51,939 bases of DNA. It comes from Dehalococcoidia bacterium. GTDB taxonomy: Bacteria; Chloroflexota; Dehalococcoidia; JAUSIH01. The position numbers were made by a program, and so were the translations under genes. The notes under the pieces are model-generated. The model did no database searches and was not told the origin of the DNA. It saw only the letters and a list, made by a program, of their open reading frames with translations. The stretch covers positions 1 through 51,939 of the forward strand of contig JAUSIH010000099.1 in NCBI GenBank assembly GCA_030648205.1, read 5' to 3'. The stretch's first letter is position 1; each line of letters begins with the position of its first letter. Positions 1 through 51,939 of the stretch are shown here, piece by piece.

Positions 1-1
1 T

Positions 2-886
2 AGCTCATGCAGAGGCTACTTCAAAATCACGCCTGGAACTGACGTTAAGGGACAGACACTATGTCATTGTCCATACTGCGGCCATACGGGGGATCAAAGC
101 CAATTCGCGACACAAGATCAGATAGAATACGCTAACTCTTATGCGGCTAATCAATTGACTAAGTCGTTTATTGCAGAATTGAAAAAGCATGAATTCAACT
201 TCACATCCCCCGGACTTTTTGGTCTTGGGATTAGCCTAACGGTTACAGGACATCCGCACCCAATCAAACCATATGAAGAGAAAAAGCTAGAAACCGAAGT
301 TGTATGTGAGCAATGTACATTAAGGTATGCAATCTACGGAGTTTTCGCGCTTTGCCCTGATTGCAGACGTCATAATTCCTTGCAAATTCTCAACAAGAAT
401 CTTGAGCTTGCCTGCAAGCAGATCGCCTTTGCGGACACAGAAGGGTGCACACCGGAGTTTAGTCAGCATTTGATTAGTGCCGCTCTTGCTACGGTGGTGT
501 CGGCCTTCGATGGATTTGGGCGCGAAAGCTATAGAATCCTGAATGAGGGAGAACTCCGGCAATTTGGTACTCGACCCAAGGCCGTTTCCTTTCAAAATCT
601 TACGAGTGCGCGGCAGAATCTTCTACGTCTGTTTGGCTACGATATTGCTGCCTGGGTGACGCCAGATGAATGGACTTTAGCAGTCAAATGCTTCCAGAAA
701 CGGCATCTACTGGCGCACAAAATGGGCGTCGTAGACGAGGCTTATATCAAATTGACAAACGACCACGCTGCAATACTAGGCCGGAAGATTGCAATTAGTT
801 CTGACGAAATAGTGAGACTAGTGGAAGTCCTTAAGACTATGGGGCAGAAATTCGCAGATTTACTCAATAAGCCCAAGATGACCTAA
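2..886 (+). CDS. Zinc-ribbon / HEPN-like protein, 5' end outside window
   Basis: The frame is open to the left edge. A TTG at 155 is a possible internal start, but coding clearly precedes it: in-frame residues include a CHCPYCG zinc knuckle at 62-82, so the true start lies upstream of the window. A second zinc ribbon has CEQC near 305-316 and CPDC near 353-364. The C-terminal half is helical and contains RHLLAH (701-718), an R-x4-H motif typical of HEPN domains, followed by a GVVDEAY-like stretch common after that motif. HEPN domains are often RNases of toxin or defence systems, or RNA-binding helpers; which applies here is unknown. The gene is visibly more A/T-rich than the carboxylase gene that follows convergently, which fits an accessory or transferred gene. 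The stop is TAA at 884-886. Confidence 0.7.
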   Translation, partial: SSCRGYFKITPGTDVKGQTLCHCPYCGHTGDQSQFATQDQIEYANSYAANQLTKSFIAELKKHEFNFTSPGLFGLGISLTVTGHPHPIKPYEEKKLETEVVCEQCTLRYAIYGVFALCPDCRRHNSLQILNKNLELACKQIAFADTEGCTPEFSQHLISAALATVVSAFDGFGRESYRILNEGELRQFGTRPKAVSFQNLTSARQNLLRLFGYDIAAWVTPDEWTLAVKCFQKRHLLAHKMGVVDEAYIKLTNDHAAILGRKIAISSDEIVRLVEVLKTMGQKFADLLNKPKMT

Positions 887-945
887 TGGTCTAGCCCTCA
901 TGCCACACCCCCGCGGACTCCCGCGGCCCGCCTGAGCGCGAGAGG

Positions 946-2556
946 CTACATCCTGAAGACGGGGTAGCGCGGGTAGTCGGGCAGGGGCGCGTTCATCGTC
1001 GCGGAGAGGCATTGGCCGATGACCTGACGGGTCTGCGCCGGGTCCAGGATGCCGTCGTCCCAGATATGCGCCGTGCTGAAGTAGGCGGAGGTCTCTTCCT
1101 CGAACTTCTTCTGCACCGGCTCGGTGATCGCGCGCTCCTCCTCCGGGGACAGCACCTTCTTGCGCCGCGCCGCCTGCTCCTGCTGCACCGTGAGCAGCAC
1201 GGAGGCCGCCTGCCTGCCGCCCATGATGCCGATGCGGCTGTTGGGCCACATGAACAGAAAGCGCGGCGAGTACGCGCGTCCGCACATGGCGGAGTTGCCC
1301 GCGCCGAAGGAGTTGCCGATGATGACGGTGATCTTGGGCACGGACGCGGTGGCGACCGCCTGCACCATCTTGGCGCCGTCCTTGGCGATGCCTCCGTGCT
1401 CATACTCCTTGCCCACCATGAAGCCGGTGATGTTCTGCAGGAAGATGAGCGGGATGTGGCGCTGATTGCACAGCTCGATGAAGTGCGCGCCCTTCGTCGC
1501 CGAGTCCCCGAACAGCACGCCGTTGTTGGCGATGATGCCGACGGGGAAGCCCATCCACCGCGCGAAGCCCGTCACCAGCGTCAGCCCGTAGTTCGCCTTG
1601 AACTCGTCGAAGCGACTGCCGTCCACCAGCCGGGCGATGACCTGACGCGCGTCGTACGACCTGCGCACGTCCTTCGGGATGATGCCGTAGATGTCCTCCG
1701 CCGGGTACAGCGGCTCCTCGACGGGGTACGTCTCGATGGGGATGCGCTTCGGGCGGTTCAGGTTCTCCACCAGCGAGCGCAGGCGCATCAGGGCGTCATC
1801 GTCGTTCTCCGCAAGGTAGTCGGAGACGCCGGAGATGCGCGCGTGGACGTCGGCGCCGCCCAGCTCTTCGGGCGTGACCTCCTCGCCGGTCGCCGCCTTG
1901 ACCAGCGGCGGGCCGCCCAGGAAGATGGTGCCCGTGCCCTTGACGATGATGTTCTGGTCGCACATCGCGGGCACGTACGCGCCGCCCGCGGTGCAGCTCC
2001 CCATGACTGCGGCGAGCTGCGGGATGCCGAGCGCGGACATTTGCGCCTGGTTGTAGAAAATGCGCCCGAAGTGGGTCCTGTCCGGGAAGATGTCCGCCTG
2101 CTGCGGCAGGAAGCCGCCGCCGGAGTCCACCAGATAGATGACGGGCAGGTGGTTATCCTGCGCTATCTCCTGCGCGCGCAGGTGTTTCTTGACGGTGATG
2201 GGGTGGTAGGTGCCGCCCTTGACCAGCGCGTCGTTCGCGACGATGACGCACTCGTGGCCTGAGACCAGTCCGATTCCGGTGAGGACGCCGCCGGACGGGA
2301 CCTCGCCATCGTACATGCCGTACGCCGCGAGGGGGCTCAGCTCCAGGAAAGGCGTCTCGGGGTCAATCAGGCGCTCCACGCGCTCGGAGGGCAGGAGCTT
2401 CTTGCGCTGGCGGTGGAGGTCAATGGCCTTCTGTGGCCGCCTGGTGCGCGCCTCCTGCGTCCGCGTGTTGAGATCGCTCACCAGGTGCTCGTAGTGGGCC
2501 TTGTTCTCGCGGAACTCCGGGGAGTCGGTCCGTGCGAGGCTGCGGATGGGCTCCAT
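946..2556 (-). CDS. mccB: Acyl-CoA carboxylase carboxyltransferase subunit, methylcrotonyl-CoA type
   Basis: Biotin-dependent carboxyltransferase beta subunit. It transfers CO2 from carboxybiotin to an acyl-CoA, most likely 3-methylcrotonyl-CoA in leucine breakdown. At about 536 residues it has full family length. The N-terminal [16 protein letters not shown] region, the [20 protein letters not shown] stretch, the [20 protein letters not shown] stretch and [15 protein letters not shown] are close to MccB rather than propionyl- or acetyl-CoA carboxylase beta chains, though substrate cannot be proved. I start it at the ATG at 2556 because GAGAGG lies 6 nt upstream; a GTG two codons earlier would sit on top of that site. 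No biotin carboxylase/carrier partner is in the window, so the alpha subunit must be encoded elsewhere. Confidence 0.9.
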
Positions 2557-2664
2557 CGTCACCTCTCGGGGCGCGCAGCAACGTTATTCCAGCCCCACAT
2601 GCTACACGTTCTCCCCAAGCGGCGTCAATCTGTTTGCGCTAGGCTCGCCGCGCGGCGACGGCGG

Positions 2665-2673
2665 TGCTACAAT
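2665..2673 (+). promoter_or_regulatory. Extended -10 promoter of the two-repeat protein gene
   Basis: TGC TACAAT lies 57 nt before the GTG start at 2730. There is no convincing -35 box, as expected for an extended -10 promoter. It belongs to a group of similar TGC-TAnnnT boxes in this window. Confidence 0.45.
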
Positions 2674-2729
2674 ACCGGCGCAGGCGGGGCGCATGCCCCG
2701 TTGACGTTGACGCAAGGAGGACGCGTATC

Positions 2730-3386
2730 GTGACTCATGTGGTCAAGCCGGGGAATATCATAGCGTACCTGGTTGGCAAGGCCAAAGCCTCCACCAAGGA
2801 GGCGTGGGTGCGCGACCTGGACAAGGTCTGGGACGCCATGACGGAGGTCACATTCAATCAGAAGGGCTTCCTCGCCATGAAGGCCCTGTGGAACCTGGAC
2901 AACAGTCGGAACATTCTCGTGCTGGCGTTCTGGAACAGCCTGCCGGAGCGCCTGGCGTACGAGAAGGCCGCCGCGGGCGGCGTCCGCGCCAACATGGAGA
3001 CGACGCTGGTGGGGCCGCCGCCGCGTCCCAAGTACGAGGTCGTCCGGGCCATGGGCGCGCCCCTGGAGGGCATCAAGGTGGGCCACGTGGCCGCCATCCT
3101 GAGCGCCAAGGCCCGCGCCGCCACGAGCGCCGAGTACGCCAAAGAACTTGATAAGGTGTGGTCGGGCGCCACGGACATTCTGACGAAGCGTCCGGGCAAC
3201 ATCGGCGCGCACGTGCTCTACAACATCGAGGGGACACGTGAGGTGCATTCCATCGGGTACTGGGCGAGTTTAGCGGATCGAATGGCCTATGAGAACTCTG
3301 TCTCGCGCCAGGTGCAGGGCCGGTTTGAGCAGACACTGGAGCCGCCCTATCCGCGGCCTCGGTACCTCATCGTCAAGACCACCTAA
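2730..3386 (+). CDS. Unknown protein made of two tandem ~105-residue repeats
   Basis: A 218-residue cytosolic protein with no signal peptide. I chose the GTG at 2730 because AAGGAGG (2714-2720) lies 9 nt upstream; the longer frame from 2664 has no ribosome site and encodes an Arg-rich unlikely N-terminus. The two halves align plainly: RDLDKVW matches KELDKVW, FWNSLPERLAYE matches YWASLADRMAYE, and PPPRPKYEVV matches PYPRPRYLIV. The pattern of short strands and amphipathic helices recalls dimeric alpha/beta-barrel (ABM-like) domains, which would make this a covalent dimer. That fold assignment is a guess and no substrate can be named. A terminator hairpin follows directly, so it is probably monocistronic. 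Confidence 0.75.
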   Translation: MTHVVKPGNIIAYLVGKAKASTKEAWVRDLDKVWDAMTEVTFNQKGFLAMKALWNLDNSRNILVLAFWNSLPERLAYEKAAAGGVRANMETTLVGPPPRPKYEVVRAMGAPLEGIKVGHVAAILSAKARAATSAEYAKELDKVWSGATDILTKRPGNIGAHVLYNIEGTREVHSIGYWASLADRMAYENSVSRQVQGRFEQTLEPPYPRPRYLIVKTT

Positions 3387-3404
3387 CGCCGCCACAGGCA
3401 AAGC

Positions 3405-3447
3405 AAGAGGGGCGCTCCGCCTTGCGGCGCCCCCCTCTCTCGTTTTC
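3405..3447 (+). terminator. Rho-independent terminator after the two-repeat protein gene
   Basis: GAGGGGCGC (3407-3415) pairs with a GCGCC...CCTC arm ending near 3437, with a small C bulge, followed by CTCTCGTTTTC. It separates two convergent genes and may serve both. Confidence 0.65.
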
Positions 3448-3467
3448 GATTAAGGCCGCGTGCCCGG

Positions 3468-4499
3468 CTAGAAGGCGCTCTTGAGCGTCAGCTCCACCTT
3501 CTCGCCGATGATGACGCGCTTGCCGATGAAGGCGCCCGTGGCCTGGGTGCTGGCTCTCAGGTGGATGGTGCCGTTCGGGGCGTAGATATTCGCCACCACG
3601 GTGTTCTTCTCGCCTATCTGCACCGCAGTGGGGCTAACGTCATCGTCGTCATGGCGGCGGCCCTTGTCGTCCCCGCCTGCCACGTAGATCACGATGTCGG
3701 ATGCCGTCACGGTCTGGTTGACGGCGGCGCCTTCCGCGCTCAGGGTGAGCGGGCTGGTCGGCGCGCCGGCGGCGAGGCCAGACAGGGTCTCGATGACGAT
3801 GAACGGCGCCGTGACGTTGGTGTTATTCCAGCCCGCCGGATTGGGCGCGGGAGAGGTCGTCACGTTGACGACGGGCGGCGTAAGGTCAGGAAGTGGGACG
3901 TTAATGCCCATGACGAATGCGTCTGTGGACCCCGCAGGGGTCTGGCCCGGCAGAATACCAGAGGTGTAGCCTGCTACGTAGGCGATGGTCCCGCCGGCGG
4001 GCGCGGCCACGCCAATGGCGCCGTCCGCGCTCACCATGCCGAATTGGCTGGTCATGACCAGGAAGCCATCGGTGTCGTACTCGCGTATGAAACCATCCGC
4101 ATCGCCCTGTCGGGTCTGGCCCGGCAGGATGCCCAGCGTGTAGCCGAGAACGTACACGCCGCCGACCGCATCAACCGTCACGGCCTGGGCGAAGTCGACG
4201 TCGGAGGACCCGAGCTGGCGGGTCCAGACCGCAGCGCCGGCGGGGTCGTACTTGCGCACGAAGGCGTCGAATTGGCCCGCGGAGGTCTGGCCGAAGAAGG
4301 TGCCCTCGGTGAAACCCACCACGAAGACGTTGCCTGTCCCGTCCACCGCCAGCCCCTGAGCAAGGTCAGACTGGTTGGTGCCGAACTGGGAAGTCCAGGT
4401 CACCGCCTGAGCCAGCACGGGGGACGCGATAAACAACAGCACGCCGGCGATGGCCGTTACCGTCGCAAGGATGATACCCAGCTTCCTGTTCGCGTGCAT
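3468..4499 (-). CDS. Secreted beta-propeller (SBBP-repeat) protein
   Basis: A 343-residue exported protein. The ATG at 4499 is preferred over the frame start at 4547: AAGGGG lies about 8 nt upstream, and the protein then starts with a charged n-region and a hydrophobic stretch ending in SPVLAQA, a good signal peptidase I site. Residues about 30-200 hold three consecutive propeller-type repeats of the form GNVFVVGFTEG...GQT...DAFVRKYD...W; full SBBP proteins usually have more blades, so this is short. After a Pro/Thr-rich linker comes a conserved-looking C-terminal segment (NGTIHLRASTQATGAFIG), interrupted by a strongly charged GGDDKGRRHDDDD insert. It is probably a cell-surface or extracellular protein; no activity can be assigned. 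Confidence 0.75.
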   Translation of the reverse strand: MHANRKLGIILATVTAIAGVLLFIASPVLAQAVTWTSQFGTNQSDLAQGLAVDGTGNVFVVGFTEGTFFGQTSAGQFDAFVRKYDPAGAAVWTRQLGSSDVDFAQAVTVDAVGGVYVLGYTLGILPGQTRQGDADGFIREYDTDGFLVMTSQFGMVSADGAIGVAAPAGGTIAYVAGYTSGILPGQTPAGSTDAFVMGINVPLPDLTPPVVNVTTSPAPNPAGWNNTNVTAPFIVIETLSGLAAGAPTSPLTLSAEGAAVNQTVTASDIVIYVAGGDDKGRRHDDDDVSPTAVQIGEKNTVVANIYAPNGTIHLRASTQATGAFIGKRVIIGEKVELTLKSAF

Positions 4500-4771
4500 T
4501 GCCGCACCCCTTCCCACGCCACAGGTCCCGCCGGGCCAGTGCGCCAATATCCAGACAGATGGAGAAGAACTGAGGGTAAGAGAAAAGTACTAGTCGCCGT
4601 ATAACACACGTGAATGGTCTTGGCAAGTGGCAAGCCGTTTGCGCCGCCGGGGCATCTGTGCTCCTTCCGAGGCGCGGAAGGACTCCCGCCGCGCGATACT
4701 GGCCGGGCGGAGGAGGCCCCGCGGGACAGCAGGCGCCGGGAACTATCCGAGTATCGAGACCTGAGAAAAGT

Positions 4772-4848
4772 TGGCGACCCGGATGGGATTCGAACCCACG
4801 ATCTCCTCCGTGACAGGGAGGTATGTTAGGCCGCTACACCACCGGGCC
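4772..4848 (-). tRNA. tRNA-Asp (anticodon GTC)
   Basis: The full cloverleaf reads on the minus strand from 4848 to 4772. The acceptor stem is GGCCCGG with CCGGGTC, including one G-U pair. The anticodon arm is CCTCC-CTGTCAC-GGAGG, giving anticodon GTC, and the T arm contains GGTTCGAATCC. The discriminator base is G and the CCA end is encoded. G73 and GTC are both identity features of aspartate tRNA. Confidence 0.97.
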
Positions 4849-5047
4849 GCGCGCACAACAAGAGGCGGGACGAACGTCCTGCCCCTTGTGCATTCTAGCT
4901 CTGCGCATGGTGGAATGTCAAGGAAAGGAGCGTATCATTGGATAGAGGCGCTGACAAGCGACAGGAGATCGGTTGCCGCTGTGTCCGCGGAAAAGCGTCA
5001 GGCTTGCGGGTGGCGCGGTGCGGCGTTGCCAGAGGGACGTGGGTGCG

Positions 5048-8000
5048 TTACTGCTTTTTCCTGGTTGCTTTCGTGGTCGTTTTGTCTGGTGGCGTTCGTC
5101 CGGCGCCGCGCCGCGCGGGCGCGCTCGCCTTCTCTTTGCCCTGACGCGTTTTGCCCACCGGGGCGGCCTTCGCCGCTGGGCGCGGGGCTTTGCCCGTGCC
5201 TGCTGGCGGCGCGCCTGCCTTGCCTCGTCCGGATCGTGCCTTCGGGGCGGCCTTGGGCGCGGCACGGGGGGCCTTGTCTTTGCCCGCTCCCGGAGCGCCT
5301 GCTTTGCCCGTGCCTCGCCCTGATTGTGCCTTTGCGGCGGCCTTCGCCGCTGGGCGCGGGGCCTTGCCCGTGCCTGCTGGCGGAGCGCCTGTCTTGCCCT
5401 TGTCTCGCCCGGCCTGACCCTTGGGAGCGGCCTTCGCCGTCGCGCGGGGCCGTCCGCTCTTCGCGGCGCGGCCCCTGCCCTCCGGTTTGTCCGGGCGGGA
5501 GGTGGTTTCCTCCTCCTGGTCCGGCTCAGGTTCTTCGTCGGCCTCGACGGCGCTGTCCCGGGCATGGCCGCCCTTGCCGCCCGGCGTGTCGTCGCCGTTG
5601 CCGCCGCGTGGATTGAGGTACGCCACGGAGGCCACCTGGTCGCCCGGCTCCAGCTTCATGACGGTCACGCCCTGGGCGTTGCGACCCGTGATGCGGATCT
5701 CGTCGAGCGTCGTCCGGATGACGATGCCCTTTTCGGAGATGAGCATGATGTCATGCTCGCGCTCCACTACGAGGCTGGCGGCGACCTTGCCGGTCTTGTC
5801 CGTGACCTTGAAGGTCAGGATGCCTTTGCCGCCGCGGTGCTGCGTCTTGTAGCGGTTCAGGTCCGTCAGCTTGCCGAACCCCTTGTAGGAGAGAGTCAGC
5901 AGGTAGGAGTCCGGCTGGATGATGTCCATGGACATGACGGTGTCGTTCGGGTCCAGGCGGATGCCCCGGACGCCGCCAGCTGTTCGGCTGCGCGAGCGCA
6001 CGTCATTCGTGGAGAAGCGGATGGACTGGCCGCGCTCCGTCGTGATGATGACCTCGTCGGCGGGCCTGCCCAGCTTCACCGAGACGAGTTCGTCGCCCTT
6101 TTCCAGGTTCATGGCGATGAGACCGCTGCCCCGAATGTTGTGGAAGCGGGACAGCGACGACCTCTTGATCTCGCCCTTGCGCGTGCAGAAGATGATGGAG
6201 CGGCCGATGGTTGATGTCTCCACCTCTTCCACTTCGGCCTCCGCCTCCGCGACGGCGCCCGCCGTCGCGGGGAGCGCAGGCGCGGGGAGCACGGGCGCCG
6301 CGCCCTCGGTCAGCGGCGCTTCCGCTGACGTCACTTCGGTCGTTGCCGTCTCGCCCGCGGGACCCTTCATCTCGTCCGGCGGCACGGCGATGATGGCCGT
6401 CACGCGCTCGTTCTCTTCCAGCTTGATGAAGTTGACCAGCGGCAGGCCCTTGGCCGTGCGCGACTGCTCGTGCGGCAGGTCAAAGCACTTCAGTTTGAAG
6501 ACGCGTCCCCTGTTGGTGAAGAACAGTACGATGTCATGCGTATCCGCCACCTCCAGGTGCTGGATGACGTCCTGCTCCCGCGCCACGGTCCCGATGATGC
6601 CCCGGCCGCCCCGGTGCTGCAGGCGGAACGTGGTCACGGGCAGACGCTTGATGTAGCCGCGGTTGCTCAGGGTGATGACCACGTCCTGGTGCGGGATGAG
6701 GTCTTCAAAGCGGAACTCTTTGACCTCGTCCTCGGTGATCTCGGTGCGGCGCTCGTCGCCATACTCCTTCTTGAGCTCCACCACCTCTGCCCGTGCCTCT
6801 GCCAGGATTTTCCTGGGGTCGGCCAGCAGCGTTTCAAGGGCGGCGATGGTCTTGACAAGCTCGGCGTGCTCGTCCTGGATCTTCTTCCGCTCCAGGGCCG
6901 CAAGCCTGCGGAGCTGCATGTCCAGGATGGCCTGCGCCTGCACCTGGTCCAGGCCGAACCGCTGGATGAGGTTGGCGCGGGCGGTCTCGACGTCCGGCGA
7001 CTCGCGGATGGTCTTGATGACCGCGTCAAGCTGGTCGAGGGCCAGCAGCAGTCCTAGCAGGATGTGGTCGCGCTCACGGGCCTTGCGCAGTTCGAACTCG
7101 GACCGGCGGCGTACAACGACCTGCCGGAACTCGATGTAGTGGTGCAGGAGCTGGCGCAGGTTAAGGACGCGGGGCGCACCGTCCACCAGCGCGAGCATGT
7201 TGATGAAGAAGGTGGACTGCATGGCTGTATGCTTGTACAGGTTGTTCAGCACCTGCTCCGGCTGCGCCTCCCGCTTCAGCTCCACCACGACGCGCATGCC
7301 CTCGCGGTCGGACTCGTCCCGCACCTCGCTGATGCCATCAACCTTCTTGTCCTTGACCAGCTCGGCGATCTTCTCCACAAGGGACGCTTTGTTGATCTGG
7401 TACGGGATTTCGGTGATGATGATGGACTTGCGGTTCCGCTGCTCCTCCACGATATCGGCGCGGGCGCGGACGAGGACGCGGCCATGACCGGTGGCGTAGG
7501 CGTTCTGGATGCCGGAGCGGCCCATGATGATGGCGCCCGTGGGGAAGTCCGGCCCTTTGATGAACTGGACCAGTTCGTCCACCGGCGCGTCCGGGTTGTC
7601 AATCAGGTGGAGGATGCCGTCGCAGACCTCGCTCAGGTTGTGCGGCGGGATGCTGGTGGCCATGCCGACGGCTATGCCCGCGGCGCCGTTCACCAGCAGG
7701 TTCGGCAGGCGGGCGGGCAGGACAAGCGGCTCCTCCAGCGAATCGTCGAAGTTGGTGGAGAAGTTGACCGTCTCCTTTTCGATGTCAACGAGCATCTCAT
7801 CGGCGATGCGCCCCATCCGGGCCTCGGTGTAACGCATGGCCGCCGGCGGGTCGTTGTCAATGCTGCCAAAGTTGCCCTGGCCGTCCACCAGCGGGTAGCG
7901 CATGGTGAAGTCCTGGGCCAGGCGGACCAGAGCGTCGTAAACCGGGGCGTCGCCGTGGGGATGGTACTTGCCGAGCACCTCGCCCACGATACGCGCGCAT

Positions 8001-8194
8001 TTCTTGTAAGTGGAGTTGGGGCGCAGCCCCAGCTCGTGCATGGCGAAGAGGATGCGGCGCTGGACGGGCTTGAGGCCGTCGCGGACATCGGGCAGGGCCC
8101 GCGACACGATGACGCTCATGGCGTAGTCCAGGTAGGCGCTGCGCATCTCCTCTTCAATGCGCACGGGCCGTATGTTTGAGGGTGCGGTGGTCAT
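5048..8194 (-). CDS. gyrA: DNA gyrase subunit A with a long basic repeat tail
   Basis: A type II topoisomerase subunit that breaks and rejoins DNA for negative supercoiling, with GyrB. I start it at ATG 8194 behind AGGAGGAGG rather than the GTG at 8224. The catalytic tyrosine is Tyr122 in AAMRYTE, the same number as in E. coli. The C-terminal domain has GyrA-box-like QHRGGRG near residue 527 and QHRGGKG near 785. There are two oddities. An Ala/Glu/Pro-rich insert of about 55 residues (about 605-660) interrupts the C-terminal domain. A tail of about 180 residues follows the last blade: an acidic patch, then Lys/Ala/Pro/Gly-rich repeats. At 1048 aa it is about 200 longer than usual. Quinolone-region residue 83 is Ala, with Asp87 kept. 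gyrB is not nearby. Confidence 0.96.
5095..5440 (-). repeat. In-frame repeats encoding the basic GyrA tail
   Basis: About four units of 28-30 codons, each carrying GKxGAPxAGxxKAPRxA followed by AKAAxKxxSGRG. Two segments near 5171-5212 and 5348-5389 are almost identical at DNA level, 177 nt (59 codons, two units) apart, so recent duplication or recombination is likely. The residue make-up resembles histone H1/HU-type Lys-Ala-Pro tails that bind DNA without sequence preference. Confidence 0.8.
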
Positions 8195-8248
8195 GACGCC
8201 TCCTCCTGCGCCGATCAAAAACACATGGTCAAGCGATTATTGCAGCCT

Positions 8249-8277
8249 ATTGTACCGGATAGCGACGGTTTTCACAA
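8249..8277 (-). promoter_or_regulatory. Promoter of gyrA
   Basis: On the minus strand, TTGTGA (8277-8272) and TACAAT (8254-8249) are separated by exactly 17 nt. The predicted transcript starts near 8242, leaving a leader of about 50 nt before the gyrA ATG. Confidence 0.6.
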
Positions 8278-8332
8278 GTGTTTTGAACGCCGTCCGAAGA
8301 ACGCCTTGGGACGGGTGTGTCAGGCTGCCTGG

Positions 8333-9283
8333 CTATTCCGGAGAGGCGGTGTCTTCAGGAGGGAGCAGCGCGTCCACCTGCGGGAGCGGCAACTGGATGC
8401 CGAGCTTTCGCGCCAGCAGCATGGCGCCCTGCACGCCCTGGTCACGGTAGTTGTTGTTGAACAGGGCGTACGTCGCGCTGGAGCGCTCGGCCAGGGCGCG
8501 CACCACGGGCGCCAGCTCGTCCATGTCATCCGGCGAGTACCAGTAGTTGAAGCGCTCCCAGGACGCCTCCTTTGACCCGCTCCACGTCTCCTTGTTGCGC
8601 CCGTGGAACCGGATGTACGCCACGTCCGTGGTCACCTCCGGCACGAGCGGGACCGACTCACCCTTGACCTGCGGCTCGTCGGCCACGACGTGCGTCAGCG
8701 CGTGCTGGCGCAGGAAGGCGAGGGTGGCTTCTTTCTCGGAGGGTGAGAACCAGGCGTCGTTGCGGAACTCCACGGCCAGCCGGTAGTCCGGCAGGTGGGC
8801 TTTGCACAGCAGGATGTGCTCGCGGCTCCTCTCCCCAGGAGTCACCCAGTTGGGGAACTGGAACAGCACAAGGCCCAGCTTGCCCGTATCGTGCAGGGGC
8901 CGGAGCGCGGCGCTGAACCGCCGCCAGAGCTCGTCAGCGACGTCGCGGGGAAGGTCGCGGTAGTAGATGCGCGCCTTGTCGGTGGGCGGCATGTGTGTCA
9001 ACAGGTCGCGCGGTAGCGCGGCGTGCTCCAGCCAGTGGCCGGTGAACGCGCGGAACGCCTTGACGTGAAAGAGGAATTCCGGTGGCGTCCTCTCGACCCA
9101 GAGCTGCGCGGCGCCGACGGACGGCAGGGCGTAGTACGACGAGTCCGCCTCCACGTGCGGGAAGACGCCGGCGTACCAGCGCAGACGCGCCTCCGCCGAC
9201 ATCTTCGTTTGCGGGTAGAAGCGGCCCGATTCGATGAGCGTCCTGTCCGTCCAGGAGCAGAGGCCGATGAGGATACGTCCCAT
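8333..9283 (-). CDS. DUF72 (YecE-like) family protein
   Basis: A 316-residue TIM-barrel-type protein of the DUF72 family, whose function is unknown. It begins with the family pattern IGLCSWTD and FYP, contains AVEFRNDAWF, an FHGRN motif in the C-terminal third, and the conserved NNNYRDQGVQ segment that forms part of the putative active site. Length is normal for a long DUF72 member. AGGAAG lies 6-7 nt before the ATG. It is followed downstream by gyrA on the same strand, but gyrA has its own promoter, so they are probably separate units. The 220 nt between its start and position 9505 holds the divergent promoter of the transport gene and no other gene. Confidence 0.9.
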   Translation of the reverse strand: MGRILIGLCSWTDRTLIESGRFYPQTKMSAEARLRWYAGVFPHVEADSSYYALPSVGAAQLWVERTPPEFLFHVKAFRAFTGHWLEHAALPRDLLTHMPPTDKARIYYRDLPRDVADELWRRFSAALRPLHDTGKLGLVLFQFPNWVTPGERSREHILLCKAHLPDYRLAVEFRNDAWFSPSEKEATLAFLRQHALTHVVADEPQVKGESVPLVPEVTTDVAYIRFHGRNKETWSGSKEASWERFNYWYSPDDMDELAPVVRALAERSSATYALFNNNYRDQGVQGAMLLARKLGIQLPLPQVDALLPPEDTASPE

Positions 9284-9423
9284 GCAAACTTCCTAATAGC
9301 GCTGCATGATGCAGGGGCGGTCTCATCATACAATCGCGCGCCAGACCTGTCCCGCCGGCGACGGACCGGGACCCGCACCGGATAGCGTCGGGGAAGCCTG
9401 GCTCGTAACGGCCCTTCTACCAC

Positions 9424-9454
9424 TTGACGGAACACAATCGTCTTGTGCTATTAT
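9424..9454 (+). promoter_or_regulatory. Promoter of the solute-binding lipoprotein gene
   Basis: TTGACG (9424-9429) and TATTAT (9449-9454) are 19 nt apart; TGC just before the -10 makes it an extended -10 promoter, which tolerates the long spacer. Confidence 0.55.
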
Positions 9455-9474
9455 GACACGGATCTAGACGGTTG

Positions 9475-9493
9475 TAGAACGGTGTTTGTTCTA
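9475..9493 (+). promoter_or_regulatory. Possible operator in the leader of the transport gene
   Basis: TAGAAC and GTTCTA form a perfect 6-bp inverted repeat around a 7-nt spacer, about 20 nt downstream of the -10 box. Its position suits a repressor site. No regulator gene is adjacent, so this is inference from symmetry alone. Confidence 0.3.
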
Positions 9494-9534
9494 AGCGCGG
9501 CTGTTTGGTCAGACGCGCAGTGGGAGGGTTCAAA

Positions 9535-11214
9535 ATGCGCACGTACTCTGTGTTTCCACGGGTCAAAGGCCACTCCAGAGTCCTAGGCATAGCACTGTGC
9601 ACGAGCCTGATGCTCGCGGCGTGTGCTCCGGCGCAAGCGCCTGCTCCTCCTGCCCCCGCCGCATCGGCAGCGCCGAGCCTGCCGACGGTCCAGCCTTCGC
9701 CCACGGTCGAGCAGCCACGCTACGGTGGACTCCTGACTATCACAACCGTCGCCAATCCGGCGACCCTGGATGCGCAGCAAGAGCCATCGGCCAACACGAG
9801 TCTGGTAGTGGCGCCAGCTTATAATAATCTCTTGTATTACGATTCCACGACTGGATCGAAGATCGTGCCTGAGTTGGCGGAGCAGTGGAGTATGTCCAGC
9901 GATGGGCTGAGCTACACTTTCAAGCTGCGTAAAGGCATCAAGTTTCATGACGGCACACCCCTGACCGCTGACGATGTCGTTTTCAACTTGAATCGTATGA
10001 AGAGTCCACCGACGGGCACGTCCAGCACCGTGACGTTCTTGATGACCAGCGTGGACCGGATTGAGAGCGTGAGCGACGACTCTGTGCGGCTGGTCATGAA
10101 GGAGCCGTTCCCGCCGCTGCCATCCACACTTGTTACGGACTTCATGCCCATGTATTCCAAGGCCCAGGTCGAGAAAAGCGGCAACATGAAGACTACAGTC
10201 ATGGGGACTGGACCGTTCAAGCTTAAGTCCTACACACCGGGCGTCAGCCTGGAGTACGTGAAAAACCCTGATTATTGGCTGAAGGGCAAGCCATACCTTG
10301 ACGGCGTAACATTTCTGGTCATATCTGACAACGCAACTCGCCTGGCGGCGCTGAGGACGGGGCAAGCTAAGCTCAGTGGACGGGTCTTCGCCGCTCTCAA
10401 CCCGTCGCAAGTTGCCACGCTTAAGAAGGACATACCTAACGCGCGTTTCCTGCCGTCGGTGTCCATTCCGGGGCCCTGGTTTTTCATGAACTTGCGAAAA
10501 CCGCCTTTTCAGGATGCGCGAGTTCGCCAGGCCATTAACCTCGCCGTGGACAGACAGGCTGCCATCAAAATCATCGCGGAAGGAGAGGGCCGCCCCGGCA
10601 ACTTTTTCCCCTTCGACGGATGGGGCATACCATCTGGTGAGCTTCAAAACATGCCTGGCTATCGTCAGCCTAAGGACGAGGACACTGCTAGAGCCCGCAA
10701 GCTTCTCGCCGACGCTGGATATCCGAATGGCTTCAAGGTGCGAATACTCTCTCGCACTAACCAGTTGACGAAGAATGCGGCTACCTTCATGACGGACCAG
10801 CTATCCCGGATTGGTATCGACGCTACGGTGGACGTGCTGGAGGACGCGCTGTTTTGGGATAACGGAGGAAAAGCTCAGCATGAGGCGATGGTCTACACGC
10901 CAAATACGATCATCGCCGACCCTTTTGTCATGGGGCGGTTCTTCGCGCCCAAAGGGAACCTGAATTTCTCGGGGAATGACAGCGACCAGAAGCTTAACGA
11001 CCTTTGGAACAAACAACTTAAGACCTTGGACGAATCCGCACGCAAGGCCGTCATCGCTGATCTGGAACGCTACGTGTTGACGGAGTTGGTGCCTGCGGTG
11101 CCTCTGGTCTGGCCATCCACTTTCATAGCCGTGGCGCCTGAGGTGCGCGGATTCGTCCGCGGGGTAAACGACTTTTCGAACAATCGCCACCAGGAAACCT
11201 ACTTGGCCCAATAA
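9535..11214 (+). CDS. ABC transporter solute-binding lipoprotein, family 5 (peptide/opine/nickel type)
   Basis: Extracytoplasmic binding protein that captures a solute, typically an oligopeptide or related small molecule, for an ABC importer. The ATG at 9535 follows GGGAGGG at a proper distance; the frame open from 9505 has no such site. The first 30 residues form a lipoprotein signal ending in LMLAAC, then a Pro/Ala/Ser linker. The mature part has the SBP_bac_5 layout: GGLLTI near the start, WSMSSDGLSYTFKLRKGIKF, DVVFNLNRM, GTGPFKLKSYTPG, and VRQAINLAVDRQA. Length (559 aa) is normal. No permease or ATPase genes follow, so it is an orphan binding protein or uses a remote transporter. A hairpin after the stop may terminate or protect its mRNA. 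Confidence 0.92.
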   Translation: MRTYSVFPRVKGHSRVLGIALCTSLMLAACAPAQAPAPPAPAASAAPSLPTVQPSPTVEQPRYGGLLTITTVANPATLDAQQEPSANTSLVVAPAYNNLLYYDSTTGSKIVPELAEQWSMSSDGLSYTFKLRKGIKFHDGTPLTADDVVFNLNRMKSPPTGTSSTVTFLMTSVDRIESVSDDSVRLVMKEPFPPLPSTLVTDFMPMYSKAQVEKSGNMKTTVMGTGPFKLKSYTPGVSLEYVKNPDYWLKGKPYLDGVTFLVISDNATRLAALRTGQAKLSGRVFAALNPSQVATLKKDIPNARFLPSVSIPGPWFFMNLRKPPFQDARVRQAINLAVDRQAAIKIIAEGEGRPGNFFPFDGWGIPSGELQNMPGYRQPKDEDTARARKLLADAGYPNGFKVRILSRTNQLTKNAATFMTDQLSRIGIDATVDVLEDALFWDNGGKAQHEAMVYTPNTIIADPFVMGRFFAPKGNLNFSGNDSDQKLNDLWNKQLKTLDESARKAVIADLERYVLTELVPAVPLVWPSTFIAVAPEVRGFVRGVNDFSNNRHQETYLAQ

Positions 11215-11229
11215 ACCGTTCCGCGATCT

Positions 11230-11260
11230 GGCGCGCTCTCGCTCTGATCAATATGTGCGC
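11230..11260 (+). terminator. Strong hairpin after the solute-binding protein gene
   Basis: GGCGCGCTC (11230-11238) and GAGCGCGCC (11252-11260) form a perfect 9-bp stem with a 13-nt loop. No T-run follows, so it may be an mRNA-stabilising or partial-termination hairpin that keeps binding-protein expression above that of the next genes. Confidence 0.5.
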
Positions 11261-11342
11261 GGAGCGCGCCGGTGTCTGCCAGAGCTGACACATCGCTAGT
11301 GGGTCCGCATCTGTTCAACGTTGTCTCCAGAAAGGTGCCTTC

Positions 11343-12374
11343 ATGCCTACTCCCTTGACCTCCCGGGCATTGAACATACAGGGTGATCTTGAGGATGCAA
11401 TCGGGTACTGCTATGAGGCAGGCTGGACGGACGGCCTGCCGATCATCCCTCCCACGGAGGACAGGGTCGCACGGATGGTGGCTGGAACAGCGCGCCGACC
11501 CGACGAGATAATTGCCAGCGTGGAGCCAGCGCCCGGCGCGGCGACAGTTGAAAAGATTGCGATCAACGCAGTGATGGCCGGTTGCGGGCCGGAGCACCTT
11601 CCCGTCCTGATCGCCGCGGTGGCAGCCATGGCGGAGCCGGATTTCAATTTGGGGGGCATTCAGACAACGACTAACCCGGCGGGCGTGGCCCTCATTCTCA
11701 ATGGCCCGGTCCGTACGGCGCTGAACGTTAATTGTGGCAGAAACTGCATGGGGCCTGGCAGGCGTTCGAACGCGGTGCTGGGGCGCGCAGTGCGGTTGGT
11801 CATGACCAATATTGGCGGCGGACGGCCTCCGACGATAGATATGGCAAGCCACGGTTTCCCGGGCAAGTACACTTTCTGTTTCGGCGAGAACGAGGAGGAA
11901 AGCCCCTGGGAACCTTTTCACGTGGAAAGGGGCTTCAGTGACACGGACAGCACCGTGACCGTCTTGGGCGCGACAGGAACAACCAACTGTGGGATAGCCA
12001 ACTTCCTGACACTGGAGAACAAGCTGCTCATCATTGCGGAGGCGCTGAGCTTCCCCGCCACGAATGATATGAAGATCGGCAAAGGCAACCCGACCATCGT
12101 GGTCCCCACTTATCTCGCTCAAATGGCGAAGTCGGCCGGCATGAGCAAGGCCGAGGTCAAGGCGTTTCTTTACCAACATGCTGGAAGACGCCCGTCTCAG
12201 ATACCTGAAACCATCCGCCTTGAGCAAAGCACTATGATTGATGGAGTGATTAAGCCCTGCCTGATTCCTGACGATATCATCTTGCTGGTCGCGGGAGGCA
12301 GTGAGCCTAACCACGTGGCATACATACCTACGTTCGGAGATTCCCGATCCATCACCAAACGCATAGACATGTAG
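11343..12374 (+). CDS. Conserved protein of unknown function, Cys-rich core
   Basis: A 343-residue soluble protein that I do not recognise as a named enzyme. It has a conserved-looking opening (GWTDGLPIIPPTEDRV) that I have seen in uncharacterised proteins of soil and marine bacteria. It also has several cysteines in glycine-rich turns: MAGCGPEH, NVNCGRNCMGPG and TFCFGEN. These could bind metal or form a redox centre, but nothing proves it. There is no signal peptide or membrane segment. AGAAAGGTG precedes the ATG. Lying 128 nt after a solute-binding lipoprotein and 73 nt before an alpha/beta hydrolase on the same strand, it probably acts with them on an imported compound. Confidence 0.75.
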   Translation: MPTPLTSRALNIQGDLEDAIGYCYEAGWTDGLPIIPPTEDRVARMVAGTARRPDEIIASVEPAPGAATVEKIAINAVMAGCGPEHLPVLIAAVAAMAEPDFNLGGIQTTTNPAGVALILNGPVRTALNVNCGRNCMGPGRRSNAVLGRAVRLVMTNIGGGRPPTIDMASHGFPGKYTFCFGENEEESPWEPFHVERGFSDTDSTVTVLGATGTTNCGIANFLTLENKLLIIAEALSFPATNDMKIGKGNPTIVVPTYLAQMAKSAGMSKAEVKAFLYQHAGRRPSQIPETIRLEQSTMIDGVIKPCLIPDDIILLVAGGSEPNHVAYIPTFGDSRSITKRIDM

Positions 12375-12447
12375 TTGCTCCTGGCGCGGAAGGCAAACCT
12401 TACCGTTTGGGACAAGGCTGTCACACATACAAGAAAGGACTCAACGC

Positions 12448-13254
12448 ATGCCGTACGTCCAGCTTAGCGATGGCGCCAGGCTCTTCTACCAGGAGTGCGA
12501 TTTCACTGACCCCTGGCGGGTCACTCCCGCTGTCGTTCTTCATCACGGCAACGCCAAGAACCTGCGCATGTGGTACAGATGGATTCCCGTACTGGCGCGG
12601 ACGTACCGCGTCTTCGCGTTTGACGCGCGCGGGTTCGGGCAGTCGAGCGTGCCCGCGGACGGCAGCAGACTTACCCTGGAGCACTACTGCCAGGACCTGT
12701 TGGAGTTCCTGGACGCGTTGAAGCTGGATAAAGTGCACCTGATCGGCGAGTCAGTGGGCGGGACCATATCTCTGGATTTCGCGCTCCGGCACGGCGGACG
12801 CCTGTTGAGCGTCAGCGCCTGCGGTCCTCCCTACCGCTTCGACGACACCTATTATTCAAACGGCGCCGCGCTCATCCGACGGGAGGGAATACGCGCGTGG
12901 GTTTCAGAGAATATGGCGGGCCGACTGGACCCGGAATTCGCCAAGCCGGATTTCATCTCCTGGTATGCGGAGCAGATGATGGCCGCGCCGCCACTGGTGG
13001 TGGCCAGCATCCTTGAGAACGCCGCCGGGCTTGACCTGAGCGCACGGTTCGCACAGATTCGGGTGCCGACGCTCCTTATGAGCGCCGGGAAATTCGCCAA
13101 TCGTAGCTCTGATATTTACGAGCGTCTGCGAGACCTCATTCCGGGTGCGACGCTGGAGGTGTTTCCGGATGTCCGCGGATTTGTCCAGCACACGATTCCG
13201 GAAAGGTGCGCGGAGCGCTTTCTGGCGTTCGCCGCGCGTGTAGCAGCAACGTAG
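12448..13254 (+). CDS. Alpha/beta hydrolase
   Basis: A 268-residue alpha/beta-hydrolase fold enzyme. The oxyanion-hole HHGN is near residues 32-35, and FDARGFGQS follows. The nucleophile elbow GESVGG places the catalytic serine at 102, and QHTIPE near the C-terminus supplies the histidine. The acid is less clear: the strand that usually ends in a G-x-x-D turn reads MSAGKFANR, so the canonical aspartate seems absent or shifted. It may still hydrolyse esters or lactones, or be a non-hydrolytic relative. AAAGGA lies 7 nt upstream of the ATG. It is the last gene of the 9.5-13.3 kb set; a hairpin (TCACCCT ... AGGGTGA) in the following spacer could end the transcript. Confidence 0.88.
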   Translation: MPYVQLSDGARLFYQECDFTDPWRVTPAVVLHHGNAKNLRMWYRWIPVLARTYRVFAFDARGFGQSSVPADGSRLTLEHYCQDLLEFLDALKLDKVHLIGESVGGTISLDFALRHGGRLLSVSACGPPYRFDDTYYSNGAALIRREGIRAWVSENMAGRLDPEFAKPDFISWYAEQMMAAPPLVVASILENAAGLDLSARFAQIRVPTLLMSAGKFANRSSDIYERLRDLIPGATLEVFPDVRGFVQHTIPERCAERFLAFAARVAAT

Positions 13255-13386
13255 GGACGAGTGGACATTCTCCCGTAGTCACCCTGCGCCGCACGAGCGA
13301 CGTAGGGTGAGCGCGATGTGTGGCGGTCTACCGCCCAACGTCTGCTTATTGCCAGGACGCGTTGCAACCGGACGTTCTCGCTACAG

Positions 13387-13416
13387 TTGACAGGCGCCGC
13401 CGTTCTGCGCTACACT
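13387..13416 (+). promoter_or_regulatory. Promoter of glyA
   Basis: TTGACA (13387-13392), an 18-nt spacer and TACACT (13411-13416). The predicted start near 13423 gives a leader of about 130 nt, long enough to fold. Confidence 0.65.
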
Positions 13417-13466
13417 GTCCGTTGCTCTGCCGGAGCAGGGCTGTGGGCCCCTTGGACTGATCCATT

Positions 13467-13505
13467 CGGGAGCCTCACCGGACGGTGCACGGCTCCCGTT
13501 TCATT
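13467..13505 (+). terminator. Terminator-like hairpin inside the glyA leader (possible attenuator)
   Basis: CGGGAGCC (13467-13474) pairs perfectly with GGCTCCCG (13491-13498); the inner CACC/GGTG can extend the stem. TTTCATT follows. It lies between the promoter and the ribosome site of glyA, so it would stop transcription unless an alternative fold forms. I could not match the leader to the glycine, ZTP, THF or T-box consensus. Confidence 0.5.
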
Positions 13506-13553
13506 GTCAGATGGTGTACGAACGGCCATACGCGCCCGTCCAGGAGACGATGC

Positions 13554-14816
13554 ATGGGTGTGCTCGAGCAAGCTGATCCCGCGGTGGCTGAAGCCATCCG
13601 CCAGGAAGAAGAGCGGCAGCGCCGGAACATTGTCCTCATAGCGTCGGAGAACTACGCCAGCCGCGCCGTGCTGGAAGCGACCGGCTCGGTGATGACCAAC
13701 AAGTACGCCGAGGGCTATCCCGGACGGCGCTACTACGGGGGCTGCCAGTATGTGGACGTGGTGGAGCAGCTCGCCATTGACCGCGTGCTTCAGATTTACG
13801 GCGCCGAGCACGCCAACGTCCAGCCCCACAGCGGCGCTCAGGCCAACATGGCCGTGTACTTCTCCTTCCTCCAGCCGGGAGACACCGTGCTGGGGATGAG
13901 CCTGGCCCACGGCGGCCACCTGACCCACGGCAGCCCCGTCAACTTCTCCGGCCAGATGTACAAGTTCGTGGGCTACGGGGTCAACAAGGAGACCGAGCTT
14001 ATAGACTACGACGAGGTGGAGCGCCTGGCGAAGGAGCATCGCCCCAAGCTGATTGTGGCGGGCGCCAGCGCCTATCCCCGGGCCATTGATTTCGACAGGC
14101 TTCGGCGCGTCGCGGACATGGTGGGAGCAAAGCTGATGGTGGATATCGCCCACTACGCGGGCCTCATCGCCGCGGGGGTGTACCCCACCTGCATCCCGCA
14201 GTCGGACTACGTCACGTCCACCACCCACAAGACGTTGCGCGGCCCCCGTGGCGGCTTTGTGTTGTGCAAGAAGGCCTACGGGCCGGGCATTGACAAGGCC
14301 GTCTTCCCCGGCGTGCAGGGCGGGCCGCTCATGCACGTCATCGCCGCCAAGGCGGTCTGCTTCGGCGAGGCGCTGAAGCCGGAATTCAAGGCGTACCAGA
14401 CGCAGGTCGTCGCCAACGCGCGGGCGCTGGCGGCCGATCTGAGGCGCCTGGGACTGCGCGTCGTGTCCGGCGGAACGGACAGCCACATGGTCCTCGTGGA
14501 CCTGGGCAGCACGGGCGTCACGGGCAAGGTGGCGGAGGAAGCGCTGGACGCCTGCCGGATTACCGTCAACAAGAACGCCATACCCTTTGATCCGCGTCCG
14601 CCGCGGGTGGCGTCCGGCGTACGCCTTGGGACGCCCTCGGTGACCAGCCGCGGGATGAAGGAGCCGGAGATGCAGCAGATAGCCCGGCTCATCGGAAGGG
14701 TCCTACAGAGTCCGGAAGACGAGGCGGTGCGGCGCGCCGTCCGGGAAGAGGCGGAGAGCATCACCCGCCGCTTCCCCGTGCCGGGCCTGGAGCCTGCCCT
14801 TCAGCAGGCGCGGTAG
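13554..14816 (+). CDS. glyA: Serine hydroxymethyltransferase
   Basis: PLP enzyme that interconverts serine and glycine and loads one-carbon units on tetrahydrofolate. The ATG at 13554 is chosen because AGGAG (13542-13546) lies 7 nt upstream; a frame from 13485 would run through the leader hairpin. The 420-aa product has normal length. PLP-lysine is Lys226 in [12 protein letters not shown], and the SENYAS and [10 protein letters not shown] motifs of the folate and active site are intact. It is preceded by its own promoter and an attenuator-like hairpin, and followed 90 nt later by the rpsF operon with a separate promoter. Glycine made here connects to the hom-thrC pathway genes downstream only loosely. 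Confidence 0.98.
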
Positions 14817-14833
14817 CTTGCCCTGAGACGGGA

Positions 14834-14842
14834 TGCTATAAT
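14834..14842 (+). promoter_or_regulatory. Extended -10 promoter of rpsF-ssb-rpsR
   Basis: TGC TATAAT, a consensus -10 with extension, 64 nt before the rpsF GTG start. The leader (about 14849-14905) is where ribosomal S6:S18 feedback elements occur in many bacteria; I could not identify the motif with certainty. Confidence 0.65.
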
Positions 14843-14905
14843 AATTCCCTCATGACAATGGACATAAAAAGCGTTAGGACGGTTGGAGACCACGGAGGAT
14901 ATACA

Positions 14906-15193
14906 GTGCAGGATTACGAGCTGGTAATGATCCTCAATCCCGGTGTGCCTGATGAGCAGGTGCCCGAGGCGGTGGAGAAGGTGACCAAGCTGGTCACGGA
15001 CAAGGGCGGCACGGTCACGGAGGTCAAGCAGTGGGGACGCCGCAGGCTGGCGTACCCCATCAATCACCTCAAAGAGGGCCTCTACGTTCAGGCCAACCTG
15101 AAGATGGAGCCCAAAGTGGCGACCCAACTCCAGGGCCACCTCCGTGTCAATGAAGAGGTCATGCGGCATCTGCTGGTCCGGGTGGAGCAGTAG
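14906..15193 (+). CDS. rpsF: 30S ribosomal protein S6
   Basis: Small-subunit protein that binds the central domain of 16S rRNA as a pair with S18. The GTG at 14906 is preferred over the upstream in-frame ATG at 14852: GGAGG (14894-14898) sits 7 nt before it, the protein then begins VQDYELVMI as S6 proteins do, and the 95-residue length is typical. WGRRRLAYPI and the KEGLYV stretch are S6 hallmarks. It is first in the classical rpsF-ssb-rpsR order, with 56 nt before ssb. Confidence 0.96.
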   Translation: MQDYELVMILNPGVPDEQVPEAVEKVTKLVTDKGGTVTEVKQWGRRRLAYPINHLKEGLYVQANLKMEPKVATQLQGHLRVNEEVMRHLLVRVEQ

Positions 15194-15249
15194 GCCGGGC
15201 GACGCTTCCCGCGTGAGGCGGACGTGCGGACGGTAAAGGAGTCGCTCTC

Positions 15250-15669
15250 ATGGCAGGATTGAACAAGGTCATGGTCATCGGCAACGTGGGCACGGACCCG
15301 GAGATGCGGTACACTCCGAACGGCAAGCCCGTGACGACCTTTCGCCTGGCGGCCAGCCGCACGTACACGACCGCGGCCGGAGAGCGCAAGCAGGAAACGG
15401 AGTGGTTCACGATCGTCACGTGGAACCAGCTCGCCGAACAGTGCAATCAGTTCCTGGCGAAGGGGCGGAGGGCGTATGTGGAAGGGCGGCTTCAGAGCCG
15501 GACATTTGAAGGCTCCGACGGCCAGCCCCGCTTCCGGATCGAGATAGTCGCTAACCAGGTGCTTTTCCTGGACCGCCCGCAGGCCGCCCCGACGGGTGCG
15601 GGTGAAGAAGCCGTCGAGGGTGAACATCCGGAAGGTCAGACCGTGGAGCCGGACGACCTGCCCTTTTAG
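15250..15669 (+). CDS. ssb: Single-stranded DNA-binding protein
   Basis: Protects single-stranded DNA in replication, repair and recombination. The N-terminal 110 residues form the OB fold: NKVMVIGNVGTDPEMRYTPNG, then TEWFTIVTWNQLAE and VEGRLQSRTF. The acidic C-terminal tip EPDDLPF matches the partner-binding tail (DDIPF type). The linker is short, so the 139-residue protein is on the small side. AAAGGAG lies 8 nt before the ATG. It is co-transcribed with rpsF and rpsR. Confidence 0.97.
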   Translation: MAGLNKVMVIGNVGTDPEMRYTPNGKPVTTFRLAASRTYTTAAGERKQETEWFTIVTWNQLAEQCNQFLAKGRRAYVEGRLQSRTFEGSDGQPRFRIEIVANQVLFLDRPQAAPTGAGEEAVEGEHPEGQTVEPDDLPF

Positions 15670-15705
15670 TGCAATATTGTCTCTGGCGCATCAAAGGAGA
15701 TAGCC

Positions 15706-16173
15706 TTGAACACATCGTCAACTCAACCTGAATCCCCGGCGCCCCAGCAGACTCCGGCGGCGCAGCAGCAACCGGCGGCGACGCCCGGTCCCGCGCCCGC
15801 CCCGGGCGTAGGCGCCCCCCCCAGGCCAGGTGGCTTTGGGCCGCGTCCCGCGGGAAGCCGGCCGCCTTACGGTCGAAGGCCCGCCCCCGGCGGCGAGCGA
15901 CGTCCGGGGGGCGGCGGCGGGCGGCGCTTCTTCGCCCGCAGGAAGGTCTGCGCCTTTTGCGTGGACCACATCAAAGCTATCGATTATAAGGACGCGGGCA
16001 AGCTGCGCCGGTTCATCTCGGACCGGGGGAAGATTGAGCCGCGCCGGAAAACAGGCAATTGCGCCAAGCACCAGCGCCTTCTCGCCGTCGCCCTCAAGAG
16101 GGCAAGGCATCTGGCCCTTTTGCCTTACACGCCGGAACATATCCACAGTATGAGCGGAGCGGGCACGGCCTAG
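15706..16173 (+). CDS. rpsR: 30S ribosomal protein S18 with a long Pro/Gly-rich N-terminal extension
   Basis: Ribosomal S18, partner of S6. The start is a TTG at 15706, with AAAGGAG at a proper distance; there is no ATG alternative before the conserved core. The S18 core begins near residue 75 ([10 protein letters not shown]) and runs to LALLPYT, with the [14 protein letters not shown] and [11 protein letters not shown] motifs intact. About 74 residues of Pro, Ala, Gln, Gly and Arg precede it, roughly doubling the usual 75-90 residues. Such low-complexity extensions also occur on GyrA here. The CxxC in the core is as in many zinc-type S18 proteins. Confidence 0.95.
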
Positions 16174-16218
16174 AGTCGCCCCTGCCAGGCTCCGTCTAGC
16201 AAGGCGTACAGACTCGAT

Positions 16219-17574
16219 ATGAGCACTAAGAAGCCCGGAAAGGCCAGCCCGTCCCCCCAGCCGCCTGTCAGCCGCGGGCAGGCGGGCCGCTGGCGTAAGC
16301 AGCAGAAGCTGCAGCGCACCACCGTCATCGCCGGTGTGGTGGCCATCCTGCTTATTTTGGCTATCCCCGTCTACGGCTATTTGGAGACGGTGGTCTTCCC
16401 GTTCAACGAGACGATCGTCAAGGTGAACGACAAGGTGTTCACTATGAACGATTACGTGCGCACGCTTCGCCTTTTCAAGACCGGCTCGGATATCAGCGGC
16501 CAGCAGCTCAACCTGGGCATCGTTCCGTTTGAGGTACTGCAAATCCTGGAAGACAACGAGATTCTCCGGCAGGCAGCCCCGCGCGTGGGCTTGCAGGTCA
16601 CCGATCAGGAGATAGACCAGGAGCTACGCAAGCGGGTGCTGCCCCAGGACGCCAAGGCCCAGCCCTCCCCGGTGGAGCTTGAACGGGAGTTCAAGGAGGG
16701 CTACGCCCAGCGCCTGAGCCTGCTGAAGCTGTCTGACGCCGAGTACCGGGACGTCGTCCGGGCGGACCTGCTCCGCGAGAAGGTCAGGGACATGCTGGGC
16801 GTGCAATTGCCCACGGTGACGCGTCAAGCTCGCTTGGATATGGTTCTTACCTCCAATGAGAGGCTCAGCCAGGTCCAGACCGAGTTGCAAAAAGGAACGG
16901 ACTTCAAGCTCATCTCCAAGCAGCTCTCCACCGACCCAGACCTTCAGGACAGCGAAGGCGACTACGGGTGGACGCCTGTCGGTGTCACTCCCGAGATGGA
17001 CGATGACGTTTTTGGACTGCAGCCGGGCAACATCAGCGCGCCCATAGAGGCCAAGGACGGCTTCTACATCCTCAAGACTGTAGAGCGCACCGGCGACCGC
17101 GTCCATATCCTGGCCATGAAAGTGGCGGACAAGGACAAGGCGCAGGATGCTCTGTCCAAGTACCGGCAGGCCAGCGAAGACTTCGCCGTGGCTTTTAATG
17201 AGTTCAATGCCGACCCTGACCTGAAGGCCAAGAACGGCGACCTGGGATTCGTCGAGAAGGGCTATCAGGGCGGTCTCTTTGACGAGGCGCTCTTCGGCCT
17301 GCCCATCGGTAAAATAAGCGATCCCATGGGCGCGGCGCAGGGCATCTATTTTATTCGGGTCGTGGAGCGGGCCGAGGCGCGGCGGATAGACGACAAGCGC
17401 CGAGACGTACTGAAGACCAAGGCGCTGGAAAAGTGGCTCCAAGATGAGCGCAAGAACAACAAGGTGGAGCGCTTCTTCAACGACCGTCGGTACTCCTGGG
17501 CCGTTGACCAGATCACCAAGGAGTTGCGGAGCAGTCCACCACCCCAGCCCCGCCAGGGGCAAGGGTCTCAGTGA
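16219..17574 (+). CDS. Membrane-anchored PpiC/SurA-type peptidyl-prolyl isomerase (foldase)
   Basis: A 451-residue protein predicted to assist folding of exported proteins outside the membrane. The Lys/Arg-rich N-terminus is cytosolic; a hydrophobic helix at about 35-53 anchors it. A SurA-N-like helical region follows (about 65-200), then two consecutive rotamase domains. The first is about residues 205-290, with SEGDYGWTPVG and GFYILKTVER. The second is about 291-385, with KNGDLGFVEKG and GIYFIRVVER. The matching D-G-x-x-G-(F/W) and E-R patterns show both are PpiC type. It ends in a Pro/Gln-rich tail. Its stop overlaps the hom GTG start by four bases (GTGA), so the two are translationally coupled. 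Confidence 0.9.
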   Translation: MSTKKPGKASPSPQPPVSRGQAGRWRKQQKLQRTTVIAGVVAILLILAIPVYGYLETVVFPFNETIVKVNDKVFTMNDYVRTLRLFKTGSDISGQQLNLGIVPFEVLQILEDNEILRQAAPRVGLQVTDQEIDQELRKRVLPQDAKAQPSPVELEREFKEGYAQRLSLLKLSDAEYRDVVRADLLREKVRDMLGVQLPTVTRQARLDMVLTSNERLSQVQTELQKGTDFKLISKQLSTDPDLQDSEGDYGWTPVGVTPEMDDDVFGLQPGNISAPIEAKDGFYILKTVERTGDRVHILAMKVADKDKAQDALSKYRQASEDFAVAFNEFNADPDLKAKNGDLGFVEKGYQGGLFDEALFGLPIGKISDPMGAAQGIYFIRVVERAEARRIDDKRRDVLKTKALEKWLQDERKNNKVERFFNDRRYSWAVDQITKELRSSPPPQPRQGQGSQ

Positions 17575-18866
17575 GCAAGAAGGATGAGCTTGGTGTCGGC
17601 CTGCTTGGGCTGGGTGTTGTCGGCGGCGGCGTAGCCGAAGTCCTCAGCCAGAAGGCCGATCTTTTCGCCCGCCAGGCTGGCTGCGTTCCTCTCCTGCGCC
17701 ACGTCCTGGTGCGCGACCCCGCCAAGCGGCGCTCCGCGGAAGTCCCCGCCTCCCTACTCACCACCGACCCCCGCGCCATTTTGGACGACCCGGACGTGCG
17801 CCTTGTCATTGAGGTCATGGGCGGCGAGAACCCCGCCGTTGACTACATCCGCGAGGCGCTGCAAAAGGGCAAGGCCGTGGTCACCGCCAACAAGGAGGTC
17901 ATGGCCAAGCATGGGCCGGAGCTTCTCGCACTGGCGGACAAGCGCGGCGTGGACCTGCTGTTTGAGGCGAGCGTCGGCGGCGGCATCCCGCTCATCGCTC
18001 CCTTCCAACGCGACCTCATCGCCAACCGCGTCACGGCTGTCCACGCCATCATCAACGGCACGACCAATTACATCCTGACGCGGATGGCCGTCGAGGGCCT
18101 GGAGTTCGGCGCGGCCCTGCGCCAGGCCCAGGACCTGGGCTACGCGGAGCCGGACCCGGACAACGACATCAGCGGCCGCGACGCGGCCTACAAGATCGCC
18201 ATCCTCGCCTCCCTTGCCTTCCGCGCCGTGGTCCACGCCTCGGATGTTCACTACGAGGGCATAGGCCGCCTGGCGCCCCGCGACTTCCGCTACGCGCGGG
18301 AGCTGGGCTACACCATCAAGCTGCTTGCCATCGCCAAGGAGGAGGACGGCGTGGTCCATGCGCGGGTCCATCCCGCCTTCGTGCCCGACCACTGGCTTCT
18401 GGCCAAGGTGGACGGCGTCTTCAACGCTGTGCAGGTGGACGGCGACCTGGTAGGCCGGTTGCTGTTCTACGGCCAGGGCGCAGGCGCAAGGCCAACCACC
18501 AGCGCCATTCTGGCCAACGTGATGGAGGCGGCGCGCAACATCACGGAGGGCAGGCGGAACGCCCGCCTGCGGCTGGACGCGCGGAAGAGCATCAAGCCCT
18601 TTGACGCCATTGAAACCGGATACTACTTGCGGATATGGGTTCCGGACCGGCCGGGCATTCTGGCCCAAATAGCGCGGGTGCTGGGCGACAGGCAGATCAG
18701 CATCGCCTCCGTCATTCAGAAGGAGGCCGACCCGTCCAACCAGTCGGCGGAGCTGGTCATCATGACCCACACGGCGCGGGAGGCCGACATGCAGGGCGCC
18801 CTGTGCGAGCTGGAGCGGCACTCAGCGGTGACTCAGGTCGGTAATTTCGTACGGGTTGAGGCCTAG
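17571..18866 (+). CDS. hom: Homoserine dehydrogenase with ACT domain
   Basis: Reduces aspartate semialdehyde to homoserine, the branch point to threonine and methionine. The 431-residue protein has an N-terminal Rossmann fold with GLGVVGGG at residues 13-20. The catalytic domain contains [23 protein letters not shown] and [11 protein letters not shown], and a C-terminal ACT domain starts near 345 ([19 protein letters not shown]). The ACT domain implies feedback control by threonine. GTG start overlapping the foldase stop. An 8-bp hairpin lies between it and thrC. Confidence 0.97.
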
Positions 18867-18878
18867 GCGCACGCGCGC

Positions 18879-18898
18879 CGCCCGCCGGCTGGCGGGCG
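18879..18898 (+). other. GC-rich hairpin between hom and thrC
   Basis: CGCCCGCC pairs perfectly with GGCGGGCG across a GGCT loop. No T-run follows. It may weaken read-through or stabilise the hom message. Confidence 0.45.
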
Positions 18899-18916
18899 CC
18901 TCGCCCTGATGGGACA

Positions 18917-20017
18917 ATGCGTTGTATGGGTACCGGCGTTCTGACGCGCTATAAGGACTACCTGCCCGTAACGCCCCAGACACCCCTCATCTCTCTGGGT
19001 GAGGGGGACACTCCTCTGGTGCGCTCCCAGACCATTGAGAAAGAACTGGGCTGCGAGCTTTACTTCAAGCTGGAGGGATGCAATCCCACCGGCTCTTTCA
19101 AGGACCGGGGCATGGTGGTGGCGGTGGCCAAGGCGGTGGAGGCAGGCACCACGGTCATCATGTGCGCGTCCACGGGCAACACCAGCGCCTCCGCGGCGGC
19201 CTACGGCGCGCGCATGGGGCTGCGCACCGTCGTCGTCGTGCCGCGCGGCAACATCGCCCTGGGCAAGCTGGCCCAGGCGCTCATCTACGGCGCGAAACTG
19301 GTGCCCATCAACGGCACCTTCGACGACGCCCTGGGCATCGTGCGGACTTTGGCCCAGAAGTACCCCGTCACACTCGTCAACTCGGTCAATCCCTTCCGCA
19401 TCGAGGGGCAGAAGACCGCGGCGTTCGAGGTGGTGGACATCCTGGGCGACGCCCCGCACTACCTGTTCATCCCGGTGGGCAACGCGGGCAACATCACCGC
19501 CTACTGGAAAGGCTTCCGGGAGTACCGCAAGGCGGGCAAGAGCTCCCGGCTGCCCGGCATGATGGGCTTCGAGGCGGAGGGCGCGGCCCCCATCGTGCGC
19601 GGCGAGCCGATCAAGAGCCCCAAGACCGTGGCCTCGGCCATCCGCATCGGCAATCCAGCGAGCTGGCACGGCGCTCTGGCGGCGCGGGACGAGTCCGGCG
19701 GGCGCATTGACAGCGTATCAGATGATGAGATTATCACCGCGTACAAGCTGCTGGCCCGAAGCGAGGGTGTGTTCGGCGAACCGGCCTCGGCGGCGTCCGT
19801 GGCGGGCCTGCTGAAACTTTCGCGCGAGGGCCTGAATCTAAAGAACAAGCGGGTCGTGTGCGTCATCACCGGCAGCGGCCTGAAGGACCCGGACACGGCC
19901 ACCGGCGCCGCGGAGCCGCCGCCAGCGGATGGTGTGGCCGCTGACCTGGACTCGGTGGAGCGCTTCCTGGGCTGGGTGGAAGGACAGCTTCCTGTGGGCG
20001 GGGCCAAACATACGTAG
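18917..20017 (+). CDS. thrC: Threonine synthase
   Basis: PLP enzyme that turns O-phosphohomoserine into threonine, the step after homoserine kinase. PLP-lysine is Lys62 in [10 protein letters not shown] (numbered from 18917). The [10 protein letters not shown] loop and the phosphate-binding PVGNAGN are intact, as in the short class II-like bacterial enzymes. An ATG at 18926 is an equally possible start; neither has a strong ribosome site. After the fold ends at about residue 325, a Pro/Ala-rich linker and a short helix add about 40 residues. thrB is not in the window. Confidence 0.97.
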
Positions 20018-20029
20018 AAAGGCCGACAG

Positions 20030-20593
20030 TTGGCTGACCTCAAGAACATCGAACAGGCCGTGGGCCGGATTATAAAGGCCATCGGCGAAGACCCGCGCCG
20101 GGAGGGCCTGCGCGACACGCCGCGCCGCATCGCCGAGATGTACGCCGAGATATTCTCCGGCGTCGGCGTGGACCCCAGCGGCGAGCTGGAGGTTGGATTC
20201 GACGAGGGCCATCATGAGATGGTCATCATCAAGGACATCCCGTTTTACTCGCTCTGCGAGCACCACTTCCTGCCCTTCTACGGCGTGGCGCATATCGGCT
20301 ACATCCCCAGCGGCCGCGTGGTGGGCATCAGCAAGGTGGCGCGCGTGCTGGAGGTCCTGGCCCGGCGCCCTCAGCTCCAGGAACGCCTGACCACCCAGGT
20401 GGCGGAAACCCTCCTTAAAGCTCTCAAGCCCGACGGTGTCGCGGTGGTCATCCATGCGGAGCACCTCTGCATGACCATGCGCGGCATCAAGAAGCCGGGG
20501 AGCAGCATCGTGACGTCAGCCACGCGCGGCGCGTTCCGCCGCCGAGCGGTCACGCGGGCCGAATTCCTCTCCCTTCTTCAGGGCAGGCTCTAG
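20030..20593 (+). CDS. folE: GTP cyclohydrolase I, copy 1
   Basis: Converts GTP to dihydroneopterin triphosphate, the first step to folate. The 187-residue protein has the conserved opening EGLRDTPRRIAEMY, zinc ligands Cys76 and His79 in SLCEHHFLP and Cys147 in EHLCMTMRG, and the C-terminal SSIVTSATRGAF. TTG start with AGAAAGG upstream and only 12 nt after thrC, so it belongs to the same plus-strand transcript. A second, more divergent copy lies at 45605-46255. This copy is closest to standard folate enzymes. Confidence 0.96.
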   Translation: MADLKNIEQAVGRIIKAIGEDPRREGLRDTPRRIAEMYAEIFSGVGVDPSGELEVGFDEGHHEMVIIKDIPFYSLCEHHFLPFYGVAHIGYIPSGRVVGISKVARVLEVLARRPQLQERLTTQVAETLLKALKPDGVAVVIHAEHLCMTMRGIKKPGSSIVTSATRGAFRRRAVTRAEFLSLLQGRL

Positions 20594-20607
20594 GGCGCGT
20601 CGCGGCA

Positions 20608-21582
20608 ATGGAGTACGTCGTCCAGCAAGCCGAACTTGATACTATTCAGGAGCATTGGCACCAGCTTCTGGCCAGGTCCCCCGCTGATTGCGTCTTCTGC
20701 ACCCCGGAATGGCTGCGCGTCTGCCGCGATGAGCTGAACCGGGGCGACGCGCTGCACCTCCTCGCGGTCCGCTGCGATAGCGAGCTGGTGGCGGTCGCGC
20801 CGCTGGCCCTGCGCGGCGACACGCTCATCTTCTGGGGCGACCCCAACGTCTGCGACTACTCGGACGTAGTCGTCGCACGGGGGCATGAAGCGCCTGCTTA
20901 CAACGCCCTGGCCGCGCACGTGGACGCGCTGCCCTGGCGCGCCATGCGCCTGCACGGCCTGCGCGCCGACTCCCCCGCGCTGGAGGGACTGACGTCGGCC
21001 TTCACGGCGCGCGGCTGGCCGGTCGAGCGCGTCCCGGAGGACGTGGCCCCGCGCATGGATATTCCGTCCGACTGGGAGGCCTACGTGGAGTCCCTGTCCA
21101 AGAAGGACCGCCACGAGCTTCGTCGCAAGCTACGCAGGCTGACCTCCGCGGGTCAGGTGTCTCTCTCCGCCAACGGCGGCGACCTGGAGCGGGACATACA
21201 GGACCTGTTTCAAATGATGGAGGTAAGCCGGACGGACAAGGCCGACTTCCTGACACCGGAGCGGCGGCGCTTCTTCCAGGTCATGGCGGCGGCCATGCGG
21301 GGCGCGGGCTTTTTGCGGCTGTTTTTCATGACCCTGGATGGGCAGCGCGTATCCACGGCCCTTTGCTTTGATTACGGCGATTGCTATAAGTTGTACAATA
21401 GCGGCTACGACCCTGCTCAGGCCCACCTCAGCGTGGGCCTGTTGGTTAAGGCGCTGTGCGTGAAGGACGCCATCGAGAAGGGCCGGAAGCGGTTCGACTT
21501 CCTGCGCGGCGCCGAGCCGTACAAGTACGACCTGGGCGGCAGGGACAACCCAATCTACACTCTGGCCGTAAGCCGAGGCTAG
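20608..21582 (+). CDS. GNAT/BioF2-like (CelD-type) acyltransferase
   Basis: A 324-residue protein of the FemAB/CelD-like GNAT group. It has two related halves: an N-terminal DCVFCTPEWLRVC and VAVAPLALRGDTLIFW strand pair, and a C-terminal acetyltransferase half with RLFFMTLDGQRVSTALCFDYGDCYKLYNSG, LVKALCVKDAIEKG and DFLRGAEPYKYDLG. The last two are the acyl-CoA/acceptor signature of this group. Such proteins acylate sugars or amino sugars and often sit in polysaccharide clusters. It starts 14 nt after folE and ends 2 nt before the glycosyltransferase, so it is part of a sugar-modifying run. The acceptor is unknown. Confidence 0.85.
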   Translation: MEYVVQQAELDTIQEHWHQLLARSPADCVFCTPEWLRVCRDELNRGDALHLLAVRCDSELVAVAPLALRGDTLIFWGDPNVCDYSDVVVARGHEAPAYNALAAHVDALPWRAMRLHGLRADSPALEGLTSAFTARGWPVERVPEDVAPRMDIPSDWEAYVESLSKKDRHELRRKLRRLTSAGQVSLSANGGDLERDIQDLFQMMEVSRTDKADFLTPERRRFFQVMAAAMRGAGFLRLFFMTLDGQRVSTALCFDYGDCYKLYNSGYDPAQAHLSVGLLVKALCVKDAIEKGRKRFDFLRGAEPYKYDLGGRDNPIYTLAVSRG

Positions 21583-21584
21583 CG

Positions 21585-22850
21585 ATGGGGGAGGATATGC
21601 GCATCGCGGCTATCAGCGTACACGGGTGCCCCTACGCCCGTCTGGGCGAAAAGGACACGGGCGGGATGAACGTGTACGTCCTGCATCTCGCCCGTGAGCT
21701 TGGCAAGCGCGGAATCGCCGTGGACGTGTACACCCGCGTCCACGACCTGCGCGACCCCGTCATCTTCGAGCTGGGCCCGAACGCGCGCGTCATCCACCTG
21801 CGCGCGGGCGCCTACGGCGAGCCGAAGGAGAACCTCTACCGCCACCTGCCGGAGTTCGTGGCGAACCTGTGCGGCTACTGGCGGGAGAACGGCCTTTCCT
21901 ACGACGTGCTGCATACCCACTACTGGCTCTCCGGCTGGGTGGGCCTGCTCCTGCGCGGCCATCACCCCATGCCGTGGGTCGCCAACTTTCACACCCTCGG
22001 CGCCATCAAGCGGCTGGTCCGCCCGGGCGAGCGCGAGCCGGAGCGGCGCATTCAGACCGAGCAGCGCGTCCTTCTGCGGGCGGACGCCTCCATCGCCCTC
22101 AACCCGCACGAGCGCGATGAGATGGTCCGGCTCTACGGTGCGGACTCTCAGCGTATCAGCGTCATTCCCGCCGGAGTGGACGCTGACCTCTTTCAGCCCG
22201 TGGACAGGGCTGAGGCCCGGCGACGCCTGGGCCTGACGCCGAACGGGCCAGTGGTGCTCTACGTGGGTCGCCTGGAGAAGCTGAAGGGCATTGACGTCCT
22301 TTTGCAGGCCGCGGCGCTGCTTCAGGACGTGCCGGGCCTGCGGCTGCTCGTAGTGGGCGGCAACCCATCGGAGGACCGCGAGCGCGCGCGGCTCGAGGCG
22401 GAGGCGCGCCGACTGGGCATTGCGCGCATGGTGCGCTTCGAGGGGTCGGTCAAGCAGGAGGCGCTGCCCGCCTACTACAGCGCCGCCGACGTGTGCGTCG
22501 TGCCGTCCTACTACGAGAGCTTCGGGCTGGTGGCCGTGGAGTCCCAGGCCTGCGGCACGCCCGTGGTGGCGGCGCGCGCGGGCGGACTAGCCTACACTGT
22601 CCAGGATGGCGTCACCGGCTACCTTATTCCCGACCGCCGCGCGGAGCTTTACGCCGACCGCATCCGCACGCTGCTGGCGGACGCGCCGCTCCGCGCGCGT
22701 ATGGGCGACGCCGCGCGGAAGGCCGTCGCGCCGCTGACGTGGGGAGCGATGGCGGAGCGCTTCGGCGACGTGTACCGCGACGTCATGGCCGGCGTTCCGC
22801 CGTCCGACAGCTCGCCCGCGGGGGCCGTCGTCTGCCGGGGGCATCGCTAG
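21585..22850 (+). CDS. Family 4 glycosyltransferase, MshA-like
   Basis: A 421-residue retaining glycosyltransferase of GT-B fold. The ATG at 21585 has GAGG 6 nt upstream; the ATG at 21597 is crowded by GGGGGAGG. The N-terminal domain carries DTGGMNVYVLHLARELGKRG, which closely matches MshA (the D-inositol-3-phosphate N-acetylglucosaminyltransferase of mycothiol synthesis) and sucrose-phosphate-synthase-like enzymes. The donor-binding C-terminal domain has VGRLEKLKG and the EX7E-type motif ESFGLVAVESQACGTPVV. With the PIG-L deacetylase downstream it repeats the MshA-MshB order. Whether it makes a thiol precursor or a surface glycan is open. Confidence 0.9.
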   Translation: MGEDMRIAAISVHGCPYARLGEKDTGGMNVYVLHLARELGKRGIAVDVYTRVHDLRDPVIFELGPNARVIHLRAGAYGEPKENLYRHLPEFVANLCGYWRENGLSYDVLHTHYWLSGWVGLLLRGHHPMPWVANFHTLGAIKRLVRPGEREPERRIQTEQRVLLRADASIALNPHERDEMVRLYGADSQRISVIPAGVDADLFQPVDRAEARRRLGLTPNGPVVLYVGRLEKLKGIDVLLQAAALLQDVPGLRLLVVGGNPSEDRERARLEAEARRLGIARMVRFEGSVKQEALPAYYSAADVCVVPSYYESFGLVAVESQACGTPVVAARAGGLAYTVQDGVTGYLIPDRRAELYADRIRTLLADAPLRARMGDAARKAVAPLTWGAMAERFGDVYRDVMAGVPPSDSSPAGAVVCRGHR

Positions 22851-22921
22851 CAATTCGCCGCTCTTGACACTGCTGACGCGGTGTCGCACAGTAGATACAA
22901 TTCGATAAATGGGGGAGAGGC

Positions 22922-23617
22922 ATGTCCAAGTTCGACACAAAGGCGCTGATGGTGTCTCCTCACCCGGACGACGCCGAGATTCAGGCGGGCGGCACAATCG
23001 CCCGGTGGGTCAAGGAAGGTCACCGTGTGGTCTATGTCCTGTGCACCAGCGGCGACAAGGGCACCGACGACCCGAAGATGACGCCCCGGCGGCTGGCGAA
23101 GATGCGCGAGAAAGAGCAGATGGATGCGGCCCGCATCCTGGGCGTCTCCGAGGTAGAATTTCTACGCTATCATGACGGCGAGCTGGAGGACACCCGCGAG
23201 TTTCTGGGCAATCTGGTGCACGCCATCCGCTTCTACCGGCCGGAGATCGTCATGGCGCCGGACCCCTATCGCACGAAGTTCTTTCAGCACCGCGACCACC
23301 GCATGGCGGGCATCGCGGCCCTGGACGCCGTCTATCCTTACTCGCGGGACCGGCTGCACTTTCCGGAACACGAGAAGGAGGGGCTGAAGCCGCACAAGGT
23401 GGCGGAGATATACTTCTACGGGCCGGACGAGCCGGAAACCTTTGTGGACATCACCGACACGATGAATTTGAAGATCAAGTCGGTCCTTGCCCACGTCTGC
23501 CAGATGGGGAACGGCCGGGACGTGAAGAAGTGGATGCAGCAGCGGGCCGCGGAGACGGGCAAGAAGGCCAAGGTCAAGTACGCGGAGGGTTTCCGTCGGC
23601 TGGTGGCGCGGCGCTAG
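22922..23617 (+). CDS. PIG-L/LmbE family N-acetylglucosaminyl deacetylase (MshB/BshB-like)
   Basis: Zinc-dependent deacetylase of the LmbE fold. SPHPDDAEIQAGG at the N-terminus gives the His and Asp-Asp metal ligands, and FQHRDHR near residue 125 gives the third histidine. CTSGDKGTDD and the KMREKEQMDAARILG helix are typical of this family, which includes MshB (mycothiol), BshB (bacillithiol) and glycan deacetylases. The 231-residue length fits. GGGGGAGAGG precedes the ATG. It follows the MshA-like transferase by 71 nt. A perfect hairpin with a T4 run after the stop ends the transcript. Confidence 0.9.
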   Translation: MSKFDTKALMVSPHPDDAEIQAGGTIARWVKEGHRVVYVLCTSGDKGTDDPKMTPRRLAKMREKEQMDAARILGVSEVEFLRYHDGELEDTREFLGNLVHAIRFYRPEIVMAPDPYRTKFFQHRDHRMAGIAALDAVYPYSRDRLHFPEHEKEGLKPHKVAEIYFYGPDEPETFVDITDTMNLKIKSVLAHVCQMGNGRDVKKWMQQRAAETGKKAKVKYAEGFRRLVARR

Positions 23618-23631
23618 CGCGTCGGCATGCA

Positions 23632-23700
23632 CTCGCTCATCCTTCGACAGGCTCAGGATGAGCGAGTTTTGCGCCGCTCGTGGTGAGCTTGTCGAACCAT
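23632..23700. repeat. Dispersed palindromic repeat, family A, copy 1 (also a terminator)
   Basis: CTCGCTCATCCT (23632-23643) and AGGATGAGCGAG (23655-23666) form a perfect 12-bp stem with loop TCGACAGGCTC, followed by TTTT. A further arm, GGTGAGCTTGTCGAACC, is complementary to the CCTTCGACAGGCTCAGG type of sequence. The same elements recur at 29095-29165. This type of CTTCGACAAGCTCAGG repeat is scattered in intergenic spaces of many environmental genomes. Confidence 0.75.
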
Positions 23701-23731
23701 GAACGGCGGCTCCTCGGCGTGTGTCCGTTTC

Positions 23732-23740
23732 TGCTAGACT
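23732..23740 (+). promoter_or_regulatory. Extended -10 promoter that would give a leaderless PHP-gene mRNA
   Basis: TGC TAGACT ends at 23740, placing the expected transcription start at about 23747, exactly the GTG start of the next gene. No ribosome site lies between. Confidence 0.4.
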
Positions 23741-23746
23741 TGACCT

Positions 23747-24523
23747 GTGACCGGTATGTTTGACATTCACACCCACATCCTGCCTGGCGTGGACGACGGG
23801 CCGCAAGCGATGGCGGACGCCGTGGAGATGGTGCGGCGGGCGGAGCAGGACGGCGCGCGCACGATGGTCGCGACGCCCCACGGCAAGGACGTGTCCGAGA
23901 ACTTCCCCAACGGGGCCATTCGCACGGTGCACGACGCCCTCCGCGCAGAGCTGGCGAAGGCGGGCGTCGGCGTGGACGTGCTGCTCGGCATGGAGAACGC
24001 CATGACGGCGGACCTGCACCGGAAGGTGGCGGCGGGCGTCCAGTTCCCTTACCCGGGCGGCAAATACATCCTGGTCGAGCTGCCGTACTTCGGTTATCCT
24101 ACTTACGCCGACGAAGTCCTGTTCCAGTTGCAGCTCGCCGGGCTGACGCCGGTGCTGGCGCACCCGGAGCGGACGGTGCTGTTCCAGCACCACCCGAACA
24201 AGCTGGCCGACATGGTGGAGCGGGGGATGCTGGTGCAGGTGACGGCGGGCGGGCTGCTCGGCCTGTTCGGACCGGAATGCAGGAAGGCTATCGGGGAGTT
24301 CCTGCGGATGGACATCGTCCACGTCATTGCGTCGGACACGCACACGCCGGACGGCGAGCGCGGGCCGGGGCTGCGCCATGCGATGGAGGCGGCGGAGCGG
24401 CTGGTGGGGTTGGCGCGCGCCGAGGCGCTGGTGACGACGGCGCCGGAGGCGATTGCGCGCGGCGAGCCGCTGCCGGAGCTGCCGCCGGTCAGCGGGCCGA
24501 AGCGGCGGTGGATTTTCGGGTAG
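23747..24523 (+). CDS. PHP-domain phosphatase, CpsB/YwqE type
   Basis: A 258-residue manganese-dependent phosphoesterase. FDIHTHILPGVDDG near the N-terminus provides the first metal ligands, MVATPHG and GMENAM the middle ones, AHPER the next, and IASDTHT the last; all PHP ligands appear present. The order and length match CpsB/YwqE protein-tyrosine phosphatases that control capsule synthesis. Two starts are possible: GTG 23747 and ATG 23756; neither has a ribosome site, and the -10 box points to leaderless translation. It follows the sugar-modifying genes, which supports a surface-glycan role for the group, but no tyrosine kinase or polymerase is nearby. Confidence 0.9.
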   Translation: MTGMFDIHTHILPGVDDGPQAMADAVEMVRRAEQDGARTMVATPHGKDVSENFPNGAIRTVHDALRAELAKAGVGVDVLLGMENAMTADLHRKVAAGVQFPYPGGKYILVELPYFGYPTYADEVLFQLQLAGLTPVLAHPERTVLFQHHPNKLADMVERGMLVQVTAGGLLGLFGPECRKAIGEFLRMDIVHVIASDTHTPDGERGPGLRHAMEAAERLVGLARAEALVTTAPEAIARGEPLPELPPVSGPKRRWIFG

Positions 24524-24586
24524 GAAAATCAGTTACACATTTTGTGTAGCAAACGGCAGAAATAATCCTTGGAACTAAGATTTGTC

Positions 24587-27556
24587 TCAGACTGAGTCTT
24601 TGTCTTTCGCAGGGAAGATGCTGATGATAGACTGCAGATTTTGAGATAGGTCAAGGTAAAGTCGAGGACATATTTTATCCTTTGCTTCCAGCATGTATGC
24701 CCATAGAAGTTCTCTGTAAAATAGATCATCCTTAGGAAACCGATGTCGCGCTGAAGAACATTCATTGACCATAGCCCGTGTAGAAACAAAGAGATGGCTC
24801 TGACACCTCCCGAGTATTCCAGATATTTCAAATGAGTTTTTCAGATCGTACTGCTCGGAGACCTGTTGCTTTTGATAGGATGAGGTGGCCTCGGCAGCAG
24901 GTGCCATCACAGAAGCTTGGTGTAACCACGCATTCGCAGTAGTTGCCAGCTCCCTGCATATGCTACGTATCTTACCGCCTCTTTTTAGCAATTCGTTTAC
25001 TTTATCACTTCCGAGGGTGTGCGCATCCCCTTCTTCCGCTTTTTCCGCCAGCTTGTACAAATCGTCCATCACCCATTGATTCAGTAACTTGGCAACTGTC
25101 AAAAGGGCATAGCCTGCAGATTGATAGGGGAGGGAATGCTTTCGGTCGGATTTATTGCCGTTGGCATAAGAGGTGAGCGCGTCCTCGAGTTCACCAAGGC
25201 CAAGATGTGCATCTCCTTCGAGACAATAACCCCCGATCGTAATCTTGTCAGAGCTCAAGGACGATTTGGCGTCTTTAAGAGCAGTGTCAAACTCGCCTAG
25301 GCAAATACCCAGGTCAGCCGCGCGCCTCAGAAGGTATGGATTGTCCTTTTCTATATGAAGGCCCTCTCTTGCACTGTCTAGCGCTACTTTCCACCGGCCA
25401 TTTTGCTCAAATTCGTCTCTAACAGTTTGAACTATAGACGGAATTACTGCGGCAGCCAGCCTTGCGCGTTCAAAGAACCCCTTTGCTGGGTCCTCTTTGT
25501 TTGTTTTGTCTCTTGGCGTGGCTCTTGCGGCCCCAACGCCATTGCGAAGAACCGAGAGCTTCTCATCGACGATCCACGCGTCCACTCGTCCTATCTTCTC
25601 AGCACCACGCTGTGTGAACGCAAGCTCCAACCTTCTTAGCCTGGTAGGGTACAAAGCACGAAGCAAGTCAAGCTCTTGCTTTGATAACCAGGCTGGAATC
25701 AGCATCAGCGTCGTCTTATCTGCAAGCTCTCCATATTTGATGTCTTCTGTTGAGATCTCCTTCCCCCCCAATGTTCTGAGGGTCTCTATCCATGGCTGCA
25801 GAAAAACTTGTGGCGTCAGAGCATGAAGTTGCTCTGTTAGCCACTGTGCCCCTTGCTGTCCATACTCACTCGCAGCCGGGGTTGCCCTCAGAATAACTAG
25901 CGCCAATCGAGCATCAAGGTTTTGCAACGCATCGTTCTGAGCTTGCTGTCCCAACTCTTGGACTTTCTTAACTACTTCATACCGGAGTTGATCTGTGCCA
26001 AGAAATTGCGGCCTCATTATTGGTCGAGCTGTCAATCGCACGGTGCGTGCCGTATCATGTCTTCGCTTTAGAAGCTCCCCGAGAATTGGTGCAAAAACTT
26101 CCAGAGCTTCCTTGGTTTCCTTGGAACGGTTCGTTTCTCCGGCTTCCCCCTGTCGCATGAACAAGTACATCACAGGAGAAGGGCGTGCCTGTGGGTCGGT
26201 GAAACTGATGTCTGAAATAGACCCGCCGCCCTCCACGGGGATAGGGACAGCAATAACAGACATAGCCCGTTTCATTCTTTGCCGTTCTGGTTCCTTGCTA
26301 AGTTCGGGCGGTGTGGAAAACACGAGTTTCGCCTCATCGTCATGTTCAGATACGAAGGAGTCAAATGGAGGCTCGGTTTTTGCTATGTAAAGATATAGAC
26401 CTGTTGCCGAAGCATATCCAGAGACTAGCTGCCCATAGGTTAACGTGCGCCCTATGTGCGAGCTACGCTGAGGGTTACCAATACTAGATGCAACGACCTC
26501 GAAATACACCTTGTCTGTATTCGGTGCCCTTTTGGCCTCATAGATATCACAAAAGACGGGTTGCCGCGAGTTAAACACTAGCTTACAAGCAAATCGAGCC
26601 ATAACCCAAATTAGAATGTCCTGCTTTAGCAGATCGTTTAGGCTGCCCGAGGCGCTCTGGCTGGATTGATCGCTTGAACGAAAAGCCGCGCTGACGTCAC
26701 GTCGTACCTCCCGCTTCAAATCGTCGCACCCCGCTGTAATAGCATGCAGCAGCAAACTTAACGTGTCGTCCGTTATCTCGACTTGTGAGGACTGTTCGGG
26801 GAGATTAGCATCGGGTGTACCTGGGGGACATGCAAGGACAACGGCGAAACGCTCGGTCGTTACATTGGAATCTACTACCCGCGCAAAGTATCTTGTGAAC
26901 TTACCCAGGACCTGCGGAACGTAGGGTACAAACAAAATCTCTGCTGTCTGACTCACAAGGCCTGTCTTAGAAGCTCCGGGGTCCCTCGTAAGTGATTTGA
27001 GGAAATCTGCGATAAGGGGTTCATCATCGAGCGAAAGTGTTTGTCCAGCAGCCATAGGATGCAAAACCACGATGGTCCCTGACACGAGATCCTTTAGCTT
27101 GAACAACTTGAACGCAACAGCTCCTAGCAATCTTGCCATCACGTGTCTCTCAAACCTTCGTAGCGCTGTGTCAGCCAGGAGGCCTATCACATCGTGTCCC
27201 GCATAGAATCCTTGCTGTTCGCGGTACTCCTTTACTTGCTCAGCCGCCCTACGTGGTGTGATTCTATGTCCAGTTTCTCGGCTTTCGTGGAGAAGCTTGA
27301 ACGCCAGGAGAAGATTCACCGCATCAGCGAGCTCATAAGCTCGAATATGGTGCTTTTCATGTGAGATTGGAGCGGCTAGTCCGGCCTTTTCCAAGCGATA
27401 TACTACCGCGCGAATGTTTCCGCTTTGCAGGCCTTGCTCATGGACTATCCGAATCACTTCATTTAGCCGGACCCTTCCGCTGTGGCGACTGCCGTCCGTG
27501 ATCAAGCTTTGGAGCGCGTCTCCCCACTTCTGTAGCGTCTTGATGTCTTTCAGCAT
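24587..27556 (-). CDS. 989-residue HTH / GAF-like / TPR protein of unknown role
   Basis: A large soluble protein in an A/T-richer island. The N-terminus (about 20-75) has a helix-turn-helix layout: RLNEVIRIVHEQGLQSGNIR then RAVVYRLEKAGL. It resembles MerR-like DNA-binding heads. A central region (about 310-500) looks like a GAF sensory domain: DILIWVMARFAC, the GRTLTYGQLVSGYA strand-helix, VIAVPIPVEGG and FAPILGELLKRR. The C-terminal third (about 740-985) has TPR-like helical pairs. There is no catalytic motif I can identify between 520 and 700. AAGGAGG lies just before the ATG. It is divergent to a small membrane protein gene. It could be a signal-responsive regulator or a defence sensor. 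No membrane segment or signal peptide is seen. Confidence 0.75.
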   Translation of the reverse strand: MLKDIKTLQKWGDALQSLITDGSRHSGRVRLNEVIRIVHEQGLQSGNIRAVVYRLEKAGLAAPISHEKHHIRAYELADAVNLLLAFKLLHESRETGHRITPRRAAEQVKEYREQQGFYAGHDVIGLLADTALRRFERHVMARLLGAVAFKLFKLKDLVSGTIVVLHPMAAGQTLSLDDEPLIADFLKSLTRDPGASKTGLVSQTAEILFVPYVPQVLGKFTRYFARVVDSNVTTERFAVVLACPPGTPDANLPEQSSQVEITDDTLSLLLHAITAGCDDLKREVRRDVSAAFRSSDQSSQSASGSLNDLLKQDILIWVMARFACKLVFNSRQPVFCDIYEAKRAPNTDKVYFEVVASSIGNPQRSSHIGRTLTYGQLVSGYASATGLYLYIAKTEPPFDSFVSEHDDEAKLVFSTPPELSKEPERQRMKRAMSVIAVPIPVEGGGSISDISFTDPQARPSPVMYLFMRQGEAGETNRSKETKEALEVFAPILGELLKRRHDTARTVRLTARPIMRPQFLGTDQLRYEVVKKVQELGQQAQNDALQNLDARLALVILRATPAASEYGQQGAQWLTEQLHALTPQVFLQPWIETLRTLGGKEISTEDIKYGELADKTTLMLIPAWLSKQELDLLRALYPTRLRRLELAFTQRGAEKIGRVDAWIVDEKLSVLRNGVGAARATPRDKTNKEDPAKGFFERARLAAAVIPSIVQTVRDEFEQNGRWKVALDSAREGLHIEKDNPYLLRRAADLGICLGEFDTALKDAKSSLSSDKITIGGYCLEGDAHLGLGELEDALTSYANGNKSDRKHSLPYQSAGYALLTVAKLLNQWVMDDLYKLAEKAEEGDAHTLGSDKVNELLKRGGKIRSICRELATTANAWLHQASVMAPAAEATSSYQKQQVSEQYDLKNSFEISGILGRCQSHLFVSTRAMVNECSSARHRFPKDDLFYRELLWAYMLEAKDKICPRLYLDLSQNLQSIISIFPAKDKDSV

Positions 27557-27669
27557 GTTGCCTCCTTGAAGAAGCTGGCCTACAACCCTCCAAAAGCCTG
27601 CCCGTTAGTCTGAGTCAAACGCAGAGTCTTGTTTTTGTTACGATTGTACAAAACTGGGCACGTTTTCTA

Positions 27670-27698
27670 TTGACTTTGCTGAAGTCATATGGTACAGT
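27670..27698 (+). promoter_or_regulatory. Promoter of the small membrane protein gene
   Basis: TTGACT (27670-27675), exactly 17 nt, then TACAGT (27693-27698). The spacer 27557-27762 separates two divergent genes and otherwise shows no gene. Confidence 0.55.
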
Positions 27699-27762
27699 AC
27701 ACATGCGCCCGTGTCAATAGACCGATGTCCGCCTGCTAGTCGCTCTAACCAGGAGGGCTACC

Positions 27763-28050
27763 ATGAGTGCTAATAAGCAGGTCAGGCCCGCTGGAACCGG
27801 CAAGAAGGCACCCAACAACAGCTCCCATCGCAAGCATCTCCTGCTCCCTAGTCATCCTCTTCCCCCTTACCTGCAGGCGATTGTCGTCGCGGCCTCAACT
27901 GTTGCGTTAGCCGTAATCATCCAGACGGCAATTAAGTGGAACGTTCGCTTGGATAGCCTTCCTACAAGCGGAAATTTTGCTTTATCGGGGGCGATTAATC
28001 TCACAGTAGTGTTTCAACGAACCTCGGCGCTAGTTCCCTGTCTTCCCTAA
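27763..28050 (+). CDS. Small single-span membrane protein, unknown
   Basis: A 95-residue protein with a strong ribosome site (AGGAGGG, 6-7 nt before the ATG) and a good promoter. The first 35 residues are basic and Ser/Pro-rich; one hydrophobic helix spans about 36-57 (YLQAIVVAASTVALAVIIQT). The last 35 residues are mildly hydrophobic. It shares the A/T-richer character of the divergent 989-aa gene, so the two may be a functional pair. No family recognised. The coding signal is modest, so it could also be a chance frame. Confidence 0.5.
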   Translation: MSANKQVRPAGTGKKAPNNSSHRKHLLLPSHPLPPYLQAIVVAASTVALAVIIQTAIKWNVRLDSLPTSGNFALSGAINLTVVFQRTSALVPCLP

Positions 28051-28104
28051 TCGCTTCTATGCGGTGCGAAAGGTACTTCTTGAGTTTTCAAGTGCCCCAT
28101 GTCT

Positions 28105-29028
28105 TTATATTCCCAGCAGCCGCTTCGCGTTCCCGCTGCCGACCGCCTCCCGCTCCGCGTCCGTGAGCGGCAGCGCGCGGAACCCCCGCACGCAAGCCGC
28201 CGCGTCGTTCAGCGGGAAGTTCGTCCCGAACATCAGCCGGTCCACGCCTATTTTCCGAATCCATCCGGCCAACTCCTGGGAGGTCATCGCGCCGGGCTTG
28301 TCCAGCTCGTGCAGGCGGTGCGACAGGTCGGCGTACACGTTCGGGAAGCGGGCCGTGAGCTGGGCCACCTCCTCCTCGAAGCCCATGCCCATGTGGGCGA
28401 GGATGACGCGCAGCTTGGGGAAGTCGGGCAGGACGTTGGTCCAGTACTTCGGGCGGCCCCAGGGGTCGCCGCCGGCGTCCAGCGCGGGCGTGCGCCCCGA
28501 CTGGGCGAGGAGCGGCAGGCCGCGGCGCTGGGCCTCGTCGTAGGCGGGCAACAGCCGCCTGTCGTCGGGGTGCAGCCACATGGCGCTGGGCACGATCTTC
28601 ACCCCCTTCGTGCCTTCCCTGACGCCCTTCGCTATCTCGGCGCGTATCTCCTCCTCCGTCATCGCCGCCGCGTCAACGCCGACGAAGGTCATCAGCTCGG
28701 GGTGCGCCTTCGTTTCGCGGTAGCCCCACGAGTTGTTCGCCGAAAGCTTGTTGGCCCACACCTTGCGTATCGCTTCGGCGCGGTCCTTGCGCTGCGCCAG
28801 CGACAGGTCCGCGGGCAGCTCCGCCACGTCCCGCGCGATGAGCGTGCGGATGTCCATGAACATCAGCATCACCGTCCGGCTGATGCCCAGCGTCCGCATG
28901 TTGGCAAGAAGCACGGGGACCGTGCCCACGAGCTGGGGCGTGCGGCCCGTCGAGAGGAGGAAGCGGTTGCTGACCTCCTCCGAGGGGAATATGTGCGTGT
29001 GGACGTCAATAAGCTCTGTCGAAGACAC
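28105..29028 (-). CDS. Amidohydrolase-2 family metal-dependent hydrolase
   Basis: A 307-residue TIM-barrel enzyme related to decarboxylases and hydrolases such as ACMSD and OH-DDVA-type enzymes. The GTG at 29028 has GGGGAGGG 5 nt upstream; an upstream ATG frame has none. IDVHTHIFP gives the first metal-binding histidines, HPELMTFVGVD the barrel, ILAHMGMG the third, and MFGTNFPLND the final acidic residue, typical of this family. It lies with a Gfo/Idh oxidoreductase upstream on the same strand, separated by palindromic repeats, so co-transcription is uncertain. The substrate is not predictable. Confidence 0.9.
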   Translation of the reverse strand: MSSTELIDVHTHIFPSEEVSNRFLLSTGRTPQLVGTVPVLLANMRTLGISRTVMLMFMDIRTLIARDVAELPADLSLAQRKDRAEAIRKVWANKLSANNSWGYRETKAHPELMTFVGVDAAAMTEEEIRAEIAKGVREGTKGVKIVPSAMWLHPDDRRLLPAYDEAQRRGLPLLAQSGRTPALDAGGDPWGRPKYWTNVLPDFPKLRVILAHMGMGFEEEVAQLTARFPNVYADLSHRLHELDKPGAMTSQELAGWIRKIGVDRLMFGTNFPLNDAAACVRGFRALPLTDAEREAVGSGNAKRLLGI

Positions 29029-29094
29029 AATGCCCTCCCCTGACGTAGACGTCATTCCAAAACTGCTTGGAGTCCATAATGCGTTTGAACCCGC

Positions 29095-29223
29095 TCATGG
29101 TTCGACGGGCTCAGCACGAGCGGGAGGAGTCATCCCGCTCACCCTGAGCTTGTCGAAGGGTGAGGAGAGAGACTTCTGAACCGCGTCATGGTGTCCCGCC
29201 GAGCGCGGCGCGGAATGACATTG
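29095..29223. repeat. Dispersed palindromic repeat, family A, copy 2, plus a second short element
   Basis: TTCGACGGGCTCAG (29101-29114) is complementary, with two G-T positions, to CTGAGCTTGTCGAA (near 29144-29157). Between them GAGCGGGA pairs with TCCCGCTC. The core matches the element at 23632-23700. To its right, GTCAT ... ATGAC flanks a GC-rich centre at about 29186-29220. No gene in this spacer. Confidence 0.65.
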
Positions 29224-30333
29224 CTACTCCACCGTTACCCAGCGCCGCTCCCGCGCCGAACGCGTCACCGCCTCCAGCACGCGGTGCAGGTGCGCCGCGT
29301 CGTAGAAGTTCGGGTGCGTGGGATGGCCCTGGATGATGCCCTCCGCCATCTTCCGCGCAAGCTGCGCCACGTTGTACGGCACAAAGTCCGTGGGTGGGAT
29401 TTCCGAGACCCAGCGCAGCCTGTCCGGCGTCTCTATGTCGTGCTCGGCGGGCTCGTCCTTGCGCGCTCCGCGCACGCGCACGTCGCCGTACTGAAGCGTT
29501 TCCCGGGACGTCGCCATCAGCTTGCCTTCGGTGCCGTAGGCCTCCATGCGCCAGCCGCTGCCGTGCCAGGCCACCCAGCTCGACTGCACCGCGCCGAAGG
29601 CTCCGTTCACCAGCTTGCACACGAACGCGATGGTGTCCGGCGACGTGACTTTCACCACCTCGCCGGTGTCTGAAAGGCTCACTTCCGGTACGCGGGTGGC
29701 CACCTCCGCGCACACCTCCACGATGTCGCCGAGGCACCAGCCCAGGATGTCAATGGAGTGGCCGCCCTGAATGGTCAGAGCGTTGCCGCCTCCGCCCTCT
29801 TCCATGGTCCAACGCCGGTGAGAGGCCCGGGGCGTGATGTGCGTGGGCAGCATGATGCTCATGTTGAACGTGAGCAGGCGGCCCATGTACCCTTCGTCGC
29901 AAAGCTCCTTCAGGTGAAGGATCGGCGGCGACCCGCGGGACTGCAGGTCCACGCCGTGGTGAAGTCGGCGCTCCTGGGCGGTGCGGGCCAGCTCATCCGC
30001 CTGGGACGCGCTCAGAGCCAGGGGCCACTCGCAGAAGACGTGCTTGCCAGCCTGGAGCGCCGCGAGCGCCATGGGATAGTGGAGCGGCACCTTTGTCGCG
30101 ATGCTGACCAGGTCAATGTTGGGGTCTTCGAGCATGGCGTGGTAGTCCCAGTAAAAGCGCGGGACGTTGAAATGGCGGGCGGCGGACTCCGCGGTCTCCT
30201 TGTGCGCGGTGCAGACCGCCACAACGTCCATCTCCGGCAGGGCAAGGAAAGCGGGCACATGGGCGCGGGATCCCCATCGGCCCTGACCGTTCGCCCCAAT
30301 GACTCCGACGCGGATGCGGGTGCTGGATGTCAT
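29224..30333 (-). CDS. Gfo/Idh/MocA-family oxidoreductase with an altered catalytic motif
   Basis: A 369-residue NAD(P)-binding protein with a Rossmann N-terminus (GVIGANGQGRWG) and the C-terminal alpha/beta domain of the family. The ATG at 30333 is preferred: AGGAGG lies just upstream, and the longer frame to 30432 runs into the next gene. The family motif E-K-P, where Lys is catalytic or cofactor-binding, here reads CEWPLA, with Trp103 in place of Lys. This change is known in Gal80-like relatives that bind but do not turn over NAD(P), and in some oxidoreductases. It therefore may be a sensor, or an enzyme using another acid/base. It is followed on the same strand by an amidohydrolase. Confidence 0.9.
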   Translation of the reverse strand: MTSSTRIRVGVIGANGQGRWGSRAHVPAFLALPEMDVVAVCTAHKETAESAARHFNVPRFYWDYHAMLEDPNIDLVSIATKVPLHYPMALAALQAGKHVFCEWPLALSASQADELARTAQERRLHHGVDLQSRGSPPILHLKELCDEGYMGRLLTFNMSIMLPTHITPRASHRRWTMEEGGGGNALTIQGGHSIDILGWCLGDIVEVCAEVATRVPEVSLSDTGEVVKVTSPDTIAFVCKLVNGAFGAVQSSWVAWHGSGWRMEAYGTEGKLMATSRETLQYGDVRVRGARKDEPAEHDIETPDRLRWVSEIPPTDFVPYNVAQLARKMAEGIIQGHPTHPNFYDAAHLHRVLEAVTRSARERRWVTVE

Positions 30334-30394
30334 CTTGGCCTCCTGTTTCTCACGAAGCTGGGAAGGTACGAATGGGAAAATGCAGCCCAATGGA

Positions 30395-32716
30395 CTATCT
30401 ATCGTCCTCAAGGTCAGCAAAATGCCAAGCATGATGCTGAAGGTAAGGATTGTCTTTCAAAAGTTGTCCAGCATAGGCCATGTCCTCATCAGCCTCTACG
30501 TATCTGTCAAGGCGACGTAAATTGATAATTCTGGTTTTGAGCGCCATCATTAATGTCTCTGTAGGGGACGCCTTTTCTTTTTCGTCTGTAATGATCCTAG
30601 AGAATTCTCTAATTGCATCTTCTGGTCTTCCTCCTCGGCTCAAAGCAACACCGTATTGATGACGAGCGACCACATCAGAATTGTCATACTCCAGAGCTTT
30701 TTCCAAAGCATCTATGCGTCCCAGTTTGTCATATTGAGCATCGTGGATGCGCGCCAGTATCTTGTAGCAGAGTGAACCTGTTTTGTTTGTAGCACGTCTA
30801 CAAGCCTCTTGGCTGTGAACTAGCGCGAGTCCGACACGCCCTCGCGCTAGTTCGCAACTGGCGCTCATTGCAAGTATGTATGCGCTTTGTGGTGCCAAAT
30901 CGCGTGCTTGCTTGAATAACACGTCCGCGTTATCAGCGTTCCCAGCAAACATTTCTGACTCACCGCGTCTGCATAGAATGGCAGCCTTTTTCTCGTTGTC
31001 AGTGGTTAGGCCATAATATTCGAACGTGCTTCGGAATTTGGAAACTTCGGACTCTTGTAATGCCATTTGCTCGCTATATTGTTGGAGACGTTGGTGGCCG
31101 CGTGTCACAAAATCACCCAAAACGTCTAGTTGGTGACGCGCGAAGGAAAGCGTAATTGGTAATGCAGAATATACGACTCTTCCATCTGAGAGTTGAGTGA
31201 CGCGCGTTACCAAGGTGACATCCATCAATTCAGCTAGAGCCTTATCAATCCTTTCGACGTTCCATTGCGTCACTGTAGCGATCAGTTGAATAGTGGGCGG
31301 CACATCAAAGATGGTCATGATTGCGAGCATCGCCTTGGCGTCCGGTGATATGGAATGCCATATGTTTCTAAAGCTAAACTCGAGAACGGGTGAATCACTG
31401 TGCACAACAGCGGTAAGCACTTTGGCTATGTCTTTTGTGATTTTGTATTGGCCTATCATCCATTGAATTGCCAGTGGTAATCCTCCGGTGGCCCCTCGAA
31501 CTCTTGAGACAATGTCTTTGTGCAGGGGGAAGGAAACGCCCATGTCCCTTGCTTTTACTTTTAGGAACTCACCAGTCTCTTCGTCGCTCAGCTCGTTTAC
31601 TGCAATGGGCATCTCCCATCCGCCAGTCTTTTGGCGGCTGGTGATGAGAACCTTGGCTTTCGTGTTGTTTGGAAGCTCTTGCACGAACTTAAGTACCCGT
31701 CCGTCGGACACGGACTCCATATTGTCAAGAACCAAAAGAGTTTCTCCTATGCCCAGGATATCCAAGGCCAAGTGCTTCTTGGCTTCAATGTCCTGTGGCG
31801 TCTTTTCTCCGATTAGATCAATAATATGGTCTAGGAAATTTTCCAATGAGTACAGAGAGCGACCAAAAGGTTTAATGCCCTCTGGCGTGAGAATAGTTTC
31901 CTTAGCGGTGAGTTGGAGGATCGCTTCGAAGGCTCTTCGGTGATAGAACTCGTATGTCACCCAATTCACTACGGCGGATTTCCCAACCCCTCCTGGGCCA
32001 TGAACATTCACTATCCAGATACGCGGATCCCGCGTCACTGCTTCCAGAATCTGCTGTTTTAGGGCTTCCCGACCTATAAAACTATCAAAGCCCCTATCTA
32101 GAAGTCTGTAAGGGCCGTCCTGAATTGCGAATGGCGAAGGTTGTTCTGTTGCTTGAATGGCATCTTGGTCACAAGAAGCTTCTAGGTGCTCAATTAGTTC
32201 TTCCAACTCGACTTGAGATTGAACTTTGACGGTTGAATCTCCGCGTCTTATCCAGATATCGCCTCGTCGTATGCCGAATGGTGCGTTTGGGCAGTAGTCT
32301 TTGGCGACCAGTGTTGGCATACGGCGTTTGCTTCTCTTCCGACTTGACCGAACGTATATAATCGCAATGTTACCAATATCTTGAATTTCGTGATGCACAA
32401 TATCAACGTCTAACTCTACCCCTGCGCAACGACGAATTTTGTCATGCAGCATTTTCGAGTCGTACGGAAGTTTGCTAGACAGACCACATGGTATCCATGT
32501 TTTGTCCTCGACTCCCACCACGATATATCCGCCCCCCACGTTTTTGAGCGCAAGGGCGTCTTTCGTAAACGCGCACAACTCTTGGTCGTGTTCTATTCCG
32601 AGATGCTTTTTGTAATCAAGCCATTCGCACTCACCGTGGCATTCCAGAAGATATCTCAGACCATCTAAGGAGAGATCACCGTCTCGTACCATCTTTTCTA
32701 GTACGGAAAGATTCAT
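30395..32716 (-). CDS. AlbA_2 (Schlafen-like) - STAND/NB-ARC ATPase - TPR protein
   Basis: A 773-residue protein with defence-type architecture. Residues about 10-170 form an AlbA_2/Schlafen-like domain: CEWLDYKKHL, ALKNVGGGYIVVGVED and GDIWIRRGDSTV are its core motifs. An NB-ARC/STAND ATPase follows with Walker A GPGGVGKS (240-247), Walker B LLVLD (327-331), sensor ITSR (358-361) and GLPLAI (412-417). A winged-helix segment spans about 450-530 and TPR-like repeats about 570-760, the usual sensor part of such proteins. STAND NTPases oligomerise on ligand binding; many bacterial ones abort phage infection, and AlbA_2-like parts bind or cut nucleic acid. The gene is A/T-richer than its neighbours and has a strong AAAGGAGG site. 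No partner gene is adjacent. Confidence 0.9.
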   Translation of the reverse strand: MNLSVLEKMVRDGDLSLDGLRYLLECHGECEWLDYKKHLGIEHDQELCAFTKDALALKNVGGGYIVVGVEDKTWIPCGLSSKLPYDSKMLHDKIRRCAGVELDVDIVHHEIQDIGNIAIIYVRSSRKRSKRRMPTLVAKDYCPNAPFGIRRGDIWIRRGDSTVKVQSQVELEELIEHLEASCDQDAIQATEQPSPFAIQDGPYRLLDRGFDSFIGREALKQQILEAVTRDPRIWIVNVHGPGGVGKSAVVNWVTYEFYHRRAFEAILQLTAKETILTPEGIKPFGRSLYSLENFLDHIIDLIGEKTPQDIEAKKHLALDILGIGETLLVLDNMESVSDGRVLKFVQELPNNTKAKVLITSRQKTGGWEMPIAVNELSDEETGEFLKVKARDMGVSFPLHKDIVSRVRGATGGLPLAIQWMIGQYKITKDIAKVLTAVVHSDSPVLEFSFRNIWHSISPDAKAMLAIMTIFDVPPTIQLIATVTQWNVERIDKALAELMDVTLVTRVTQLSDGRVVYSALPITLSFARHQLDVLGDFVTRGHQRLQQYSEQMALQESEVSKFRSTFEYYGLTTDNEKKAAILCRRGESEMFAGNADNADVLFKQARDLAPQSAYILAMSASCELARGRVGLALVHSQEACRRATNKTGSLCYKILARIHDAQYDKLGRIDALEKALEYDNSDVVARHQYGVALSRGGRPEDAIREFSRIITDEKEKASPTETLMMALKTRIINLRRLDRYVEADEDMAYAGQLLKDNPYLQHHAWHFADLEDDR

Positions 32717-32744
32717 GGCTACCTCCTTTGTGGTGCTAGGCTAC

Positions 32745-32750
32745 ATTATA
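32745..32750 (-). promoter_or_regulatory. -10 box of the STAND gene
   Basis: Consensus TATAAT on the minus strand, 28 nt before the ATG. The -35 region is weak. Confidence 0.4.
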
Positions 32751-32830
32751 CGCGCATCACCTGTTGTTTTCAGGACTTGCTCTACAAGAGGTTCGCTATG
32801 ATAGCGGCAAATGTCGCGGCTGGCCGTCGT

Positions 32831-33757
32831 TTACCGGACAGCGAGCGTCTGCTGGATGGCCTCCTCCATCTCGTCCACGGTCACCAGTCCGCTGAGCTTG
32901 TAGCGGACTGCCCCGTTCCGGTCAATCAGGAAGACCCACGGGTCGTTCTGGATGCCCCACTCGGTCACGGTCTCCAGAGGGATGCGCTTGATGGGGTCCT
33001 TCCAGATCTCGATGTGGACGAAGTCCATCTCCCGCGCGTAGAGCGGCTGCACAGTCTGCACAATCTCGTACGCGGGGCCGCAGACGCGACTGGTGCAGAA
33101 GGCGGGCGTGGCGAAGAGGACCAGCAGGGGCCGGTGAGCGGCGACGGCGTCGGCGATGCGCACGTCGTACATGTCGCCCGGCGGTTTGGCGCTGGAGATT
33201 TCCGAGATGTCCTTCACGTCGCTGGCGATGAGGTTGCGGCTGCGCGGCGCGGGCGCGCCCACGGCGGGCGAGGTGGACGCCGCGAGCACGTCGAACTGGG
33301 TGCGCGCGACGACGAGCGGGCGGCCAGGCTGGTCAACGGTGACCTCCACGCCCCAGGGGCCGGATTTGTCGAATGTGGCCTCGGCGAGCCACAGGCCCTT
33401 CATGTCCAGATGGTGCGTCGAGAAGAGCTGGTGGGCGTGGCCGGGCATAGTCTCCAGGCCAATGGGCCTGAAATAGACAACCGTCTCGCTGCGAAGGGTG
33501 GCGCTGGCGCCATCAATCTGGAAGAACCGAGCGTGCCCGCCCCCGAACTCGATGGGCGTGCCCTTCTCGTCCAGGACCACCAGCGATATGCGGTTGGGGC
33601 CGACGACCTGCTCCGCGGAGGCCATGACCAGTTCCACGCGCGGCGGCTCCGGCGTCGGCGTCGCGGGCGGCCCTATGACGCCGCAGGCGGCGAGCAGCGC
33701 GGCGGCTCCGCACAGCGGAGCGACGACGATGAAAAGCAGGTGGCTCCGACTCGGCAT
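32831..33757 (-). CDS. Thioredoxin-fold lipoprotein
   Basis: A 308-residue exported lipoprotein. The ATG at 33757 gives a signal peptide ending in LLAAC with the lipidated Cys25; a longer frame from 33901 is unlikely. After a Pro/Thr linker comes a beta-rich domain (about 40-160) and, from about 200, a thioredoxin fold: LLVLFATPAFC, then DPWVFLIDRNG with a cis-Pro-like region. The redox site is C221-TSRV-C226, a CxxxxC instead of CxxC, as in a subgroup of extracellular thioredoxin-like proteins. It is third in the minus-strand operon after the selenocysteine DsbA-like gene and VKOR (26 nt gap), so it probably accepts or donates disulfides with them. Confidence 0.85.
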   Translation of the reverse strand: MPSRSHLLFIVVAPLCGAAALLAACGVIGPPATPTPEPPRVELVMASAEQVVGPNRISLVVLDEKGTPIEFGGGHARFFQIDGASATLRSETVVYFRPIGLETMPGHAHQLFSTHHLDMKGLWLAEATFDKSGPWGVEVTVDQPGRPLVVARTQFDVLAASTSPAVGAPAPRSRNLIASDVKDISEISSAKPPGDMYDVRIADAVAAHRPLLVLFATPAFCTSRVCGPAYEIVQTVQPLYAREMDFVHIEIWKDPIKRIPLETVTEWGIQNDPWVFLIDRNGAVRYKLSGLVTVDEMEEAIQQTLAVR

Positions 33758-33783
33758 CACATGACCTCGGAAGGCTGGCGCGG

Positions 33784-34263
33784 TCAGACGCCCGTCGCGC
33801 TCCCGGCGCTTGCTCCCGCTGGGGGCTTCTGCGGCGCCACGGCCTCGGCCAGACTGAGCGCGAAGATGCCGGTGACCAGCAGCGCCGACGTGACGCACCA
33901 CACGCAGATGGCGCGCAGGACGAAGACCTCAACGCCGGTGAGATAGGACGAGAACAGGAAGCCTCCGCCGGACACGATGGCCAGCGCGACGGACATGGGC
34001 GCGGACAACGAGGGGAAAGCCAACACGCTCACGCTGCCCAGCAGCAGGAACGCATATGTCGCCAGCCCCAGCATGGCGATAGGCGCCCCCAGGAACCGGG
34101 CGTAGGCGCTGGTTGTGACCTGCCCGCAGCCGCCTACCGGGCCGCAGGCCGGGGCCTGGCCTATGATATAGCTGACGCTAAGGTACGTGGCGACGCCCAG
34201 GCCCGCCAGGCTAAGCGTGGCGCGACATGCCTGAAGAATGGGCCTTCGCCTTTGCTCCGTCAT
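33784..34263 (-). CDS. Vitamin K epoxide reductase family protein (VKOR)
   Basis: A 159-residue membrane protein with four or five predicted helices. It reoxidises a DsbA-like partner and passes electrons to quinone. The family residues are present: the loop pair Cys40 and Cys46 (GQAPACGPVGGCGQV), a Ser/Thr-rich turn after it, and the active-site pair ICVWC (Cys120, Cys123) on a helix near the quinone. Its ATG overlaps the stop of the DsbA-like gene (ATGA), a tight coupling that defines its partner. Bacteria lacking DsbB, such as Actinobacteria, Cyanobacteria and Chloroflexota, use VKOR for this step. Confidence 0.95.
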   Translation of the reverse strand: MTEQRRRPILQACRATLSLAGLGVATYLSVSYIIGQAPACGPVGGCGQVTTSAYARFLGAPIAMLGLATYAFLLLGSVSVLAFPSLSAPMSVALAIVSGGGFLFSSYLTGVEVFVLRAICVWCVTSALLVTGIFALSLAEAVAPQKPPAGASAGSATGV

Positions 34264-34937
34264 CGCGCCTTCCCCAGGGCCTCATCAATGGCCCGCTTAT
34301 AGGTCGGGTAGTCCGCCAGCCCTTCAATCTTCCCGCCGTTCACGAACACGGTGGGCGTGGACGCGGCTCCCTGAGAGCGGGCGACGGCTATGTCTTCGCG
34401 CACCCGGTCCACGTAACGCTTGCTGTCCAGGCAGGTCCCGAACGGCGCCGCGTCCAGGCCGATCTTCACGGCGAAGGCCTTCAGGTTCGAGTCGCTGAAG
34501 GCGCCCGCGTTCTCACCCGCCCAGTTCTGGAACAGAATGTCATGGTACTGCCAGAACTTCCCCTGGTCGGACGCGCACTCGGACGCCTCCGCCGCACGCA
34601 ACGATTCGTTCCCGATGACCGTCAGGTGCCGGTACACAAAACGCGCCTTGCCCGTGTCCACGTAGTCGCTGACAATCTGTCGCCCTGGCCCGAGGGCGAA
34701 GTCACGGCAGTACGGTCACTGGAAGTCGCTGAACTCCACCACGGTGACCGCCGCATTCGGGCTGCCCATCGAGTGGCGCGCCCCGGAGGCAGCCGCACTC
34801 TGGCCGGGAGAGGTCGCCGGGGGCTGCGCGCTCACGAGCACGATCGCCACGGCGACGGCGACTACCATGATGCCTCCGCCCATCAGAAGCCAGGGGAACG
34901 CGGAGCGCTTTGCGGACGTTTTCTGCTTGCCTGGCAT
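34260..34937 (-). CDS. DsbA-like thiol-disulfide oxidoreductase with selenocysteine (UPYC) active site
   Basis: A 225-residue membrane-anchored, externally facing oxidoreductase. Residues 15-36 form a single helix, and a Ser/Gln/Pro linker follows. The DsbA domain starts at SPNAAVTVVEFSDFQ. Codon 74 (34716-34718) is TGA, exactly where DsbA relatives have the first Cys of CPYC; PYC follows and the domain continues unbroken to the end (RFVYRHLTVIG, ASECASDQGKFWQYHD, STPTVFVNG with the cis-Pro). I read UGA as selenocysteine, so the site is U74-P-Y-C77. A stem-loop of the bacterial SECIS type follows. Conventional gene calling would split this into two fragments. It overlaps VKOR by four bases. 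The alternative, a nonsense mutation or base error, is less likely given the exact position and the hairpin. Confidence 0.85.
34680..34699 (-). promoter_or_regulatory. Candidate bacterial SECIS element
   Basis: On the mRNA strand, TCGCCC and GGGCGA form a perfect 6-bp stem around TCGGGCCA, an 8-nt loop containing GGG. The stem can be extended by C-G and T-A past one bulged base. The stem begins 16 nt after the UGA and the loop lies 22-29 nt after it, within the range of known SelB-binding hairpins such as that of E. coli fdhF. It is also part of the coding sequence. Confidence 0.65.
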
Positions 34938-35061
34938 GGTGAGAACACACCTCGTCGTAAAGGTCCGCGCCATCCGCCCGAATGACCTTGCCGGAGTTGT
35001 ATGCCTCCGCCGCGGAGACAACGGACATGAGCTATGCCCCGTCCTCGTGGCGTACGGCTCT

Positions 35062-35091
35062 AGAATAGCACGGGCCAAGGCTTGACGCCAA
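35062..35091 (-). promoter_or_regulatory. Promoter of the selenocysteine DsbA-VKOR operon
   Basis: On the minus strand TTGGCG (35091-35086), 18 nt, then TGC TATTCT (extended -10; TATTCT is 35067-35062). This leaves a leader of about 120 nt before the ATG at 34937, containing a possible short upstream reading frame from 35028. Confidence 0.5.
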
Positions 35092-35165
35092 TTCGGAGGG
35101 CGACTCAACTGTAGCAAGGCGCATCCACGTCTGGTGAGCGCCGCCTCGCCGTGGCGACGGCGGCG

Positions 35166-35174
35166 TGTGATAAT
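35166..35174 (+). promoter_or_regulatory. Extended -10 promoter of the NAD-binding dehydrogenase gene
   Basis: TGT GATAAT, 51 nt before the ATG at 35226. With the divergent operon promoter it occupies the 288-nt spacer, which otherwise holds no gene. Confidence 0.4.
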
Positions 35175-35225
35175 ATAGCGCCGCGCATCGCTCGCTGGGC
35201 ACACTTGCCGTAGAAGGAGACACAT

Positions 35226-36152
35226 ATGCTGCCTGAGAGGCCGCGCCTGGGTTTCATTGGATTCGGGGCCGTCGCCTACCACATGGCGAAGGGCTTGCAC
35301 GAGGACGAGGGCTACAACAGCATCCTGGCCTACTGCAACGGGCCGCGCAACCGCCCTCCGTACACTCCCGCTTTCCGGCAGAAGGCCGCGGGAGCAGGCG
35401 TGACGCTGGTTGACACCATCGCCGAGCTGGCGGCAGGCTCCGATCTCATCCTGTCGGCTGTCACGGCGGCCTCCACCATTGAGGTCGTGCAGCAGACGGC
35501 GCCGCTGCTCACGCCCCGGCACATGTTCGTGGACATGAACTCGGCGTCGCCGGAGGTCAAGGAGCGCGCGGCGGAGATGTGCGCGGCCCGCGGCGCCACC
35601 TTCGTGGACTGCGTCATTCTGGGCGGCCCCTCCATGTACAAGCATCACGTGTTGCTCTGGACCTCCGCGCCCGGCGCCGCGGAGTTCGCGCAGGTCATGA
35701 ACAAGTACCACATGCAGATACGAGTCATTGACGGCCCGGCGGGGGCGGCGGCGCGGGTCAAGCTCCTGCGCAGCGTCCTGATGAAGAGCCTGGAGGCCGC
35801 GCTGTGGGAGACGGCGCTTGCCGCCCACAAGGCGGGCCTGGACGACGTTGTCAGAGAGGTGGCCTTTGAGTGGATGGATACCATGAAGTTCTCCTTCTTC
35901 GCCAACAGGCTCATCTGCACGGGCGCCATTCACGCCCGGCGGCGCGTGGAGGAGGTTGACGAGGTGGTGGCAATGGTGCGGAAGCTGGGAATGGAGCCGA
36001 TGGTCGCGGAGGCGGCGCGTCGCCGTCTGGCGGGCATAGCCGCGCTGGGCCTGAAGGACTACTTCAACGCGGAGGAGCCGAAGGACTACCGCAAGGTGCT
36101 GGAGGCGGTGGACGCGGTGGTCGCGCGGAGGGCGGAGCGCTCGAAAGCGTAG
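35226..36152 (+). CDS. NAD(P)-binding 6-phosphogluconate-dehydrogenase-like protein (DUF1932 type)
   Basis: A 308-residue beta-hydroxyacid dehydrogenase relative. The Rossmann fold has GFIGFGAVAYHMAKGL at the N-terminus, then LILSAVTAAST and VDMNSASPEVK. The catalytic-lysine helix is ARVKLLRSVLMK, and the C-terminal helical part matches the DUF1932 group. Such proteins oxidise small hydroxy acids or phosphonate/sugar acids; the substrate here is unknown. AAGGAG lies 6 nt before the ATG. It is divergent to the DsbA-VKOR operon and convergent with ruvA, so it is probably monocistronic. Confidence 0.88.
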   Translation: MLPERPRLGFIGFGAVAYHMAKGLHEDEGYNSILAYCNGPRNRPPYTPAFRQKAAGAGVTLVDTIAELAAGSDLILSAVTAASTIEVVQQTAPLLTPRHMFVDMNSASPEVKERAAEMCAARGATFVDCVILGGPSMYKHHVLLWTSAPGAAEFAQVMNKYHMQIRVIDGPAGAAARVKLLRSVLMKSLEAALWETALAAHKAGLDDVVREVAFEWMDTMKFSFFANRLICTGAIHARRRVEEVDEVVAMVRKLGMEPMVAEAARRRLAGIAALGLKDYFNAEEPKDYRKVLEAVDAVVARRAERSKA

Positions 36153-36171
36153 CGCGTCGCGCGGCGCATCG

Positions 36172-36762
36172 TCACCCCCGGCCGAGCGTTTGCAGGGCGC
36201 GGCGCACGCGCTCGTCCAGCGGCAGGTCGGTCGCGACGCCCGCCTGCGCCTGGGCCAGGGCGTGCCGCGCCTCCGCGGGCGTATAGCCCAGCGCCAGAAG
36301 CGCCGCAAGCGCGTCGCCGTCCGGCGCGGCGGCGGGCGAAATCGCGATGCCTCCCCATTCCTTGCTCACCTTGTCGCGCAGCTCCAGGACCAGCCGTCCC
36401 GCCGTCTTCTTGCCCACGCCGGACACGCGCTGGAGCGTCGGCTCGTCGCCGGATGCGATGGCCGCCACCAGCGTATCGGGAGAGAGGCCGGACAGGAGCG
36501 CCAGGGCCAGCCGCGGCCCGACTCCCTGCACGGTCTGCAACAGCTCAAACAGGCCAAGCTCCTCCCGCGTGGCGAAGCCGTACAGGGCGATGTTGTCCTG
36601 GCTCACCTGCATGTGCGTGTGCAGGCGCACCGCGTCGCCCGTCGCGCCCAGCGCCGACAGCGTGGATGTAGGAGCATAGGCCTTGTAGCCCACGCCGCCC
36701 ACGTTCACCACCACCCAGCCGGGGCCGCGCTCCTCCAGGACGCCGTGCAGCGTGGCTATCAT
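36172..36762 (-). CDS. ruvA: Holliday junction DNA helicase subunit RuvA
   Basis: Tetramer that binds four-way DNA junctions and loads RuvB for branch migration. The ATG at 36762 has GAGAGG upstream and overlaps the ruvC stop (ATGA). The OB-fold N-terminus (MIATLHGVLEERGPGWVVV) is followed by two helix-hairpin-helix motifs (GVGPRLALALLSG and VSGVGKKTAGRLVLEL) and the C-terminal RuvB-binding helices (ALLALGYTPAEARHAL). 196 residues, normal. ruvB is not in the window. Confidence 0.97.
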   Translation of the reverse strand: MIATLHGVLEERGPGWVVVNVGGVGYKAYAPTSTLSALGATGDAVRLHTHMQVSQDNIALYGFATREELGLFELLQTVQGVGPRLALALLSGLSPDTLVAAIASGDEPTLQRVSGVGKKTAGRLVLELRDKVSKEWGGIAISPAAAPDGDALAALLALGYTPAEARHALAQAQAGVATDLPLDERVRRALQTLGRG

Positions 36763-37253
36763 CGTCCTCTCTCCAGCGCCTGCTCCAGGCGCACCCTCCG
36801 CACGTGGCACAGGGCCACGGCCAGAGCGTCGGCGGCGTCCGGCTTCGGGTCAGCGTCCAGCCGCAGGATGAGCCGCACCATCGTCTGCACCTGCTCCTTG
36901 GGGCTTGCCCCGTGGCCGGTCACCGACTGCTTGACCTCGGCGGGGCTGTACTGGCGCACCGGGATATGCGCCCGCGCCGCCGCCAGCAAGGCCAGCGCCC
37001 TCGCCTCGCCGACCAGCATGGCCGAGCGGACGTTGGCGGCGACGAACGGCTCCTCCACCGCCACGACGTCGGGCCTGTGGCGGGCGATGACCTTCGTCAG
37101 CCCGTCGAAGAGGATGGCCAGGCGCGCCGGCGGCTCCGTGGACGCGGGCGCGGTCAGCACGCCGAAGTCCACGGCCCGCGCATCGTCGCCCTCGCCCTCG
37201 ATAACGCCGTAGCCCATGCGCACCGTGCCCGGGTCAACGCCCAGAATACGCAC
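36759..37253 (-). CDS. ruvC: Holliday junction resolvase RuvC
   Basis: Endonuclease that cuts Holliday junctions. I start it at GTG 37253, giving VRILGVDPGTVRMGYG as in other RuvCs and 164 residues; longer frames up to 37412 read through a palindromic repeat and are not protein-like. The catalytic acids are all present: Asp in LGVDPG, Glu in AVEEPF, and two Asp in DAADALAVALCH. It is second in yebC-ruvC-ruvA, a conserved order. A 105-bp dispersed repeat separates it from yebC. Confidence 0.96.
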   Translation of the reverse strand: MRILGVDPGTVRMGYGVIEGEGDDARAVDFGVLTAPASTEPPARLAILFDGLTKVIARHRPDVVAVEEPFVAANVRSAMLVGEARALALLAAARAHIPVRQYSPAEVKQSVTGHGASPKEQVQTMVRLILRLDADPKPDAADALAVALCHVRRVRLEQALERGR

Positions 37254-37290
37254 GTCTGGTGTCCTGTAACTGAAATACGCGTATAGAATT

Positions 37291-37395
37291 GTCATTGCGA
37301 GGAGTCCCGATACCTCGGGACGACGAAGCAATCCGGAAGAGGGGTGGACCCCACCGCCAGATTGCCACGGCCCTCCTTTGTCGGGCCTCGCAATG
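37291..37395. repeat. Dispersed palindromic repeat, family B
   Basis: CATTGCGAGG (37293-37302) and CCTCGCAATG (37386-37395) are perfect 10-bp terminal inverted repeats. Inside are GTCCCGA/TCGGGAC (7-bp stem), GAAGCAATC and GATTGCCACGG. This CATTGCGAGG...GAAGCAATC form is a widespread bacterial intergenic repeat. It sits between yebC and ruvC. Confidence 0.8.
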
Positions 37396-37411
37396 CCTCG
37401 GTGACGCGACA

Positions 37412-38164
37412 CTAGGCCGCCCGGTAGCGCTCGAGGACGGCGTCCGGGAAGTCGCCGTTGGTGTAGACCTTGTGGACGTCGTCCATGTCCTCCAGCTTGT
37501 CGAGCAGCTTCAGCGTCTGCTCGGCGGCCTTGTCGTCCAGGGGAGTCATCGCCTTGGGCACCATCGAGATCTCGGCGCTCTTCGGCTTCAGCTTGGCGGC
37601 CTCCAGCGCCTTGCGCACCTTGTCGAAGCTGTCGTGGCTGGTGTAGACCTCCAGCCAGCCCTTGTCCACCTTCACGTCCTCCGCGCCCGCGTCAATGGCC
37701 GTGAGAGCTATCTCTTCGGCTTTGGCTGGGTCCACCTCCAGCGTGATGACGCCCTTGGACTCGAACTGCCACGCGACGGAGCCCGCCTCGCCCAGGCGGC
37801 CGCCCGCGCGGGAGAAGACGTTGCGCAGCTCGCCGACCACGCGGGTGCGGTTGTCGGTGACGACGGTGAGGATGACGGCGGCGCCGCCGGGGGCATAGCC
37901 CTCGTAGGTGATCTCCTCCAGGTGGAAGCCCTCGCCGCCGCCGGTGGCGCGCTGGATGGCGCGGTCAATGTTGTCGCGCGGCATATTGCTGTCGCGGGCC
38001 TTCTCGACGGCGAGGCGGAGGCGGACGTTGGCGTCCGGGTTCGGCCCGCCCTGCTTGGCGGCGACGATGATCTCCCGCGAGAGCTTGGTGAACACCGCGG
38101 AGCGTTTGGCGTCAACGATTGCCTTGCCGTGCTTGATATTCGCCCATTTTGAGTGTCCGGCCAT
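37412..38164 (-). CDS. yebC: YebC/PmpR family regulator
   Basis: A 250-residue protein of the YebC/TACO1 family, first described as DNA-binding regulators and now also linked to translation of proline-rich stretches. MAGHSKWANIKHGKAIVDAK at the N-terminus and NMPRDNIDRAIQRATGG are diagnostic. NPDANVRLRLAVEKAR and the C-terminal KMEELDDVxKVYTNGDFP-type end are intact. The Pro-rich ribosomal S18, GyrA tail and other proteins in this window make a translation role plausible. It leads the yebC-ruvC-ruvA unit. Confidence 0.97.
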   Translation of the reverse strand: MAGHSKWANIKHGKAIVDAKRSAVFTKLSREIIVAAKQGGPNPDANVRLRLAVEKARDSNMPRDNIDRAIQRATGGGEGFHLEEITYEGYAPGGAAVILTVVTDNRTRVVGELRNVFSRAGGRLGEAGSVAWQFESKGVITLEVDPAKAEEIALTAIDAGAEDVKVDKGWLEVYTSHDSFDKVRKALEAAKLKPKSAEISMVPKAMTPLDDKAAEQTLKLLDKLEDMDDVHKVYTNGDFPDAVLERYRAA

Positions 38165-38217
38165 AGCGCACCCCGTCGGTCCGGCCGAGAGTCGGCCCTG
38201 TCAGATTCTACGGCTCT

Positions 38218-38223
38218 ATTATA
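38218..38223 (-). promoter_or_regulatory. -10 box of yebC-ruvC-ruvA
   Basis: Consensus TATAAT on the minus strand, 54 nt before the yebC ATG. The -35 is unclear. The rest of the spacer, 38224-38408, shows no gene or clear signal. Confidence 0.45.
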
Positions 38224-38408
38224 GCGGGGCGTGTAAAGCGGGGCAGGTCATTGACGAACTGCGTCGCGGCCCCCGACTTACCCTCCATTAAGACCGTCTC
38301 GGAAAAGGCAGCGCCAATACCGAACGTGCGAAACCCGACGACGCAGTCAAGCACCATCCACTGCCCGACAACGGGTCGGTTTGTGCAAGCGCACTATACC
38401 GCCTGGTT

Positions 38409-38774
38409 TCAGGGATCGGCGTCTTGTTGTTTCTCCACTCTGGTGAACACGACATCAAACAGGCGAATGTAAAGTGGGTCCGGCCCCCCTGTGATTTGGC
38501 CATTTGGCAACTTGTATTGATGCGTTTTGACGAGCGGCCAATGTTGTCCGTCTCGAGTTATTATGAAATATGTAATCTGTTGCCCAACTGTGCCAACTGG
38601 TAAATTGCCCTTGGGTACTATATACTTGGGCTTAGGAGACTCTGTGACACGTCGTTCGAGCCAACCTCTTTCTTCCCAGCCCAGGCGAACCTTCTCTTCT
38701 AGGTTGAGTTCAAAGAAAGCGCTGTAGCGCTCGTGATCAGACAACCGGACTAGGATGTGAGCGGAGGGGTTCAT
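38409..38774 (-). CDS. Hypothetical protein, 121 aa
   Basis: Small soluble protein, no family recognised. It reads MNPSAHILVRLSDHERYSAFFEL..., with beta-rich alternation afterwards (QQITYFIITRDGQHWPLVKTHQYKLPNG). The second of two ATGs (38774) has GGAG about 7 nt upstream; the first (38777) would be too close. It is divergent from the next gene with start codons practically touching. A/T-richer than the ruv genes. Confidence 0.6.
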   Translation of the reverse strand: MNPSAHILVRLSDHERYSAFFELNLEEKVRLGWEERGWLERRVTESPKPKYIVPKGNLPVGTVGQQITYFIITRDGQHWPLVKTHQYKLPNGQITGGPDPLYIRLFDVVFTRVEKQQDADP

Positions 38775-38775
38775 C

Positions 38776-39120
38776 ATGACACTCCCAATCGAAGATATTC
38801 TGCGACGCTACCTCCATCGCGAGGTAGAACTGAAACGTTTGCGTGAATGGCTTGCTCTCTTCCAATGGGATTTAGATGCAGAGAGACAAGCATTAGCTGA
38901 CGAAGCTGACGAAGCAATTGTTCGTTTCGACGATGGTCACATTAGAGAAGACGACGTTAGGCAGTGGCTGGCAACCGTACTCGAGAGTTATGCAACGCAA
39001 ACCGTCCATGTCGTCGTGCCTGACATTGATACTAGGCATATACGTTACTACGGCCCAGGCACTGGCACCGCTGCGGTGACACGCTCGCCTATCCCTGTGC
39101 AGGTTCTGGTGGCGGCTTGA
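38776..39120 (+). CDS. Hypothetical protein, 114 aa, helical and acidic
   Basis: Small protein, no family recognised. The first 75 residues are predicted helical and charged (RREVELKRLREW-like spacing, then LADEADEAIVRFDDGHIREDDVRQWL); the tail is beta-like (TVHVVVPDID). GGAGGGG lies 6 nt before the ATG, inside the neighbouring divergent gene's first codons. Its last 32 bases overlap the end of the convergent DUF6941-like gene. Confidence 0.6.
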   Translation: MTLPIEDILRRYLHREVELKRLREWLALFQWDLDAERQALADEADEAIVRFDDGHIREDDVRQWLATVLESYATQTVHVVVPDIDTRHIRYYGPGTGTAAVTRSPIPVQVLVAA

Positions 39121-39559
39121 GGGATCCTGACAGCGGTTGCACATGGTCGATGTTCACTTTGAACGGGTGCTGTGCAACGAACTCATTGTCAAGATAAATA
39201 TGGAATGAGAATTCTCCAGCCTCAGTAACATTTAGGTGCATGACGCGCCGAATTTGGTGGAAGCAAAAACCGCCAGGCAACTTGAAACCAGTCTTGTTGG
39301 CTGTCATAACGTCCCCATTGGGTTTGATTATGCGTACCTCATCGGTGAATTCCCCCTTTCCCAGCCCCCACTTGGTAAACAAAACGCAGTGAACCGGGAC
39401 GGCTAACTTGCCAAGCTGGGTATCTCGGCTGCCTTCAACGGTAAAGTTGAACGTGTCGATTAGTCGCATCAATGTAGCGACCTTATCTTCATCCAAAAAA
39501 GTCTTCTCGCAGATTAGCAGTGCCAACAGTTTTGGCTTAATTCGCTCTTCAGTAGACAT
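39089..39559 (-). CDS. DUF6941-like protein
   Basis: A 156-residue protein resembling the DUF6941 group: it opens KPKLLALLICEKTFLDED, then LIDTFNFTVEG and a beta-sandwich pattern ending in GEFSFHIYLDNEFVAQHPFKV. Function unknown; the layout suggests an immunoglobulin-like domain of a cytosolic protein. A second member, at 40353-40772, is divergent in sequence but has the same plan. A TATAAT box lies 30 nt upstream of its start. Its 3' end overlaps the convergent small gene by 32 nt. Confidence 0.7.
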   Translation of the reverse strand: MSTEERIKPKLLALLICEKTFLDEDKVATLMRLIDTFNFTVEGSRDTQLGKLAVPVHCVLFTKWGLGKGEFTDEVRIIKPNGDVMTANKTGFKLPGGFCFHQIRRVMHLNVTEAGEFSFHIYLDNEFVAQHPFKVNIDHVQPLSGSLKPPPEPAQG

Positions 39560-39588
39560 AGCACTCCGTTGCCTCTAAGGATAGCGCT

Positions 39589-39594
39589 ATTATA
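39589..39594 (-). promoter_or_regulatory. -10 box of the DUF6941-like gene
   Basis: Consensus TATAAT on the minus strand, 30 nt before the ATG at 39559. Confidence 0.45.
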
Positions 39595-39680
39595 CACGTC
39601 GTGTGTCCGAAAGAACTTCTTTCCTTTCTGTCAGGGGGGCTTCGCCCTCGCCGAGGCGTGGGGTGTCCCAAGCCTCCCGT

Positions 39681-39701
39681 CAGGAGGATAAAACCCTCCT
39701 G
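39681..39701. terminator. Hairpin in the spacer 39595-39762
   Basis: CAGGAGG and CCTCCTG form a perfect 7-bp stem around ATAAAAC. It is in a C/G-tract-rich spacer with no gene, next to GGGGGGCTTCGCCCTC, which can also fold. It may end the DUF192 transcript, or be another intergenic repeat. Confidence 0.4.
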
Positions 39702-39762
39702 AACCTCCCAAATATGCCGTAGCTGAAAAGAGACCGCGCGCGGAACTGCGAAGTGCTCTCCA

Positions 39763-40356
39763 TCAGCGCGACGATGGGCCAGGCGGCAGGTTGACGAAGT
39801 CCACGGCGACGCCCGGAGCCATCCCGCAGGCGGCTGCGCGGCCCGCGGCGATTTCAAGGACGGAGAACGCCCCCGGCGGGGGACTGTAGATTTTCAGCTC
39901 CCGGTCTGGCGCGCCCGGCTGAGGCGGCGTGTTGGCGTCCACCCGCAGCACCCGGTGCTCGCGGCTCATCCACACGATGTCAATGGGCACGAGCATGTCC
40001 TTCATCCAGATGCCGGTCTCTCCCTCCCGCGCGAACAGCCAGAGCATCCCGTAGTCCAGCGGTATCCGAGGCTGGCCGCTCAGCCCGCGCATGCTCTTCT
40101 CCATCGTATCCGCCACATCAATGCGGAGGACGCACTGCCCGGCGACGATGGCCGGCCCGGCGATGGCCGTCGGCGCCGGGGCTGGAACGGGCGTCGGTGT
40201 TGCAGGTGGCCCCGCACGGCGGGGCGTGGCGGTCGGCGCGGGCGCCGGACTCGCCGCCGTGGGCGCTGGCGTGGGTGGGGGCGGGGGGAGGCCCGCGCAG
40301 CCCGCCAGGAGGAGCACCAGGGCGGCGGCTCCCAAGGCGAGGGCCGCGCCCGTCAT
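39763..40356 (-). CDS. DUF192 lipoprotein
   Basis: A 197-residue exported lipoprotein. The ATG at 40356 overlaps the stop of the previous gene (ATGA) and gives a signal peptide with lipobox LLLAGC. A 40-residue Pro/Ala/Thr linker follows, then a DUF192 domain: SMRGLSGQPRIPLDYGMLWLF, GIWMKDMLVPIDIVW and VLEIAAGRA. DUF192 proteins are small beta-rich secreted proteins of unknown function. Last gene of the 43.3-39.7 kb minus-strand unit. Confidence 0.88.
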   Translation of the reverse strand: MTGAALALGAAALVLLLAGCAGLPPPPPTPAPTAASPAPAPTATPRRAGPPATPTPVPAPAPTAIAGPAIVAGQCVLRIDVADTMEKSMRGLSGQPRIPLDYGMLWLFAREGETGIWMKDMLVPIDIVWMSREHRVLRVDANTPPQPGAPDRELKIYSPPPGAFSVLEIAAGRAAACGMAPGVAVDFVNLPPGPSSR

Positions 40357-40772
40357 ACGCGCTGGATGTCCACTGTCCATATCAGCTCAGCCTCCAGTTG
40401 TCCGGAGAGCAGGATGCGGATGGCATACCGGCCCGCGTCGTTGATGGTGGCCGTGATGCGGCGGAAGTTGCTGTGCCGCGCCGACTTGCTGGAGAGCCAG
40501 AAGGCCGCCTCCTTGCCCTCCCACAGGAGCGCGCTGTCCGGGTCGTACATCTGGACGCGCTCCTGGAAGTGGCCCACGCCGCCTGTCCAGCATGTCGCCA
40601 GGGTGAAAGCGTAGGTGAGGGGCGGCAGCGGGTCGGGGAGCGTCCGGGGCACGCGGAGCGCCGTCGTGTCGAAGATGTGGTGCAGCGTGTAGTCGCCGCC
40701 CTCGCCCTGCTCCACGCGCTCGCAGAGGGCGGCGATCTGCAGGAACGGCTTCACGCGGGGCAGCTCCGTCAT
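40353..40772 (-). CDS. DUF6941-like protein, second member
   Basis: A 139-residue cytosolic protein with the same plan as that at 39089-39559: KPFLQIAALCERVEQGE at the N-terminus, a central PLTYAFTLATCWTGGVG strand region, and GRYAIRILLSGQLEAELIWTV at the end. Function unknown. It starts 21 nt after the LLM oxidoreductase stop and overlaps the DUF192 start by four bases, so it is within that transcript. Confidence 0.7.
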   Translation of the reverse strand: MTELPRVKPFLQIAALCERVEQGEGGDYTLHHIFDTTALRVPRTLPDPLPPLTYAFTLATCWTGGVGHFQERVQMYDPDSALLWEGKEAAFWLSSKSARHSNFRRITATINDAGRYAIRILLSGQLEAELIWTVDIQRV

Positions 40773-40793
40773 GGCGCCGACGCATCCCTCTGG

Positions 40794-41804
40794 CTACTCG
40801 AAGTGTGGCCGCACCTGGGTGTTCCACAGGCGCAGGAAGCGGCTCTTGTCGGCCACGCGGATGCTGAGCCAGAGCTTGTGCGCGCCCGCGGCGTGCGCCT
40901 CCTCCGCGTGGCGAATGAACTCCTTCGGCGAGCCGCAGACGGAGAAACGCTTCCGCAGATAGGGCGTCAGGCCCAGCTCGTCGCACAGATTGGCGTGATG
41001 GCTCGGCCCGAACTTGGCGTGCTCCATCGCATTGTACTCGGCGTGGATGCGCCGCACGGCGGGCTCGTACTCCGGCGGCAGGCGCTTGCCCTCCGTGGTG
41101 AAGCGGAACGCCAGGTTGGCGTAGGTCACCAGGGAGTTCTTGATGTCGTTGAGCGCGGTGGCGTCGTCCTCCGCCAGGTTGCCCATGACCAGCCACCAGA
41201 CGTCAATGTCCTCCACTCTGCGCCCCGCCTCCTGCGCCCCTGCCCGCAGCTCGGCCAGGGAGTCCTGCACCACCTCCGGCAGCACGCCCGTGCCGATGAT
41301 GACGCCGTCCGCGACGCGCCCGGCCATCCGCAGCGTCCTGGGGCCGGACGCCGCCACGTACACGGGCACGCGCCGTTTGACGATGGACAGCTTTATGGTC
41401 TTCCCCTGCCACTGGGTCTCGCCGCGGGCCTGCAGCTCATTGACCGCGCGGATGTAGTCCTCCAGATAGGCCACAGTGGACGGCTTCAGACTAATGTTGA
41501 ACACGGCGCTGTCCCCCGTGCCGATGCCCAGGAAGGCCCTCTGGCCCGATACCTGGTCCACGCTGGCGATGGCCCCCGCGGTGACGGCGGGATGCCGGGT
41601 CAGCGGGTTGGTCACCCACGTGCCCAGGCGCAGGTTCTGCGTCGTCATGGCGGCGATGGTCATGCGCACGTACACGTCCGGGTAGATGGACTGCGAGTCG
41701 CCGATACCCAGCCCCCAGAAGCCGCACGTGTCCGCGACCTTGACATACTCCCGCCACTCCGGCAGGTTGTCGCCCGCGAAGAGGACGCCAAAGGACTTGC
41801 GCAT
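40794..41804 (-). CDS. Luciferase-like (LLM class) flavin/F420-dependent oxidoreductase
   Basis: A 336-residue TIM-barrel oxidoreductase. MRKSFGVLFAGDNLPEW, then GFWGLGIGDSQ, LRLGTWVTNPLTRHPAVTA, AFLGIGTGDSA and VPVYVAASGPRTLRMAG are characteristic of the F420/FMN-dependent LLM family (methylene-H4MPT-reductase-like branch). The ATG at 41804 follows GAGGTG at a better spacing than the GTG at 41813. The reaction is unknown; such enzymes are plentiful in Chloroflexota and Actinobacteria. Located 52 nt after a VOC gene. Confidence 0.92.
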   Translation of the reverse strand: MRKSFGVLFAGDNLPEWREYVKVADTCGFWGLGIGDSQSIYPDVYVRMTIAAMTTQNLRLGTWVTNPLTRHPAVTAGAIASVDQVSGQRAFLGIGTGDSAVFNISLKPSTVAYLEDYIRAVNELQARGETQWQGKTIKLSIVKRRVPVYVAASGPRTLRMAGRVADGVIIGTGVLPEVVQDSLAELRAGAQEAGRRVEDIDVWWLVMGNLAEDDATALNDIKNSLVTYANLAFRFTTEGKRLPPEYEPAVRRIHAEYNAMEHAKFGPSHHANLCDELGLTPYLRKRFSVCGSPKEFIRHAEEAHAAGAHKLWLSIRVADKSRFLRLWNTQVRPHFE

Positions 41805-41856
41805 GATGACCACCTCGGCGCTGACGTCATGTCAACGGATGATGTCAGACGTTCGT

Positions 41857-42231
41857 CTATTTCTCGTCCGCGGACGGTTGCTGCAGGAGTTGCAAGAGGT
41901 TGCCGTCCGGGTCGGCGAACGTCGCGATCCATCCGCCCCAGTGTTCCCGCTCCGGCGCGCGAATGAACGGGACGCCCCGCTCCGACAGGGTGCGATGGGC
42001 GTCCTGGATGTCCCGCACGCCCAGGTTCAGCATGATGCGATACGGGTCGCGGGCGCGGCCCCGCACGCGGCTGTGCTGGCCGATGCTCAGGCGCAGACCG
42101 TGGGGCAGGTCAAAGGCGGCGAACTCGGCCCGCTCCGAGTGCGCGGGAAGGCCCAGGGTGTCGCGGTAAAAGGCCGCCAGTCGCGTCACATCCTCCGTCC
42201 AGATGATGACGCCGACCATGTCCGTAATCAT
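41857..42231 (-). CDS. VOC (glyoxalase/dioxygenase) family protein
   Basis: A 124-residue single-module VOC protein: VGVIIWTEDVTRLAAFYRDTLGL at the start and IATFADPDGNLLQLLQ at the end. The usual N-terminal metal ligand position reads Ile/Trp rather than His, while the C-terminal DPDGN-x-LxL motif ends in Gln rather than the metal-binding Glu. It may therefore bind a ligand without a metal, as bleomycin-resistance-type members do. ATG overlaps the TolB-like gene stop (ATGA). Confidence 0.88.
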   Translation of the reverse strand: MITDMVGVIIWTEDVTRLAAFYRDTLGLPAHSERAEFAAFDLPHGLRLSIGQHSRVRGRARDPYRIMLNLGVRDIQDAHRTLSERGVPFIRAPEREHWGGWIATFADPDGNLLQLLQQPSADEK

Positions 42232-43283
42232 GGCATCGGTTGCCAGGCGGACGCCTCACTGGACTGGGCGACACGCCACACCACCGACTTGTCCGCGTCC
42301 GTCACCCAGACCTGGTAGGCGCCCCCGTCGCCTCCCGTGGTCGTGTAGGCGATCCATCGCCCATCCTGGGACCAGGAGACTCCGCCTTCGGACGCCGGGA
42401 ACGTGGTGACCTGGCGCAGCCCAGAGGCGTCGTCGTTGACGATGTATAGCGCGTCTTCGCATTCGTTGGCGATGCACCCCACATAAGTGGTAAACGCCAG
42501 ACGCTTGTTGTCCGGCGACCAGGTGGACTCTCGCACCGTTGTTGTGGAGGATGCAAGCTCCCGCGTTGCCAGTGTGTCCACGTTCACAACCCACAGGCTG
42601 CCCGCTCGGCTTCGCGCGGTAATAAACGCGATACGTGTCCCGTCCGGCGACCACGCGGGCGCGACGTGCTCTCCCGCGCTGGACGTGACGCGGGTCTGCC
42701 CGGAGCCGTCCGCACGCATGACGTAAATCTCGTAGTTGTTATCGCGGTAGGATATGAAAGCGATGCGCTTGCTGTCTGGCGACCAGACGGGGTCCCAGTC
42801 CCAGGCGGAAGTGGTCGTGAGGCGCGTCTGGCCCGAGCCGTCCGTGTTCATGGAGTAGATGTTCGGGTTGCCGTCCCGACGGGAAACGAAGGCGATGCGC
42901 CTGCCGTCCGGCGACCAGACTGCCTCGCGGTCGTCGGCGGGACTGGTGGTCAGGCGCGTCAGGCCGCTGCCGTCGGGGCGGATGGTGTAGATGTCTGTGT
43001 TCGCGTCAACGCGGGACGTGAAGACGATGCGCTTGCCGTCCGGCGACCAGGCGGGCTGCCAGTCCCAGCCGGGGTTATAGGTGAGGCGCAGAGCGTCCGT
43101 GCTGTTGGCCCGCGTCACGTAGATTTCGCTGTTGCCGTCCTGATTGGACACAAAGGCGATCAGAGGCTCCTGAGCGGCTGTGGCGCCGCGCGGCGCGGCA
43201 AGGGAGAGCAGAGACGCGACGGCCAGCGCCACGCCAGTCACGCGCGCCAGCCTGGCGCCTCGGAGGGACAGAAATCGAGCCAT
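42228..43283 (-). CDS. Secreted TolB-like WD40/PD40 beta-propeller protein
   Basis: A 351-residue exported protein. The ATG at 43283 has AAGGAG 6 nt upstream; signal peptide of about 37 residues ends near ATAAQ. About seven PD40 repeats follow, each with W-S-P-D-(G/S)-K-R-I-(A/V)-F and IY...DGSGxTRLT, so the whole protein is one propeller. It lacks the TolB N-terminal domain and no Tol-Pal genes are near, so it is a stand-alone extracellular propeller. First of a tightly coupled set with VOC, LLM, DUF6941-like and DUF192 genes. Confidence 0.88.
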   Translation of the reverse strand: MARFLSLRGARLARVTGVALAVASLLSLAAPRGATAAQEPLIAFVSNQDGNSEIYVTRANSTDALRLTYNPGWDWQPAWSPDGKRIVFTSRVDANTDIYTIRPDGSGLTRLTTSPADDREAVWSPDGRRIAFVSRRDGNPNIYSMNTDGSGQTRLTTTSAWDWDPVWSPDSKRIAFISYRDNNYEIYVMRADGSGQTRVTSSAGEHVAPAWSPDGTRIAFITARSRAGSLWVVNVDTLATRELASSTTTVRESTWSPDNKRLAFTTYVGCIANECEDALYIVNDDASGLRQVTTFPASEGGVSWSQDGRWIAYTTTGGDGGAYQVWVTDADKSVVWRVAQSSEASAWQPMP

Positions 43284-43337
43284 AGGGGTCTCCTTGCCGC
43301 GGGGTCTGCCCATTGTAGCGGAAAGGGCGAAGCGCCG

Positions 43338-45365
<2,028 letters not shown>

Positions 45366-45465
45366 ACGACTGCATCACCTGCCTGGCGCACGGATGTACG
45401 AGAAGATGATACCACGCGGCGAGTTGCGGGTTGTCTCTCAAGCCACCCTGAGTCCGCGCACGGGC

Positions 45466-45471
45466 TATAAT
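45466..45471 (+). promoter_or_regulatory. -10 box of the second folE
   Basis: TATAAT about 134 nt before the ATG at 45605. No good -35. The leader of about 125 nt has no clear fold. Confidence 0.4.
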
Positions 45472-45604
45472 CGTATGGCGTGGACGCGGCTCGTCGTCTC
45501 ATCGCTGAACCCGGCCCGTTCTCCGCCAGAGACCTGGAGGGGCGTTTGCCCGCCGCCAAATAGAAATCCACATCGGCGTCAGGCCGACGGTGAGAGGAGA
45601 AACA

Positions 45605-46255
45605 ATGGCGATTAGTTTAGACCCGGAAGAGCAGGAGTGGGCTTCGGTCATGGCGCTTCGGCGTCGCAAGATTACCGAGAAGCAGAGGCAGACGTTCGTG
45701 AGGTACATGGGCGAAATCCTCACGGCGTGCGGCATGGAGGCGAATACCCAGGGGACAAGGGAAACGCCCCAGCGCTTCATTCAGGCCATGATTGACGCAA
45801 CCGAAGGCTACGAAGGCGACCCGAAGCTTCTCAAGGTGTTCGAGACGGAGTGCGGCGGCGGGCCCGATTGCAAGCTGAGTCAGGTGATAGAGGGACCGAT
45901 TACGACCTTCTCGCTCTGTGAGCATCACGCCTTGCCGTTCCAGGGGCGGGCTTATGTGGGCTACATCGCCCATGAGCACATCATCGGCATTTCAAAGCTC
46001 ACGCGCCTTGTTCGCCTGTTCGCCAAGCGATTCACCGTGCAGGAGCGCATGGGCCGGCAGATCGCCGACGCTCTGGACGCCATGCTGAAGCCCCACGGCG
46101 TGGCGGTGTACGTGGAGGCCCATCACCTGTGCACTCAGATGCGCGGGGTCCGCGAAATCCTTCCTCTGACGCGCACGACGTTCTGGCGGGGCGCGTACGA
46201 GAATGACTACTCGCTAAGGGCCGAGTTCTACACCGCATGCGGGCTGCAGCGTTGA
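45605..46255 (+). CDS. folE: GTP cyclohydrolase I, copy 2 (divergent)
   Basis: A 216-residue FolE paralogue. ATG 45605 has AGAGGAG 5-6 nt upstream. The zinc ligands are intact: Cys105 and His108 in SLCEHHALP and Cys176 in HHLCTQMRG. It differs from the 20030-20593 copy: a longer N-terminus, a CGGGPDCK insert before the active-site strand, and a C-terminal TRTTFWRGAYENDYSL in place of SATRGAF. The last difference changes the end that shapes the GTP pocket. It overlaps the next gene, a RibD-C reductase, so the two act in one pathway, probably a reduced pterin. Confidence 0.93.
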   Translation: MAISLDPEEQEWASVMALRRRKITEKQRQTFVRYMGEILTACGMEANTQGTRETPQRFIQAMIDATEGYEGDPKLLKVFETECGGGPDCKLSQVIEGPITTFSLCEHHALPFQGRAYVGYIAHEHIIGISKLTRLVRLFAKRFTVQERMGRQIADALDAMLKPHGVAVYVEAHHLCTQMRGVREILPLTRTTFWRGAYENDYSLRAEFYTACGLQR

Positions 46256-47103
46256 GCGACATCACCCCTCTGGAGCCGCTCTACGACGAGCCTCATGACG
46301 ACGCCGTCGCCGTGCCTCTTCCCACGGAGATGGCGCGACTCTACGGGCAGCTCCAGTTTCGCGCGCATCCGGGCCGCCCCTATGTCATCAGCAACTTCGT
46401 ATCCACGCTTGATGGCGTTACCGCGCTCGGCGGGCCCGACCAGTCGGGCGGCGGCGCCATCAGCGGCTTCAACGCCCATGACCGCATGGTGATGGGGCTG
46501 CTGCGCGCCGTGGCCGACGCCGTGGTCATCGGCGCGGGGACGCTGCGCGCCGACCCGGCCCACGTCTGGACCTCGGAGTTCATCTACGCTCCGCTCACCG
46601 CAGAGTACCGTGCGCTGCGCGCCGCGCTGGGGAAGCCGCGCCCGCCGCTCACCGTCGTCGTGACGGGGCGCGGGACTATTGACACGGCGCTGCCGGTCTT
46701 TCAGTTGGGTCAGGCGCCTGCCCTGGTCGTGACGACTCCCGAAGGCGCGGGGGAGCTACGGAAGCGCGGCCTCCCGCAGTCGTGCGCGGTGGCGGTCGCG
46801 GGCGACGACGGCCCCATCGCCGCGCGGGGCGTCGTGGACGCCATCGTGCGCCATCAGCGGAACGACATCATCCTCGTCGAGGGCGGCCCGCGCCTGCTGG
46901 GCGCGTTCTTCGAGGAGCGGCTTCTCGACGAGCTGTTCCTGACCGTCGCGCCGCAGGTCGCGGGGCGGGACGGCGGCGTCGAGCGGCCCGGTCTGGTCGC
47001 GGGCAGGCTGTTCGCGCCGGAGCGGCCCGTGTGGGGGCGGCTGCTCAGCGTGAAGCGCGGCGACTCGCACCTGTTCCTGCGGTACGGGTTTGGGGAGGAG
47101 TAG
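46237..47103 (+). CDS. RibD C-terminal / DHFR-like reductase
   Basis: A 288-residue protein of the RibD-C/dihydrofolate-reductase fold, without the RibD deaminase domain. PYVISNFVSTLDGVTALGG, VADAVVIGAGTLRADPAH, PPLTVVVTGRG and ILVEGGPRLLGAFFEERLLDELFLTVAPQ are the NADPH- and substrate-site motifs. Such stand-alone domains act as pyrimidinedione reductases, or as DHFR substitutes. It overlaps folE copy 2 by 19 nt (or by 4 if the TTG at 46252 is used), which favours a pterin role. The start is uncertain. Confidence 0.85.
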   Translation: MRAAALSDITPLEPLYDEPHDDAVAVPLPTEMARLYGQLQFRAHPGRPYVISNFVSTLDGVTALGGPDQSGGGAISGFNAHDRMVMGLLRAVADAVVIGAGTLRADPAHVWTSEFIYAPLTAEYRALRAALGKPRPPLTVVVTGRGTIDTALPVFQLGQAPALVVTTPEGAGELRKRGLPQSCAVAVAGDDGPIAARGVVDAIVRHQRNDIILVEGGPRLLGAFFEERLLDELFLTVAPQVAGRDGGVERPGLVAGRLFAPERPVWGRLLSVKRGDSHLFLRYGFGEE

Positions 47104-47114
47104 GGAGACTGGCC

Positions 47115-47918
47115 CTACACCCGCACCGGCACGCCGCGCTCCGCCAGGTAGCGCTTGACCTGCGCGATGGTGTACTCGCCGTAGTGGAAGATGCTCGCCG
47201 CCAGCACCGCGTCCGCCTTGCCCGCGACGATGGCGTCGTACAGGTGCTCCGGCGTGCCCGCGCCGCCGCTCGCGATGACCGGCACGGTCACCGCCTCCGA
47301 GACCGCTTTCAGCATCTCCAAGTCGTAGCCCGTCTTGTGGCCGTCCGCGTCCATGCTCGTGAGCAGGATTTCGCCCGCGCCCAGGCTCGTGCCGAACTGC
47401 GCCCACGCCACCGCGTCCAGGCCCGCGGGTTCGCGCCCGCCGTAGATGCAGACCTCCCAGCGGGAGTCGGGGGACAGCGCCGCCGGGCTGCACGACGACG
47501 GCGGCTTCGACGTCGTCAGCCGTCGCGCGTCAATCGCCAGGACGATGCACTGGTTGCCGAAGCGGTGCGCCCCGTCCATGATGAGGTTGGGGTCGTGGCA
47601 CGCCGCCGTGTTGATGGCGACCTTGTCGGCCCCCGCCAGCAACATCCGGTGCATGTCCTCCACCGAGCGGATGCCCCCGCCGACGGTGAGCGGAATGAAC
47701 ACCTGCTCCGCCACGCGCTTCACCACCTCCACCATCGTGTCGCGGTGCTCGGCGCTGGCGGTGATGTCGAGGAAGACGATCTCGTCGGCGCCCTGCTTGT
47801 CGTAGTAGGCGGCCAGCTCCACGGGGTCGCCGGCGTCGCGCAGGTTGACGAAGGAGGTGCCCTTCACCACGCGGCCGCAGTCCACGTCCAGGCAGGGGAT
47901 GATGCGCTTGGTCAGCAT
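47115..47918 (-). CDS. hisF: Imidazole glycerol phosphate synthase cyclase subunit
   Basis: The synthase half of HisFH in histidine synthesis; forms imidazole glycerol phosphate and AICAR. Catalytic Asp11 in [11 protein letters not shown] and the second Asp in VLAIDARR are present, as are the phosphate loops VGGGIRS and [11 protein letters not shown]. At 267 residues it is about 14 longer than usual: a Ser/Pro-rich insert ([16 protein letters not shown]) sits after the second Asp, where loop length varies between families. hisH and other his genes are absent here. Confidence 0.97.
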
Positions 47919-47930
47919 GTGTTCCTACTG

Positions 47931-48287
47931 CTACGGCTGGCCGACTTGCAGCTTGACGGCGATGCCCCTCTCCCTGTGCTGAAGAATGGGGCAGAACAGG
48001 TCGTATGTGCCGCGCTCCAGGCGCACGGAGAGCACGTCGTTGCCGCCCGGCTCAATTTCCCGCGTCTGTTTCCGGACGCCCTGCCCCTCTATGCGCAGGA
48101 TGTGGCGCATGGCGCCGTTATTGCTGACCAGAAACACCACCTCTCCCGGAGGACGCTGCGTATCCTTGATCTCCAGCTTCCACTCGCGGAGGCTGACGCG
48201 GGCTTGATCCCCCTGCTGGGCGCAGCCGGCGGCCAGGAGCGCGAGGACGACCATGCCGATGGCGAAAAGCGCTATGCGTAACTTCAT
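47931..48287 (-). CDS. Cupredoxin-fold lipoprotein with non-Met axial position
   Basis: A 118-residue exported lipoprotein. The ATG at 48287 gives a signal peptide with lipobox LLAAGC (Cys22); the longer frame is unlikely. The mature part is a short Greek-key domain: SLREWKLEI, then PPGEVVFLVSNNGAMRHILRI, GGNDVLSVRLERGTYDLFCPILQH. Type-1 copper ligands His62, Cys99 and His104 are in place. The axial position, ten after the Cys, is Ile109 in place of Met. That would raise the potential, as in laccase-type sites. It starts the minus-strand pair with hisF (12 nt). It may pass electrons or bind copper outside the cell; the copper genes csoR-copA lie 1 kb away on the other strand. Confidence 0.8.
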   Translation of the reverse strand: MKLRIALFAIGMVVLALLAAGCAQQGDQARVSLREWKLEIKDTQRPPGEVVFLVSNNGAMRHILRIEGQGVRKQTREIEPGGNDVLSVRLERGTYDLFCPILQHRERGIAVKLQVGQP

Positions 48288-48408
48288 ATCCGCATCGAAA
48301 ACATGCCATCCATTGTAGCGCCGCGCGTGGCGCTCTGACAACAGGGCGCGCCCGGCTCTCGGCAGAGCGATTCTCATGCATTTGGGCTTAGTCATATGCG
48401 ATACTCCA

Positions 48409-48417
48409 TGCTATAAT
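48409..48417 (+). promoter_or_regulatory. Extended -10 promoter of the 63-aa gene
   Basis: TGC TATAAT, consensus, 25 nt before the ATG at 48442. Confidence 0.6.
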
Positions 48418-48441
48418 GCCCTAAAAGTGGAGGTTTTAAAA

Positions 48442-48633
48442 ATGGCTACTTCTCGAAAGAACTCAGTATTTCTCAAGAAGCTTGACGAAAACTTAGATGA
48501 TGTGCTTGGCCGCCCCGAAAGTCCAGCGTTAGTGACTGATTTGCAAAAAAGACTACCGAAAGTAAATGAACAAACATTGAAGCTTATAATCGCTGCTTCA
48601 TTCGCAATCTTGGATACTATTGATACCGACTGA
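48442..48633 (+). CDS. Small hypothetical protein, 63 aa
   Basis: Starts MATSRKNSVFLKKLDENLDD with GTGGAGG 8 nt upstream and a consensus promoter just before it. Predicted helical, charged N-terminal half, hydrophobic C-terminal helix (LKLIIAASFAILDTI). It ends in a small tandem repeat, TGATACCGAC twice, around the stop. No family recognised. A/T-rich, so probably recently acquired. An antisense frame of 140 codons covers it but has no start signals. Confidence 0.55.
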   Translation: MATSRKNSVFLKKLDENLDDVLGRPESPALVTDLQKRLPKVNEQTLKLIIAASFAILDTIDTD

Positions 48634-48649
48634 TACCGACAAAAAATCG

Positions 48650-49137
48650 TTAGACATAGTAAATATTTTCTAGGGGATGGAATATGCCAATCGGGCTTGC
48701 TTCTGATCAACTTTTTAGCACATTTTTGGCAAGTATAGTAAACGTCTTGGTGAAACGGCAGGGCAATTTGCTGCCTTGAAAACAGGAAGAGAGATTTGGA
48801 CTTAACCTGATTTTTGAGGCTGTGTCTTCCCATTTCTTCTGCACTTCAGCTTTGGAGATAGTATCCGTCACAGTAGCCCTATTCGGGTGATTTCATTAGT
48901 TAGCTGATAGCATATAAAGCGAAAATAAATAAGGCTATCTTCAATAGTTTTCCACCCCATTTTTGACCTGCATATTCACTGGAAACTCCTTCCGGCAATT
49001 CTAGGTTGAGCCATGCTTATCCTATCCTTTTACTCAGAGGCATAATCTATTCACGCTTTGCCTCCGAGTGAGGATAGTTTAATACCTTTGGGGAATAGGG
49101 TACACCCCGTTGCATGAGAACCGGCAAAGTGGTTTTG
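48650..49137. other. A/T-rich spacer of about 490 bp without a gene
   Basis: I see no credible gene, RNA or insertion sequence. The only structure is an inverted repeat at 49022-49077: CTATCCT with AGGATAG, then ACTC with GAGT, then GAGGC with GCCTC, separated by single mismatches. It could be a bidirectional terminator or the remains of a small mobile repeat. Confidence 0.5.
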
Positions 49138-49166
49138 TTGACAGACCCACGGGGCGGTGGTAGGCT
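49138..49166 (+). promoter_or_regulatory. Promoter of csoR-copA
   Basis: TTGACA (49138-49143), 17 nt, then TAGGCT (49161-49166), a poor -10 as often found for activated or repressed metal genes. The CsoR palindrome lies 12 nt downstream. Confidence 0.5.
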
Positions 49167-49177
49167 GGGCTTAGACC

Positions 49178-49200
49178 CATACCCCCTGGGTGGGGGTATG
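49178..49200 (+). promoter_or_regulatory. CsoR-type operator
   Basis: CATACCCCC-N5-GGGGGTATG, a perfect 9-bp dyad with TGGGT in the centre. The TACCCCC/GGGGGTA core is the signature of CsoR/RcnR sites. It overlaps the early transcribed region of csoR, so CsoR should repress its own operon and release it when Cu(I) binds. Confidence 0.85.
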
Positions 49201-49246
49201 TCAGGAAAAGAAGAGGCGGCAGCGCCCGACAGTGATAGGGGGAGAG

Positions 49247-49513
49247 ATGCAGACCAACACGCGCACCGAATGTTTGAAGCGCCTCAGCTTCATCGAGGGG
49301 CACCTGGCGGGCATACGCAAGATGATCGAGGAGGACAAGTACTGCGTGGACGTCCTCCGGCAGACCTACGCCGTCCGCAAGGCCATTGAGAAGATGGAGG
49401 CCCTGATGCTGGAGGGCCACATGCACTCCTGCGTGGTGCAGGGCATCAAGGATGGGCGTGAGAAGGAGATCGTCGGCGAGCTGATGGACCTGTACAACGT
49501 CGGCAGAAAGTAG
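49247..49513 (+). CDS. csoR: Copper-sensing repressor CsoR
   Basis: An 88-residue all-helical repressor of the CsoR/RcnR (DUF156) family. ATG 49247 is chosen (AGGGGGAG just before it); the frame from 49190 would start inside the operator. Cu(I) ligands Cys33 (DKYCVDVL), His58 and Cys62 (GHMHSC) match the C-H-C set of Cu-type members. [18 protein letters not shown] is the DNA-binding first helix. It is followed 10 nt later by the copper ATPase gene it should control. Confidence 0.95.
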
Positions 49514-49523
49514 GAGGCGCGCC

Positions 49524-51939
49524 GTGACGACTCAGGCGAAAGACACACAGGAGGTCGTCCTGCCCGTGGAGGGCATGACCTGCGCCTCCTGCGTCATGCA
49601 TATCGAGGAGGCGCTCAAGGAGGTGCCCGGCGTGCAGGTCGCCGAAGTCAACCTGGCGACGGAGAAGGCGCGTGTGGAGTTCGACCCGGCGCGGGCGAAG
49701 CCGGAGGCGCTGGTGAAAGCTGTGCAAGACGCGGGCTACGGGGTGCGCGCGGAGAAGGCGACGCTCGGCATCGGCGGGATGACCTGCGCCTCGTGCGTCG
49801 CGCGTTTGGAGGAGGCCATCGGCCAGACGCCGGGCGTGCTCTCCGTCAGCGTCAACCTGGCGACCGAGCGCGCGCAGGTGGAGTACGTCCCCGGCGTCGC
49901 GGGCAGGGCGGCCTTCCGCAAGGCCATCGAGGACGCGGGCTATCAGATGCTCTCCGCGGAGGAGGGCGATGCCGTCGAAGCGGAGGCACGGCAGCGGGCG
50001 CGCGCCATGCGGGCGCTCAAGCGCAAGCTTATCGTCGCGCTGGGACTGGGCGCGCTCATCCTGCTCGGCTCCTGGCCCGTCGTTCCCGGCTTCCGCGACC
50101 TGCCCATGCAGACGCAATTCCTGCTCCTCTTCGCGCTGGCGACGCCCGTGCAGCTCTGGGCGGGCTGGCAGTTCTACGTCGGCGCGTGGGGCGCGGCGAA
50201 GCACCGCACGACGAACATGAACACGCTCATCGCCGTGGGCACCACCGCCGCGTACCTCTACAGCGTTGCCGCCACATTCATCCCCGCGCTCTTCGAGACG
50301 GCGGGCTTCAAGCCGGAGGCGTACTTCGACACCGCCGCCCTCATCATCGGCCTCATCCTGCTGGGCCGCTACCTGGAGGCGAAGGCCAAGGGCGAGACCT
50401 CCGAGGCCATCAAGAAGCTCATGGGCCTCCAGCCACGGACGGCGCGCGTCGTGCGGGGCGACGCCGAAGTCGAGATACCCATCGCCCAGGTGGCGGCGGA
50501 CGACGTGGTCGTCATCCGCCCCGGCGAGCGCGTGCCCGTGGACGGCGAGGTGGTGGAAGGGCGCTCCGCCGTGGACGAGTCCATGCTCACCGGCGAGAGC
50601 ATCCCCGTGGAGAAGGGCGCCGGAACGCCGGTGTACGGCGGCACGCTGAACAAGACGGGCAGCTTCAAGTTCCGCGCCACCAAGGTGGGCAAGGCGACGG
50701 TCCTCTCGCAGATCATCAAGCTGGTTGAGGAGGCCCAGGGATCCAAGGCGCCCATCCAGCGTCTCGCGGACAGGATATCGAGCTACTTCGTTCCCGCGGT
50801 CATCGGCATCGCGGCGCTCACGTTCGTGGTCTGGATGCTCGTCGGGCCGGAGCCGCGCCTGACCTACGCGCTGCTCAGCTTCGTCGCGGTTGTCATCATC
50901 GCCTGCCCCTGTGCGCTGGGACTGGCGACGCCCACCGCCATCATGGTGGGCACGGGCAAGGGCGCCGAGCACGGGGTGCTCATCCGCAGCGCGGAGGCGC
51001 TGGAGACGGCCCACAAGCTCAAGGCTGTGGTGCTGGACAAGACGGGCACTCTGACGCGCGGCAAGCCCTCGGTGACAGACGTGCTGACGACGGGCGTTGA
51101 GGAGCGGGAAGTCCTGCGGCTGGCGGCGTCGGCGGAGCGCGGCTCCGAGCACCCGCTGGGCGAGGCCATCGTGGGCCGCGCGCAGGAGCTTGGCCTGGCG
51201 CTGGCGGAGGCGACGGAGTTCGCGGCGGTCCCCGGCCACGGCATCGAGGCGCGCGTAGACGGACACGCGCTGCTGCTGGGCAATCGCAAGCTGATGGCGG
51301 ACCGCTCGGTAGCGCTGGACGACCTGGCCGAGCGCGCGGAGCAGCTTTCGGCCCAGGGCAAGACGCCCATGTACGTGGCTATGGACGGGCGCATCGCGGG
51401 CGTCATCGCCGTCGCGGACACAGTCAGGCCGGAATCGAAGGAGGCGGTGGCGCGACTGCACCAGCTTGGCCTGGAGGTGGTGCTGCTGACGGGGGACAAT
51501 CGCCGCACGGCGGAGGCCATCGCGAAGGAGCTTGGCATTGACCGCGTGCTGGCGGAGGTGCTGCCGGAGCAGAAGGCGGAGGTCATCAAACAGTTGCAGT
51601 CGGAGGGCAAGGCCGTGGCGATGGTCGGCGACGGCATCAACGACGCGCCCGCGCTGGCGCAGGCGGACGTCGGCATCGCCATCGGCACGGGCACGGACGT
51701 GGCGATGGAGGCGGCGGACATCACGCTGATGCGCGGCGACGTGCGCGGCGTGGCGGCGGCCATCGCTCTGAGCAAGTCCACGGTGCGGACCATCCGGCAG
51801 AACCTGTTCTGGGCGTTCTTCTATAACGTGCTGCTGATACCGGTGGCGGCGGGCGTGCTTTATCCCATCTTCGCCAGCGTCGGCGGCGTGCCCACGGCAC
51901 TGCGTCCGCTCCTGGGCGAGTACGGCTTCCTGAACCCCA
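49524..51939 (+). CDS. copA: Cu(+)-exporting P-type ATPase, 3' end outside window
   Basis: P1B-type ATPase that pumps Cu(I) out of the cytosol. GTG 49524 has AGGAGG 6 nt upstream. Two HMA domains at the N-terminus each carry GMTCASC. Eight membrane segments are expected; the transmembrane metal site is CPC at about 461-463 ([15 protein letters not shown]). The actuator TGES, phosphorylation site DKTGTLT (Asp505), the ATP-binding HP motif (SEHPLG) and hinge [10 protein letters not shown] (Asp703) are intact. The window ends inside the last membrane region, after about 805 residues. Co-transcribed with csoR. Confidence 0.97.

Follow-up and report, generated by a model that had tools for sequence, protein, structure and literature searches.

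Organization of the locus

The window, that is, the whole 51,939-nt stretch of DNA analysed, carries on its minus strand a DsbA-like gene with an in-frame TGA, adjoined by genes for a VKOR family oxidase and a probable lipoprotein. The features are listed below.

34260–34937, minus strand: Sec-DsbA gene, 225 aa, with an N-terminal membrane anchor, a thioredoxin/DsbA domain, a predicted U-P-Y-C site and a TPT cis-Pro loop
34716–34718, minus strand: in-frame TGA, predicted to be read as selenocysteine (Sec; residue 74), at the column of the first catalytic Cys
34680–34699, minus strand: SECIS-like hairpin TCGCCCT-CGGGCC-AGGGCGA, 7 bp with a 6-nt loop, assigned by position and comparison
33784–34263, minus strand: VKOR family quinone-linked oxidase, 159 aa (Pfam VKOR, 8e-21), translationally coupled through ATGA
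32831–33757, minus strand: probable lipoprotein with a thioredoxin-like C-terminal domain and CTSRVC, its function inferred from weak NCBIfam matches

The DsbA frame starts at ATG 34937, with a Shine-Dalgarno-like GAGGTG approximately 10 nt upstream, and runs to 34260 through 73 codons, the TGA at 34718–34716, a further 151 codons and the stop codon TGA at 34262–34260. The in-frame TGA lies inside VVEFSDFQ-U-PYCRDF and replaces the first Cys of CPYC, placing the predicted Sec first in the CxxC motif. The read-through product, which matches Pfam Thioredoxin_4 (6e-33) and DSBA (1e-15) above their cut-offs, keeps the second Cys, the TPT cis-proline loop and two further conserved cysteines. The preliminary description had placed the TGA at the position of the first catalytic Cys of the DsbA family, counted 151 residues from there to the normal stop and reported a four-base overlap of this stop with VKOR; the minus-strand frame and its translation, the homologue column, and the ATGA formed with the VKOR start codon (34263–34261) agree with all of this. 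Gene finders without a Sec model will break such a gene into two.

The lipoprotein gene at 32831–33757, for which no Pfam match was found, is likely the third gene of the operon. Elsewhere in the window, the minus strand at 30395–32716 encodes a protein that combines an SLFN_AlbA_2 domain with NB-ARC ATPase and TPR domains. This architecture is STAND-like, and the protein may have a role in defence or regulation.

Selenocysteine machinery of the genome

The genome assembly (2.69 Mb, 95% complete, 120 contigs) encodes the whole set of SelA, SelB, SelD and tRNA-Sec for which the preliminary description had proposed a search, its absence having been named there as grounds for rejecting a selenoprotein. 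SelA was found with an E-value of 1e-135 and SelB with 351 bits against a cut-off of 242, while SelD has its own in-frame TGA at the usual place (RCAGUAAKF). The tRNA-Sec has the anticodon UCA and scored 69 bits; a second RF01852 match above the cut-off, on contig C40, was discounted as a tRNA-Ser.

Four further DSBA-family genes are present in the same genome, and in three the active-site column has TGA. These three are FrnE-like, with the sites YLUPWC, YLUPWC and YTUPYV (L189, L190 and L192, on contigs C109, C86 and C46, respectively). At least the products of the C86 and C46 genes look cytoplasmic, judging from starts just before the active-site strand and no visible signal sequence.

Exchange of Cys and TGA at the catalytic column

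Homologues were collected within the same class (119 and 393 genomes) and from named genomes, yielding 191 distinct genes. The scan of named genomes gave only Cys homologues and has no bearing on the frequency of Sec, as one search pattern held a Cys codon. At the column of the first catalytic Cys, 129 of the 191 homologues have TGC or TGT and 62 have TGA, a count that overstates independence because, beyond the nearest clade, a single family (f21) supplies most of the TGA rows. Conservation continues past the UGA, and over 139 codons in the 191 homologues the only in-frame stops were the TGAs at this column and, in homologue L152, a single TGA in place of the second catalytic Cys. Homologues broken by TAA or TAG were partly left out by the ORF collection, and their absence inside the domain is thus less telling than that of TGA elsewhere, which the collection did not leave out. 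The occurrence of TGA at exactly this codon is, on the aligned sequences, far beyond chance. Relatives exchange Cys and TGA at precisely the proposed column, and the stops at random other codons that the preliminary description had named as counting against a selenoprotein were not found.

SelA was found in 26 of the 28 genomes bearing the TGA form; G002 and G277, in which it was not, are 54% and 72% complete, respectively. One genome with the Cys form (G049) has only marginal SelA-superfamily matches and belongs to the same family as the Sec-bearing G189, G247, G361, G365 and G373. On a quick tree with moderate support, the Sec label needs only nine changes and occurs in several clades, one of which holds the window gene, L023 and L152–L156, with two Cys rows among its members. 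This pattern agrees with published Cys/Sec exchange among thiol oxidoreductases (PMC1794560).

L152 (genome G365, minus strand, TGACCTGTCTGA) has TGA for both catalytic codons (UPVU), against UPVC in its sisters L153 and L156. Its second UGA is separated from the hairpin loop by only some 11 nt, which falls outside the range usual for SECIS elements; either the protein is a DsbA with a UxxU site or the sequence is in error.

The hairpin downstream of the TGA

The constraints on bacterial SECIS elements given in PMC13188914 are a loop of 3–9 nt, a stem of 4–16 bp, a G in the first two loop positions, a distance of 16–37 nt from the UGA and an MFE of at most −7.5. The window hairpin falls within them, with a 6-nt loop (CGGGCC) that begins 23 nt after the TGA, a 7-bp stem and −11.1 kcal/mol for the hairpin alone. 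The preliminary description had correctly started the hairpin 16 nt downstream of the TGA; the 6-bp stem and 8-nt loop it gave are better replaced by the 7 bp of TCGCCCT/AGGGCGA around the 6-nt loop. Compared with shuffles, the folding energy does not stand out in so GC-rich a sequence (z = 0.2) and was therefore not used as evidence; the support for the hairpin is positional and comparative.

A bSECIS-like hairpin was found in the expected place in 58 of 62 TGA genes versus 27 of 128 Cys genes, with 26 and 33, respectively, expected from codon shuffles (Fisher p = 7e-23 for TGA versus Cys, on rows that are not independent). The window's hairpin is retained in the six TGA relatives closest to it, and all seven pairs of T[C/T]GCCCT/AGGGC[G/A]A hold in the seven nearest TGA genes (L022, L023 and L152–L156), among which the second pair shows a compensating C-G/T-A exchange. 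Near Cys homologues show pairing in only 44% of cells, and family f21 has an 8-bp stem at a different offset, with T-A, C-G and G-C exchange.

These results bear on two other explanations of the interrupted frame. If the gene were a DsbA pseudogene, or if TGC or TGT had become TGA through an error in sequencing or assembly, a single base change would suffice, and the assembly is fragmented; however, the remaining frame is intact and conserved, the same TGA recurs in 61 other homologues and at no random place, a position-specific hairpin goes with the TGA, and the Sec machinery is complete, leaving this explanation very improbable. Sequencing error in particular is very unlikely because independent TGA relatives share the same hairpin. 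Reading of the UGA as another amino acid, whether through general reassignment (e.g., to Trp) or near-cognate read-through, is compatible with the frame taken alone; yet TGA also terminates genes here, including those for DsbA and VKOR, the column is a catalytic Cys and not Trp in all 129 others, machinery for UGA-directed Sec is present, and the hairpin tracks the UGA rather than the gene. We give this explanation even less credence than the first.

The intact frame, the Sec machinery, the TGA column, the hairpin and the co-occurrence with SelA therefore argue that the gene encodes a selenoprotein. The apparently broken gene is, judged from the DNA, intact and specifies a secreted disulfide-bond enzyme that very probably uses UGA-encoded Sec in place of a key sulfur. 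What the preliminary description had read as a split DsbA gene encoding a selenoprotein thus appears to be a real one, supported by the sel genes, the exchange at the catalytic column and the lack of random stops.

Proposed role of the Sec-DsbA and VKOR pair

Only one VKOR and one Thioredoxin_4 protein were found in the genome, both at this locus. VKOR adjoins the window gene and L023, L152–L156, L052, L168 and L169, and in the window's own clade it is always adjacent, in Sec and Cys versions alike. The AlphaFold model has a pLDDT of about 97 over the domain and shows a thioredoxin fold with an inserted helical domain, as in DsbA and BdbD.

Considering these results, we hold it highly likely that the locus encodes an exported, membrane-anchored thiol oxidoreductase of the DsbA/BdbD type with a catalytic Sec, probably re-oxidised by VKOR. 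We infer Sec incorporation, export, the direction of catalysis and the VKOR partnership from what can be read in the genomes, namely the intact frame, the position of the TGA, the Sec machinery, the Cys/Sec exchange, the conserved hairpin, the predicted DsbA fold and the coupling to VKOR. The hairpin that closely follows the UGA would guide SelB and tRNA-Sec in inserting Sec there. Once oxidised, the enzyme would have a selenenylsulfide between Sec74 and Cys77 outside the membrane, which may oxidise exported proteins or exchange their disulfides. VKOR, the product of the adjoining, translationally coupled gene, would then probably re-oxidise the reduced enzyme and pass electrons to quinone.

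Selenenylsulfides are as a rule weaker oxidants than disulfides, and the redox potential is usually lower with Sec; the enzyme might thus act as an isomerase or a reductase. That the selenoprotein acts mainly as a reductase, an isomerase or a peroxide- or metal-handling thiol enzyme, rather than as a VKOR-fed envelope oxidase, would suit the low redox potential to which selenenylsulfides tend, the naming of the curated relative NF041057 as thioredoxin-like and not DsbA, and the f21 Sec-DsbA genes, which lack VKOR in the stretches read and indicate that VKOR is not obligatory for the Sec-DsbA family. This role is nevertheless rather unlikely, given the constant adjacency of VKOR in the window's own clade and that the best solved relatives are the DsbA and BdbD oxidases.

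In the f21 genomes (L053–L058, L178 and L181–L184), as many as four genes for DsbA-like lipoproteins follow one another in an operon. Every one has a separate UGA at the first catalytic Cys (UPSC, UGGC, UGNC and UPNC), and almost every one a separate SECIS-like hairpin. No VKOR was found near these tandem operons in the stretches read.

For the oxidase reading, a wider consequence falls a little short of probable: the one Thioredoxin_4-type DsbA that this organism exports, served by its one VKOR, may be a selenoenzyme, in which case general envelope disulfide formation would be selenium-dependent and VKOR would oxidise a selenol/thiol pair and not a dithiol. The gene would place Sec in a VKOR-coupled disulfide pathway, in a lineage rich in such genes. 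As an oxidant, the selenenylsulfide should be fast but weaker in thermodynamic terms, and the pair makes it possible to test directly the reason for Sec in a thiol oxidase.

Comparison with known systems

The nearest solved structures, by sequence and by fold, are Bacillus subtilis BdbD and Corynebacterium diphtheriae DsbA/TsdA (3eu3, 4pwo and 7unn), which share the fold (rmsd 1.7–1.8 over about 174 columns) and whose CxxC column coincides with the predicted UxxC; they have Cys where the window protein would have Sec, at 26–28% identity. The best curated match is NCBIfam NF041057 (153.5 bits, E 7e-45, full-domain alignment), the Rcas_1661 family thioredoxin-like (seleno)lipoprotein, named after what we take to be a Roseiflexus locus tag. 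This family admits Sec or Cys. The window protein, whose membrane anchor shows no obvious lipobox, scores below the curated cut-off of 190 bits, which may be narrow because other Sec homologues also score 105–150. Bacterial pairs of VKOR, replacing DsbB, with DsbA- or Trx-like proteins share the coupling of the two genes; they differ in that the VKOR partner here would carry Sec.

DsbA-like and DsbG-like UxxC selenoproteins were listed in 2006 (PMC1794560), found as UxxC and UxxV forms of DsbA in marine metagenomes in 2008 (PMC2398784), reported from 41 organisms in 2016 (PMC5029168) and retained in current catalogues (PMC9312934; PMC13188914). According to excerpts of these five sources, they are an established family, predicted bioinformatically in many bacteria. 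No link between Chloroflexi and DsbA occurs in these excerpts, and in the literature collection searched no paper joining VKOR, DsbA and Chloroflexi was found. The published proteins (PF01323 and PF13462), as excerpted, have the same fold family, Sec for the first Cys of CxxC and abundant Cys homologues; a VKOR operon, or the sole Thioredoxin_4 protein of a genome, is not described in those excerpts. Since such proteins have been known since 2006 and NF041057 is already a (seleno)lipoprotein family, the window gene adds a well-supported member to a known type and does not represent a new phenomenon. What a specialist might not expect is the coupling to VKOR, the arrangement of Sec-DsbA genes in tandem operons and the UxxU site.
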